From the NCBI RefSeq assembly GCF_964275005.1, contig NC_092693.1, forward strand, positions 28,511,173 through 28,575,172: a stretch of 64,000 nucleotides of DNA, given 5' to 3'. Below, in pieces: positions 1 to 64,000 of the stretch. The notes below the pieces were generated by a model. That model ran no database searches, had not been told where the DNA came from, and saw nothing but the letters and a program-made list of their open reading frames with translations. The position numbers were made by a program, and so were the translations under genes. Every line of letters starts with the position of its first letter. The stretch's first letter is position 1. The stretch is from Diadema setosum (taxonomy: Eukaryota; Echinodermata; Echinoidea; Diadematoida; Diadematidae).

Positions 1-1141
1 GGCAGACACAAAATTACAGATTACACAGAGGCCCGTACGTGGATGGGTTAAATGACATCTTTACAATTGTGCCTGTGCCTGTGGTTAGATCCAATAGAAA
101 GCACAGTGTGAACAGCCGGAAACAGGGTCAAGGGTCAAGGCGGGATGTCAATATTCATGTGAGTGAGCGAGTAAGCAAGAGTACCAAAAAATCGAGATGC
201 AAGTGTAGATTGCGAAAGGGTACACTCAACAGAAAAATTGGAGGAAAGCTCCACAAACAATTGCAAAGAATGAAATCACGTCTTCACAATGCTGAAAAGA
301 AAATAGACGAATACAAATTGAAACTAGCGCAAGTAACAGTACAAATGAGGCACATGAACCGAAAAGACGAAAGGAAAATTAAATCCCTTGAAAAAAAAAA
401 AGTCACTGAAAAACATGCACATAGAATTACTCGCTTGAAAAATGACGATATCGCGCAGCTCGAAGTTGAGGTCAAGCGTCTCAAAAAAGTAGAAAAATAC
501 AGCAAGACAGGAAAAAAATCCCACAAAAGACAATGGACAAAAAAATAGAAAAGAGTGAGCTACCTCAAGAAGCGGAACACAATTATTACTAGCATTCTAC
601 GGGAAAACAGATCACTGAAAAAGAAGTTTAAAAAAAGTTAACTAAAATGAAGGAAACGGAAACTGATAAGGCACAAAACATACAGGCCATATCTCAGGGT
701 AGGTATAGTGACGAAGTTAGGATCGTGTACCAAGAATTAGTTTGCAAATATGGGGTGAGCATTAGACATTGTGAGGGTGTGTGTTGTCAGGGCTGTTATC
801 AAGGGTTTGACTAAGTCGCAGGTGGAAAAACTCCCTAAAAAAGATTTTGCGGCGTACATGTATGAAGAAGGGAGGGTTTTGAGCCAAATACAGCTCCTTG
901 ATACGCTCCTGGATGACAACAAGAGCAACTTCACTTTTTGGGGGGGGGGGAGATGGTACAACAAAGGGAGGTCACCATTTCGGGGCTTTTCACATTCATG
1001 CAGAGGATGGAGATTGCTATGTTTTAGGGGTGCGAGAAAGCGTCGGAGGTGCAGCAGAAGAGACAATTGACCCGATGAAAAATGTACTAGAAGATCTCAG
1101 CAGCGTTCTGGGCGATGGGACAGATAATGTCCACAGAATAG
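1..1141 (+). pseudogene. 5' part of a transposase-like gene of an unnamed repeat family, in several frames
   Basis: Coding signal enters from the left edge. The first frame is open from base 3 to 548 and is very rich in Lys and Arg, with heptad-like coiled coil over roughly its last 100 codons. After 548 the coding sense moves through other frames. A stretch near 700-760 reads GRYSDEVRIVYQEL, one from about 780 reads VIKGLTKSQVEKLPKKDF, and after a run of G near 942-950 another reads DGTTKGGHHFGAFHIHAE. This order (coiled coil, YSD..R block, DGTT..G block) matches a repetitive protein family I remember from cnidarian, mollusc and fish genomes, but I cannot put a superfamily name on it. DGTT may hold a catalytic Asp, which is inference. 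At least three frame changes are needed, two of them beside homopolymer runs, so the copy is dead. It continues into the open frame that follows. Confidence 0.55.
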
Positions 1142-2593
1142 TGCAAAAAAATAAAGAACACAATCAGTGACAAGCATGTTGCTCAGAAAAAATTCAATGA
1201 AATTTTGCAGCAGTACAGGAGGGAGGTACTTCCAAAAGTTGAGAGGGGATGGGATGGATTTACAGACATTAAGAAGGAAAAGGCGGCAAGTATGAATAAC
1301 TTTTTCTGCGGCCTTCACTACGTAGTTGGACTCGCTGACCAAGCAGTGAACACGATCAGCGCTTGGGAGAAAATGATCTTTGGCGAGGCTTGTGTTGGGG
1401 CGAGAAAGGTCAGAGTTACTTCGAAAGGCAATGAGGGAGGAACAGAAAGACTCATAAGAACTGTGTGCAAGGCAGTACAAGACATAGGGTGTGAAAAGTC
1501 AGAAAAACCAGTTCAATTCCGGGCATTCCTCAGGGAAAGGGGGAGGAACTTTGTTCCCTTGGCCCCATTTAAGGGGAACCGATTCGATATATTATTCCAC
1601 AATGGAGCAGGGGTTTTCTTCATAGCAAATGATTTGAAACCACTTTGGAAACTATTGGAAACAAATGAAAATGTCAACAACATGAACGAGAGATATTGGG
1701 AAATGGCACGAAAATTCCAACAATATGCAGAAGACGCTGGAGAATTTATGGAAGGGAAATGCAAAATTTTTGAAGATGTGGGGGTAAGTGACGATGCGAT
1801 GCAGTATAGTCTAACACACCACAATGCAGACTGCGAACTGACGAAACAGGTGTTGGAGCTGATATTCAGTGGTTTTGTCACTCTGACAGCTAGACTCGTA
1901 CATGACCACCTAGAGGACAAATACGTAGGCAAAGAGGATGAAATAAAAAGTGTGCCAGAGACAAGCGTGTCGGTTGAAAGAGATTTTGGAATGCTCGACC
2001 GACTGATGAAATGTAAACCAAAAGCAAACACCAACTGCTTGGAAAGCGTAATCATGTACTCAAAGAACAAAACAGGTAAATGGCTCTCCAACTTAAGTGA
2101 ACAGAAAAGGACAAAATTCATGGAAGCTGCTCGAAAACAAAAACATGTGCAGAAACAGACGTATGCTATGTGTGCGAAGAAAATTTGGGAAAGCAGAGAA
2201 ATGGCAATCAGAGAAAAACGAGAGACCAAGATCAAAAAAGAAGAAAAGGATAATGTTCGCAGAGAGACTGTCTATAATGAGGTTAGAGAAATGTGCGGGG
2301 GTATCTGGATGAATAAAGATGATGTAACTAGGGGCTTGGCCAATCAGATGAACAAAAATAAGTTTGAAATGTTGAAAATGCAACTAAAAGCTTGGAGATT
2401 TGTGTTTGGGGAAAAAATTGAGAATGGCGTTCTAAATTTTTCTGAAAAGGGAAGGGCCAAATCTTGGGGAGAATTGAAGGATCAGTTGCTACTGCTTATC
2501 ACACAAAATAAGGAACAGGTACGCTTAGTCGAAGTTGAAGACCGTGAAATTGTCAAAGTTCTTTGTGCCCCAGATGACAAAGTTGATGAATAA
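1142..2593 (+). CDS. 3' part of the transposase-like gene (long open frame)
   Basis: This frame is open from just after a TAG at 1139 to a TAA at 2591-2593. There is no convincing start; a TTG near 1205 is only an internal codon. It begins with an ISDKHVAQKKFNEIL block that continues the family motif from the upstream frame. Next come NNFFCGLHYVVGLAD, GNRFDILFHNGAGVFF, and then SVERDFGMLDRLMKCKP followed by LESVIMYSKNKTGKWLSNL. The C-terminal third is Lys/Glu-rich and probably helical. These blocks recur together in a multicopy family of marine invertebrates and fish, so a transposon protein is more likely than a host gene. The function is not proven from sequence. The frame switch into this piece lies at an A-run near 1145-1151. 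Confidence 0.6.
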   Translation, partial: CKKIKNTISDKHVAQKKFNEILQQYRREVLPKVERGWDGFTDIKKEKAASMNNFFCGLHYVVGLADQAVNTISAWEKMIFGEACVGARKVRVTSKGNEGGTERLIRTVCKAVQDIGCEKSEKPVQFRAFLRERGRNFVPLAPFKGNRFDILFHNGAGVFFIANDLKPLWKLLETNENVNNMNERYWEMARKFQQYAEDAGEFMEGKCKIFEDVGVSDDAMQYSLTHHNADCELTKQVLELIFSGFVTLTARLVHDHLEDKYVGKEDEIKSVPETSVSVERDFGMLDRLMKCKPKANTNCLESVIMYSKNKTGKWLSNLSEQKRTKFMEAARKQKHVQKQTYAMCAKKIWESREMAIREKRETKIKKEEKDNVRRETVYNEVREMCGGIWMNKDDVTRGLANQMNKNKFEMLKMQLKAWRFVFGEKIENGVLNFSEKGRAKSWGELKDQLLLLITQNKEQVRLVEVEDREIVKVLCAPDDKVDE

Positions 2594-3044
2594 GTAAATA
2601 AGTTATATGCGTATTCTATTATTGAGTAATAATGAGCGATGCGCTATTTGAGGCACGCCTCTTTGTGTGTTTTCTGAGCACGTTGCGCTCATTTTTTAGC
2701 ATTGTTGTCTCGTTGCTAAGACGTGGGATTCTACCAACGCATTGTCTTGCAGACATTTTAAGAGATATAGATAGATACTTACTGACTTGCCGACTTACTT
2801 ACTAGACAATTCACAAGGCAGGAGATGATCATATAATTGGCCGATGAATTTTCACGGTGAGAACTTGACACCATTTTTCTTCAGAGACACTTTCCGTTCG
2901 GACTTTGTTGTTACACTCGGTTTCATTGTTACCCGATTTCTTCTGACTGTCAACACCACTCTCATTGTTACCTGAATTCTCTGAACTGTCTCATCGCCAT
3001 CTGGTTTTTCCTGGTTTTTCATCTCCGCGAACTCCTTTTTAATT
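2594..3044. other. Spacer and decayed edge of the 54-bp array
   Basis: The first 230 bases hold no gene that I can see. From about 2870 the minus strand shows decayed relatives of the array monomer: one frame reads EFAEMKNQEK and another reads SGNNESGVDSQKKSGNNET. The array therefore once extended further, with older and more divergent units at this edge. Confidence 0.5.
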
Positions 3045-4751
3045 TGTTGCATCGCTACCAGAACTAGACTCCATCATCTCCGAGAACTCCCTTTTAACCG
3101 TTGCATCACTACCGGAACTAGACTCCATCATCTCCGAGAACTCCCTTTTAACCGTTGCATCACTACCGGAACTAGACTCCATCATCTCCGAGAACTCCCT
3201 TTTAACCGTTGCATCACTACCGGAACTAGACTCCATCATCTCCGAGAACTCCCTTTTAACCGTTGCATCACTACCGGAACTAGACTCCATCATCTCTGAG
3301 AACTCCCTTTTAACCGTTGCATCACTACCGGAACTAGACTCCATCATCTCTGAGAACTCCCTTTTAACCGTTGCATCACTACCGGAACTAGACTCCATCA
3401 TCTCCGAGAACTCCCTTTTAACCGTTGCATCACTACCGGAACTAGACTCCATCATCTCTGAGAACTCCCTTTTAACCGTTGCATCACTACCGGAACTAGA
3501 CTCCATCATCTCCGAGAACTCCCTTTTAACCGTTGCATCACTACCGGAACTAGACTCCATCATCTCCGAGAACTCCCTTTTAACCGTTGCATCACTACCG
3601 GAACTAGACTCCATCATCTCCGAGAACTCCCTTTTAACCGTTGCATCACTACCGGAACTAGACTCCATCATCTCTGAGAACTCCCTTTTAACCGTTGCAT
3701 CACTACCGGAACTAGACTCCATCATCTCCAAGAACTCCCTTTTAACCGTTGCATCACTACCGGAACTAGACTCCATCATCTCCGAGAACTCCCTTTTAAC
3801 CGTTGCATCACTACCGGAACTAGACTCCATCATCTCCGAGAACTCCCTTTTAACCGTTGCATCACTACCGGAACTAGACTCCATCATCTCCGAGAACTCC
3901 CTTTTAACCGTTGCATCACTACCGGAACTAGACTCCATCATCTCCGAGAACTCCCTTTTAACCGTTGCATCACTACCGGAACTAGACTCCATCATCTCCG
4001 AGAACTCCCTTTTAACCGTTGCATCACTACCGGAACTAGACTCCATCATCTCCGAGAACTCCCTTTTAACCGTTGCATCACTACCGGAACTAGACTCCAT
4101 CATCTCCGAGAACTCCCTTTTAACCGTTGCATCACTACCGGAACTAGACTCCATCATCTCCGAGAACTCCCTTTTAACCGTTGCATCACTACCGGAACTA
4201 GACTCCATCATCTCCGAGAACTCCCTTTTAACCGTTGCATCACTACCGGAACTAGACTCCATCATCTCCGAGAACTCCCTTTTAACCGTTGCATCACTAC
4301 CGGAACTAGACTCCATCATCTCCGAGAACTCCCTTTTAACCGTTGCATCACTACCGGAACTAGACTCCATCATCTCCGAGAACTCCCTTTTAACCGTTGC
4401 ATCACTACCGGAACTAGACTCCATCATCTCCGAGAACTCCCTTTTAACCGTTGCATCACTACCGGAACTAGACTCCATCATCTCCGAGAACTCCCTTTTA
4501 ACCGTTGCATCACTACCGGAACTAGACTCCATCATCTCCGAGAACTCCCTTTTAACCGTTGCATCACTACCGGAACTAGACTCCATCATCTCCGAGAACT
4601 CCCTTTTAACCGTTGCATCACTACCGGAACTAGACTCCATCATCTCTGAGAACTCCCTTTTAACCGTTGCATCACTACCGGAACTAGACTCCATCATCTC
4701 CGAGAACTCACTTTTAACCGTTGCATCGCTACAGGAATTAGACTCCATCAT
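3039..4751 (-). CDS. 570-codon open frame across the array, Ser/Glu-rich repeat protein if expressed
   Basis: The frame starts at an ATG directly after an in-frame TAG that lies inside a decayed edge unit. It ends just after a truncated last unit. Each 18-residue unit has an acidic Ser-rich half (MESSSGSD) and a short basic stretch (VKRE). There is no signal peptide, membrane segment or known domain. Openness alone means little because the unit length is divisible by three. In favour of past coding, the decayed edge units still resemble the monomer in the same sense strand (EFAEM..., SDAAARR). No promoter, splice site or poly(A) signal was identified. It may be no more than a minisatellite. 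Confidence 0.25.
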   Translation of the reverse strand: MMESNSCSDATVKSEFSEMMESSSGSDATVKREFSEMMESSSGSDATVKREFSEMMESSSGSDATVKREFSEMMESSSGSDATVKREFSEMMESSSGSDATVKREFSEMMESSSGSDATVKREFSEMMESSSGSDATVKREFSEMMESSSGSDATVKREFSEMMESSSGSDATVKREFSEMMESSSGSDATVKREFSEMMESSSGSDATVKREFSEMMESSSGSDATVKREFSEMMESSSGSDATVKREFSEMMESSSGSDATVKREFSEMMESSSGSDATVKREFSEMMESSSGSDATVKREFSEMMESSSGSDATVKREFSEMMESSSGSDATVKREFLEMMESSSGSDATVKREFSEMMESSSGSDATVKREFSEMMESSSGSDATVKREFSEMMESSSGSDATVKREFSEMMESSSGSDATVKREFSEMMESSSGSDATVKREFSEMMESSSGSDATVKREFSEMMESSSGSDATVKREFSEMMESSSGSDATVKREFSEMMESSSGSDATVKREFSEMMESSSGSDATVKREFSEMMESSSGSDATVKREFSEMMESSSGSDATN

Positions 4752-4760
4752 CTCTGCGAA
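3045..4760 (-). repeat. 54-bp tandem array (coding-length minisatellite), about 32 units
   Basis: The array has 31 complete units and one partial unit of a 54-bp monomer. Read on the minus strand, each unit encodes the 18-residue peptide MMESSSGSDATVKREFSE. Inner units are almost identical. The recurrent difference is at one CpG in the sequence TCCGAG (plus strand), which appears as TCTGAG in five inner units (near 3295, 3350, 3455, 3673 and 4646) and as TCCAAG once (near 3728). The edge units are more divergent, as expected when unequal exchange homogenises the centre. There are no unique spacers, so this is not a CRISPR array. Because 54 is a multiple of three, any stop-free frame stays open throughout; two plus-strand frames are open as well. 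Confidence 0.97.
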
Positions 4761-5317
4761 CTACCTCCTAGCTGCAGCATCGCTATTCTCAGTTTCCTGC
4801 TACCAGGATATTCATTTTTTTTCCTCATCAGAGACATCTGCCTGATCTCTCCTGACTGTTCGTATATAGACCTATAATAATATTCTCAATTGTCACGGTA
4901 ACATTTAATTGCCTTATTCAATTGCCTTATTTTGGTTATTATTCGGGCATTCGTACAGTTCAAAGTAATCTAACTAGATGAGTGTAATATTGAAGTTGTT
5001 TATAATCTCAGAGAGTGTAGAATGTGGTCTATTACTTTTATTAGATTTATTTCAGATCCCAATACAATTGTCAAGTCCTTTTTTTGTCATTGGTTACAAA
5101 CAGATATAATTTCAAGTTCCAGTTAAGAAATTTACTGAAGAATTTAATATTTTATTTTTTCAAATAATAAAAGAACATAATTGATTATTCAATTAATTCC
5201 TTTTGTTTATATTTGTTGATGTTTGTGTCGTTTCTACCGATCTCTTATAGTTTTTGGTGGTTATACACGAAAGAATATGTATTAATATATTTGGTAGTTT
5301 CAAATCCTCCACAAATA
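4761..5317. other. AT-rich stretch without a gene
   Basis: One more decayed array unit runs to about 4790. The remainder is AT-rich with no recognisable coding, repeat or RNA signal. Confidence 0.5.
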
Positions 5318-5847
5318 CAAGCAGTCTATGAAAAAGGAAACGGGAAGTGGAGGCAGTTCGAGTGGCAAAGCGGGCTAAAATAGGCAGACAGGTTCCATAC
5401 ACCGAATTAGTAGGGAAATGGTCGAGCATTTGATCAATGAGGACCACGGGGATACTTGGTACACTGCCTTTGTTTGTTCAAAGACAAATCAGGGACTAAG
5501 GTTCAAAGACAAATCAGGGACTAAGGCTCACCTATTTGAGTGATATTGACGTTTACTCCTTCTCAAAAGATGAGATCATGACAGATATGCATGTCGGTGA
5601 TCTATACGTAAAAGAAATTAAGGCTACCGACGTGCTGGGGTTCAAAATAAGACACAAATTTGAAGTTGACGGGACAAATGTTTGGTTCACGGGTTATGTC
5701 ATCGACGCTGAGGAAGGGGAGGGTGTGGATAAAACATGCAAAATAGAGTATGTGTACTTGGAGGGGGAAGATGAAGATGATGATAGTGAGCTTCAAACTT
5801 GGGAGGGTCCGCCCCTTAAAAGACTATTGGCAAGGGGATGTTAAAGA
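5318..5847 (+). pseudogene. C-terminal fragment of the same transposase-like family, with Tudor-like domain
   Basis: A short stretch near 5350-5430 reads VEAVRVAKRAKIGRQVPYTE, and an open frame from about 5527 to 5844 reads LGFKIRHKFEVDG...WFTGYVIDA followed by an acidic KIEYVYLEGEDEDD run. The second block looks like the small Tudor/chromo-like barrel that ends proteins of the family seen in the first 2.6 kb. Between the two blocks is a 25-bp unit repeated twice (about 5475-5524, core TTCAAAGACAAATCAGG). This could be the displaced tail of the left-hand copy, with the array between the two, or a separate copy. The frame has no clear start and changes at least once. Confidence 0.45.
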
Positions 5848-6295
5848 GTATCTTTGGTCAAAAAATTGATTTTGAGAATGGAAAGTACATATAAGAATAC
5901 CTCTGTAATAGTTCTCTTCACTCCACAACAATACTCTAAATTCGTCAAATTTGATTCAAAAAGTTTGAAAAATGGTGTTACAGAATCGCTGTGGTTCTGT
6001 GAGGCCCCTCACTGTGTGCGTGCGTTCTCGTGCATTAAAGGAACCGCTGCGAGCTGATTATGGAATATGTATATCGCGATCGCACAACCTGCCGTTCGCA
6101 GGATTCCCTGGATGTGGCTTTCTACTAAGAGCTAGCTGCGCTGTGTTGTATTTACGTGCATTTATATAGGCCTATGCATATCATACAGCCTGGTTATATA
6201 CTTACGTTAGCTGAACCGAGTGCCGTATAATATTTTTCCAGCTGCTAAATTTCTTCACATTTGACACATATTTCGCGTTTTTGCTGAGAGTCATC
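5848..6295. other. Region upstream of the THAP exon
   Basis: No gene was recognised. If the THAP gene was ever transcribed, its promoter should lie here, but I see no convincing TATA box or initiator. Confidence 0.3.
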
Positions 6296-6652
6296 ATGCC
6301 AGCACGGTGCATTGCACCACTATGCAGGACTTTGAATCCATTGTTTTCACTCTTTAGAATTCCGGATCGGGAAAGGTTCCAAAATTTGCACCATCAATGG
6401 GCAGAGAAGATTCCCAACACTTTCACTGCCTCAGGCCTACCCACAACCACAATTCAACGCCAAGAAGAATTTCTAACGAGGACTTCGACGCATATCTGCG
6501 AGGAGAACTTCTTACCTTGCGATTTCCTCCCACCTGCAGCAGCCAAGTCAACAAATGACAAGCAGAAGACAAGGACGGCAAAACACCCGAGACCAAGTGC
6601 AGTCCTGGCAATCTTCGCAAAATCTCATCTCCAACATCTTAGCAAAAGATCG
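6296..6652 (+). CDS. First coding exon of a Kolobok-type transposase gene: THAP-like DNA-binding domain
   Basis: The start is the ATG giving MPARCIAPLC, the usual THAP beginning. THAP domains are zinc-binding DNA-binding modules of C2CH type. Here the first pair is C-x4-C, a core Trp follows (HHQWAEKI), and the second half reads ICEENFLPCDF, so the His expected two residues after the third Cys position is Asn. A PSAVLAIF block about 90 residues in resembles the AVPTF box that closes THAP domains. The exon ends in phase 0 at a good donor (GTGAGT). The next exons at 7.9-10.0 kb and 11.2 kb are also phase 0, which supports one spliced gene. The lost zinc ligand suggests decay. A THAP protein taken over by the host is less likely given the broken 3' part. 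Confidence 0.7.
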
Positions 6653-7937
6653 GTGAGTTGAAATTTGCTGTTATTCTTACTCTTACTCTGACTTAGTCTT
6701 ACTCTTGTTAGACTTTATAGCTATTTTAGGTAAGTTACAGCCAAACTTAGAGCCTCTTACTCTTAGAAGTGTAACACTAACACTAACAAAACCTCACTGA
6801 CACTGTACATTGAAACTGACAATGTAGGCCGGCTGTAGAAATATTATTTGCGCACTTAGCCAAAAAATAGCTTTGCCTTTGGAAAGTGCACAGCACACTC
6901 ACAAAATGTGCTGTACTGTCTGATATAATTTTTTTTTTTTGCAAAGAAATTTGTTGAAATTTAGTCAAAATCGTGGATGAAGCATTTTTGTGGTATCAAA
7001 ATTCAAATGTTACAACTTTCTGGAATACAAGCATTGACATTGTGGGGAACAGGAATGTCGGTTTCAATAATCACTGAGCATTGGAGTTTGCAGAAAAAAA
7101 AAAAAATCCCAGTAAAAGTGGCAGTGTTTAAAAATGGAATTTAACAAGTTGAATTTTAATACTTGTGAAACGAGACATTTGCTGCATTAGACCAGACGCT
7201 GTTGCCCACTGAATGACAGTTACAACACAACTTTCATTCACAATGTTGAAAGGTGCATGTAGCATACAATGGCAATGATGTATTTCAAGAAGAAAAACTA
7301 AACTGGAAACTTGACTTTTTTATAGAGGGTAAAGGTATTTCCCTTCACTAACTTGGCCAGCGGCCAGCACCACGCACCCTGGCAGTGTCCTGCGGCAGCG
7401 CATGGTGTGTGGTGAGCCTCCCAAGCACTCCCTGCTGCTTTCAGAAATAAATAGGCTTCCCATATGTACATGAAGAAGTGAAGCTTCAAAGCAGGTTATA
7501 GTGGCATAAATTGAAGTACACCGATTGTAGAGAACATGTGTAAATGTGTACAGTAATCCCTGGATGAGTTGATTTCAAATAAGCTTAGAATATCTGTACA
7601 TATAAATACGTCCCAATCTTGTTTTATGTATGTTTTAATGGAAATACATTTAAGACAAAGTAAAATAGTCAAATTTTGGCTGTGTCAAAGTTAAAATTCA
7701 CTCCAATTTGTGTGAAATACATGGCTGTTGCACTGCGCCATTGAAAATCCATTGTATGGACGCAGGATGATGAGCATGCAAGAATTTGTTATATTCATGT
7801 AGGTTACATTTTCTCTCTATCTAGAAAATCTCTCATGATACCTCATCAGCCTGTTAAGAGTGTTGCTATTTGCATTTGCTGCCACTCAAAAAAATGCATG
7901 TCACTGTGAATACTTCATTTCTTTATATTTCATGCAG
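6653..7937. other. Intron of the THAP gene
   Basis: AT-rich intronic sequence with several short A and T runs. No further exon or mobile element was recognised. From about 7830 it contains the first copy of the intron segment that is repeated with each small exon downstream. Confidence 0.5.
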
Positions 7938-8036
7938 GCAATAGGTTCACCTCGAAAACCAGCTGCTCCGACTAAGCCAGGCAGAACTTCCGCCGATCGA
8001 GATTTCAACAGCTCATCAGAACATGAGAAAGAAAAT
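7938..8036 (+). CDS. Cassette exon copy 1
   Basis: 33 open codons beginning AIGSPRKPAAPTKPGR and ending SSSEHEKEN. Acceptor CAG and donor GTAAGT are intact. It is a basic Pro-rich linker followed by an acidic end, presumably disordered, between the THAP domain and the catalytic exon. Confidence 0.7.
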
Positions 8037-8461
8037 GTAAGTAAATATGGCATTCAATGTCGTTCTTTTACAATTTCATAATCTGACCTATTGCAACAAC
8101 AAAAAAAAATCTCTTTCTAGAAAATCTCATGATACCTTATCGGCCATTGTGAAGCCTGTTATGAATGTTGCTACATGTAATATGCCAATGTTGCTACATG
8201 TAATATGCATGTGCTGCCACCCCCACCCCCTTCCCTCCCCATGTAGACTGCTACTAAGTATGCCCAGGGTAGGCAACATTACCTCCTTTCGACTTGCATC
8301 ACTTTAGAGCACAAATTCACAGAAATTTTTTTGATAATTTCATTGATTCAAACTCACTATGAACTTCCCTCTATTACAGTTACATATATATGTGTTATAT
8401 ATATATATATGGAAAAGATGCATGTCACTGTCAATGCTTCATTTCTTTATATTTCATGCAG

Positions 8462-8560
8462 GCATTAGGTTCACATCGAAAACCTGCTGCTCCGACTAAG
8501 CCAGGCAGAACTTTGGCAGCTCGAGATTTCAACAGCTAATCAGAACATGAGAAAGAAAAT
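8462..8560 (+). pseudogene. Cassette exon copy 2, no donor
   Basis: Same exon with one in-frame TAA (AGC TAA TCA in place of AGC TCA TCA). The donor is gone: the exon end GAAAAT is joined directly to CTCATGATACC, which in copy 1 lies about 90 bases into the intron after another GAAAAT. A deletion between two short direct repeats explains this. Confidence 0.8.
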
Positions 8561-8892
8561 CTCATGATACCTTATCGGCCATTGTGAAGCCTGTTATGAA
8601 TGTTGCTACATGTAATATGCCAATGTTGCTACATGTAATATGCATGTGCTGCCACCCCCACCCCCTTCCCTCCCCATGTAGACTGCTACTAAGTATGCCC
8701 AGGGTAGGCAACATTACCTCCTTTCGACTTGCATCACTTTAGAGCACAAATTCACAGAAATTTTTTTGATAATTTCATTGATTCAAACTCACTATGAACT
8801 TCCCTCTATTACAGTTACATATATATGTGTTATATATATATGGAAAAGATGCATGTCACTGTCAATGCTTCATTTCTTTATATTTCATGCAG

Positions 8893-8907
8893 GCATTAGG
8901 TTCACAT
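8893..8907 (+). pseudogene. Stub of a cassette exon
   Basis: Only the first 15 bases of the exon follow an intact acceptor before the sequence jumps back to the pre-acceptor intron. It results from a 70-bp tandem duplication that spans the acceptor. Confidence 0.75.
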
Positions 8908-8962
8908 ATATGGAAAAGATGCATGTCACTGTCAATGCTTCATTTCTTTATATTTCATGCAG

Positions 8963-9061
8963 GCATTAGGTTCACATCGAAAACCTGCTGCTCCGACTAA
9001 GCCAGGCAGAACTTTGGCAGCTCGAGATTTCAACAGCTAATCAGAACATGAGAAAGAAAAT
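8963..9061 (+). pseudogene. Cassette exon copy with in-frame stop
   Basis: Identical in design to copy 2 and carrying the same TAA, but with a donor (GTGAGT). Sharing the stop with copy 2 shows that they descend from one already mutated module. Confidence 0.8.
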
Positions 9062-9331
9062 GTGAGTAAATATGGCATGCAATATTCCTTTACTAGTTCA
9101 TAATCTGACCTATTTGCATATGCTGCCAATTCCCCCCCCCCCCCCTTCCCTCCCCATGTAGACTGCTAGTAACTACATGCATGCCCAGAGTAGGGAAACA
9201 TTACCTCCTTTTTACTTGCACGATTTTAGAGCACAAATTCACAGATTTTTTTTTTTTTTTTGGTAAAAATAAATTTCATTGATTCAAACTCAGCATGAAC
9301 TTCCCTCTACTACAGTTATAAAAAAAAAAAT

Positions 9332-9380
<49 letters not shown>

Positions 9381-9423
9381 CATGTCATTGCCATTATGCT
9401 TCATTTCTTTATATTTCATGCAG

Positions 9424-9522
9424 GCAATAGGTTCAGCTCGAAAACCAGGTGCTCCGACTAAGCCAGGCAGAAAATTTGCAGATCAAGATTTCAACAGCTC
9501 ATCAGAACATGAGAAAGAAAAT
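9424..9522 (+). CDS. Cassette exon copy, open
   Basis: 33 open codons beginning AIGSARKPGAPTKPGR, with acceptor CAG and donor GTGAGT. It follows a long TA microsatellite in the intron. Confidence 0.7.
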
Positions 9523-9895
9523 GTGAGTAAATATGATGGCATGTATCGTCGTTATTTTACCAGTTCATAATCTTTCCTATTGCAAAAAAAAAAAAAAAAA
9601 ATATTCCTTATCTAGAAAAACTCATGATACCTTATCAGCCATTGTAAAGCCTGTTATGAATGTTGCTATTTGCATATATGCTGCCACTCCCCCCCCCCCC
9701 CCCTTCTTTCCCCATGTAGACTGCTACTAAGTATGCCCAGAGTAGGGCAACATTACATACCACAAATTCACAGAAATTTTTGGTGAAAATAATTTCATTG
9801 ATTCAAACTCACTATGAACTTCCCTCTACTATAAAAGTGTGGGAAAAAATTGCATGTCACTGTCATAATACTTCATTTCTTCATATTTCATGCAG

Positions 9896-9994
9896 GCAAT
9901 AGGTTCACCTCGAAAACCAGCTGCTCCGACTAAGCCAGGCAGAACATTCACAGATCGAGAATTCAACAGCTCATCAGAACACGAGAAAGAAAAT
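9896..9994 (+). CDS. Cassette exon, last copy, open
   Basis: 33 open codons beginning AIGSPRKPAAPTKPGR with donor GTAAGT. It is the copy nearest the catalytic exon, so it is the one most likely to match the ancestral single exon. Confidence 0.7.
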
Positions 9995-11173
9995 GTAAGT
10001 AAAAATGGCATGCAATGATGTTCTTTTACAAGTTCATAATCTGACCTACATGTATTGCAACAAGAAAAAAAAAATCGAATTGCCATTTCGAAATGCACCC
10101 TTTAAACAATTCGAAGGCTCATCTAGCCAGAAAAGGCTTGATGAGTTCATGCCGTGGCATGGCTTCCGTCTATCGCCTGGTTGTCGTCGTCCATAAATTT
10201 CAGAATGCTTTTCGCACCATTTCTTCCCTGATTTCATTGTATTTGATTTATACGAAAGCACTAGGTTGGATATTCGAAATTTTTACACAGAATTTTTAGA
10301 CTTCATGGGAATTTCCCCATACAATATCAATTTTTTTTTTTTTTTAGTTACTACAGTGAAAACTCTTCATGAAGAGGTACTTGTAACCAGGACATTGTGT
10401 TTGTTACGTGTACATCAGATATTTTGTTATATCTGTATTGAAACAGTATAAAACAAAACATATTGATTTCATTGAGACTGAAGAAACAGTTCGTTACGTA
10501 TATCAGGAATTTTGTTATAATCAGATCTCTTTATATCGAGTTTTCACTGTATTTACATTGTCTTAAGATGTTTCGGATGTACAGTTGTATGGATGGATCT
10601 AGTCCTACAGTTCAAAGATGTTTGTATGCACCAATGCTGTATACAGTGGGCTTGGGATAAAAGGTCGGGTAAATTGCATGTCGATATATGAAATAAGCAA
10701 GTAACTATTTTAAAGGGATGGATCAGTAGTTGTTAGAATTTATAAATAACTTTTGAATGTCATAGTAATTGTTCATTAATTTCCGGTTTAAAAAATGACT
10801 GCTTTTCAAAACATTTGGTGTCTTAATTTTGCTTATTAGTTATATTACTATCGAAAAACAGTTAAATTTATAATCAATTATTTTGTAATCGATTCATCCA
10901 GGCTGAAATGTCATTTCATAAAAACATGATTGAAGGTTCCTCGGTGCCATCTAAATCCATTCATAACATGTAAATAACACTCAATTTTCAAATTCAAGTA
11001 AAAGACCGCGGGCTGCAGTCTTTCACTTGAACTTAAAATTAATAAAACGGTAGATTGGGAGATTATTGCAAATCACTTTACTGATTTGTCAGTGTGGTCA
11101 TTAACGACAATCCTGTTTTTCCTTAAAAAACATTACATTTACATTTTTTTCTTCTTCTTCTTCTGTACCACAG
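9995..11173. other. Intron before the catalytic exon
   Basis: AT-rich intron holding one inverted-repeat element (10352-10551) and a pyrimidine tract before the acceptor ACCACAG at the catalytic exon. Nothing else was recognised. Confidence 0.5.
10352..10551. mobile_element. 200-bp MITE with TACAGTGAAAACTC ends
   Basis: The ends are perfect inverted repeats of 14 bases (TACAGTGAAAACTC). The inside is built of degenerate GTTATATCAG-like words. A TA at each end suits a Tc1/mariner or pogo-type target site. A degraded relative lies at 13867-14043. Confidence 0.75.
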
Positions 11174-12820
11174 GATGGAGATGGAGGGCCGTCCACTTTA
11201 CCACCAAGGCATTACGTCTGTACCGGAACTCAGACTACGGAATCTTCATTCTCCTCACCAAGCATTAGCACATCTCCACTGCAGACATCCCTCTCCAGTC
11301 CGTCATCAGTCTCCAATGACTCTACACCAACTCCTTCCTGCCGTGAACATTATTCTCCATTAGGAAAAAGCGATTCTCCATTCACCCCAACTAAAGCTTC
11401 TTCTCCTGCCTGGTCTCCTACACTTTCCAGTAATTTCTCCTCTCCACGTACGGACTCAAGTTTTTCTTCAGATACCAACAGTCCTGAAAGTCCTTTACAA
11501 GAGAGGAAATACATTATCTTAAAGTCGCCATTGCATGCATTAATTTCCAATATCAGATGCGAATACTGTGGTTCTGTTCCTGACCCAGATCAGTGTGACT
11601 GGCGAGAAGATGGAAGTCTGCTAGTCATATATGCTTGACATGCATTTCTGGACATTGTACAATCATGAAATGGCATTCCCAGCCCATGGAAGGTAGAATG
11701 GGTGCCGGAAATCTCCAGTTGGCTGCAGCAACCTTCTGTAGTGGCAGTCTTTTCCAACCCACAAAGCATCTCTTTCAGTTTATGAACATTGCATTTGTCT
11801 CTGAAACTGTCTTCTAGTCCACAGTTGGGGAACATGTTCTTCCTTCCATCAACACCTTGTACAATAAGCAGCAACAAGCTCTCCTCTCAGAACTCACAAC
11901 AGTCCGACTTGCAGGGGATGGACGATGTGATTCGCCCGGGCATAGCGCCAAGTTTTGTACATACAGTTTGATGGACCAGGAATCTGGCAAGGTGGTCAGC
12001 TACAAGGTCGTTCCAGTTACTGACACGTCATCATCTGTGCGAATGGAACTTGAAGGTTTCAAATGCTGCCATGGAGGAGCTTCAACAGAACAATGTCACT
12101 CCAACTGTCGCTGTCACCGACCGTCAATTACAAATCAGAAAGGAAATAAAAGACAGTCATCCTCAGATTAATCATCAGTTCGATATTTGGCATGTCAGCA
12201 AATCAATCAAAAAGAAACTTACCAAGAAAGCGAAATCACAAAACAACAAGGAGTTAGCTGCCTGGATCCCATCAGTCACCAATCATTTGTGGTACTGCAC
12301 AAAACACTGTGACAAAAACCCTGACAAGCTTGTTGAAATGTGGATAGGCATTTTACACCACATAGTCGATGAACACAGCTTTCGGATGAAGCATGTGACC
12401 AGCTGTAGTCACCCACCACTAGATCCTGAGGTAGCTAGAAAGAAGAAATGGCTGAAAAAGGACAGTCCCCCATTCAAGGCATTTGAGAGCATTATTCAAG
12501 ACAAGAGGCTCCTGAAAGATGTCCGGCAGTTGAGCGAATTTTGTCACACTGGAGACCTGGAGTCTTATCACTCCCTCATGCTGAAGTACTGCACAACGCG
12601 AGTTGGGTTCAAAGAACCCAACATGAATGCAAGAATGCAAATCAGGATCCTGGACCATAACTCAAATGTTGGGAGAGAACAAAAAACTGTGACAAAGCCA
12701 AAAGGAATCAGCCATATAGGAGAGATGCAGTACAGAGTTGCTTGTCCTAAAGCAACTGAGAAGTGGGTGCCATGTATAGTGTACGAAAATAAATGCTACG
12801 ACTTTGTCTGGGAGATATAA
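11174..12820 (+). pseudogene. Catalytic exon(s) of the Kolobok-type THAP transposase, broken
   Basis: It follows a good acceptor in phase 0. The first 154 codons are Ser/Thr/Pro-rich, then RCEYCGSVPDPDQCDWREDG, a family zinc-like motif. The coding sense then passes through other frames: KWHSQPMEGRMGAGNL, then LAGDGRCDSPGHSAKF, and finally a 256-codon frame with TVAVTDRQLQIRKEI, FDIWHVSKSIKKKL, NHLWYCTKHC and CHTGDLESYHSLMLKY. GDGRCDSPGH, the DIWH block and GDLESYH are where the acidic catalytic residues of this DDE family are expected. At least three frame breaks separate the pieces. Kolobok is my best assignment from the combination of THAP and this catalytic core; a P-element relative is less likely. 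Confidence 0.75.
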
Positions 12821-15396
12821 TGGAAGAAACTCTAGCTGCAAAACAAAGAGGAGAACATGCCAAACTCCCTGGTCCATCGGCACAAAGAATCGCAAAGACG
12901 CCCCCCCCCCCCCCCCCGAGAGCTATTTTGATTGCTCATCATCTTTCTAGATTCAAGTAATTTGAATTCAGCAATGATTATGAGAGTGGCAGCTCCTCTA
13001 AAGACTGAAGCATCTCTATTTGCATATTATCAAACTCATTCTTTGATCTGAATTCTGATATAACGTGTACACTTGTGAATTTTGCCACCAATGAAGGATC
13101 ATGTACCAGAGCCTGGGTGATGGGTTTATCCTGGGTTGCAAAGGGTTGCAAATTTTTTGGGAATAACAGAAAGTTACCTTGGAAATTTCGGGAATTTTCA
13201 ACAAAAATGGGGTTTGGGGGAATTGTTAAATATGAAGAAACACATAAGAATTTGGTTACTGTCTTTTGTTGCAATCTTGAGAACTTTTCGAAGAAAAAAG
13301 TCTGAATTGTAAATTTTTGGTTTCTAGACAAAATTTTTAATAAGGTTATTGAAAGTTTTTGTTTTCCGAAATGAAATCAACTCATAATTTACGTACTGCA
13401 TATTTTACATCACCTATAAGTAATAATGTATTTTTTTTCTACAAACTTCATGAATAGTAAACATCATAAATAAAAGTTGCCAAAATATCACACTATTCAT
13501 GGAAGGTTTCCAAAATTTCCATGGGAAAATTTCCACATTGAAATTAGGCAATATTTTTTCAAACCAGTAGGTCAATCACTATACTCTTTTTACAAAATGT
13601 AACGGTCAAACTTCAAAGGATATTAATTTCAAATGATACGAATGTCTTATGCTTTGTTTACATGCAGGACATTCATTGCTGATGACACCAATTACGCAGC
13701 GCCATACCTTCTCATGTGATGTAAGGTATTGTTGATGTTAGGAGATGCATGTACCATGCAATGTCTAAAAGAAACCATATACAAAATATCTGATCTTTGT
13801 AAGTCCCAACATTTTCATAGCTGAAATACATGAAGCTGCATGTCTTTAACTTATGATGGTGTGTAATACAATGGGAACTTGTGACCAGGAAATTTTGTTT
13901 GTTATATCAGATATCTTGTTATATAAGTGGTCAATAACCAATACAATGCAAAGTATTGCTCTCCCCATTGGGTCTGGAGAAATAAGTTTGTTATATTAGG
14001 TATTTTCTTATATCATATTTCTTCATATCAAGTTTCCACTTTACTGATAAAGGTACAGTATACAGGTACACACATGTACATTTCTATCTCTGAGACAGTG
14101 AATTCATGTGCTCAATATTTTGTAAACTCTATTAAAAATTAATGTGTGAGAGATATTAGTTATACATGAACATGTACATGGATAAATGATGTGATAGTAT
14201 TTTTACGTACCCTAAAATTGTGTAATGAATCAGGAGTCAACAGATTTCCAAACTGGCACCATTGAAAAGATGTAGATACCAATCTACATATCTCTCGTTA
14301 TGTGTGTATTCCCCCCCCCCCCCCCTTTTCGTCCAGAAATGTTTATTTTGAAGAAGAAAGGTATATGATAAAGCACTATATGTTGTGGTCTTTGACAGGA
14401 CTGTTGTTAGAAACACCACAGGGACAAGATAGGAGAATGGAATTGACGTACGGAATGTGTTAGGAAGGTTAACAGAGAAGATAGCAACAACGATGAGCTG
14501 GAAAATGCATGGGGCGGACTGAGGGAGATGGAAAATGATACGGTTGTATCGACAATATTATAGATTAGAAATGAAGTGACATATAAGGCATTAATGGGGA
14601 AGAAAAATTGACTAGAGAGGAGGAAAGAAAGGGGGGGCTGAAAAGAATAACGGAAATAAGAGAAATAAGAATTGAAGCTGGAACAGTTCGAAAATCTTTG
14701 TTATTTTTTTCCCGGAAATTCACATCTCAACTGCTGTGATTACTGAGATCGCTTATCACCATGATTTTTCAAGTCTTCTTCCCTCCCCCATTTCAAACCC
14801 TGCACTGGAGTTGTTGTTGGCTTGTTTTGTTGTTGTTGTTTTTTTTTTGTTCTTTCCTTCTTGATACAGTCCCTGTTCGTATTCCTCCCATTTCAACTAT
14901 TCAGTACAACTTCAAGTATCAGCTAGTTCACTGCGGCCCTTCGACTGTCACCATTTGCTTTGCCGTCCTTAAACATTCCCCATATGTCGCTTTCCTTGTT
15001 CCCTCTCCTCTTTCAGGAGCCCTGTTTTCGCAAACAAAAACCTTGCAGACAAATGCAGACAAAACATGTACGTATAAATTTTGGAGTTTTGGTCTATCAT
15101 AGAGAAAAAAAAAACAACTCTAAAACAAAACAAAAAATGCATTTCTCCCCCACTGTCAGTAGAATTCGACTCTATGTAATTTTGAGTGCACTCTTCCCCG
15201 TTACAGCATCAATTCTATCAATGGACTTATATTCTTTTTGCTTATTATTCGTTTTTAGAATTTCTTTTATACAGAACATAATATCTGCTGTATGTACTTC
15301 GTACAAAATCTAAACTTTACAAATTATGTTGCATCAGGTAGGATTAAAACTTGGCAGCTGTGACCGAGTATATTAGTGTGAAATATATTGCTTTTG
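12821..15396. other. Gene-free AT-rich region
   Basis: Apart from the decayed MITE at 13867-14043 and poly(C) tracts at 12901-12917 and about 14310-14325, nothing was recognised. Short open frames here are not supported by codon pattern or homology known to me. Confidence 0.5.
13867..14043. mobile_element. Decayed copy of the GTTATATCAG MITE
   Basis: It shares internal words (GTTATATCAGATAT, TTGTTATAT) and weak inverted ends (about 70 percent over 18 bases) with the element at 10352-10551. It is much older than that copy. Confidence 0.55.
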
Positions 15397-15500
15397 GGGG
15401 GCCAGATGTCGCATATAGAAAGTCTTGGGGCATCCAGTTTCTATATGCAGGCAAACTGGGTTGTAATATATGTTGCACTGATGGTGCTTTCTTAGAGCTT
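15397..15500 (+). repeat. Dispersed repeat, copy 1
   Basis: About 105 bases (AGATGTCGCATATAGAAAGT and onward) recur at 21793-21905 in the same orientation at roughly 80 percent identity. Each follows a G-run. The family is not recognised. Confidence 0.7.
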
Positions 15501-15548
15501 GTTATGTGACCTTACAATTAGCATACAGCACTACAGCATTATTGCACA

Positions 15549-16195
15549 GTGGTACTTGCCAGGAGGAGTGCAATCACAGTGAACAAGTGGTTAAAACATC
15601 CACGCACATGCAGGCAATGCATGTCAGACCTGCCAGTTGTTGATTCAGGGAATGAAAGGTGGCCGCCCAAAAAGCATGTCAGTACCAAAATCGTTCCCAT
15701 AAAAGAAGCACCAGCACAATCAAACCACAGGCACTAGTTACATACTGTACCAGCCACAGTAGACCCAGAAAAGTTCATAATAGTATGCAAAACATGCCAA
15801 CAACAGATGCACATACATAAAATGACACAACAGAAACTTGATGCAGCAGCAAGCCGTAGTAAGCTCGCCCAAGACAAGGAGGAGAAGGAGAAGGAGTACA
15901 AAGACCTTCTCGACCAACACATGTACATGTGTGTCCTGTATCCAGACTCACAGCCAGCTGCTCTGCTCTTGGAAACTGCCCAGGTGAAAAAGAGGGAGCT
16001 TACTGCCCTGGTAAACATTATTTTTATTTGTTTGTTTGTTTCTTATACATGTACTCAATCAAGAAGAATGCTATGTCTCTCTAAATCTGGGGGGTTCCTG
16101 TTGAAATTTCTTTCATCCCTTTTTCCTGACCAGGTGGTAGCTTTGGTACAGAGTCTCCTACCCAGATAAGCTGACAAGTCCCCCCCCCCCCCCCC

Positions 16196-16226
<31 letters not shown>

Positions 16227-17511
16227 CATCCTCTTATACTTAGGGCAAAATATTTTACAAAATAGGAATTCCTAAAATTGAAGGGGGGCATTTGATTTGT
16301 CCACCTCCCCCTTAAAAAATCAAAGGGGGGGGGGGGGGACATGTCCCTGCATCCCTCCATGATTTGTGCCATGAAAATCTGTATCAAAACAAAGACCTAA
16401 AATCTATAATCTTAAATGCTCAAGAGTGTATTTACAATATCCTATTGGTGCTTCATTTTATCTTTAATAGGAGGAACAGCTCAAGAAAATGCCAACCTTA
16501 AAACCTGGAGAGGGGCCAATAACCAAATCATTGGATGAGGCCCTGCAAACCATCAGTGTGCAGCGACAAGCATTTCATGGTCGAAGTTTCGTGGGGAATT
16601 ATGTCCGTAAGTGTCTCAAGGTAGCTGTTAGATCCATTACAGATAACACTAATATTGTTTCCGTTAATGCACTTATCTGCTCTCTTCTGCAGTTTTTGTC
16701 ATAGTACTTGATGTCCTGACATCCAAGTCACCAATCTTGAACTGCAAAAGATTGTAATCATAAAGAACAATCTTTGATACAGAATTCAAATCAGTTTCAT
16801 TAACCCTAATATTTCAACAGGAGAAGAACATTGACAGACTTACAGATGCCCTAGTGGAAAGGACCAAGGATGTATGTCCACGTCTACACGATGAGGCACA
16901 GGCTATCGCTAATAAGATGTATAACACACTACTGAAGCTGTACGCCATCTGCGACAATCTCTTCAACAGAGGGGACTTCCTCGCATGCGAAGAAATCCAC
17001 AAACTTGGTAAGAAGACTTTGTACATTAAAGCTTGCATTTTCCTTTAAATATTCAATTATGTAAAAATGTGCAATAGTTAAATCTTCATCAAAAGACAAA
17101 TGTAAAAAAAAAAAATTGATAATTTAAAAAATGTAGAAATTTGCTCACAATATGGGAAGGCAGGTATATGATGTAACGCATTTCATTCCTTAACATTATC
17201 CTTTAATATTTCACTGACACAGATCATTCAGTTCTCGAGTACATTACCTTCTTCAGGAGTAATTTCCCATCTGAGTCCATCACGCCAAAACAACATCTGC
17301 TGAAGGATCATATTGTGCCTTGGTTCGAGCTGTGGGGAGCTGGGCTATCACTATAATGGGGGAGCAAGGAGGGGAGGGGATGCACGCTCACCTGAACACA
17401 ATCCGGCGTAACTTGAGATGCTTCTCGCTGTCAGATGAGCTGGAACTCCACCTCGAGTCAGTGGAGGAACAGTGGGCGTATTTCAAACCCTGTCACCTAC
17501 CACAGATATAG
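15549..17511 (+). pseudogene. Multi-exon transposon-type gene remnant of an unnamed family
   Basis: Four coding blocks are joined by plausible splice sites: one ending at 16010 (RSKLAQDKEEKEKEYKDLL, coiled coil), 16471-16620 (KMPTLKPGEGPITKSLDEAL, then RQAFHGRSFVGNYVRKCLK), 16821-17007 (NIDRLTDALVERTKDVCPRL) and 17223-17511 (HLLKDHIVPWFELWGAG, then GEQGGEGMHAHLNTIRRNL). The blocks RQA.HG.SFVGN.V and H.L.DHIVPW...GEQG.E.IHA..N occur together in a multicopy family of cnidarian and other invertebrate genomes. I take it as transposon-derived but cannot name it. The last block needs a frame change just before GEQGG, and the first block has a stop after about 60 codons. The phases of the middle junctions agree (0, 0, 1). 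No known catalytic motif is evident. Confidence 0.55.
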
Positions 17512-18062
17512 GAAGTAATTGGAAATGCAATGTAAATGTTTGTTGAAGTAGTTAGACACAAAGGAAGTGAAAGATAATGCAATGCTTTACTGAGTCCAAA
17601 ATATTGTTGCTTTCACAAACGCTTCATTGAGATACAGTAACTAAGTGCAAAAATGCAATACAAAGTAAATGGAGGGGTAAAAGTGATCTTTCCCTTTAAC
17701 TTGTCTCTGTATTTGAGTTAATGTGTTGTCACAGTCATGCCCTTCCATATGATGTGTATACTAAATAAATGCAAGCGCATAGGGAGTATGTGTACACTTG
17801 TTGATGCTCAAAAAAATGGTGGCTGTTTATCCCTAGGGTTTTTATGGTACATTGCATTTACCTGTGTGATCACATTAGTGTAAAGGTAGATTTGCGAGAT
17901 GCCTGTTTCGTCAGTATCGAGTAACGCGTTGACAATGGTACCGGTAACGATAATTTTTCATACTGTAAAAAGAAGTCATACAAAAATCTTGTGAATCAAG
18001 TTCATCATCAGAAGATTATATGAATTTACAACAAAAGCCTATTGATAACTAATTAACAGTAA
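17512..18062. other. Gene-free stretch
   Basis: No gene or repeat was recognised between the gene remnant and the long-inverted-repeat element. Confidence 0.5.
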
Positions 18063-19325
18063 TAGTCCAGGCTAGAAGGCACCCAACCTTGTTTTTTGAT
18101 ATATACAATTTTTTTTTACGGTTTCTTGTCAATTCGAGGCTGCTGATTCCAAATCCGATTGATGCCACTCGCATAACCTTGAGCATTTTCGGCAAAATGC
18201 AGAAATCCAAAATGGCCGCCAGATATGCTAATCCGGCCGTGATAAACACAAAAATGTGCAATATATGACCAATCATTCCACCAAACTTTGTACATTTCTG
18301 TTCCCAGAGTTACTCAATCTGCATTTGCAAGAGAATTTTCATTTCATAGGCATATAGGTTCATTTAGTATTTAAAGCTCATCTTTTATTCAAAATGGCCG
18401 CCATTCCTATGCTTATGTACTATATGAATTGCAAAACATATGCATGGACACAGAGACTAATATCAAATAATGTTGAAAATGGAGGGAAAGCTAGAAAGCA
18501 AAGCTTCTAATATGCATTCCCCTAAAACCCTTAACAAAGTACAGAAAAATCCTGTACAGTATGTGCAGAGATACATGCTGGCAGACAAAAACACATCGGA
18601 CATTAATGACAGCTAAAAACCCTTTACATTGTATTTTTTTTTTCCAGCAAGGAGTGTGGGGGGGGGGGGGGGAGGGAGGAGTCCTGAGGCGAGTTTGAAA
18701 TGGATCATAACCTCCATCACTTTGATATGATTTAATTTAGAAGTACCGCCTTGATATTATCGAGCAAACTTGCAAAACTGTCCAAACGCAATACCGTACA
18801 AACTATTCATTAAACATCAATCAAGGAGCAATGTGAGATATCTCTTTCAGTTCTCTCACAGTTCCCAGGTGTTGATAATATACACTTTGACATCATGATT
18901 TAATTCAGTCTTGTCTTAAAACTAAAACTGTCATTTTTATTGTCCTTTAAGAACCCTTTAATTGGATGTTTGGCAGCAGGCGACATCAGCCACAAATTTG
19001 CAGAATTCTCAGGCTACAGATGCATATTAGTCCTGCAATTGCTTTAATTGCAACCACAGCTTATGATGACTAGCACTTCCTCAGGGGTCAGAGGGCGATT
19101 ATTTACAGAATGAAGACATGAAGACTTGCTTGATCACCACCCGTTGATGCCCTATATGGCTTTGTTGCCAGGCCAGAGACAGTGTTGTAGGTAACTTGGG
19201 TGGTATCAGAGATGACATCAGACCAGCATCTGCACCAACATGTTTTGGGGTCAAAGCTTTCAAGTTATACAGGAGGGAAATCTGGGCTTGTGGGATTTCA
19301 GACGCATTGATGGCAGGTTGTTCAA

Positions 19326-19452
19326 GGGGGCATTTCATGAAGCGTTTTGTCAGATCTTTTCTTATTGACAAACTGTTATAAGCTACTAAAATCCTTGCAT
19401 CTGATTGGCTGAGAGCAAATTTGTCAGACAAAACACTTCATGAAATGCCCCC
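19326..19452. mobile_element. 127-bp MITE nested in the long-inverted-repeat element
   Basis: Inverted ends of about 29 bases (GGGGGCATTTCATGAAG...TTGTCAGA) face each other around a short core. The same nested MITE is at 42776-42925, so it inserted before the host element spread. Confidence 0.85.
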
Positions 19453-19598
19453 ATGCTATCGTGTTGGGAAGGTCAGGGTATGCGTTGATGGCACTGGTGA
19501 CACTTGCCATCCTTTCCTTCCAGCATGAGGGAGAGCGATCGAGTGCCACTAGTGCCAGTAAAGGAGGGTGGACTTCCTTAGCATATGCTTGGAAGACT

Positions 19599-19802
19599 TG
19601 CCACAGAGGGCTACCTTGAACATAGCGTTGGCAAGATGGTTACTAAGATGGAAGGCATGGGTCTGATGATAATCTTATAAAGGTTGGGGCAAAGTCTCCA
19701 GAAGGTGTAGTACTCCTCTATTGTCGTGAGATGGGTCAGTACTCGGCTCATGTCATCCAAGGACTTTCTATGAGACGTAAAGGCAAGATCATGTGCAAAC
19801 AT
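19599..19802 (-). mobile_element. LINE reverse-transcriptase fragment inside the element
   Basis: The minus strand reads DLAFTSHRKSLDDMSRVL followed by TTIEEYYTFWRLCPN, resembling the region just after the catalytic DD of LINE reverse transcriptases that read YADDLA.... The fragment was captured by the DNA element. A longer version is in copy 2. Confidence 0.6.
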
Positions 19803-20967
19803 TCACTCCGAAAAAAAAAAAAAAAAAACTGGTGGTAAAATTCATCTACCATATAAAATTCATCTGGGTTAACATGAAAAACTTTTGGCCACTGTTTTCA
19901 TTTCAGAGATTTGAAGACAGGAAGTGAGGTGGTCCCTTTTTTCCAATTTCCCCTGCCTCATGTTCTTTCTCGGATGAGGGGACTGAAAAGTTTGTATAAT
20001 ATCGCTTTTAGAAGAACAGGACAGTTAATTGGGAATTTCATTTGTGTCATCATCTAGGATTCAGCCTTTTAATTCAGTAAATCAGAGTGAATATTATGAT
20101 GTTGAACATCTCAAGGCAGTAAGTATCAAATGTTCATATCTAATAATTCCCTGATAAACGGTCTTGATGTTAGCGTCACTTCAAGTTTTGGTGGATTTTT
20201 CCAAATTCCTAGGGGAAAATTCAAATTGAGGTAGTAAATTTGGATGTCTGCATCAAAAAATAAAACAGCTTTTGTTCGGAACAACCTTCTGATTTATAAG
20301 CAGCACACAAATGGATAAACAGTGTACCTGAGTGACAGAAAAAAGAAGAAGAAAATTTGTTTATTTCCATGTACACTTTGCCGTTCATAATGGTGTAGGG
20401 GTATATGAGTGGCATCCATTTTGAAGTTTTGTAATAAGAAGAATAAAATAAGCCTAAAAACAATAAATTTTCTGTTTGTTTGTTTGTTTGCTTGTTTTGC
20501 TAGTGGCACTCATCAAATTTGCATTGCACATGCAAAACTTGATAAAAGTGTAGGTATGTGACTAAAAAATCGTGTTCTATTTCGATGCATATTTTTTGCC
20601 ATTCATATAGCACATGAGTATAGGAGTGGTGGCCATTTTGAATTGAAAATAAGCTCAAAATACTACATGTACCTCTTCAAAAGAAAAACTTCTTGCGTAG
20701 AATTACTCAAGGAATAAAAAATTTTTTAAAAAATGTATGGAATAATTGGTCATAAGATTGACATAACTGGGATTATCATGGCCAAATTAGCATATCTGGC
20801 AGCCATTTTGGATTTTTTGCATTTTGCCGAAAATGCTCAAGGTTACGCGAGTGGCATCAATCGGATTTGGAATCAGCACCCTCGAATTGACAAGAAACCA
20901 TCAAAGAACATTGTATATATCAAAAAACAAGGTTAGTAGCACTTTCTATGGAGCCTAGCCTGGACTA

Positions 20968-21984
20968 TAAGAGCAGCGACAGCAACTTTATAACAAGCAG
21001 CTGTATTAAACTTTGAAGGGACCATTGCACGTATGTACACAACCCCGTTGTGCACCTGTTTTGTCAGTATTGAATACTAATAACTAGCATGCTCAAAGCA
21101 ATATTCCCTATTTATACAAATCATACCAAAATGTTGTGTATCAAACTACTTTCTTGTGTCCACTTTAAAGCATGTGTGATCAATGTATTCTGTATAGGTA
21201 GTTGTGCAAGACACCCTTTTAATGTTAGAAATATGTTGCCATGGCAGCATCTTATATATATAAATCCTAGAAAATTTTGTGTTCACAAGCAGGGATATGA
21301 TCGCTGTATCGTAGTCAAGCAAGACATTTCCGTAAGTCGGAAGAAGTATGTTGCTATGACATCAGCATTTCATATCCAGATCATCATCAAAAGCTAAACC
21401 ACTCGAACTACTCAGTACTTGTCCAGTTCCATGTGATGCAAATGTAATTTCGGATAAATGTTAAGGTAAATGCATTCATGCAAACACATTTTCAATAGTT
21501 TAAGCAGAAATTGCGTTGCCATTGGATGATGTGATGATTCAAGTGTACCAGAGCCCCGAGACAGGCACAAGGCTTGTGGATCACATGCATCACCTATCCT
21601 CTCATCTTCACGCTATAAGTGTTTTTATACCCTTCCCCTTAAATTATAGCATTAATTTATATTCCATGTAATTACCCTTGTCTGTACTGCCACTTCAGTT
21701 CTGAATGTGTTCATCAGTGTGAAGTACACGTAGGCCCTATATTGTGGGATTTTTTTTTTCGTTTTTTTTTTTTTTTTGGGGGGGGGGGGGGGGCAGATGT
21801 CGCATATATAGAAAGTCTTTGGGCATCCAGTTTCTGTATGCATGTACACTGGGTTGCAATACCTAGCACTGATGGTTTTTCCTTCATTCTTGCCTAAAGC
21901 TTGTCATTGAGAATATTGATTCTTCGTACCATCAAAACGTTTTCACGAATCTTTCTTGTTAAAGAATATAATCACATTAAAAAA
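20968..21984. other. Gene-free stretch with one dispersed repeat
   Basis: It contains copy 2 of the repeat described at 15397 (21793-21905), preceded by T and G runs. No gene was recognised. Confidence 0.5.
21793..21905 (+). repeat. Dispersed repeat, copy 2
   Basis: Same unit as 15397-15500, diverged by roughly a fifth. It follows a 16-base G-run. Confidence 0.7.
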
Positions 21985-22700
21985 AAAATGTCGCCATGGT
22001 GACTGGTGTGCCTCCGCTATATCGCATTATTCCCCAAATGAGTTCTCAGTACATCTTGCCAATGTGAGACGATTATTTCTCCAGTTTTGAAGCGGTCCCA
22101 CTAGATTTGGCGCAGAAAAGTTGTGTGAGACAGAATTTTTCAGAATTAGCGCACAGTGGGTAACCATGGTAACAGCTCATCATGTCAACAAAGCATTTGT
22201 AGATCAAACTACAATTTTCAAGCGATTCAAGCGAAATTTTTACACACATGGGTAGAACTCAATGATGATAATAATAACAACAATATTAATTAGTAGTAAT
22301 GATAATAATTGCTGTTGTTATTGTAACTATCATACTGCATTATTTATCCAGGGTAGCCTCTTCAGTGTTGCCACTGCTTTACAAGAGGGCCCTGCCATTA
22401 TTAAAACCGCACGGTAGCCAGATACCCATTTACAATCCTGCCAGTCGAGATGGACAGGGTGGGTAAAAAATCTTGTCCAAGGACCTAACCACTTGGAGGA
22501 ATCGAACTTGGGTCCTTCGACTTGAAGTCGCAAATCTTATCCTCTATAAATATGCAGTTTTATGATGATACCCAAGTCACTTTCGAGGTAATATCAATGG
22601 CGGAAGAAGTGAAATTTAGCACTTTCACCTGACCTTTGACCTTTTGACAGCATGCGCGCGTGTGTGTATGACTGTGTGCGATTACGATATGGCTTTTACG
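21985..22700. mobile_element. Diverged copy of the TGTCGCCATGG...TGACCTTTGACC repeat, split by a SINE
   Basis: Its left part (ATGTCGCCATGGTGACTGG, then GCCTCCGC) and right part (GCACTTTCACCTGACCTTTG) match the start and middle of the larger element at 60077-61118. The intervening 22262-22550 is a SINE. A perfect TGACCTTTGACCT lies at 22630-22642. Confidence 0.65.
22262..22550 (-). mobile_element. tRNA-derived SINE, 5'-truncated, with ATT-rich tail
   Basis: Read on the minus strand it starts near a box-B-like GTTCGATTCC, runs through a body containing AGGTCCTTGGACAAG and AGGGCCCTCTTGTAAAGC, and ends in an ATT/ATC microsatellite tail at the low-coordinate end. This layout is typical of echinoderm and other deuterostome SINEs. 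Box A is poorly preserved. Confidence 0.6.
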
Positions 22701-22809
22701 AATACTAGTACTCAAAGGCGTAGTGATTTTTAGAATAATGTCAAGGTCAAATTATACAGATATGACTTTTGATACTATTTGTAGCTCAAAATGGAAAAAA
22801 GGGGAAAAT

Positions 22810-24618
22810 AATGTGCAATTATCAGCTATAACTCATCATTAATGTTAAAATGACACAACATTCAAAGTCAGTGCAAACACCCTATAATTATTGGAAATTT
22901 GAACAATTAGAGTAACTGCGTCAGTAAGCGGCCGTGCAGCCGTTCGCGGCAGGTACAACATACACGGTAATATACAGCTAAACACAGCATAGCACTGTTA
23001 CATGCACACTACACATATACTAACACACTAGGAATCAACAAAAACCAACCGATAAAATGGGCACGATCTCTGACGAAAGTGAAATTTTCTCACCTAAATG
23101 ACAACATATCGCATCCAAAATGAAATTTTCGGTACTTCTTAACATAACAGTTAAGAAACAACGGTCCAAGAAACTGGATTTTTTTTTCGTTTTCTCGATG
23201 TTCATGGATTTTGAAAACATATCCTCACGTAAAATAGAATTTTCGCGAGCCGATGTGGGCCGCCATTTTTTTCAGAAAGTGGATGTTACCATCGAAAAAA
23301 ATGAGAAAAACACGAGAAAGACATTAACAACACCGCCAGAAGTGCGATCTTGTTTGCGGCCAATGCATGTGCGCACGCTATTTTCACGTGCTTTCGCAAT
23401 GGGAATTGGCGCTTACGCAATGTTCGCGAGACACGTGAAGGCGTTCAGCTAAAGATCGCGGTGCACGCGCGTATTGCATAGGGATTGTACATCGTGCCGC
23501 AAGCAGAAACACTACGTCGCATATCGCCCTTATCGGCGAAAATTGTGCCGGGTTTTGCCCTGGTAAATCATGAAAACTGCGTTGATCAGTGGTAAATTTC
23601 TTTCATGAAAACAATTGCGTTAATGAATAATCTTGTCTATGATATATGAAATGGTTGAAAATAATTTGCCTGATTTGTTTACAAGTTGGAAAAACTCTTA
23701 ACAATGCTTAATGTGCTTAATGTGCAATTATCAGCTATAACTCATCATTAATGTTAAAATGACACAACATTCAAAGTCAGTGCAAACACCCTATAATTAT
23801 TGGAAATTTGAACAATTAGAGTAACTGCGTCAGTAAGCGGCCGTGCAGCCGTTCGCGGCAGGTACAACATACACGGTAATATACAGCTAAACACAGCATA
23901 GCACTGTTACATGCACACTACATATATACTAACACACTAGGAATCAACAAAAACCAACCGATAAAATGGGCACGATCTCTGACGAAAGTGAAATTTTCTC
24001 ACCTAAATGACAACATATCGCATCCAAAATGAAATTTTCGGTACTTCTTAACATAACAGTTAAGAAACAACGGTCCAAGAAACTGGATTTTTTTTCGTTT
24101 TCTCGATGTTCATGGATTTTGAAAACATATCCTCACGTAAAATAGAATTTTCGCGAGCCGATGTGGGCCGCCATTTTTTTCAGAAAGTGGATGTTACCAT
24201 CGAAAAAAATGAGAAAAACACGAGAAAGACATTAACAACACCGCCAGAAGTGCGATCTTGTTTGCGGCCAATGCATGTGCGCACGCTATTTTCACGTGCT
24301 TTCGCAATGGGAATTGGCGCTTACGCAATGTTCGCGAGACACGTGAAGGCGTTCAGCTAAAGATCGCGGTGCACGCGCGTATTGCATAGGGATTGTACAT
24401 CGTGCCGCAAGCAGAAACACTACGTCGCATATCGCCCTTATCGGCGAAAATTGTGCCGGGTTTTGCCCTGGTAAATCATGAAAACTGCGTTGATCAGTGG
24501 TAAATTTCTTTCATGAAAACAATTGCGTTAATGAATAATCTTGTCTATGATATATGAAATGGTTGAAAATAATTTGCCTGATTTGTTTACAAGTTGGAAA
24601 AACTCTTAACAATGCTTA
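22810..24618. repeat. 909-bp tandem duplication, nearly identical copies
   Basis: Unit 22810-23718 is followed directly by 23719-24618. Reading through both, I found one substitution and one change in length of a T-run. At the junction TGCTTAATG is present twice. Short open frames inside are duplicated with it and show no sign of coding. It is either a very recent duplication or an assembly artefact from two haplotypes. Confidence 0.95.
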
Positions 24619-25082
24619 AACTGCCGCAAACGGGATATTTTACTCTATTGATTTTATGTTTTTTAGCTGTATTTTCAAGGTCATTTTCATGTTAGACAAA
24701 TCAATTAATCCCAGATCCTCTAAATTCTTGTTACAGACTACAAGTACTGTAAATATAATTATGATCAGGCATTCTGTCTCAGAGAAATATCAATTTTGAA
24801 ATATGACTAAATCTTGTGTGTTGGGAATATGCTAATATTATGGAATTTACAGCTATTTTCAGAACAATGTCAAGGTCAAAAGATCTGGAGATGACCTGAA
24901 ATATTATTTGTACCTTATTATTGAATAAAAATGGAACATGGTTAGCATTTTTCAGCTTAAAGTCACCAAGAGTACTGAAATGGCACACAACTAAAAGTCA
25001 ATGTAAACACACTTTAACACCACTATGGCTATGTACAGAAAATTGACTGATTTATTGTTTTTTGTGGGTTTCAACTGCTTCA
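24619..25082. other. Diverged repeat flank
   Basis: About 24840-25020 is an older copy of the sequence at 22730-22890 (shared AATGTCAAGGTCAAA and AGTCAGTGCAAACAC-like words), so the recent duplication sits within an older repeat. No gene was seen. Confidence 0.5.
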
Positions 25083-25950
25083 TGTAGAAATCTTGGAGTA
25101 TTATTTGTTTCTACAATGTCCATGTTTGTTCAGATCTCTGCTGTCTGTAAATCCGTGACATATCAGCAATACGCAATTTGGGCATTATTCGCAAGTATTT
25201 AACTCGTTCAGGCTCTTATATCATCCCGACTTGACTTTGGTAATGCACTCCTATTTCAACTACCACAATCTCAACTTTCACGGTTACAAAAATTGCAAAA
25301 TTCAGCAGCCCGCATTGTTACCCTTACCAGGAGAAATACTCACATTACCCGTTTTGTCCTCATTGCATTGGTTACCTGTTGAATCTCGCATTGTATTTAA
25401 ACTACAGTTGAACCTCTATTATCCGGCCTCCCTTTATCCGGATCTCTCTATTATCCGGACGCAATCTCGCCGTGATTTTTTTTATCTTTTTTTAATAATT
25501 ACGGGAGGAAACACACATGAATTACATATACTTGATACATTTCTTAATAATTATTTAGGTAAATCATCCCAAGAATTTATAAAAGAAAATGATTTCCGCT
25601 TGCAAACACGAACCTCTATTTTGGGGTCTGTTACTGAGTGTAACAATGAAAAGGTCGCAGTATACACATTACTACATGTGGTACTACAATGGGCTACATC
25701 AGTACATGTGTATGTGTATGTACCATAGAGCTCTATTATACGGTATGTACATGTATAAAGCATTGAGTCTCCTGTATCCAGCCAAATCCCTTATCCGGAT
25801 GAGCCCCGGTCCCGACTTGTCCGGATACGAGAGGTTCAACTGTATTACTATTTGTTTTTCATTGCATACATGGATCTGCCCCAGAGTACAATGTTAATTT
25901 ACCGACAGCTGCATCTGCATCACTTCGGTGATCCCTCGCATTTATCCCCA
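25083..25950 (+). mobile_element. CR1/L2-type LINE reverse-transcriptase fragment, interrupted
   Basis: The first part reads RNLGVLFVSTMSMFVQI and, further on, SRLDFGNALLFQLP, NSAARIVTLTRR, HITPVLSSLHWLPVESRI. These are the blocks after the catalytic core of CR1/L2-like LINEs (RNLGV.FD, SRLDYCNSLL, LHWLPV..RI). The frame is lost around 25160-25215. After the MITE it resumes with a stretch matching FHCIHGSAPEYN. It is an old, dead fragment. Confidence 0.75.
25403..25844. mobile_element. pogo/Tigger-type MITE inserted in the LINE
   Basis: The ends read CAGTTGAACCTCT followed by TATCCGG in inverted orientation, about 22 bases each, flanked by TA duplicated at both sides. Further TTATCCGGAT words occur near each end. 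There is no transposase frame. A pogo-type transposase remnant lies 1.6 kb downstream, but I cannot show that they are related. Confidence 0.85.
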
Positions 25951-26082
25951 AGTTGAATTATCCTTCGGGTTTATGCCAGGTTTAAGTGTGTGCGTGTGTG
26001 TCACACACAAACACACTGCTATAGCTTCTGACCACCCGAGCATTGAGAATTATAAAGGGTTTCTGGGACGAACACTGTACTA

Positions 26083-26204
26083 GGGCTTTCTATAGCTCAG
26101 TCGGTAGAGCACCAGTCTAGCAATCCGGAGGTCTCGGGTTCGACTCCCGATGGAATCCCATTTCCTTTGCTCACTTTTCCACTAATAATGTATAAAAAAA
26201 AAAA
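26083..26204 (+). mobile_element. tRNA-derived SINE (tRNA-like head plus A-rich tail)
   Basis: Box A (TAGCTCAGTCGGTAGAGC) and box B (GGTTCGACTCC) of a tRNA-type polymerase III promoter are clear. The anticodon position would be AGC. The acceptor strands do not pair, the anticodon stem has two mismatches, and the 5' side has extra bases, so this is not a working tRNA gene. A short body and an 11-base A tail follow. Confidence 0.75.
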
Positions 26205-26388
26205 GACAATTATGGAAGGTATGTGGATTGTCAGGCTGAATGACCACTTTAAATGTTCAGCTAATACATGATCACTACAGAATAATGTACCCGTTTCAAT
26301 GCATACTTGAAGGAAATAATACGTGTCATGACGTTGCAAGAAACAAAACACGGAAACAAACATAATATATTGCATTGCATTTGTGTGC

Positions 26389-26390
<2 letters not shown>

Positions 26391-26422
<32 letters not shown>
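26391..26422. repeat. (GT)n microsatellite
   Basis: About 16 uninterrupted GT units. Confidence 0.95.
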
Positions 26423-26429
<7 letters not shown>

Positions 26430-27191
26430 TTGTGTCATGTACACTAATTTTGCATGCAGCCACTGAAACAAAGTTAGATTACAAGTGGCAGTATAGTGAG
26501 GTGCCTGCACCTCGCCAGGGGCCAGAATACCGTCACCACGGGTAACAATGGCTTTAAGCGCACAGAACAAAAATGTACGCATGGGACTGTGCGCCCTACG
26601 CTTGGAACCCTTCCAGACCAGCACTACCAAGCAAGATGAGGCGAAAACAGGTAAGTTTACTATGAAAATCTGAAATTTTCGTAAGAAATGCACGCCTAAA
26701 ATGTAACATCCATACCTTATGTGGAGTCTCAATTAATAGCAAGCAAGAGCGTCAATATCGTGAATTTTTACCGCAGTCAGGTATCTGTATAGTCCGATCG
26801 CCCGTAAATTTCTGTATTCTCATGACGTCATGCATTTGTCGCCAGCTACGACGACTAACAAGTTAGCTCCTAGGGTAGATTTTCGCCCTTCGTACGGACG
26901 CTAAACAATCGGTTAGTTTTTTACAATGGTGATGAGGACAGATGTTTTGTTGACAATGCTTTAGTGATGGTTGTAAAGACGATGCTTATGATGGTGATGA
27001 TAAGTCGAAAAAGTAACTACCGAAAGAGAGGTTGTAAACAGAGATTGAATGTTGTACCTTTGTAATTTAAATGTAAAGATGAAAGACATGACGACAGCAT
27101 TGAAAAGGCTGAATGTTTGAGAAGAGAATGCTGAAAGATAACATATGAAATTTACGTGTCTATTATTTATCGTGATACAATTTTGAGAAAA

Positions 27192-27281
27192 AAAAAAAGA
27201 TGACGAAATGATGGTATCATTGCAGGGTTAGAAAAGAAAAAAGATGACGAAATGATGGTATCATTGCAGGGTTAGAAAAGT
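27192..27281. repeat. 44-bp tandem duplication
   Basis: Two copies of a unit containing AGATGACGAAATGATGGTAT, apparently identical. Confidence 0.9.
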
Positions 27282-27470
27282 TGATTATCTTGATACTTAC
27301 ATGATAAAGGAAAATGAAAGAAATGACATTTAGAGTATGTTGTAAGTTTGCGTGATTGGTAAGATAATTATTCCCTTTATTTCTTTTTTCATTCATATAT
27401 TTCTTTAATGAATCGTTGTATGCATGTATTGACATCAGTATTGATTTCCTTTCTTGTTTTGTTTTATACA

Positions 27471-29462
27471 GCTTTTTCCTCGGAAGGCTGCTCGCCGGCG
27501 GTCCTTCCCATTAGACAAGCTAAAACAGGCTTTGCAGTTAGTAAAGGATGGCTGCTCTAAGAGAGAAGCTGCACTAAGATGTGGAGTACCTCGCACCACC
27601 CTTAGTGACCGTGTGAATGGCAACACAAAAAACAACTGCGAGGATCTGGGGAGAGGCACCTTGTTGACAAAGGAGGAAGAGAAGGCACTGGTGGATCTTC
27701 TTCGGTATCTGGCTTCTGTTGGCTATGGGCTTTCAAGGACGCATGTATGTTGATTATCATGTTCCTTTTATTATAGAAAATGAATATTTGTATGTCAAAA
27801 TATTGACGTTCCTAATTTTACCTAAAGAAAAATATTTTATTGCATTGCCATATTATACTTGAAAAGAATCATATGTATTCAATTGTCTTTTTCTCATGTA
27901 TTTCCTACTTCATCTCGTCACAGGTGCTACATCTCACCACTGACATGGTGGACCATTTGAACAGACATCCAGCTCAACTGAAAGGGAGACTGCTTTCGAG
28001 GCACTGGTTGCGTCGATTCATGCGGTGATGGCCTTGTATCCGGTTATCAACACCAAGCAAGCTCTCCATGAAAAGGGCAAGGGCGACAAGCAAAGACGTT
28101 TTCCTGCGGTATTTTGACGAGTTGAAGAGAGTTCTCACCAAATACCATCTTCTTGACAAACCAAGTCTTGTATGAGACCAACTTCAACACGGAACATACA
28201 CCACCATCCGTTGTTGCCAGTTCCAATCAGAAGACACACTCGATCACGTCTCAAAGAATTGGAACAACAACTCTGCTGGCCTGCAGAAATGCTGCAGGAC
28301 AAGCGATGCCGCCGTATTACGTTTTCAAAGGAAAACGTGGCATGGAGAAATTGCTAGATGGGACATTGCCTGGATCAAATATGTCAATGACGAGCTCCGG
28401 ATGGAGTAACACAGAGGTGTTCAAGACATTCATCAAGGACCACTTCCTAAAGTTGCTTCCACATCAGAAAGAGAATAAGCACATCCTACTCTTGTATGAT
28501 GGACATACCTCTCACATTTCAATACCTGTGACTGAGTTTGCACGTCAACATCACATCACTCTATTCGTACTGCCTGCCCATACTTCCAATGTGCTACAGC
28601 CACTGGACAACGCGTGCTTCTTATCAATGAAGAGAGCACACTTCACGGAATGTGGGAAGTTTATGCAACAACATCCCAGGCAACACATAACGAGGTTTGA
28701 TGTCGGAAGGTTATCCTCCATCGCATACCTCCGGGGCATGAAGGTGGAGAATCTCAAGTCTGCGTTCCGCAAGGCGGGAATTCTCCCCTTCAATCCGGAC
28801 GCAGTTGAAATCGAACAGGCAACAAGACCAAGTATCATGGTCACACCGAGACCAACAGACCACAGTAAGGTACTCAACGACCATGGTGTTGACAGACGAG
28901 TAGGAGTCATGGGTGATGCCGGCCCAAACCAGGAAGTGTCTGCGGAGGAGTTCCTCAAATCAAGAACTCCGAGTCCTCCACATGAGCCTAACAAGAAGGG
29001 GGGGGGGGGAATAGTGATGGCTTCAACGCATCCGGAAAATGCGTGACAATAGAGGATGCGGCCTACTTGCTCCTTTGTGACAAGAAATCAAGAAAGGCTG
29101 ATGCAAAGAAGACATCCACAAAGGCCAAAAGAAAATCGAAGCTGCAACAAGATCCACCAGATGGGCCGACAAAGAGCACTGAAAATACCAACAAGTCGCA
29201 GCCAGGTCCATCGGGTGCATGTCAGCCACAGTTACATTGAAGGCTGTTCAGCGACGATGAGGACACGGACGGTGGTGACGAGGAGCCATGCTGCGTCTGT
29301 AAACAGAACACTCCTCAAAATCGTGCTAAATCTCGAGGAATCGAGATTTTCTCTTGGGTTGCATGCGATTACAACCACTGTACACACTGGGTGCATCAAA
29401 AATATTGCACACCTTTGCACAATTTTGTCGAAGACGATATCTTCGAATGCCCTTGCCACTGA
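27471..29462 (+). pseudogene. pogo/Tigger-type transposase gene with C-terminal PHD-like finger, broken
   Basis: Exon 1 (27471-27744) encodes a psq/CENP-B-type helix-turn-helix: PLDKLKQALQLVKDGCSKRE, then ALRCGVPRTTLSDRV. A GT-AG intron leads to exon 2 at 27924 (VLHLTTDMVDHL...SRHWLRRF). The DDE_1 core follows from 28153: GTTTLLACRNAAG, LLLYDGHTSHIS with the second catalytic Asp, and VLQPLDNACF with the third. An in-frame TGA at 28026-28028 and a frame change near 28150-28170 break it, and the expected first-Asp block (xxNVDETG) is missing between DKPSLVY and ETNFNTEH. After a Lys-rich segment the last 60 codons hold a PHD-like C-x2-C...WVACDYNHCTHWVHQKYC...CPC motif. Pogo-type proteins with such fingers are known in invertebrates. 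The starting Met exon was not found. Confidence 0.85.
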
Positions 29463-31471
29463 AATGAGAAAAAAAAATGAAGAAAAATTTTGGTAACGGA
29501 GATCTTATAGTGTTTACCTTGCTTTATTTTTGATTGGTTTTCACGTTAAATATTTCTTGATGAGGTTGCATTCGTTATGTCTACAGTATGCCTACGAAAT
29601 TGCATTAAGCATGATTGTTTTCTGTGTGTTTGTGTGTATATGATTATGTATGTTTGTGTGTGTGTGCATCTGTGTGCCTGTTTCTTGCAGTGACTGCACA
29701 GTCGTGTCATGAATTTATGAATATTGAAAATGAACCACACAAAATACAAAACACACTTATCGACTCATCATCATCGGAACATGAAGACACAGCATTACTT
29801 CGAAACGTGCAAGTTCAGTAGAATATCCTTTTTAATTTAAACGAAAGGTTATATAGTAAGTTTCCAAAAGAGAAACTGAATAATTTGATGCTGATTACGA
29901 ATTTATGGAAAGAAACATATAACACAACCATACAGCAACATACGCACAGTAGAAGAAAGACAGGAGGAGCAAATCATTTCTTATCAGAACATTGAACAAT
30001 TCAAAGTATTAAAATCTTTAAAATTGTCACTTTAAATAAATTTCTAGAACTGGAAATATTATCAAATTATGAACAGAATAAAGAAGAAAAAACCTGCTGT
30101 TTATTGAATTTTAAAACAACAACAATAATAACAATTTAAAACAATGGGGGCAAGGGTGACGAGGTGCGGGCCCCCCTTGAATGCGCACAACTCGATGACA
30201 TCGATCGTGTTTGAGGATGATAGCTGTGATTTTCCGGCATCGATCAGTGAACTCGCGGTTCTATTGGAATCTTCAGCATTTTTCCTGTATGTGAGTGGGA
30301 TTTCATAAGATTTCTGTGACTAAATGTGATTCAAATATGCATAAACATTAACTATGACGAGGTGCGGGTCACCGAAGAATACATTCTTTGGAATAAACTG
30401 TTAAATATCGAATGAGAAAGTATCACTTACTATAATGACACTAAACACAGACCTTGACATGAAAACTAAATGTCCTAATCTGAACTCCTTGCCCAGATTT
30501 TGGCTCTCAAAAGATGATTCGCAAAGAGACACAACTGGCCATTGCTGGCCTGCTGGCCTGCCAGCTTGCGGGCGGGAGGGACAGCTACGTACGGTACCCT
30601 GGCCCAGCCAGCCAGGCAGCGGCGCAAACCTGTGCGCTGCATGCGCTGGTCAATGGATAGGCGGATGTCCACGTGTGTCATCAGGCTACTAGTACACAAT
30701 TTCTCCAGCTGCAGCAGCCACCAGCTGGAACTGTGCGTGCGTCATACACAAGGGGAGAATGACGTCATTGCCAATGTCAAAGATCATGACGAGCACTGTA
30801 CGTTAAAGTGGGCAGAGCTAGACAGCGCGTCCTCGAAACCGAATACACTCGATGGAAGATTGCATAATCATGTTTCACCACCGCGCGCTCATTACCTCAT
30901 TGTACACTTACCTGGCAAATCAGGCAAAACTGACGTGCTCACACTCGCGCTGTGTACCACTTTTTTTACGTGCTTTCGGCCAAAAATGGTCTAATCTAGC
31001 CTCAACTTTCGAAGCTCATATCTCTGGATTTAAACATCCGTAAGTTATGAGATTTGGAATATTTTGTTTTCATGTACAACTTGATCTTATCAGATATGTA
31101 GAAAAAAGTCTCAACACGAAAATAAAAATCGCCTTCAGACACCCTACTTTTGTCTCTGCCAACTGGTGCAGAATGGGGGGGGGGGGGATGCTAGGCTTAT
31201 TTTTTAAATTTTTTTTTAGACTTTGATAAAAATGCTTTTGTTTACAGCATAACCATCACCCCTTGGTCAAAAAGCCCTCTACCAGCGGGTGAAAAAAAGC
31301 TTGCCAATAAACCTAATTCAGTGATAAAAACTTGCTTAGGCAAAAACGCCCCAACCCCGAAAAAGAAATCTCTCAAGTGCCCCCCCCCCTCCCATCTTAC
31401 TGTCAGAGTTACACATGTTGGAATCGATTGGCAATGAATAAATATCAATCAAGTAATAGTAATAGCCCCCT
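29463..31471. other. Gene-free region
   Basis: No gene was recognised. It includes a GC-rich patch at about 30530-30700 and a poly(G) tract near 31175. An inverted-repeat end of the pogo element could be here but was not identified. Confidence 0.4.
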
Positions 31472-33124
31472 TAGTCCATGGGCCAAGACCCGAAAAATAG
31501 GTTATTGGTACCACCTGAGGTGGCAAAACCTTTTTGGTGTCATTTTGTTTGTCGGGCATTGATATGCTTATCAAGCTATGATAGCATTTCCAAATGAGTA
31601 GCTTAGTCATATAAATAAATGAATTTTTAACCAATTTGGTCTCGTTTTTATATCCCTATACTTCTGAATCGAAACTAACCGCTATACAAAGAAGAGCACT
31701 CACTGTCTTCTGTATGTCCACAGGTGTTCTGTTGTAAACGCGGTGCGCTTAGTCTTTATTCAAGGCAGCGAAGGGAATATCCAAAGGGTTATGATGTCCA
31801 CAGCTGTCACCCGGTGCGCTTAGTCTTTATCTAGAACAATGTACCGTTATCATATCTGAAGTTCCTAATAAAAGGGATTATCTTTACTGTTTTTATACTA
31901 CCCTCTCAACAAAAACATCAGTTTTAAGCAAAAATCACTCTGTTCATTTGCAATATTATTTATTATAATGTATTGTAGTGTACCGGCCGTACATTGTTTT
32001 TGCATTATCTTTCATTGTTGGATGGAAATAAAGCGACATTGGCATGGTATTAGCATTTTCACCATAGCGTTTTCACCGGAAAATGATAAATAATTGAAAA
32101 ATACGGTAAAATTCACGAGGAATTCCTTTTATGTTGTTGTTGTTTTTATATAAAGGGATATACACTAGCTGTATTACAAGCTTTGGATATTCCCTTCGCC
32201 GTCTTGAATAAAGACTAAGCACTGTGGACATCATAACCTTTGGATATTCCCTTCGCTGCCTTGAGTAAAGACTAATCCCACCGCGTTTACAACAGAACAC
32301 CTGTGAACATACAGAAGACAGTGCTCTTTGTTGTTGTTATTTGAATTTATTTGGCGTTTGTCATTCCTCGAGGAATATTTACGCCAAATCTATATTCATA
32401 AAATTTCTTTAAATTTCCAAATTTTACCCAATATTATTTTCATTTTATTGCAAATAATTCAAAATTAATATAACATATCAAATCAAATAAATCTCCCTCA
32501 CTGGCCTCGGTTCGAGTTGCCCAATCGACATTGTATAGCGGTTAGTCTCGATTGTATAGTTTGTATAGACCGATTCGGGTTCGTTGAGGGCAGCAGACAA
32601 TTTGTGGCACTGGGCGCAGCCATGAGCTCATTTTGCGGTGTCTTAGCCGACCCCCCCTCCTCTCCCCCACCCCCCGGGCAACATGTTTATCACGCACTTG
32701 TAACAAAGGTTCGCGCATTTAGCAAGCATTCGCGCACTCAGTACGAGACGCCCATTGGCTAAAACAACCTTAATGCATCAGTTTTTCATTCCGTGCGCGG
32801 AAGGCGGTGGGGGAGAGGGGGTCGGCTGAGACACCGCAGTAATGGCGCTGCCCATGCCAAAAATACACATAGCGCGTCACAGAATCGGTCTATAGCGGTT
32901 CTTTGTATAGCGGTTAGTCTCGATTCAGAAGTATAGGGATATAACAACGAGACCAAATTGGTTAAAATTTCATTTATTATGACTAAGCTACTCATTTGGA
33001 AATGCTATCATAGCTTGATAAGCATATCAATGCCCGACAAACAAAATGACACCAAAAAGGTTTTGACACCAAAAAGGTTTTGCCACCTCAGGTGGTACCA
33101 ATATCTGGCCTGGCCCATGGACTA
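31472..33124. mobile_element. 1.65-kb palindromic element with TAGTCCATGGGCCA ends
   Basis: Left arm from TAGTCCATGGGCCA and right arm to TGGCCCATGGACTA are inverted copies over about 240 bases (shared GGTGGCAAAACCTTTTTGGT and GATAGCATTTCCAAATGAG). The palindrome continues inward with GTTCTGTTGTAAACGCGG and AAGGGAATATCCAAAG words. The right arm is interrupted at 32331-32893. There is no transposase frame. The first seven bases (TAGTCCA) equal those of the elements at 18063 and 41336. Confidence 0.8.
32331..32893. mobile_element. Insertion in the right arm, itself containing a CpG-rich palindromic MITE
   Basis: The right arm reads up to GTGCTCTTTG and resumes at TTCTTTGTATAGCGG; a CTTTG word is present on both sides, as after a 5-bp target duplication. 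Within the insertion 32529-32893 has inverted ends (TTGTATAGCGGTTAGTC) and inner inverted words (GCGGTGTCTTAGCCGACCCC). Confidence 0.6.
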
Positions 33125-34503
33125 CCTCCCCCATGATGCAGTACATGTCTGGCATAATCTTTCAGCTAAACCTGCTGCTTCTTTTGTTGTTAAAAGGCAT
33201 TAATATTCTGAAAAGGAAATGAGTATGAGAAGACGGTCTGAAAACCAGACTAGCATGAACATGGCACACACTTCCAGTGACCAACCAGGGGTCGCACTTA
33301 ACTTTTTTTTTAACTAGCCAGGCGGACTACTTAGAATCAATTTTAACACTGAAGCAATATTTTGGCTAGCCAGATGGACTAGTAACTTCAGAATGTTATG
33401 ATTTTTAGCTAGTCCGACGTGATTTTGGGTGGCCAATGGCCGGCGGACCATCGCCAATTTCGAACCCTGCCAACACTGTTTGTGGTGGGAAAAAAAAAAA
33501 TGCCCTTCCACTCGTTTCCATAGAAATGTAGATCTACGGAACTCACTCTAAACAGGGGGACTCTAAACAGGGGTCTCTCTTACCACCCACTGGCATTGAT
33601 GTTTGTATAAAAAATGGCTAGATCCTCTAGTTTTCATCCTCCACGCTCCAGACTGAGGTCCTCCTAGCCTGACCAGACGCTGTGCGAATACAGCGTCTGA
33701 CCAGCGAGCGGGCACCTTGAAAGTGGGGAACCACAACAGAACTACAAAACTTTTGAAAACTTATACGTTCTTTATAAACAATGTACACGTTACCAAACGT
33801 TACTCACCTTAAGTGCATGCTTGTATTACAGAAGGTTCGTAAGTCCATTGAGAGCCCTCGTGGTAAGTCCGTGGAACAAAAAAATGACACTTTCTGGCGG
33901 ATTCCCTGACACCGTCAGGGTTCATCGTTGCAGAATTCAAAAAAATGGCGCCTTAGGCTGATCTCTGTGGAGATATCTTTTGCGTGCGTGCGATGCGCTG
34001 CTTGGTGTTGGTGTAGCAGCACGGTCGACAGTGCGACCTTTTGAAAGGGCATTCAGATCATGTTACCTACCTCCCGATATATTCGGAATGGCCTGGCATG
34101 AAAGACGATGTACCATTCGCTAACCGTTCACATATGCTGCATATAACCATCATTTAAGGGAAGTTTTTAAATTCCAATTTCAATATTGATAGCATAGATA
34201 TGAAGTCTCATTATTATTTTGTTTGTCAGATGAGTTTGAGGTGACAAAAAATGATCTAAAGTATTAAAATTCAAAGCGATCGAACTCTCTTCGTGTTTGG
34301 AGGTCCACTGGTACAGCCCTGTCGCGCTACGTACGTACAGTGACTGGGCCGATGTGTATAGTTAAGGTCCTCCATAATAATATATAACCTAGACAGGGGG
34401 ACTCTAAATGGGGGTCTATTACCACCCACTGAGTTTGTATAAAAAATGGCTAGTTTTCATCTACAGTTGTAGCATGTCCTCCAGAGGTTCTCCATAACCT
34501 AAT
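33125..34503. other. Gene-free region with small repeats
   Basis: About 33300-33480 is a dispersed repeat with CTAGCCAGGCGGACTA-like words. A block at 33545-33640 (GGGGGACTCTAAACAGGGGT, then AAAAAATGGCTAG) recurs at 34395-34470. A short hairpin is listed separately. Confidence 0.5.
33666..33706. repeat. 41-base hairpin, CAGACGCTGT family
   Basis: AGCCTGACCAGACGCTGT is followed after six bases by the near inverse. The arm sequence recurs in the hairpin at 36916-36975 and, as a half, near 53768-53786. Confidence 0.75.
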
Positions 34504-34659
34504 TGTAGGGTAACATCCCCAGTATTCGGTCACTTAAGCTTTTTTGCAATATTTTTTAAACTAAAATGATACATACAGACATCATATCTACAGCAATGTA
34601 TGTGAAATATATCAAATTTCTTTAATCTCAACTTTCATTTCGTTAAATATCTCACAGAA

Positions 34660-36089
34660 TAGGCCGGTTTACTAATGTATGCACAGATCTTTAATTTTGC
34701 ACACGGCCGCAACCTCGGGCAAACAAAGGATGCGAGCCTGCAACGTCGGCTGCTGCAGCCGTCCCCGACACGTCCCCACATGTATACTTACGTGTATGTT
34801 GTGTACATGTGTGCGATGCATCAACTTCGATTTTACCTTCTGGCATTTCGTGTGGCTCTAAATCAATTCCCAACCTTAGATGAGGGAAAATTCTGCTGTG
34901 ATCAAACGCAGTTTGGACTATAGTTTCGATTTTATTGAATTTTGGCTTCGATTTTGTCTTCAGTAGTTCTGAAAATGGGTGGAAAACACTGCTGCTACGG
35001 AACATACAACAGTATGACCGCATCACTTCAAACTTCAATGATTTTAAGCATTGTGATTGATTGTGAAATCTAAACTAGACAACGAATCTGTCATAATCGA
35101 TATGTTTCCAAGGATTTTTTTATTTTTAAAGTTAGACTCAAACTGATTAGACCTCATGAAATAAAATGACGATTTTGACCTAGGCCTATTTTTCTATTAA
35201 CGATAACAGTTAGGGGGCCTAGCCCTATATAGATCTAGACTAGATCTAACGGTTAGAGTAGATCTAGACGTAGGCCTAGACCTAGAATTAAAACAAAAAC
35301 AATGATAGACCGAACGTCCCTGACATTCGCAGTAGGCAACATTTATTTCCCCCGTTGACTTATTCATCACGACCCAGGTCTAGTACGTTGGTTTGTTGAG
35401 GTATGTCCGGTCGGCCTAACCTCACTACGGATAACAGGAAAAGGGCTCGTGTCCGAAACCTCATTGAACTCAGGCTTGAAACACTCCCATCCGCGAAAAG
35501 ACGGTAGTCCTCAAATGACTTGTATCCCTTTAGCGTTTCCAGTCATAGTCAGTCCAATTGATGATCAGGTAGTTGAACACGTCAAAGAGTCCAAAATCTG
35601 GAATACTCTCGAAGTTGGATGTAAACCCAGCGAGCTTGTTAGGGTCGGAGAACGAGCAGCCTACCAGAGGCTTAGCGAGCTTCTCCTGCAGTGACCGGCC
35701 GGTGTCCGCCCGGGAGAGGTCGAGATCGACGGGCAAATCCAAATCGGCTACGGCAGTTGCACTAGTTTGATAAGCTTCTCCTTGTTGTAGCCGCTTGTGC
35801 TCACACCTATATCCCTAAAATACTCAGTTAATTCCTTAACTGTCCAATTCTTCCATGGCTTACTCGAACTTTGGCTAGAACTTGAAGCTGACGCCATCTC
35901 AAAGCAAGATTATAGCAAACGAAAGTTGTCGATTATCCGCAGCGAGTAATGATCGTAGACAATACACGCGTGAATGCAAAAGCAGTGTGGCGCGCGCGTC
36001 CGCGCTTATTTCGCTTGCCCGACTTAGTTACAATCACTAGGGTCGCGTGGGGTTGACGTCATTATGCATATCATTAGTAAACCGGTCTA
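34660..36089. mobile_element. 1.43-kb inner element with TAGGCCGGTTTACTAATG ends, carrying a SAP-gene fragment
   Basis: The two ends match in inverted orientation over 18 bases with one mismatch (TAGGCCGG versus TAGACCGG). The gene fragment inside runs on the minus strand, starting 192 bases in from the right end. The rest of the gene is absent, so this is a shortened derivative of a larger element. A CpG-rich stretch covers its right end and the flanking bases. Confidence 0.65.
35450..35897 (-). pseudogene. 5' fragment of a SAP-domain gene (multicopy SAP/SWIM/YqaJ-type family)
   Basis: The minus strand starts with an ATG at 35897 and reads a Ser-rich leader, then WTVKELTEYFRDIGVSTSGY followed by NKEKLIKLVQ, a good match to a SAP helix-turn-helix DNA-binding motif. 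The coding sense goes on with VDLDLSRADTGRSLQEKL, FESIPDFGLFDVFNYLI and YKSFEDYRLFADG. This order is typical of a repetitive family in marine invertebrates whose full members continue with SWIM zinc-finger and YqaJ nuclease-like regions; neither region is present here. It is broken, with about two breaks. The assignment of the missing parts is from memory of the family, not from this window. Confidence 0.6.
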
Positions 36090-36712
36090 TTGCACAAAAT
36101 CGCGAAATGTTTCACCTTGAAAATTCCCCAGTATACGGTCATCGGCTCCAGTATTCGGTCACGCGATGTGCGCGTTCAAAGTCAATGCGTGTTCAAGGCA
36201 GCTGAAAAACGCGCGCGCGCGCTACCTTGTTGGCGCAGAATTGCATCGGGGACGTTGCGGCGACCGTTGGTGACCGAATACTGGGTCCTCGGCACTTGCA
36301 TTCAACCCTTGTACATTGGGACACTGTATCGGCACGTACGGACATTTTGTTTTTCTTTTGCGTTTTTGAGGATACCATTACACTCCAAGCTTGCGATAAG
36401 CGAAAAATCCCGCGAGAGAACGGCGTATTTCTCGATTTTTAGCGCTTTTTTGGCGACCCGTACTCTTATAACTGGGCCTTATCCGCGCGCGCTTTTGGAA
36501 AGTAGCGCCGATTCTGCACTTTTGACGGTAAAATTTGGGACTTTGGATGGATTTTTGGAGGGGGCTAAGGGAGTTTCCTATTGTGAATGAGTGTGGAAGT
36601 ATGTGAATTAATGTGATTTGCGTGTGTTGTGACAGTTGAACTTACTGGCTGGTGACTAGTGATAAGTGACCGAATACCGGGGGCTGACCGAATACTGGTG
36701 CCCTTACCCTAC

Positions 36713-38403
36713 TGGACTCTAAACGGGGTATGACTCACGAGTCTTCGCAGCTCGACCCTCGAGCCAATTTAAGTATCACTGTATGTGGTCGGACCGGACA
36801 AGTTGTGGGACCGGACTACAAATTTTCTTCCACAAACACAATAAAATCCCATAAAATAAGCATAAAATACAATGGCTTTTGAATAAATACCAATTTTTTA
36901 GGTAACTATACACAGCCCAGTCGCCGCTGTACATATGTAGCTCGCGTAGCGTATTAACAGCGTCTGGTCGGGCTATTTTTTAGGTAACTTCTCTAAAGCA
37001 GAATTCGGCGATTTGTTTCATGATTTGTCAACCAGAAGAAGCGCGCAGTATTCTATCACACGCGCGATGTGAAACTTGTGCGCATGTTTAAGTCAGAAAT
37101 AACAATTACAAACTTCAGTGTTAATCCATTCGATTCCCATAGACAATACACGGAGGCTGGCTACACATCAACGTTCAAAATATATTTGCAAGGGTTTCAG
37201 TTAAGTAACGTTACTCTAATTACGACAAAAATTGATTTTGTTCGCTTTGCTTTAGAGGAACTGTTAAGTATCATTTTCAGAACCTCATCATTGTGTATTG
37301 GAATATTTTTATTGAGAATCTGAATGGCAATGTGAAAAATTCATAACTAACCGTTAAATCTCAACTTCTTAATTGTCCGGGTACACAACCCCCCATCATA
37401 CAAGTAGGAAAGCCTAATCAGTTTGATGAGAGTTTGCTATTGAGAGAGAAGGGATTGGTTATAGGATACACTGTGTGAATGCTGAAAAAGTGTGTGCCGC
37501 AATTTACAAGCCAACCTCATGGGCCCTACCTGATTCAGGCCTGCTGAACTTTACTCCACTGTATGCATGCTTGAGAGACAGTGTCGAGCGAGAATGCTCA
37601 GCGTGCATTATTTAATGGAACACGTGTGGAAAACTTCTTGCTGCCGTCGAGTGTTGTGGTGCAATGTGAAGGAAATGTGCACAGCTAACAACATGTTTAA
37701 ACTCTGCTCTGACAGTCTCGATTATATGCACAGAGATACTAAATACTGAATTATCAACTCACCTATAGCATGCTGAAGGCTTGAATGATGAGACTGATAG
37801 ACAACTTGGCAAAGAAGTCTTATTGAAACAGGAGATTTTAGTGCAAAATCTCCAGGCTCACTATTGTTTTACATTGAAGCACTTGAAGAAGCATGCAGTG
37901 GCTGGTAGAAAGGAGTCTGAATTGAAGCTATGGCTAACGCGCCACGAGCGAACACGAAGGATCGGACTGTGTTTGGCGGCAAATGTCCGTTACCTCATTT
38001 GCATACGCACGCACTTTCAACCAATAGCACATGGGCATTTCCACAGTAAAAGGGTACTTTTCAGGGTTGAGGGTTGTCTCTATATTTTCTGTTTCCAATG
38101 TGCAGTACCCACGAATACAATCTGATCTTCTAGAACACTTCAGTGAGAGATAACTTTGCCCCAAAATTGCTTCAAACAAGCAATCTATTAAAATTTATGC
38201 CAAAATGAAAAATTTTGGGTGAACGCGTGTAACGCAGGACACGTACATTGTACTAACATATGAAGGTCAAATTATGAATGCTCATTGAAACTTTGTTGTT
38301 TTTCAATTGAATGGCTTAATTTTGATGAGAGAAGATAATGACAGTTGTAAAATTCTATTGAAAATTGTGTTTTATACCATTTCTACACTTAGTGGTGAAT
38401 GCG
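36713..38403. other. Gene-free region
   Basis: It contains the hairpin at 36916-36975. Open frames near 37069, 37567 and 37781 show no recognisable domain, start context or splice partners and are not called. Confidence 0.5.
36916..36975. repeat. 60-base hairpin element flanked by a 15-base direct repeat
   Basis: AGCCCAGTCGCCGCTGT at one end and ACAGCGTCTGGTCGGGCT at the other are near inverse. ATTTTTTAGGTAACT occurs just before and just after, as if duplicated on insertion. Confidence 0.65.
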
Positions 38404-38452
38404 TGTAACATGGACAGACCATCTTGTCGCATTTTGGTCTGTCCATGTTACA
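38404..38452. repeat. Perfect hairpin, 17-18 bp stem
   Basis: GTAACATGGACAGACCA and its exact inverse are separated by 13 bases. It could be the tip of a MITE or a structured RNA. Confidence 0.85.
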
Positions 38453-39232
38453 TGTCAGGGCCGGCGCAGCCGTGGGGGCCGTGGGGGCTCGGGCCCCACA
38501 CTTTTTTTCAACCCGGAAGTACGTAAATGGCACTAAAATAGAAATAGATAGAGATCTTGAAGTATGGAGGCGGTAAGGTTCAATTCAATTTAATGTTTTT
38601 ATTTCATTTTCCGACAAAAAAGATATGAACATCACTTTTTTGATAACAGAAATTAAGGTGCGTAAAGTATAACATGAAAGAATGTATATACAATGATTGT
38701 ACCACCTTATGATAATTATACACTATCATATAACTCAAGTGATTAGAAGTAATTATACAGTATGCAAAATTCGAAAAATGGAGGGACCCACTAAGAATAC
38801 AAAGCTTGTAGATTGTGGGCCCCTCGGAGGAAAAACATCAGTTGAGAAAAAAAGTAATAGTCTGGAAGCCCACTAGAAAGATAAATCAACAAAAGCAGAC
38901 AGATATACAAACAAATAAACATGAAATGAGACTGAGGTATAGGAGTAACAATACAATGGAGAGTTGACTATGAGACGAGACAAAATGAGGCAAAGCTAAC
39001 ATAATAGAAAAGAACAGAACAGACAAAAACGTTCTACAGAGACAGCGATCTCGTAAGAAGTGTGTCGAGAAAGTGAGAAAAAGTGACGCGAGAAAGAACA
39101 GGGTAATAGACATAATGATCGGAGAAATATCGTAGCATTATATGAATAAGTATAAAAGAGCTAAAGTATACTTGGCAATCAATATGTGAAAAAGTTGGTT
39201 CTTAGAAAAAAAATTATAACAGCTGGTTAATT

Positions 39233-39637
39233 CTATTCACTAGAATAAGGTTGCAATAAAGAAACTTTCAATTTCCTCTTGAATGAGTATATTGAGGGGG
39301 CATTTTTGATATCAGGATGCATGGAATTCCAATAGCTCGGGCCAGTATAAACAAATGTGTTCCTTGCTAAAATCGTACGGAAAAGAGGTAAATGATATTC
39401 GTTAGAGCGTCGAGTTGGATATTCATGAAATGACTGATTTTTTAGGAACATGGAATGGAAAACATCAGGAAGAAGATTATTGTTGTACATATACATAAAT
39501 TGACCTAAATTGAATAAAAACAAATCTCTAAATTTTAACAACTTATTAGAGGCAAACAGTGCATCTGTATGAGAACGTATGGGAGAATAACAAATGACAC
39601 GAAGAGCTTTCTTTTGCAAAAGGAACACTCTGTCCAA
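39233..39637 (-). CDS. C-terminal part of the LINE protein
   Basis: It reads LLDRVFLLQKKALRVICYS, then ARNTFVYTGPSYWNSMHPDI and a basic end, the usual tail of jockey-group proteins (iQKKalRvI..., yrGp.lWN.lp). It continues the reverse-transcriptase frame after a single frame shift at about 39640. Confidence 0.8.
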   Translation of the reverse strand: MDRVFLLQKKALRVICYSPIRSHTDALFASNKLLKFRDLFLFNLGQFMYMYNNNLLPDVFHSMFLKNQSFHEYPTRRSNEYHLPLFRTILARNTFVYTGPSYWNSMHPDIKNAPSIYSFKRKLKVSLLQPYSSE

Positions 39638-39639
39638 CA

Positions 39640-41335
39640 GATTTTTGGTGCGTGTTGCCCCAGACTAAAATTCCATAATTAAGGTAAGGCAATATCAATG
39701 ACGAGTATAACATAAGTAACAATTTTTTAGGTAAACACAATTTTAATCTATTAATTACGCCGCCTATATTACGTGAAATTATATTGCAAATATAATCGAT
39801 ATGCAATTTCCAAGAAAGTTTCTCATCTAAAATAACCACAAGGAATTTAAAATGTGAAATTCTTTCCAAAGGAGTGTCATCCAAAACTATGTCAGTACTT
39901 AAAGTGCCAACAGTATTACTAAAAAGCATATATTTCGTTTTCTGAACATTCAAGGAGAGCTTATTAGCTCTGACCCAATTTGTTACTTTCTTCAACTCGC
40001 TATTAACTTTTCGAACAAGAACATCAATATCGCTATGAACTAGAAATACATTAGTATCGTCAGCAAAATGAATAAAAGAAAGAGCTTCAGATACTTGACA
40101 AAAATCATTGATATAAATAATAAATAACAATGGCCCTAACAAACTTCCCTGAGGAACCCCACATTTAACTTCTCTGATCACCGAGTTATCATTTTTGATT
40201 GTAACAAACTGTCTTCTATTGGATAAATAACTCTTGAACCACTCCAAGGCCTTCCCACGTATTCCATAATGTGATAACTTGTAAAGCAATATATCATGAT
40301 TAATTGTATCGAAGGCCTTGGAGAAGTCCAAGAAAATGCTAATCAAATGAGAGTGGTCATCAATTGCACGAGTCACTCGTTCAACAAAACTTAAGAGAGC
40401 ATGACTGGTATTGTGCTTCTCACGAAAACCAAACTGAGAATTTGAAAATATTTTATATTGTTTCAGAAAATTAGTCATTCTCTTATGAATAAGTTTTTCC
40501 AGAACTTTAGACAACGAAGATGATAATGAAATTGGACGATAATTACTGGTATCAAGTTTATCGCCTTTTTTGAATATTGGAATTACTTTTGCTAATTTCA
40601 TTTTTTCAGGGAATACGCCCTGGGATATTGACAAATTAAATATATGAGCAAGAGGATCAGCGATCGACGATATAACACCTTTTAAAATAACATTATCAAT
40701 CTCATCATAACCAGAACTTCGTTTATTCTTTAAAGAAAATGCCATATCAATTATTTCATATCTATTAGTAGGAGTAAAAAATATAGAGGTGGGATTAAAC
40801 TGACCTAAGAATTCAGTGAAATGGTTCTGAGTAGCAGGAATATTTTGAGCAATTGTTTCACCAATTTCTGAAAAGAAGGAATTAAAAGCATTTGCAATGT
40901 GAACAGAATCATGAATTATTTCGTCATTCATCTTAATGTTATCAATATCTGAATTTTTACTTGCAACATTCATGGCCTGTTTTAAAACCTTCCAAGTACT
41001 TTTTATATCAAACTTATATTTCAATAATAACTTTGAATAATATCTTTTCTTTTCAGATCGTAGAATCATTGTTAAAGTATTTTTATAAGATGTATATTTA
41101 TTCTTAGATAATTCATTCCTTTTCATTTTGTACTTATAGTATAATCGATTTTTCCTGTTAATAGAACGGAGAATTGATTTTGAAATCCAAGGTAATCTGG
41201 GTGTCTTTTTATAATCTGATTTATTCTTTTGTTTTGGAATTATTTCATCCAAATGGTAATTAAAAATTTCCGTAAACTTGTTAAAAGACAAATTAATATC
41301 ATCACTTTCTAAAACTCTCGACCAGTCAGTATTAT
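39640..41335 (-). CDS. LINE reverse transcriptase
   Basis: About 560 open codons. The N-terminal linker (WSRVLESDDINLSFNKF, PWISKSILRSINRKNRLYYK) is followed by reverse-transcriptase blocks: KVIPIFKKGDKLDTSNYRPI, QFGFREKHNTSHAL, IFLDFSKAFDTINHDIL, GVPQGSLLGPLLFIIYIN, and the catalytic HFADDTN. The next blocks are WVRANKLSLNVQKTKYMLFS and LNYGILVWG. All expected catalytic Asp residues are present. The open frame runs on into the neighbouring inverted repeat, so its first 65 or so codons there are accidental. Confidence 0.9.
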
Positions 41336-42775
41336 TAGTCCAGGCTAGAAGGCACCCAACCTTGTTTTTTGATATATACAATGTTTTTTGATGGTTTCTT
41401 GTCAATTCGAGGGTGCTGATTCCAAATCCGATTGATGCCACTTGCGTAACCTTGAGCATTTTCGGCAAAATGCAAAAATCCAAAATGGCCGCCGGATATG
41501 CTAATTCGGCCGTGATAAACACAATAATGTGCATTATATGACCAATTATTCCACCAAACTTTGTACATTTCTGTTCCTAGAGTTACTCCATCTGCATTTG
41601 CAAGCGAATTTTCATTTCATATAGGTTCATTTAGCATTTAAAGCTCATTTTTTTATTCAAAATGGCCGCCATTCCTATGCTTATGTATTATATGAATGGC
41701 AAAACATATGCATGGAAATATAGAACAAATTTACTGTATTTCCAGTCCCGTACCTACGATATCATGAAGTGTTGCATGTGCAATATGTTGGGTGTCAATT
41801 ACAATATACAGGGGGCCTACATATATGAGCATTTAATATTCATAAACCTTACGATGTTGAACACAATTTCTTATATATTTCATTTTATCTCAACAAAAGT
41901 CTCAACAATATAAGTTCACTAAACGTCTCGCAAGGAATCAATATACCATCATATTCTGCATGCCGGTTGAGTAAAAAAATGTAATACTAAAACAATATAT
42001 TAAGGAGCCTAGATACATGGTATTTATCAAATAATGTTGAAAATGGAGGGGAAGCTATAAAGCAACTTATAAAACAAGCTTGTAATATGCATTCTCCTAA
42101 AATCATATTAACAAAGTACAGAAAAATCCTATACAGTAAGTGCAGAGATACATGGTTGCAGACAAAAACACATCGGACATTAATGACACAACTAAAAACC
42201 CTTTACATTGTAGATTTTTTTTTTTCCAGCAAGGAGTTGGGGGGGAGCAGTCCTGAGGCGAGTTCGAAATGTATCATAACCTCCATCACTTTGATATGAT
42301 TTAATTTAGAAATGCCGCCTTGATATTATCGAGCAAACCTGATTTTCTTCTTGAATTAAAACAACAATAAAAACTGTTGAAGGCATAAACGGAACTGTCC
42401 TAATGCAATACCGTACAAACTGTTCATTAAACATCAACCAAGGAGCAATGTGAGATACCTCTTTTAGCTCTCTCACAGTAACATGTTCCCAAGTGTTGAT
42501 GATATACACTTTGAAATCATGATCTCATTCAGTCTTGTCTTAAAACTAAAACTGTCATTTTTTATTGTCTTTAAAGAACCCTTTAATTGTATGTTTAGCA
42601 GCAGGCGACATCAGCCCCAAATTTGCAGAATTCTCAGGCTTAAGATGCGTATTAGTCCTGCAATTGTTTTAATTGCAACCACATCGTGGTGTTCAGCACT
42701 TCCTCAGGGGTCAGAGGCCGATTACTTGTCATAGAAACAGGATGAAAACATGAACATTGATGGCAGGTTGTTCAA

Positions 42776-42925
42776 GGGGGCATTTCATGAAGTGTTTTGT
42801 CAGATCTTTTCTTTTTGACAAACTGTTATAAGCTATTAAATCCTTGCATCTGATTGGCTGAGAGCAAATTTGTCAGACAAATTTGTCAGACAAAATGCTT
42901 CATGAAATGCCCCCCCCCCCCCCCC
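42776..42925. mobile_element. Nested MITE, second copy
   Basis: Counterpart of 19326-19452, with the right end extended by a 17-base C-run and an internal doubling of ATTTGTCAGACAA. Confidence 0.8.
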
Positions 42926-42928
42926 ATG

Positions 42929-43476
42929 CTATCGTGTTTGGAAGGTCAGGGTATGCGTTGACGGCACTGGTGACAATGGCCATCCTTTCCTTCCAGTGTG
43001 AGGGAGAGTGATCGAGTGCCAGTGAAGGAGGGTGGCCTTCCTCAGCCTATGCTTGGAAGGCTTGCCAGAGAGGGCTACCTTGAACATAGCGTTGGAAAGA
43101 TGGTTACTAAGATGGAAGGCATGGGTCTGATGATAATCTAATAATAAAAGGTTGGGACAAAGTCTCCAGAAGATGAAGTACTCCACTATTGTCTTGAGAT
43201 GGGTCAGTACTCGGCTCATGTCATCCAAGGACTTTCTATGAGACGTAAAGGCAAGATCATCTGCAAACTTCCTACGTGAAGTGAATGTAATGTCACCACA
43301 TATGTTAAAAAGACCTCTAGTGGAGTTAGTTTGCAGCCACCATGAAGGAGGCCATCATTCAGAGTCCCAACACAGCTGGTCTGGTTACCGAGAGCAATCC
43401 TGAATCTGCAAATGCTGAAGATTAAAGACAAGCAGTGTGAAGTTGTTAGAACACTGCTTTCAGAATGAGGAAGCAC
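42929..43476 (-). mobile_element. LINE reverse-transcriptase fragment, longer version
   Basis: The minus strand reads RIALGNQTSCVGTLNDGLLH and PLEVFLTYVV, then, in another frame, SLDDMSRVLTHLKTIVEYF and CPNLLLLDYHQTHAFHLSNH. It matches the region around and after the catalytic DD of LINE reverse transcriptases. At least one frame break. It was carried along inside the DNA element. Confidence 0.6.
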
Positions 43477-44754
43477 TGTACAGATCTCAGAGTCTCCCTC
43501 GACATCATAGGCCTATACTCAATCACATTCACTCCGAAAAAAACGGTGGTAAAATTCATCTACCATATATAATTCATCTGGGTTAACATTAAAAATTTGG
43601 GGGCATTGTTTTCATTTCAGAGATTTGACAACAGGAAGTGAGGTGGTCCCTTTTTCCACTTTCCCCTGCCTCATGTTCTTTCTCGGATGAGGGGACTGAA
43701 AAATTTGTATAATATCGCTTTTAGATAATGTAGAACAGGACAGTTAATTGGAAATTTCATTTTTGTCATCATCTAGGATTCAGCCTTTTAATTCAGTAAA
43801 TCAGAATGAATATTTTGATGTTGAACATCTCAAGGCAAGTAAGTATCAAATGTTCATGTCTAATAATTCCTGATAAACGATCTTGATCTTGGCGTCAATT
43901 CAAGTTTTGGTGGATTTTTCCAAATACCTAAGGAAAAATTCAGATTGAGGTAGCAAATTTGGATGTTTGCATCAAAAAATGAAACAGCCTTTGTTAGTAA
44001 CATCCTTCTGATTTATAATCAGCACACAAATTGGTAAACAGAGTACCTGAGTGACAGAATTTTTTTTTTTTTAATTTCACACGCTCTGCCGTTCATATTG
44101 TGCAGGGGTATATGAGTGGCATCCATTTTGAAGTTTTGTATTAAGAAGAATATAATAAGCCTAAAGACAATAAACTTTCTGTTTGTTTGCTTGTTTGTTT
44201 GCTTGTTTTGCTAGTGGCACTCATCAGATTTGCATTGCACATGCAAAACTTGATAAAAGCGTAGGTATGTGACTGAAAATTCGTCTTCTATTTCTATGCA
44301 TATTTTTTGCCATTCATATAGTACATGAGTATAGGAGTGGCGGCCATTTTGAATTGAAAATAAGCTTAAAATACTAAATGTACCTCTTCAAATGAAAAAT
44401 TTCTTGCATGTGCAAGTAGAATTACTCAAGGAACAAGAATTTAAAAAACTTTGATGGAATAATTTGTCATAAAATTGACATAACTGGGATTATCATGGCC
44501 AAATTAGCATATCTGGCGGCCATTTTGAATTTTTGCGTTTTGCCGAAAATGCTCAAGGTTACGCGAGTGGCATCAATCGGATTTGGAATCAGCACCCTCG
44601 AATTGACAAGAAACCATCAAAAAACATTGTATATATCAAAAAACAAGGTTAGGTGCACTTTCTATGGAGCCTAGCCTGGACTACAGCCCTGCATGTAACT
44701 ATGTTACAATTCAATGAGCACAGAGATGAGCAATTATACAAAATAAATCCTTGG

Positions 44755-44880
44755 CAGGGGCGGATCCAGCAGGTATGAATTCCGTAAAGGGGAAGGCCGT
44801 AGCAAAATTAAAGGGGGCACACGCACCCCCGCCCCCATGTTTTTCTTTTCAATTCTTTTGTTTTAACCAAAAATAAAGAG
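44755..44880 (+). repeat. GGGGCGGATCC-type short repeat, partial copy
   Basis: It begins CAGGGGCGGATCCAGCAGG and shares ATTCCGTAAAGG and TTCTTTTGTTTTAACC words with 47685-47852. The ends resemble the small element at 52085-52194. Confidence 0.55.
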
Positions 44881-45076
44881 GGGGACCTAATTGCTGATGG
44901 ATATTGATTTGTCCAAAAGGTCTAGGTCCAGTCGTGCCAGTGGGTCTAGCCTCTAACGTTAGACATATTTGAACCTAACCGCATCAGCGACCCCATCACG
45001 TATAGGTGGGCACCCAACACGTACATCAACACCCTAATATGTTTTTCTATCAATATATACTTAAAATGTCTTACAA

Positions 45077-45343
45077 CCCAGCAAACACACCCATGTGGAG
45101 CCCACATGGGCAAACATGGGTAAAAGATGGGTAAGCCGGGTTGGATTTGGGCAAGGGCTACTCGAGGGTCATCCTTCATGGGGCCCTTATGGGCCAGCCA
45201 AGGGCAGAGATGGGAAAAGCTGATATGGGTTTCACATGGGCACAGACAGGGCCAGCAGGGAGCATGATGGGTTTTTGTAGGGCTATAGCCCTGCCTTTTT
45301 TATGCGAGTGTGTGTGCGTGCATGTGCGATTGTAAGTGTGCTT

Positions 45344-45382
<39 letters not shown>

Positions 45383-46153
45383 GGGCACATACAGTTGGTT
45401 GCTACTTAAATCCTTATCTTTAATCAAACATGAAAATTTGATACCAGTTATAATCCCTGTTGGGACTTATGGTTTCTATAGGCCTACCCACACGGGTCCC
45501 ACAGCGGCCCCACATAGGACCCTAAGGACACATACAATAATATTCATGCATATATGAATATTCAAATGAAAAATTTGGGTAATCCAATTTTGGTTACCAA
45601 GTCTTCACGCATTTTAGTTTCTTTTTTTTTTTTTTCTTTTTTTTGCAGGTATAAAACAGTGACACAGAATCATCAGTTAGGATTAGGAAGTAGGAAGAAG
45701 GTCGATAGGAGTAGGACATTAGGATTAGGTTAGGGTAGGATTAGGATTAGGGCATAATCCCTGAGTGTGCTTGTACACACACTCAAGTATGAGTAATATG
45801 CCCAATTCAACCCATTCTTTTCCCCAGATGAGCTAATATGAAAACATTGGGCTCAGCTGGGTCCTACATGGGAGTCACATAGGCCCCGAGAGGGGCATAC
45901 TTGGGCAAGCCCATTACAACTAGATAGTGATTGACTAAATAAGGGTAAACATATGGTATCATGATGCACACCAGCGTCACACCGGGCAAGCCCACGTGGG
46001 GCCATTACAGGCCCCACGGCGAAACCATGAATTACTTTTGGCCCCAATTGGGGCCAATGAAGTAGCCCATATTGCCCACATGGGCCCGTTGTTGACAGCT
46101 CACTTCAACCCGTATTTTACCTAAATGGGCCCCACGTGGATGTGTTGGCTGGG
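45077..46153. mobile_element. 1.08-kb inverted-repeat element with CCCAGCAAACAC ends
   Basis: CCCAGCAAACACACCCATGT at the left and its near inverse (ACGTGGATGTGTTGGCTGGG) at the right bracket a sequence full of CATGGGCCC-like words in both orientations. Inside are a GT microsatellite near 45345-45380 and a TTAGG-rich stretch (about 45680-45760). There is no coding frame; non-autonomous. Confidence 0.75.
45676..45760 (+). repeat. Degenerate (GGATTA/TTAGGG)-rich simple repeat
   Basis: Mixed AGGATTAGG, TTAGGTTAGGG and related words. It is interstitial and irregular, so not a telomere. Confidence 0.6.
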
Positions 46154-46780
46154 ACTTTGCCTGAAATTTTGATCACATGTAAAGAAAATACTCTGAATTC
46201 ACAAGCGCACTATTATTGAGATTTGCAGTACACGCTCCAAGATAACTGCTTCGAAAATGTGGGTTGTTATTTTGACGCACTCATTGCGCCGTAATTTTGA
46301 AAGCAACACCCTTACCCTCTCTTGACAATACATGTGAAATGCACGTAGTGCTTGTCCAATGTGCATTTATAATCTATGGTATCATTGTTTTGCTGTTGAT
46401 TTTGTTTATTATCAGGTTTTTCAGTAATATTTGGACGTCTTCAAATCCCCAGTGAAGAATATAAAACCACTGCGCGTAGTCTCAGGCGTGAAAGTTCATT
46501 CTTTATGGGCAATGCTATAAATAGAGCGGTGTTGGTTTCAATGTACAGTGTCTTTGTGTTGGACACCTACTTTACCTCCGCCAAGTAAGGGAGGAGGTTT
46601 CATTGGCGATGATTTGCTTGTTGGTTGGTTTGTTTGTGTGCAAAATAACTCAAAAAAGTTGTAAACAGATTTGGATGACACGTACAGGAAAGGTTGAGAA
46701 TGACACAAGGAACAGATGATTAAATTTTGGTAGTGATGCGGGAATTTTTACGGATTTTATAAAGGATTTTTTTATGTATG

Positions 46781-46785
<5 letters not shown>

Positions 46786-46870
<85 letters not shown>
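46786..46870. repeat. (TA)n microsatellite
   Basis: About 42 TA units. It gives accidental Tyr-Ile frames on both strands. Confidence 0.95.
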
Positions 46871-46878
<8 letters not shown>

Positions 46879-46920
46879 TATTTTATCATGGTTGATTCTA
46901 CCAAATTTCTTTAAATAATC

Positions 46921-47188
46921 ATTGATAAGAATTTGTCCTGGAAGACACACACAGATGCCTTAATTGGCAAAGTTATTATCCAGGAATGCTCGTATTATTC
47001 ATTTAACTGTTTAAGTCTTTCATCCCATCCTATTTATGCTTTATAATATACTAATGTCACATTTGAATTATGGCCATATGGGCTTTTTATTTGGGGGTCA
47101 GCACCAATACTGTGTATTGATAGAATTTTAAGAATACAAAAGAGGGCTCTTCAAACTGTTTTTATTCTGGACTCTCTCAGTAGGTACA
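46921..47188 (+). mobile_element. LINE C-terminal fragment
   Basis: One plus-strand frame reads [18 protein letters not shown], then LFIWGSAPILCIDRIL and [17 protein letters not shown] with a single stop between. It corresponds to the post-catalytic region of jockey-type LINEs, flanked by TA microsatellites on both sides. Confidence 0.7.
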
Positions 47189-47192
47189 CCTG

Positions 47193-47200
47193 AAATATAT

Positions 47201-47291
<91 letters not shown>

Positions 47292-47293
47292 GT
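47193..47293. repeat. (TA)n microsatellite
   Basis: A long TA run with a few interruptions. Confidence 0.95.
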
Positions 47294-47534
47294 ATATACA
47301 TTTGTTGTTGTTGTTTTTTTTTTTTAAAACAACTCATTGAAAACATATGACTTAAAGGGGATGGTTAGAAACTGATCAGTGGGAATCACTGGGAATGCTG
47401 GGGATGATTGTTCCGAATTCATTCAAGAATACATTATATATCTCTTGTTGTGTGGAAATTATTTGCTTCAGAATGGTCTCATATTCAAGTAATGTGCAGT
47501 TAAATGTTTCCAGGTTAGCATGCCTGTACAATGT

Positions 47535-47571
47535 CGGGGCGATCGTTAACGGGCCGTTAACGATCACCCCG
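47535..47571. repeat. Hairpin with 18-bp stem and 1-base loop
   Basis: CGGGGCGATCGTTAACGG and its inverse are separated by one G, with a single mismatch. GTTAAC occurs in each arm. Confidence 0.85.
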
Positions 47572-47684
47572 TAAATAGAATGATAGAATAGTGGTTTCAA
47601 GGCAGCAATAAGGAAATTGCTGAATCACAAACAAGATATGATTCTCGTGCACTGGACATTCAGTCCACATGGATACATCAGGGG

Positions 47685-47852
47685 CATATACAGGCATTCC
47701 GTAAAGGGGGGGGGGCACAAAAAAATATTTCTGGTGCTACAGTGTACTTCCAGGCTTCATTTCATCTTTTTCTTCTTATTTCTTTTGTTTTAACAGAAAA
47801 TAAAGGAGGCACATGCCCGGTGTGCTCCCCTCTGGATCCACCACTGATGCAA
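47685..47852. mobile_element. Small MITE-like repeat
   Basis: The left end CAGGGGCATATACAGGC and the right end CTCTGGATCCACCACTG are weak inverted copies of each other. The interior shares words with 44755-44880. Confidence 0.5.
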
Positions 47853-49135
47853 GCACACATTTCACCCATATACTTAAATGCCATAAACACATAAACACAT
47901 CATGCACACAGGCGCACACAAAGCAATGTATAGCATTCTACAGTGTAGGCCTACAGGTTGAACAAGTGTCAAACATGCACCATATAGCCCACATGATAAG
48001 TCATCCCTCAGAAAACACTATCACTCACAGGAACATGCACCCGCAAACACACAAACACACACACACAGATAAAACAAGCTTTACAAGCTTCTCCAAAGAT
48101 CCCCAAAGATCTTAAAGGAGCAAAATATGGCTGCTGCCTCAAACTTTCATGTTTCAATTCATAGTCAGAAGTCAGTAAAGACAAATCTTATAAACTAACA
48201 TGCTTGTTGCTGATTCATATTTACTTCCACACTTTAAATAAAATACACGTAAATGATGTGTTGAGCAGTTGAACCTTTTATTGAAAATACCTTTCATATT
48301 AATATATATTAAAATGGCATGGATATAAACATTTTGTATTTCTATGTGAATAGAGCTATAGTGTTCAAAACATAATTATCCTGGCTGTCCAGTGAATTTC
48401 ACCCTTGGATGTCATGCTTTCACATCCTAAAGTGACTACTATAAAGAAATTATTAGATTCTTCGAAATTACATCACTTTCTGAGGTACTAATGATAGTAA
48501 CAAAAATAAATTTATAACTCACATAAATAGTCCCATTCTCAAACTTTCATTGGTTTGGTTTCCTTGCTTGTTACATGAATATGAACCTAGAGATTACAAC
48601 TTTGCATGGTTTTGCATCAGTATTTTACCTCATAAAGGTCAACACAATCATTTTCACTGAACTACACCAATCACTGGCTTACACTACTCTAAATGTCATT
48701 CACAGCAGCCCAACACAATACAAAAATTGTAAAAATTAAACAAGTTAAATCTCTTTATCACCAGTTCCCCGACACAAACCATCATTGAGATGTTGTGCAC
48801 AATAACACTACCTGCATATGGGGATCAGTTTTACAGCATTAAATATGCTGATGCAAGAGGCAGACCATACTCCCAATCTAGCATGTTCAGTCATAAATTT
48901 AGCCTAGAGGCAGAAGTTCACTCCGATTGAAAGTAGTCTCATCGGTCTTGGTCCAAGAACAGGTAATTGGAGACATGAGCAAAATTGGAAAAGCTATGAT
49001 CAACCCATTGTCAGGATTTAGTCCCACATAAAAGGATTTGGGCCTTGCTACTTTGATGTCTCTTTGTAACTCTTCCCCCCCCCCCCAAAAAAAAAAAAAA
49101 ATAATAATAATAATAATGATAATAGTAATAAATAA

Positions 49136-49138
49136 ATA

Positions 49139-49195
<57 letters not shown>
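49136..49195. repeat. (TA)n microsatellite
   Basis: TA run beside A and C runs and an AAT-rich patch. Confidence 0.95.
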
Positions 49196-49196
<1 letters not shown>

Positions 49197-49218
49197 TAAA
49201 TTGCTGAAAAGATATTAA

Positions 49219-49480
49219 ATTTTTCTTGAATCTACAACTCAACTTCAACTTCAGTGAAGCATTCTGCTTAATTATCCTCTTATGGCCATGAAAAAAACAA
49301 CTTTTGACAAAGTCAAATGATAACTCTTGACTTTTCTTGCACATATTTATCTTTCTTTTTTTTTATCTTGGACTCAACTTCTGTGAAGTATGCTTCTTGA
49401 TTATCCTCTCTACCACAGCTATGAAGAAAACATTTTCTTGAGGAGGTCAAGTTACATGTTGTGACTTTTCTTGCAAATGG
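49219..49480. repeat. About 145-bp tandem duplication, diverged
   Basis: Two units share ACTCAACTTC, GTGAAGCATTCTGCTT-like and GACTTTTCTTGCA words at perhaps 75 percent identity. Confidence 0.65.
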
Positions 49481-52084
49481 CAAACAATGAGTACAATGTA
49501 CGATGCAGCTTTAACCAAATCAAGAGGGAGTGGTGATATTTTATCAAGATGTCCAAGGCACAGATATCAGTTGACATACTGACATTAAAAAAATTGTCCT
49601 GAGTTCCTCCAATTTTGCTCAAGTATTCAATGCATTCTTTGGCATTGCTCCTCCCTTGGGATGTACAGGCCTACAGAAAGTGTTGTGAGAAGGGGAATTC
49701 AACAAAATTTCATTTTTTTTAAAGAAAACATTTCCTCGATTTGTTACAGACATGTTAAGGGTAATGATTTCCTTTGCCTTCTAAAAAGAGGCAAATCCAG
49801 TGCTCTTTTATTATGCAAGAAAAGTGAAAATATGTTGAATTTCTTTATATTTTCTTTATATCGTTCTACACATATGACATCACAAACTGTCGTAGTCTTC
49901 TCATCAAGCAATGGTGGCACTGAAACTTCAAGAATTCATAACCTTTGAATGGATTGTCCAAATTTTCTCAAACTCTCACTGATGTGTTCTACTAATATTG
50001 CTGCATTCATTCAATACATACATTTATTAAGGTGAACTAGTTCTTTAATTCCCTGATTTGTCACTGTTTGCCTTAATCAGCATAAAGGAAGAAAATGCAT
50101 AATTTCTCAGATATACAAGATGCAAAGACAATCAATTTCTTTCTTGCCTCATGTGCAAGGAATTTGAAGATGGCACATAAATATATTGTGTATAATCAAC
50201 AAAGCTACATGCGAGTTGGTAATCAGCTAAATGTTGATTTAATCAGTGCAAGTTGTCATTCTACCCGTTTGATCAAATTTGCAGTACATTTCTGAGCTGC
50301 ATCAGTGCAAGCAGAAGCATTCTAAACTTGGCAATTGTAGTGTATCATTACCAGAAAAAAATTCAAAACACATTATCAAGATATCAACTGCAATTTACAT
50401 CCAAGTGATAATCTGTCAAATTACGATGTACTATTCAATTCTGGGAATGCTTATAAAGTCATATCATTTTGGGAAAATCTACAAGCAGAAAGCAAAGTGC
50501 AGCTACCAGTGAAACATACAGAGACATCTGTTTGTTAGCTCAGCATTCCACATACCGAAAACACATACAGAGATATAGGATACTAAACTCCACATAATAA
50601 TTAGACTTTCGCAAAGGCAGCTTGCAATAGACTCACTAGAAAGCAGTGCGTGTGAGTCCATTGCTCACTGTGTGCGTGTGCTAAAAATTACAGCGAGCTG
50701 TCTTTGCAAAAGGCTACATAATGCTATGTTGACACCACTAAACCAAGAACTAATACGATGTACCAGTTGATACTAGATGGTCATGTATTTCTCTTGTAAG
50801 CACATCCAAAATTTCATCATACTTGTGTGCTCTTCCCTGCACACAAGTTTTTTTATTTGTTTTTTTTTTCCCCCAACAAACCAATCTTACCCAAAATGCC
50901 ATAGCTATGTCACATTGCACTCATCATTCCTATTTCAACTGTTACCAAATAATCTCTTTAAAAAATGAATGTAAGATCTACCTCCACACTAGAAACTTCT
51001 TGTCATTTACCTATCTCAGACTTTGTGCATTTTTTTCAAGGTTGGATAAAAAGGTGAAAAAACTGATAAACATCTTGCCTAAATTGTTAATTGAGCACAT
51101 TTCTATATATCTTTGATCACATGGATAGGGAATATCTATCCAAAAAGTAACAAAATATGAGCTGTAAATTATGTCTACTGACATCACAAACACAGATACG
51201 GTAAAAGAGGGACTGATATCATCATTTGCTATTTAAAAGTAAGAAAATTTTGAATGGAATTGAATGTATTCTTTGTTTTAATGTTGCTCTGCACAAATGA
51301 AAAAAAAAAAAAATCTTCTTATATATGACTATAAAACAAATCTTTACTTTTCTCTATTTACCTGAAGTTCCTCTTTACCTTCCCTGTCCAATTACCAAAA
51401 CCATACAAGAGCTGGAATGTACGAATAATATAAAGGTTGCTATCTAATTTGCTGTCACTCATCCTTGGTTGAACAATTGCTAGACTTCATGACAAGCCTG
51501 GACAGCAGATTCTTTTCTCATAGGTGGAAATATTATTGCCATCAGTTTTGTTGGTCCCATATGTCCATTTGCGTGTGGGGACAGATTCAAGGCAAAGGAT
51601 AGAGTAGAAAGAATGTATTTGTCGTGCCTGTGCTACTCCATATGCCAGTGATCAATACCAAGTGTGACTTGTATAATCAACCATTCATAGCAACTAAGGC
51701 AGAGTCTCACTAACAGTACTGCTCATTACTACAATTTAACACTGCATTTCCAACTGACAATGAAGGGTAGGCCAGCAAATCCTCAATTTGTCAAGTGGCA
51801 ACATGCATCACTTGTGATAATCATATCACAGTCGGATACAATTAGGTGACATTTCAACAACAGCCAACAAAATATAAAGTTAAAGACAGAGACTGACTGA
51901 CTCAGATACATGTAAATATTTGGGGACTGTTCTCACTCATCCCATGCGATGATACCAGCTATTTCAAATATCTGTGCCAGCACATTAAAAAAGAGTCTTG
52001 TTTAACAATGTCTCTACATTTACAAATTAGATAAAGAAATAAAAAAGAAAATAAACAGATGCATAGTTCTCCTACTGTGTAAAA

Positions 52085-52194
52085 CAGCGGCGGATCAGGA
52101 AAGAAATTTTAATAAAATGGGGGGGGGGGGGTGTGCGCCCCCTTTAATTTTGTAAAGACACATCTCCTTTATGGAATTCCTGGATCCACCCCTG
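52085..52194. mobile_element. 110-bp MITE with CAGxGGxGGATC ends
   Basis: CAGCGGCGGATCAGGA and TCCTGGATCCACCCCTG are near inverse copies. The inside has a G-run and a GCGCCCCCTTTAATTTTG stretch. It is related to the short repeats at 44755 and 47685. Confidence 0.65.
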
Positions 52195-53600
52195 TCAAAA
52201 AAGCGGCTGTGAATAAAAAAGATATGACAAACTTAATTAGTTGAAAAATGATAGTAAATACTTCCAAAAAATATAGATTTACTATTCTCAGGGTTGTTTT
52301 CCCACTAAGCACAGAAAATCATTCAGAGAATCATGGGGATATTGTCCCTTTATATTTTTTATATTAATATAGAAAAAGAGTAATATTATTATTTTTCTAT
52401 CTATCATTATAGCACAACATGAAGTTCTATATATCTATCTTTAGAATCGAGCAATCACAATTTATAAACAGCGTTAAACAGCATAGCAGAAATATAAAGA
52501 AAGAAGTCAGTTTATAGGTAAAGGGATCATATGCTGAGCACAGACAAGACATTTTTCTAACTGCACAAATATTGAAAAAGAAAAAGCGAGGAAGAGCCAA
52601 AAGGCAGATTCAAATGCCCAAATCTAACATATGTCGATCAGCTGGCGAGAATCACTATCTCACCCTGAAACACACAAGAAAATGTTGACAATGTATAAAT
52701 TATATAATTTGCATATCACTGAGAAAGAGACAAGACTCAAAGCTGTGCAATATCTATGAACCGTTTCCACTACCCTACCAGTCAAGTACAATAATAAATT
52801 AAGAGAAGTACATATTGAAATCAACTTCACAGCAACACTGCAATTGTGTACACAGGACAGCAAACAACATCAAAGAAATATAGGTTATGGATATTTTTTT
52901 TTTTCAAGCATCTTACCTCATATATTATCTTGTATTTCATGGCATACAGGTACCTTGAAAGTATTGTAAGATTACAAATGCAGAATGTTAATGCTCTCTA
53001 CCACCTGCATCAGAATATTACAGAAAAGTTTCTGAAGGACCCATAAACTTGATGCAGTACTTTGAAGAGAAACCTGCGTAGTCTCTCTTTTGGTGCATGC
53101 ATTTTACATCACATGTCCTGTACTGTGAAACTCCACAAACTTTCTTGAGGGCAGCAACACAGCAGCGATGCAATGTCTGCATGCACCTCTGACGCAAACT
53201 GTGACAGGCATGCACGAAAGGCTGGTTACATCTGCAAATCATGCATGTACAATTTCAGTCAATTGGTCAATCTGGAATAATGCCAAATGAGCTCTAATCT
53301 CTGGATGATAAAATTTTGTGGGGCATATGATCTCTCTTTTCATAGAAATACCCCACCATGATACAGAAACAAACAAATAAAAAGGGCCATCATCAGCAGG
53401 GATGTACCTTTTCAATACAAGCCAAACAGGACCAAGGCAAGAATGTGTGTTTTGCTACAGAATACCTTGTCACAGAAAGTGTTACAGGTGATACGCTATC
53501 ACATTTTAGACAACACTGACCTATACACCAGTTCGCAATCAGCGATGATTCGAATGACTTCAAATTGTAAACCATTAAAGCAAAACATTTATAAATTTAT

Positions 53601-54091
53601 GCTATGTTTACACCATGTTCCTGGTGGCCATGGCAGCCCTGTTTGCCCAAAACATAGTGTACTGTGGGTAGATGGAATAGTCTTCTGTTTTTCCCCCTTC
53701 ATATTCTGGTCTTGTAGGTTCCAGTCCTCGCTCTGGTGAACACGTAGCTATCAGACATCGTTCTAACAGCATCTGGTCAGGCTAAACTACACAATATTTA
53801 TCCCCACGTCCCAGTACGGACTGCCTCCAAGTTTTGATAAGGCATATTACGTGTCATGTCATGTTTTGTTGCTTTCACATCATTACATTGTGGCCTGCAA
53901 GGTTTCTCATTAGCACAGAGACTGCCATGGTAAATTTTTTGACAGTTTAAAACCTGAAACATGACATCTAGAGCAATCTCAGCCTGTCACGTTTGAACAT
54001 CTTCCTGCGTGGTCTCACGTCCATCAAGTTTTGTCCATGGTGGCCTGAAACATGACTGCCATGACCGCCGGGAACATGGTGTAAATGCAGC
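53601..54091. mobile_element. 490-bp MITE with GCTATGTTTACACCATG ends
   Basis: Inverted ends of about 37 bases (GCTATGTTTACACCATGTTC at the left; the inverse of GGAACATGGTGTAAATGCAGC at the right). Inside near 53768-53786 is a half copy of the CAGCATCTGGTCAGGCT arm seen in the hairpins at 33666 and 36916. Confidence 0.7.
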
Positions 54092-55650
54092 TTTAGTTAT
54101 CAACCACTTATATAATCTAACTTGAATGTATACCGTTATTTATAAGCTCCTTTAAATTTTTAGAAAATAATGTTCTTCCACTGCAACATTAAGAAAGCAT
54201 TCAGGCCCTGCCCATGACATTATTCATTACAACCCTGTGTCTCATGTAATTTCTTCTTTTTTCTTCAGATGGCCTTCATCTGCTCAAGCTCACACACAGA
54301 AAGTAATTCCAAACTGACTTTCAGCAGGCAAGTGTGAACTGATGTATTCATTTGGCACACACTAAACTATCCACAATAAAAGTTCATGCACTCGCAGACT
54401 CAAACACAGACACAGACATACACATTGCAAACGCAGAGAGGCATACCACAGCCTTCCTTGTCCTCTAGCCTACACACACTCATGTAAACATACACAACAG
54501 ATGCACACATACACACAGACACACACACATCCAAGCACTGAGCACATCTTAGTTGATTCCTAGATATGAAAACTGAGGAGAGAGGTTTGCAAGGCTCACT
54601 AGTACTGATAGTACATCCAATCATTATCCTGACAAAACTTTCACTCCACCAAATACACGTCATCCAATCAAAAAGACCAGAATATTGCAACTTGACATTC
54701 ATCGCATCTTTATAGTACCCAAAACGTGTATCTTATACCATCTATGCTGAATTGTATGAATGTGTACAACAAAGCTTCTGACAAATACCTTGATTAAATA
54801 AAACAAAATCTGAATTCTGAAATAGCAGACTTCATCACAGATAGTCAGATCTCAGAGACCTACAGGCATATACTGCATAGTTTGAGTACTACAGAAGTCT
54901 TCATTACAGCGATAAAACTTTTATAATTATTCAAGCCTTAAGGAAGTTGAAGAATTTCTCTATACCTTGATGAAAGCTATGGAACAATGTGAGAGAATAT
55001 GGCAACGCAAAAATTGAAACATAAAAAAATAGATGTGTGCCACTCTGCGGACCCAATTTGTGCAAGCACCACTTTCTTGGATCCGTTTCTGGGTCAGGAG
55101 AAATGAGAACAACTTGTTTTTGTTGACATGTCTGTATTGCATATTTTTACACTGATTGTCACTGACTGCTGTGGTCAGTAGAACACTGAATAAGCTCTTC
55201 AGGTATGGAAGTGTGCCACCTTAAGTCTAAGAGGTCATTGTATCCTGCTGGCTTCTTCCCTTTGATGCAGCAAGCTCCAGCTTAAGCTTCATCATGAGAA
55301 CTAGTGCAACTAGCTCTTCCTCTCTCTCTTCAAGGCTGTCAGGTTTCTATGACGCAAACAAATCTTTCAATGCATCAACAGTCTACAAGCAAATTATATC
55401 TGTAGATATGCTGAATTACTCTTCCCCAAAATGAAAGAAAAGCACTGGGGGTGCAAATGAATTAGAATATTAGCAAATCATTGAGGGTAGAAAACCTCAT
55501 AGAAAACAAAGCTATGTAACGCAACCATGCAGACTCTCAGAAAGTGTACAAAAAATAACAGATCATTGTTCTCATTTGATCCCTTGACACGAAATGTCAC
55601 GCAGGCCTAATAACCCTGAACTGTAATACAAAAATACACACATGACTTAT

Positions 55651-55898
55651 CTACTCCACTGGGGGCAGAGTATCAACATCCTCCCCATTATCTTTCTTGC
55701 TTGCCTGCTTCCGTCGCCGTGGCGACAGATCTGGTGATGACCTCGAGAGATCTGGCACTCTCTTTCCCTCCACTGGAAGGGATGATGCCGAAGGAGATGG
55801 GGATGGTGACGGAGAATGTTCCTCTGTTGGCATCTCCATGTATCGAGTGAAGAGAGTGGCATATTCTGGTTTCTTCATGGCATAGGCTTTAAATTCAT
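55651..55898 (-). CDS. LPCAT2-like: LPCAT last coding exon, C-terminal tail
   Basis: It begins by completing the split Asp codon of ITYDEF, then reads FKAYAMKKPEYATLFTRYM, the conserved end of the EF-hand region. It is followed by about 55 residues of low complexity (SPSPSPSPSAS, SPDLSPRRRKQASKKDN) and stop. The end DVDTLPPVE is not a KKxx-type ER retrieval signal, which vertebrate LPCAT2 has as I recall. The tail has several possible phosphorylation sites. Confidence 0.92.
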
Positions 55899-57031
55899 CT
55901 GAAATATTCAAAAGAATGATATACAAGGAGTGGAGGACTTCATTAAAACTAAAATCAACCACAGGGGACTTTCTTAAGAAGTAATCTGAGTACATGCTGG
56001 CAAATGCTCATAGAAAATTTCGTGAAAAAAAGAAAGAATCCATTGGCTCTATTTCACAGATGGAAGTGTGACAATGTCAGCTCGTTTCACTAACGAAAGT
56101 CTGTGCACATGATCTTTTTGTTTCATGCATTGTTTTTCATCAAACGAGCTTTCAGCACTATGATTTTGTTCTATTGTTAGGAAGGCATCATGACGAAGTT
56201 TTAACAATAATGTTTGAATACCAGTTTAATGGTCCATATAAACTGATTAGGTGCATTCATCCTTCAGGTGACATTTGCATCAATTATAGCTTTTCCTGCA
56301 GGCATAAAGCATTGTGTCATTACATCCACAACATTATTAACCTCAACCTCAAATCATCAAACAATGATTGCAATATGTTGCATTAAAGCATCTTGATGGG
56401 TGTCCAACTGAAAGTAAATTGGATGCAGTTTTTGAGGATGCGTTGAATAATGCTAGATAATGTGAAATCATTGTATTAAACGTGAACATCTGAAGGAAAT
56501 AGCAGTGAGTGCACTTTTTTACATACGTGTAAATTAAAGGATATATGTGTTAAGTCTTTATTGCTAAATGGACTAATAAGATGTTCTAAATTTGGTACAC
56601 CACATTTTGATGCAGACGACAAATTACAGAAAATCCACCCCTCCCCCCCTTTCTTGACATCAGAAATTAACCTGATATGCTCCTCCATATCTATGCTCTG
56701 TTTGACTAAAGTACAAGAATTCAAAGCAGCTTTGAATGTGCTTCCCTGAATCATTATTTTATGTATAAAACTTGGACTTAAAAAGTCAAAGAACATGCCC
56801 TATGCAATCCTAACTTCAAGAAAGTCATGGAGGTCATAGAGTAAATCTACAGTGAAAAAAAAAAAACACACACAAAAAAAAAAACAAAAAAAAAAAACAT
56901 TGGGGGATTCAGGCGGCACTGGCTCATGTGCATCAAACTTGGGACTTGAATTGAAGATGAATGCAGTGGGAAATGCTTTTTTTCACCACCACAACTCAAG
57001 GGAGGAAGGATTGTTGCCAATAGATACTAAC

Positions 57032-57170
57032 CGTAGGTGATGCGGTCCAGCCCCAGTGTGTCAATGTCACTGAAGAGCTGGTCACACTCATCCTGCTTCA
57101 TCCCAAAGGCGTTGTCTAGAATCTGGAAGAGGTCTTCTCGAGTGATGTACTCCTTGTCACCACCAAACAT
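57032..57170 (-). CDS. LPCAT2-like: LPCAT exon: degenerate EF-hand 2 and start of EF-hand-like 3
   Basis: It reads MFGGDKEYITREDLFQILDN then AFGMKQDECDQLFSDIDTL. The helix-loop-helix pattern is kept, but the loop FGGDKEYITRED is one residue shorter than the human LPCAT2 loop and lacks Asp at positions 1 and 5, so it should not bind calcium. The third loop (DIDTLGLDRITYDE) is two residues too long for a canonical EF loop. The acceptor has a pyrimidine tract and the donor is GGTTAG. Confidence 0.9.
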
Positions 57171-57965
57171 CTTCAGAGAAGGGAGGGGGATGGGAGGGGT
57201 TACAAGGTTTCACATTTCTTTCTTCTAAACCTTATGTGTTAGTCACATTCTGTCTCTCTCTTTCTGTTTCTATATCAAACTTCCAGAATGGTTCACAACT
57301 GAAGTTAAAAAAGCAGTTTTGTCTCTGGTTGAAGAAAAATTACCACATGGAAAAAAAAAATCAAACAAAATAAAAATTCAAGACGTGAATTATGTTAATG
57401 CTTGATTTCATTATTATTATAAGTATTTGCAATAGTAGTAGTACAGCCAATCTTGCCTAATTCAAATCTGATTGGACTGAAGAAACAGCTTCGACTTTGA
57501 GAAAATTCAACTTATGAGGGATTGAAATCAATAGAATGTAAGGAGAAGAGGACTTGAAAGGATCTTCGACTTGGGATATTGTTTGACTTATGCAAGATCA
57601 ACTTAAGCAAGGTTGACTGTAGTAGCAGCAGTAGTAGTAGTAGTTGCATAATCATTATCATTATCGTCAGCATCAGCATCAGCATCATCATTACTATTAT
57701 TGTTATTATCATCAATACTATTATTCATACATAGGAAGTTAATATCTCGGCACACGAGAAGAAAACATCATCATGCTTCCATGCGCACATCTTTGCTCCA
57801 ATTCTAACCACACACACACACACATACATCAATGCTGTGAGATTCATTTTGTCATGGAGCAGATAGACACTTCCACATTTAAACGAGATGACAACATTCA
57901 TCACCACATGTCATGCACCGTTGTCACATCAGACACCATAATTCTGCCAGCGTTATACCACTTAC
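57171..57965. other. LPCAT intron with a MITE and AT-rich trinucleotide patches
   Basis: It holds the MITE at 57442-57621, followed by imperfect TAG/ATC trinucleotide repeats (about 57620-57730). Confidence 0.6.
57442..57621. mobile_element. 180-bp MITE in an LPCAT intron
   Basis: TACAGCCAATCTTGCCTAA and the inverse of TTAAGCAAGGTTGACTGTA match over 19 bases with four differences. TA at both ends suits a Tc1/mariner or pogo-type origin. Confidence 0.7.
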
Positions 57966-58064
57966 TTTGAAAGCCATCTGGATTGTATCGTCTGTGTTTG
58001 CAGGCTGACTGACGAGGGCGCATCCTATCACATATTCTCTGAAGTCAATTTTCCCACTGCCGTC
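57966..58064 (-). CDS. LPCAT2-like: LPCAT exon: EF-hand 1 loop
   Basis: 33 whole codons, phase 0 on both sides: DGSGKIDFREYVIGCALVSQ then PANTDDTIQMAFK. With YDR from the previous exon it forms the loop DRDGSGKIDFRE, canonical at positions 1, 3, 5, 9 and 12, so calcium binding is expected. Confidence 0.95.
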
Positions 58065-59721
58065 CTAAAAAACAAACAAACAAACAAACAGAATATGTCA
58101 CAAAACTTTCCGTTGCTCACAAGTAACAGATTCAAATTATGCATGTAATTTGGCATTTGTCTATTATTACATGTACTGCACAAGAAAATGTAGCATATGA
58201 GCTGAGAAAAACTTGACAGCAAGAACTCTATGGTTATCTAATTCTTTATACAAGCTTTCCCGTTTTTCAAAGTTTCTTTCATGAAAGACCATGAGGCCAT
58301 GCTGGCTAAGCAGAGAGCTTTCTCATTCTTCTTTTTTAAATTCATTTTTTTTTTTTTTTTTTTTTTTGGGGGGGGAGGACATTTCCACATAAATCAAAAA
58401 ACCATCATGTCTGACAGACACTTCAAAAAATGGTATGTTAAATCATTGAGGATGAGGTGATTTTGCTAAAACAAGCATTTCCCATACCATGGGTATACTT
58501 GGGACTCATCTTCAGTGGGTTAATAGGATATCTTATGACATATCTTCAATGTTGCCATCTGAATGTGCCACAGAGCAAGTGACTGAGGAAATTTACACAG
58601 CCTCAATGGTATCGGGAGGAAACAGAACATTTCCTTCCAGGATATGGCATTTCAAGACATATCACATCTTGAATTTATCTAGCAAGATTCACAGTAGTGA
58701 AGATTGGGAGGAGAAAAACAACAGTGTACACTTGTGAAAATACGACCCTCACCCACCTATATGATATCCAACAACAGGAGGTCTATTGCTTTGTACTGCA
58801 TTCCCATGCTATAAAAAGATTCCTTTTCATATCATGTTACAAAAAGATTCATATATACAAATGTACATGCACAGGAAACATAAATATCTTACACAATGTT
58901 GTGTGAAGTTTTGTTTATCCAACAAAGTGGTATATGCAATCATTACATAATAACCTTATAGTTTCTTCGAGTGCTGAACAAATACAGACTAGAGTATAGT
59001 AGTAAATTAGCAAATAAGTCCTTGGAGTGTTATTCAAATACACAGCAATGTAGACAAAACAAAAAACCAAATTTGCACTAGTTTGAATGACACAGCAAGA
59101 ACTGAGGTAGCATTTCCTTTGAATGCTAATACTGAAAAAAAAAGAGAAGAAAACAGTACAATCTAATATCTAGACTGCACCAAAAACAAAGCAACAAATA
59201 ACATTGTTTTCAGTTCTTCTAACCTCCAAAAAATGCAAAATTTTCCCTGGCCTAAAAGGCTGCCTGAAATAAAATTCTTTCCCCTTCCATCCCATCCCCC
59301 CCCCCAAAAAAAAAAAGTTGGTGTCAATATAATCAGAGCAACTTCTGATTAGTATAGAACTATTCTATTTTGACTATGTTATTCAAAATAGGCTTCCCCC
59401 AGCTGAAAGGCTGCCAAAAATAAAATTCTTTCCGCTCCCACCCCATCCCCCTGAAAAAGTTGGTGTCAATGAAATAAGAGCAACTTCTGGAAAGTTATAA
59501 GTGTTCTATTTTGACTGCATTATCTAAAATCCTGTCTCTTTGGACCCTTAAAACAACCTACTCTTACAAAATAATAATGATAATAATAATTTGATAAAAA
59601 TGAACAACTAAAATATGATACTGATATAGAATTCTTAAAACCAAATCTTATTGTCTACATATACTTATTTACAAATGTACTCAGGCTTAAATATCTTTCC
59701 ACACTAATCGTAATCCCTTAC
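58065..59721. other. LPCAT intron with a tandem duplication
   Basis: About 59246-59395 and 59396-59535 are two copies of one unit (shared AAAATTCTTTCC, AAAGTTGGTGTCAAT and AGAGCAACTTCTG) differing in C and A runs. Nothing else was recognised. Confidence 0.6.
59246..59535. repeat. About 150-bp tandem duplication
   Basis: Two diverged units in direct orientation within the LPCAT intron; the first has longer C and A runs. Confidence 0.8.
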
Positions 59722-59869
59722 CCTGTCATAGACTTCAAAGACTTCCTTCAGGGCTTGGGTGACAGGCACATTGAGGTATTTGGCAAAGTCATCCAGTGTG
59801 ATGTAACCCCCAGACCGGGCTATTTCTGCAAACTTGGTAAGGTGGCTGCGTAGATGTTCCAGCTTAAAT
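59722..59869 (-). CDS. LPCAT2-like: LPCAT exon upstream of EF-hand 1
   Basis: It reads FKLEHLRSHLTKFAEIARSG then GYITLDDFAKYLNVPVTQAL and KEVFEVYDR. It corresponds to the LPCAT2 helix pair before the first EF loop (FAKYLKLPVSDVL...LFALFDR in human, as remembered). Starts in phase 2, ends in phase 0; donor GTAAGG. Confidence 0.95.
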
Positions 59870-60424
59870 CTGTTCACACACAAAGAGACCAGAGATGGAA
59901 AGATGGATGGATAGATAGATAGTTGGATGGATGAATGATAGAACTGATGGATTGACAGATAGAGAGAGACCAAGAAATAGAATAGGAAATGGAAACTTGC
60001 CACACAGTTTTATAAGCATTCACCATGACCCTACATACCAGGTATATTGCAAATATGATGATAATATCATAAGGAACTAGAAATGTCGCTACGGCGACTG
60101 GTGTATGCCTCCGCCATAATACATGGTTCTCCTAATAGGTCTATAGTACAATGTCTTGACAATGTGTGATGACAGTTTCACACAATTGGCAAAATATTAA
60201 AATGACAGGTTTGCCACAAATGTGCTGAATGTTCACTTTCCTAGAACTAGGTTCAATTGGATGAATGATTAAAACTTCAGAGTGCAGGTATTTGGGGGAA
60301 CTGATGATTTTCACTTGACTTTTGACCCTTTTACAAGTTTATGCATTGAGTAATTTTCAAGGTATTGAGAAAAAGTATAATTTCAGTATCAAATGGTAAA
60401 ATAGTATTATCGAAACCTGGCCTT

Positions 60425-60888
60425 TGACCTTTGACCCCACAGTTCCAAAGAGAATCACTGTTAGGTAGAACATGCATAAATATGTAAGTTTCAAGACAAT
60501 ACCTTGAGTTATTTTTGAGATATGGAGGAAAAAGTGCAATTTAGCACTTTCACTTGACCTTTGACCTTTTGACCTTTGACCTTTTGGCAAGAAACTTCCC
60601 ACAGAATATATATTGGGTTATACATGCATACATCAAGTTTTAAAAAAATCCTTCAGGCACTGCATAAATATAAGGAAAGTAGTTATATTTTGAGGAGTTG
60701 ACCTTGACCTTTGGCCCCTGACCTTTGACCCATGACCCCCAACTTCCCTAGATAATCACTGCCCATTGGTACAAGCATATATACTAAGTTCCATGAAGAA
60801 ACCTTGAACCATTTGCGAGATATGGAGAAAAACATGAAATTTCAATTTTTTTTTTCACAAATAACCTGTGACCTTTGACCTTTGACCC
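60425..60888. promoter_or_regulatory. Cluster of DR1 nuclear-receptor-type sites inside the repeat
   Basis: TGACCTTTGACCT, the complement of AGGTCA-A-AGGTCA, occurs perfectly at 60555-60567, 60570-60582 and 60869-60881. One-mismatch forms (TGACCTTTGACCC) lie at 60425-60437, 60719-60731 and 60876-60888. DR1 is the binding pattern of RXR-, HNF4- and COUP-TF-type receptors. Whether any site is used is unknown. Confidence 0.35.
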
Positions 60889-60996
60889 TGTGACCCTAAA
60901 ATCCACACAAAGTATCATCCCCCAAGGATATACCCTCATACCAAGTTTGATGCAAAACCACCACACGGTTCTTGAGATATCGACAAAAACAAAACG

Positions 60997-61073
60997 GGAC
61001 GGACGGACGTACGGACGTACAGACGTAGGGACGTACAGACGTACGGACGTACGGACGTACGGACGGACGGACG
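60997..61073. repeat. ACGGACGT/ACGTACGG short tandem repeat
   Basis: About ten units of 8 bases with small variations near the right end of the repeat. Confidence 0.9.
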
Positions 61074-61444
61074 ACCCGAAAACATAATGCCTCCGGCCAC
61101 TTCGTTGGCGGAGGCATAAAAACAGATGAAGTGCTCACAAAATTCTTTCATGATTGTTTGAGTATAAAAGACTCACATTTAGAATACAGCAAGAGCCAGT
61201 CATCTGCAAGTACCATTTTTGCAAAATACTGCATAATCATAATATGTCCATCATCTTTTTTCCAATTTTTTCTTCATGAAAAGACATCACGCTTGTTTTG
61301 TATCTTAAATTGTCAAGAACTTCTGCTGAAATAAACATGTGTCTTGCCCAGTTTGCTGAGCACTTGCTTTAAGTAATGATGATTTTTTTCTTTTTCTTTT
61401 TTTGAGTATCCCTGATATGTTTCACTGGCTATGATTTCAGGTTT

Positions 61445-61780
61445 CAGCTTCATGTTTTGTAGCAAATCAGAAAACTGTGTGAAAACAATTCAGTACGTAC
61501 CCCAGCTTTCTGATCAGATCACTGTAAAACTCCATAATTTTCATAGATTTCTGCCCTCTGTCCCTGATAATTTTTGTTTATTCAAACTTCATAGAATAAT
61601 CCACTCTTCAGCTTCATGTTCGGGAAAAATCACAGAATGTGGTGAGAATACCAGTAATCCTATACTTACCCCAGCTTTCTGAGCAGCTTGCTGAACTCCA
61701 CCACCCCGACCTCACAGGGGAGGCCCATGCTGGCAGCCTCTTCCATCAGCCTGCAGTCTTCATACGTGTGGTCAGTTACT
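61445..61780. repeat. About 165-bp tandem duplication covering part of an LPCAT exon
   Basis: CAGCTTCATGTT at 61445 and 61609, and CCCCAGCTTTCTGA at about 61500 and 61669, mark two direct copies. The second contains the donor end of the real exon 61670-61795; the first contains a matching exon-like piece. Confidence 0.75.
61501..61563 (-). pseudogene. Exon-like partial copy of the LPCAT exon
   Basis: Read on the minus strand after a CAG it gives one base, 20 open codons (DRGQKSMKIMEFYSDLIRKL) and two bases, then GTACGT. The last 11 residues mirror VEFSKLLRKLG of the real exon. The start and end phases equal those of the real exon, so inclusion, or substitution for it, would keep the frame. 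The acceptor region is A-rich rather than pyrimidine-rich, which argues against efficient use. It could be a rarely used alternative exon or a dead duplicate. Confidence 0.45.
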
Positions 61781-61795
61781 GGTACATTCAGGCTC
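61670..61795 (-). CDS. LPCAT2-like: LPCAT exon with TDHTYEDCRLM block
   Basis: It reads SLNVPVTDHTYEDCRLMEEA then ASMGLPCEVGVVEFSKLLRK. TDHTYEDCRLM is strongly conserved in LPCAT2. Phase 2 at both ends; donor GTAAGT. Confidence 0.95.
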
Positions 61796-62659
61796 CTGGC
61801 AGTGATTTAAGAATTCATCAAAAAGGACTTGCACAAGGCACCAGAACCTCTTCACAATACACTCTTGATGGTATTCAAATCACATCTGAATGGAGTGAAT
61901 CCACAACATCAAATAACAGATTCATACCCATTTAATTTCTTCTTTTTTTTTCATAGGAGTTATGATGATTGTGTAGGTAAGATGATACTGAAACAAAAAT
62001 ATTTATATACTGTCATGTTGATTTTTTTTTAAAGAAGAAAAAATATACATACAAAAATTGTGAGAAAATGTTACATGTACTGATCTCAAGTTTGAGTAGA
62101 ATTGGATTTGGAAATTACAGTTCAAACAAGTCAGCCACTTGATCATACTTTGGAATTATTGTGCTCTGTACTTTTGAAAAGGCATATAAATTAAGCAATC
62201 AAGGGCTATAAGTAAGTAATCCTATCACATTCTAATTCTTGTATGATATAAGATGCTTGATACTCGATAAAACATACATGTCTGCTATAAATTGTAGACA
62301 GTGCATCCTTCTGTCTCACTTTAATCTGTCAGTTACATCACAATGCCAAGCCTTGCTTCGTATGAAAGCATACATCGTATGCTTCATTAACATAAAACTG
62401 TACAAGTCATCCCTTTTACAGCTTCAATATGTGGCCTTACATCATAAACCTAGCCAAGACTTACCACACAAGCTATTCTAGTGTACCCACATTGTAAAAG
62501 AGGAAATTCTTAGCTCTGAAATGATACTTAACTCGACCAAAGTGAATACTGTCAGGCAAGGTCACACACAATGGCAAGAATTTCCTGCCAGCAAAGTGCC
62601 ATTGACAGGCCAAATGTGGAAGGCCAGAAAAAGAAAACATAATTTGTGCAATGTCTTAC

Positions 62660-62797
62660 TTTGCCATGCAGCTCCTGACATTATTGGCAAAGAGTTTGGC
62701 ATCTTTGATCTCTGCTTCACTTGGTTTGTATACCGGCAGGAACTCAATCTCAAAGTTGTTGGAAACGTTGCACAGTGAGAGCCACAGGACCGTAAGT
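62660..62797 (-). CDS. LPCAT2-like: LPCAT exon after motif IV
   Basis: It reads LTVLWLSLCNVSNNFEIEFL then PVYKPSEAEIKDAKLFANNV and RSCMA. FEIEFLPVYKPSEAE matches the LPCAT core between motif IV and the EF-hand part. Acceptor ATTACAG and donor GTAAGA. Confidence 0.95.
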
Positions 62798-63415
62798 CTG
62801 TAATAGAGGAGGGAAAATTGTAAAAATAAACTAATTTCCAGTTGGTCCTACATATTGAGGATATGGCTTTAATTTTATTACTTACAAGACATCAAAAATC
62901 CATCAACCAATAAAAGTGTTTCATAAATTTTGTTCAAAGACACTTGGTAAGGCAGAAGCAAATTAATTGGACACATCCACGAAAAACCTCCTAAACCAAG
63001 ATTCTGCCAGTGCCATAATCTGTCAGTCATTACTACTGCACTGGCATAATTAACAAAGGACATTGGAATGCATCTTCTCCCAGACTGAGCACAAGTTGCA
63101 TGTTTTCCTGCAATGTCCTTTGCTAAATGTATTGGTACAAATAATTGACAGATGATGTCACCAGCAGAATTTTGGTTTGAACGGTTTCTGCGAGAGTATT
63201 TACACGATCTAAAGAAGACTAGTCCAAAAACTATTATAAAATTGATGCAACATATTCAGATATCTATCTGACCATGTAAGTGATGTTGAGGGTATCATGA
63301 GTCAACACAAATAATCATGCATTTGCATTGCATAATTCCTGTAATCAAATGATCAAGTTATTTCTAAACAAACGAAAAAATCAAAATTGCACATCTGGAG
63401 TAATTTTGCACGTAC
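62798..63415. other. LPCAT intron
   Basis: No coding, repeat or RNA signal was recognised. Confidence 0.6.
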
Positions 63416-63509
63416 GTCCCAGGTCCATCCCATGTCCACGCAAATGTGTTGATCTTGTTGGTATATTTGATTACCACAGGCTGGATGGGAACTCCTGGGA
63501 AAAATGCAC
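63416..63509 (-). CDS. LPCAT2-like: LPCAT exon with acyltransferase motif IV
   Basis: It reads AFFPGVPIQPVVIKYTNKIN then TFAWTWDGPG. GVPIQPV is motif IV of glycerolipid acyltransferases, which helps form the acyl-acceptor site. The exon starts with the last two bases of a Gly codon, so the previous exon must end in one G. Acceptor TTTTCCAG, donor GTACGT. Confidence 0.95.
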
Positions 63510-64000
63510 CTGGAAAAAATATAAATCATAGTGGAGATTTCCAGCTACAGGAAATGTATTGATGGTGTTTACAAGCATTCACGATGATAAGGGCGATGAT
63601 GATTAAACAATAATAAAACTAAGTAGTTATGGTTAGAATGGTTGAGATGATAACATTGATAATTTAGAAATATTACAAATACTTGTTGCAACAAAAATGA
63701 TAATGATGTTAATAGTACTGATACTAATCATGACAATGATAATAATAATGATGATTACAATTTTTACTATCATCATAACAACAACAATAATTACTAGGCA
63801 ATCTCGTAACTTCAAGTGAGATATCGCAAGAAGGGTGTTGGTCTTTTAGTTTTGTTTGTTTTTTCCAAGTTATCCAACAATGAATTTGACTTGAGACAAA
63901 GTTGTCTCAAATGAGATATGGAACATGAAAACAAAAGAAGAGCATGACTTGACACTTGATCTTCTGAATTTCAGTAAATTATCTGCATTTCTCGAATTGA
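63510..64000. other. LPCAT intron running off the window
   Basis: It includes an ATT/ATC/ACA-rich low-complexity patch (about 63590-63790). No exon of the upstream acyltransferase motifs was found before the edge. Confidence 0.5.

Follow-up and report, generated by a model that had tools for sequence, protein, structure and literature searches.

Results

The stretch of DNA analysed here (the window; 64 kb, positions 28511173-28575172 of contig C9) contains two concentric pairs of inverted repeats, the outer at 34505-34532/36685-36712 and the inner at 34658-34677/36072-36091. Comparable inverted pairs numbered 11 across the window and none in each of 20 Markov controls, and the inner 18-mer pair, which did not arise once in 100 shuffles, is beyond chance. 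Both nested pairs are real, as the original prediction had it, and the inner one does enclose the start of a SAP-like gene on the minus strand.

The inner repeats bound an element of 1428 bp (34661-36088), which we argue below to be a non-autonomous, internally deleted ISL2EU transposon. Its left TIR (AGGCCGGTTTACTAATG, plus strand) occupies 34661-34677 and its right TIR (AGACCGGTTTACTAATG, minus strand) 36072-36088; each is adjoined by an AT target duplication, at 34659-34660 in the context A|AT and at 36089-36090 in the context AT|T. Between the TIRs lie, on the plus strand, a remnant of the start of ORF1, the THAP-transposase gene (34975-35073, beginning MGGKHCCYGTYNS), and, on the minus strand, the decayed exon 1 of ORF2 (35317-35897), which runs in several frames from a SAP-like N-terminal piece (35751-35897) to the first half of a SWIM finger (...INVAYCECQG).

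The outer element spans 34508-36709, has the ends GGGTAACATCCCCAGTATTCGGTCA ... TGACCGAATACTGGTGCCCTTACCC, and measures about 772 bp without the insert. Its boundaries were identical in all six genomic copies fetched; these copies and that of the window start with GGGTAACATCCCC, end with TTACCC and have TA adjoining both sides (7/7; 34506-34507 and 36710-36711 in the window), a TA target duplication being the criterion for Tc1/mariner. The motif CCAGTATTCGGTCA is a terminal or subterminal, inward-facing repeat found at 34519-34532 on the plus strand, with further sites at 36128 and 36148 on the plus strand and at 36271, 36667 and 36685 on the minus strand, so that the window holds six sites at no more than two mismatches versus 0.30 expected by chance. 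TIRs, TA duplication, inward-facing repeats and high copy number are shared with TA-target non-autonomous DNA transposons, Tc1/mariner-like or other, from which the outer element differs in its ends, GGGTAA...TTACCC. We conclude that it is a non-autonomous TIR transposon of about 0.77 kb, separate from the inner element, that duplicates TA. Its family is numerous, with 324 candidates genome-wide. A third inverted pair (33665-33683/36957-36975; TAGCCTGACCAGACGCTGT, 95%) surrounds both elements and has TA at its start and end.

Several other features were seen elsewhere in the window. Inverted repeats bound the stretches 18083-20936, 31501-33105 and 41655-44354, which are perhaps other DNA transposons. 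A region at 27445-29043 with HTH_psq (2.3e-4) followed by DDE_1 (2.2e-16) is presumably a pogo/Tigger-like transposase, and a reverse transcriptase on the minus strand at 39549-41576 (RVT_1, 1.5e-37) marks what we take to be a LINE-like element. Weak MULE/Mutator matches under the cut-off (1.1e-4 and 5.4e-4) at 11818-12817 perhaps reflect an unusual or decayed transposase. A 54-base tandem unit is repeated 32.4 times at 3019-4766 with 98% matches and several frames open, and a tRNA-Ala (AGC) gene lies at 26085-26159.

As the original prediction proposed, the genome (912,680,840 bases in 102 contigs) was searched for the same ends. The 18-base inner end TAGGCCGGTTTACTAATG occurs exactly 62 times, including the copy in the window, whereas the reversed pattern occurs 0 times; a looser pattern that left the fourth base free and tolerated one mismatch gave 142 + 131 hits versus 2 + 1 in the control. 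Twenty of the 61 other exact-end places, the first in list order, were fetched as stretches of 9.9 kb each. An inverted partner end with at most three mismatches was present at 19 of them; at the remaining place (L028) no partner end was found within its fetched 9.9-kb stretch. Together with the window this makes 20 pairs, two of which (L020 and L021) have their flanks in common and represent one duplicated locus. Sixteen pairs measure 1386-1443 bp and the others 1829, 2719, 3991 and 6148 bp. Among the 17 copies shorter than 1.9 kb, pairwise identity ranges from 94.8% to 99.8% (mean 96.4%). L016, L017 and L019 were considered as complete long copies and rejected, their length coming from inserts that interrupt the frames as read by eye; the insert of L016 looks LINE-like on such a reading.

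All 20 exact-end pairs are flanked by AAT on the left and ATT on the right. The same flanks were found at three further short pairs and at one long copy, described below, for a total of 24 of 24 pairs (L020 and L021 being one locus). Because the inner element lies inside a repeat, other copies of that repeat supply the empty site. The window flanks were fused with the AT kept once, and the resulting query of 159 nt was compared with the outer copies: all 40 scored among the 324 candidates match at 99-100%, over 159/159 nt in 38 copies and over 157 in two. Read letter by letter in the six fetched outer copies, the junction is in each case CACAGAATTGCAC, that is, AATT. Since the empty site is AATT and not AATATT, the duplication is AT within A|AT|T, as published for ISL2EU, and a TA duplication is ruled out for the inner element. 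A constant target duplication, which the original prediction had suggested looking for, is thus present.

These observations bear on two alternative readings. One could envision that the inner and outer repeats, being concentric, form a single composite transposon that carries the SAP gene as cargo of its outer ends. The probability of this is close to nil, given that each of the 40 scored outer copies aligns through the junction with the inner element absent and that no outer-element match was found in the stretches holding the inner family (L001-L033); for this locus the uninterrupted outer copies refute it. Alternatively, the inner element might belong to another group that duplicates TA or three bases (Tc1/mariner, Pangu or PIF/Harbinger), or to an undescribed one. 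The flanks AATA/TATT, taken alone, are also compatible with a TA duplication, and ends starting with AG are found in many Pangu elements as well, according to the main text of Han et al. (2015; PMC4482050). We nevertheless consider such an assignment very unlikely, because it is at odds with the AATT empty site and with a gene content of THAP, HTH and DDE_Tnp_4 together with YqaJ (see below).

The minus-strand pieces between the inner ends begin with the SAP-like start and continue, in shifting frames, through ...IPDFGLFDVFNYLI..., KGYKSFEDYRLFADG and TWVVMNKSTGEINVAYCECQG. The SAP match of the window copy is under the Pfam cut-off. Among 13 copies, SAP_new25 was matched in 10 (best 0.0057), SAP in eight (best 0.0035) and Ish1 in six (best 1.3e-5), bit scores for the SAP and Ish1 matches being those of the window copy only. 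The fold match for the piece is moderate. We call the region SAP-like on the strength of these weak sequence matches and this fold match. The piece was recognised by motif in 13 of the 20 pairs, and its start lies 181-192 bases inside the right end in all but one of these (12 of 13; L019 carries an insert). A single shared stop, VQLP* (VHLP* in L023), terminates the SAP frame in the window and in all 19 fetched exact-end pairs.

A genome-wide protein search with the middle piece yielded 212 candidates, of which 150 matches were scored, and for a few of these the frame is open over about 200 codons. Four of the 150 (L029-L032) were chosen for the longest open frames and are, for that reason, not representative of the family. 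L029-L031 have a continuous frame of 200 codons from the SAP-like start through CECQGG (SECQGG in L030), and L032 has one of 199 codons without the start. At E 0.1, Pfam gave nothing for exon 1 of L029, and for that of L030 and L031 it gave Ish1 only, under the cut-off. Three of the four are themselves short pairs (1931, 2832 and 1427 bp in L030, L031 and L032, respectively). All four read through the SAP-frame stop; since this stop is common to the exact-end pairs and absent from L029-L032, the exact-end family already carried the break when it multiplied, and the break is a mark of that family and not of all deletion derivatives. In the same search, 38 of the 150 matches stop at residue 70 of the 94-aa query (for example C10:4127852-4128055 and C11:18636126-18636329), many with near-identical scores and about 90% identity, which suggests that they may represent a second deletion derivative with a burst of its own.

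Only one of the four long-frame places fetched, L029 on contig C5, has both YqaJ and DDE. The ends of this copy lie at C5:2011287 and 2021754 and are flanked by AAT...ATT. On its plus strand, in the adjoining stretch L033 that contains the other end, we found DDE_Tnp_4 (E 2.5e-48), HTH_Tnp_4 (7.1e-12) and THAP (6.5e-7). The start of ORF1 is MGGKHCCYGTCNSDSRY; the frame that contains this start has no THAP match, the THAP match lying just downstream in another frame. The THAP, HTH and DDE domains of an ISL2EU transposase are all present, though perhaps not in one intact frame. On the minus strand (L029) the 200-codon exon 1 is followed by SWIM and then by YqaJ (E 1.7e-16), the exonuclease of an ISL2EU second ORF. 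The frame of exon 1 ends and is followed by GG|GTAAGT, a donor-like splice site, and after an AG on the same strand comes ADGACRHVGAVLYEIEAF, the second half of the SWIM finger. With exons 1 and 2 joined by hand, the SWIM match is exactly at the Pfam cut-off (19.6 bits, E 0.00064). A further frame between the SWIM part and YqaJ had no Pfam match, and an LTR-type RNase H piece is present in the copy as well. We had considered dropping the word exon as wrong and kept it, given the donor-like site in the less decayed copies; in the window copy the exon 1 donor site is altered. The transposase gene and the SAP-like/SWIM/YqaJ gene of the C5 copy are convergent; we do not claim the copy to be intact or active.

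The C5 copy bears directly on what had been predicted. It is longer, has ends of the same kind and holds both genes, which agrees with the proposal that the window element is a TIR-bounded deletion derivative and that a TIR transposon carries a SAP/YqaJ gene along; of the intact gene that the prediction had suggested looking for in longer copies, the SAP-like, SWIM and YqaJ parts were found. Neither of the two contrary outcomes named beforehand occurred: the ends are not devoid of a SAP gene in all other copies, and YqaJ does lie between such ends, in the one copy read.

The window copy has exon 1 only, without YqaJ, and no transposase save the gene start. Over positions 1-356 the window element shares 94.7% identity with the left end of C5, where ORF1 starts; the ORF1 remnant of the window on its own had no Pfam match. 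Positions 419-1434 are 82.4% identical to the C5 right end, and scraps of 36 and 23 nt lie between. From the matches to both C5 ends, the window element consists of the two ends, the first transposase codons and exon 1 of the nuclease gene; it also appears to keep a little of that gene's first intron. With only 82% identity in the right half, the C5 copy is related to the window element but is not its direct parent.

The capture of host gene pieces is a known occurrence in some TIR transposons, and the SAP piece might likewise be a fragment of a host SAP/YqaJ gene, foreign to the transposon that transduplicated it. The exact-end copies read, which have a broken exon 1 only, would fit this reading. 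We regard it as extremely unlikely, and as largely refuted by the C5 copy, in which such ends enclose YqaJ and SWIM parts beside THAP, HTH and DDE parts, as described for ISL2EU in the main text of PMC4482050; the near-constant distance of the SAP piece from the right end (12 of the 13 motif-bearing pairs) also argues against it.

Discussion

With a probability of roughly 0.94, we assign the inner element to ISL2EU, as a non-autonomous transposon that was internally deleted, amplified in a broken state and inserted at AATT into a 0.77-kb TA element, the assignment resting on the target duplication and on domain content. Non-autonomous, MITE-like derivatives of PIF/Harbinger-type transposons are a known class. 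The inner family resembles them in having kept ends and target site while the interior was deleted, and in its many similar copies, and differs in keeping about 1.4 kb that includes a recognisable coding exon. ISL2EU, of the PHIS superfamily, is described in the main text of Han et al. (2015; PMC4482050) as confined to animals, with AT duplications in A|AT|T, one ORF encoding THAP, HTH and DDE domains and another encoding YqaJ, and the relevant part of a fish paper (PMC9179366) describes the same two ORFs. The survey of PMC4482050 was based on transposases and, by the account in its main text, could miss non-autonomous derivatives.

The inner family shares with ISL2EU the AT duplication in A|AT|T, the THAP, HTH and DDE ORF, the second ORF with YqaJ, and short TIRs. 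The original prediction had allowed for an undescribed group; this part was not sustained, the combination being that published for ISL2EU in the main text of PMC4482050. There are also differences. Given an AT duplication, the TIRs of the inner family begin with AGGCC or AGACC (AG(G/A)CC), whereas those of ISL2EU usually open with GG, as stated in the main text of PMC4482050. Unlike a complete ISL2EU, the window copy has undergone deletion and lacks both enzyme domains. ORF2 of the inner family has SAP-like and SWIM regions before YqaJ and apparent introns, features that the main text of PMC4482050 does not mention for ISL2EU; a word search of that text gave no occurrence of SAP or SWIM. In the literature searched, which lacks most subscription journals, we found no description of an ISL2EU YqaJ protein whose front half consists of SAP and SWIM regions, and no co-mention of YqaJ, transposon and "SAP domain" or of YqaJ and "SWIM domain". 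A co-mention of ISL2EU and "swim" in PMC4746887 was discarded, the words in the text concerned being Swimmer and swim bladder and not the domain; the negative for this pair of terms leaves out PMC12460157.

The history that we propose builds on what was read directly in the copies, namely the ends, the target site, the empty site, both genes in one long copy and the common break. The ancestor would have been a complete ISL2EU with convergent ORF1, encoding the THAP/HTH/DDE transposase, and ORF2, with several apparent exons encoding a SAP-like region, a SWIM zinc finger and a YqaJ exonuclease; beyond the splice signals read, this exon structure is a prediction from sequence. An internal deletion would have left both ends, the first ORF1 codons, and the 5' leader and exon 1 of ORF2. 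A copy in which the SAP frame was already broken would then have multiplied by cut-and-paste, presumably with transposase supplied in trans, as is usually inferred for a family that multiplied when broken. Its insertions would have gone into AATT with duplication of AT, and one of them, into the 0.77-kb non-autonomous TA-target element, would have produced the nested structure.

The nested structure, in which one non-autonomous element harbours a member of a non-autonomous ISL2EU family, is a finding that we place between the ordinary and the interesting and that needs no undescribed group. The family is closely similar in its copies, was amplified with its accessory gene broken, and adds a domain reading for the second ORF of ISL2EU. 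As an exonuclease with domains of the DNA-binding type, ORF2 may act in or around transposition. In one genome, a SAP-like/SWIM/YqaJ gene is demonstrably linked to THAP/DDE parts within the same kind of ends. This link helps the re-annotation of multicopy YqaJ genes; a clam genome paper (PMC7826175) counts this domain among endogenous viral elements. We propose tentatively, at somewhat less than even odds, that ORF2 encodes a SAP-SWIM-YqaJ enzyme, in which DNA-binding modules are joined to an exonuclease, that is active in transposition, and that the large YqaJ families reported from marine invertebrates, sometimes filed as endogenous viral, may mostly be second ORFs of ISL2EU.
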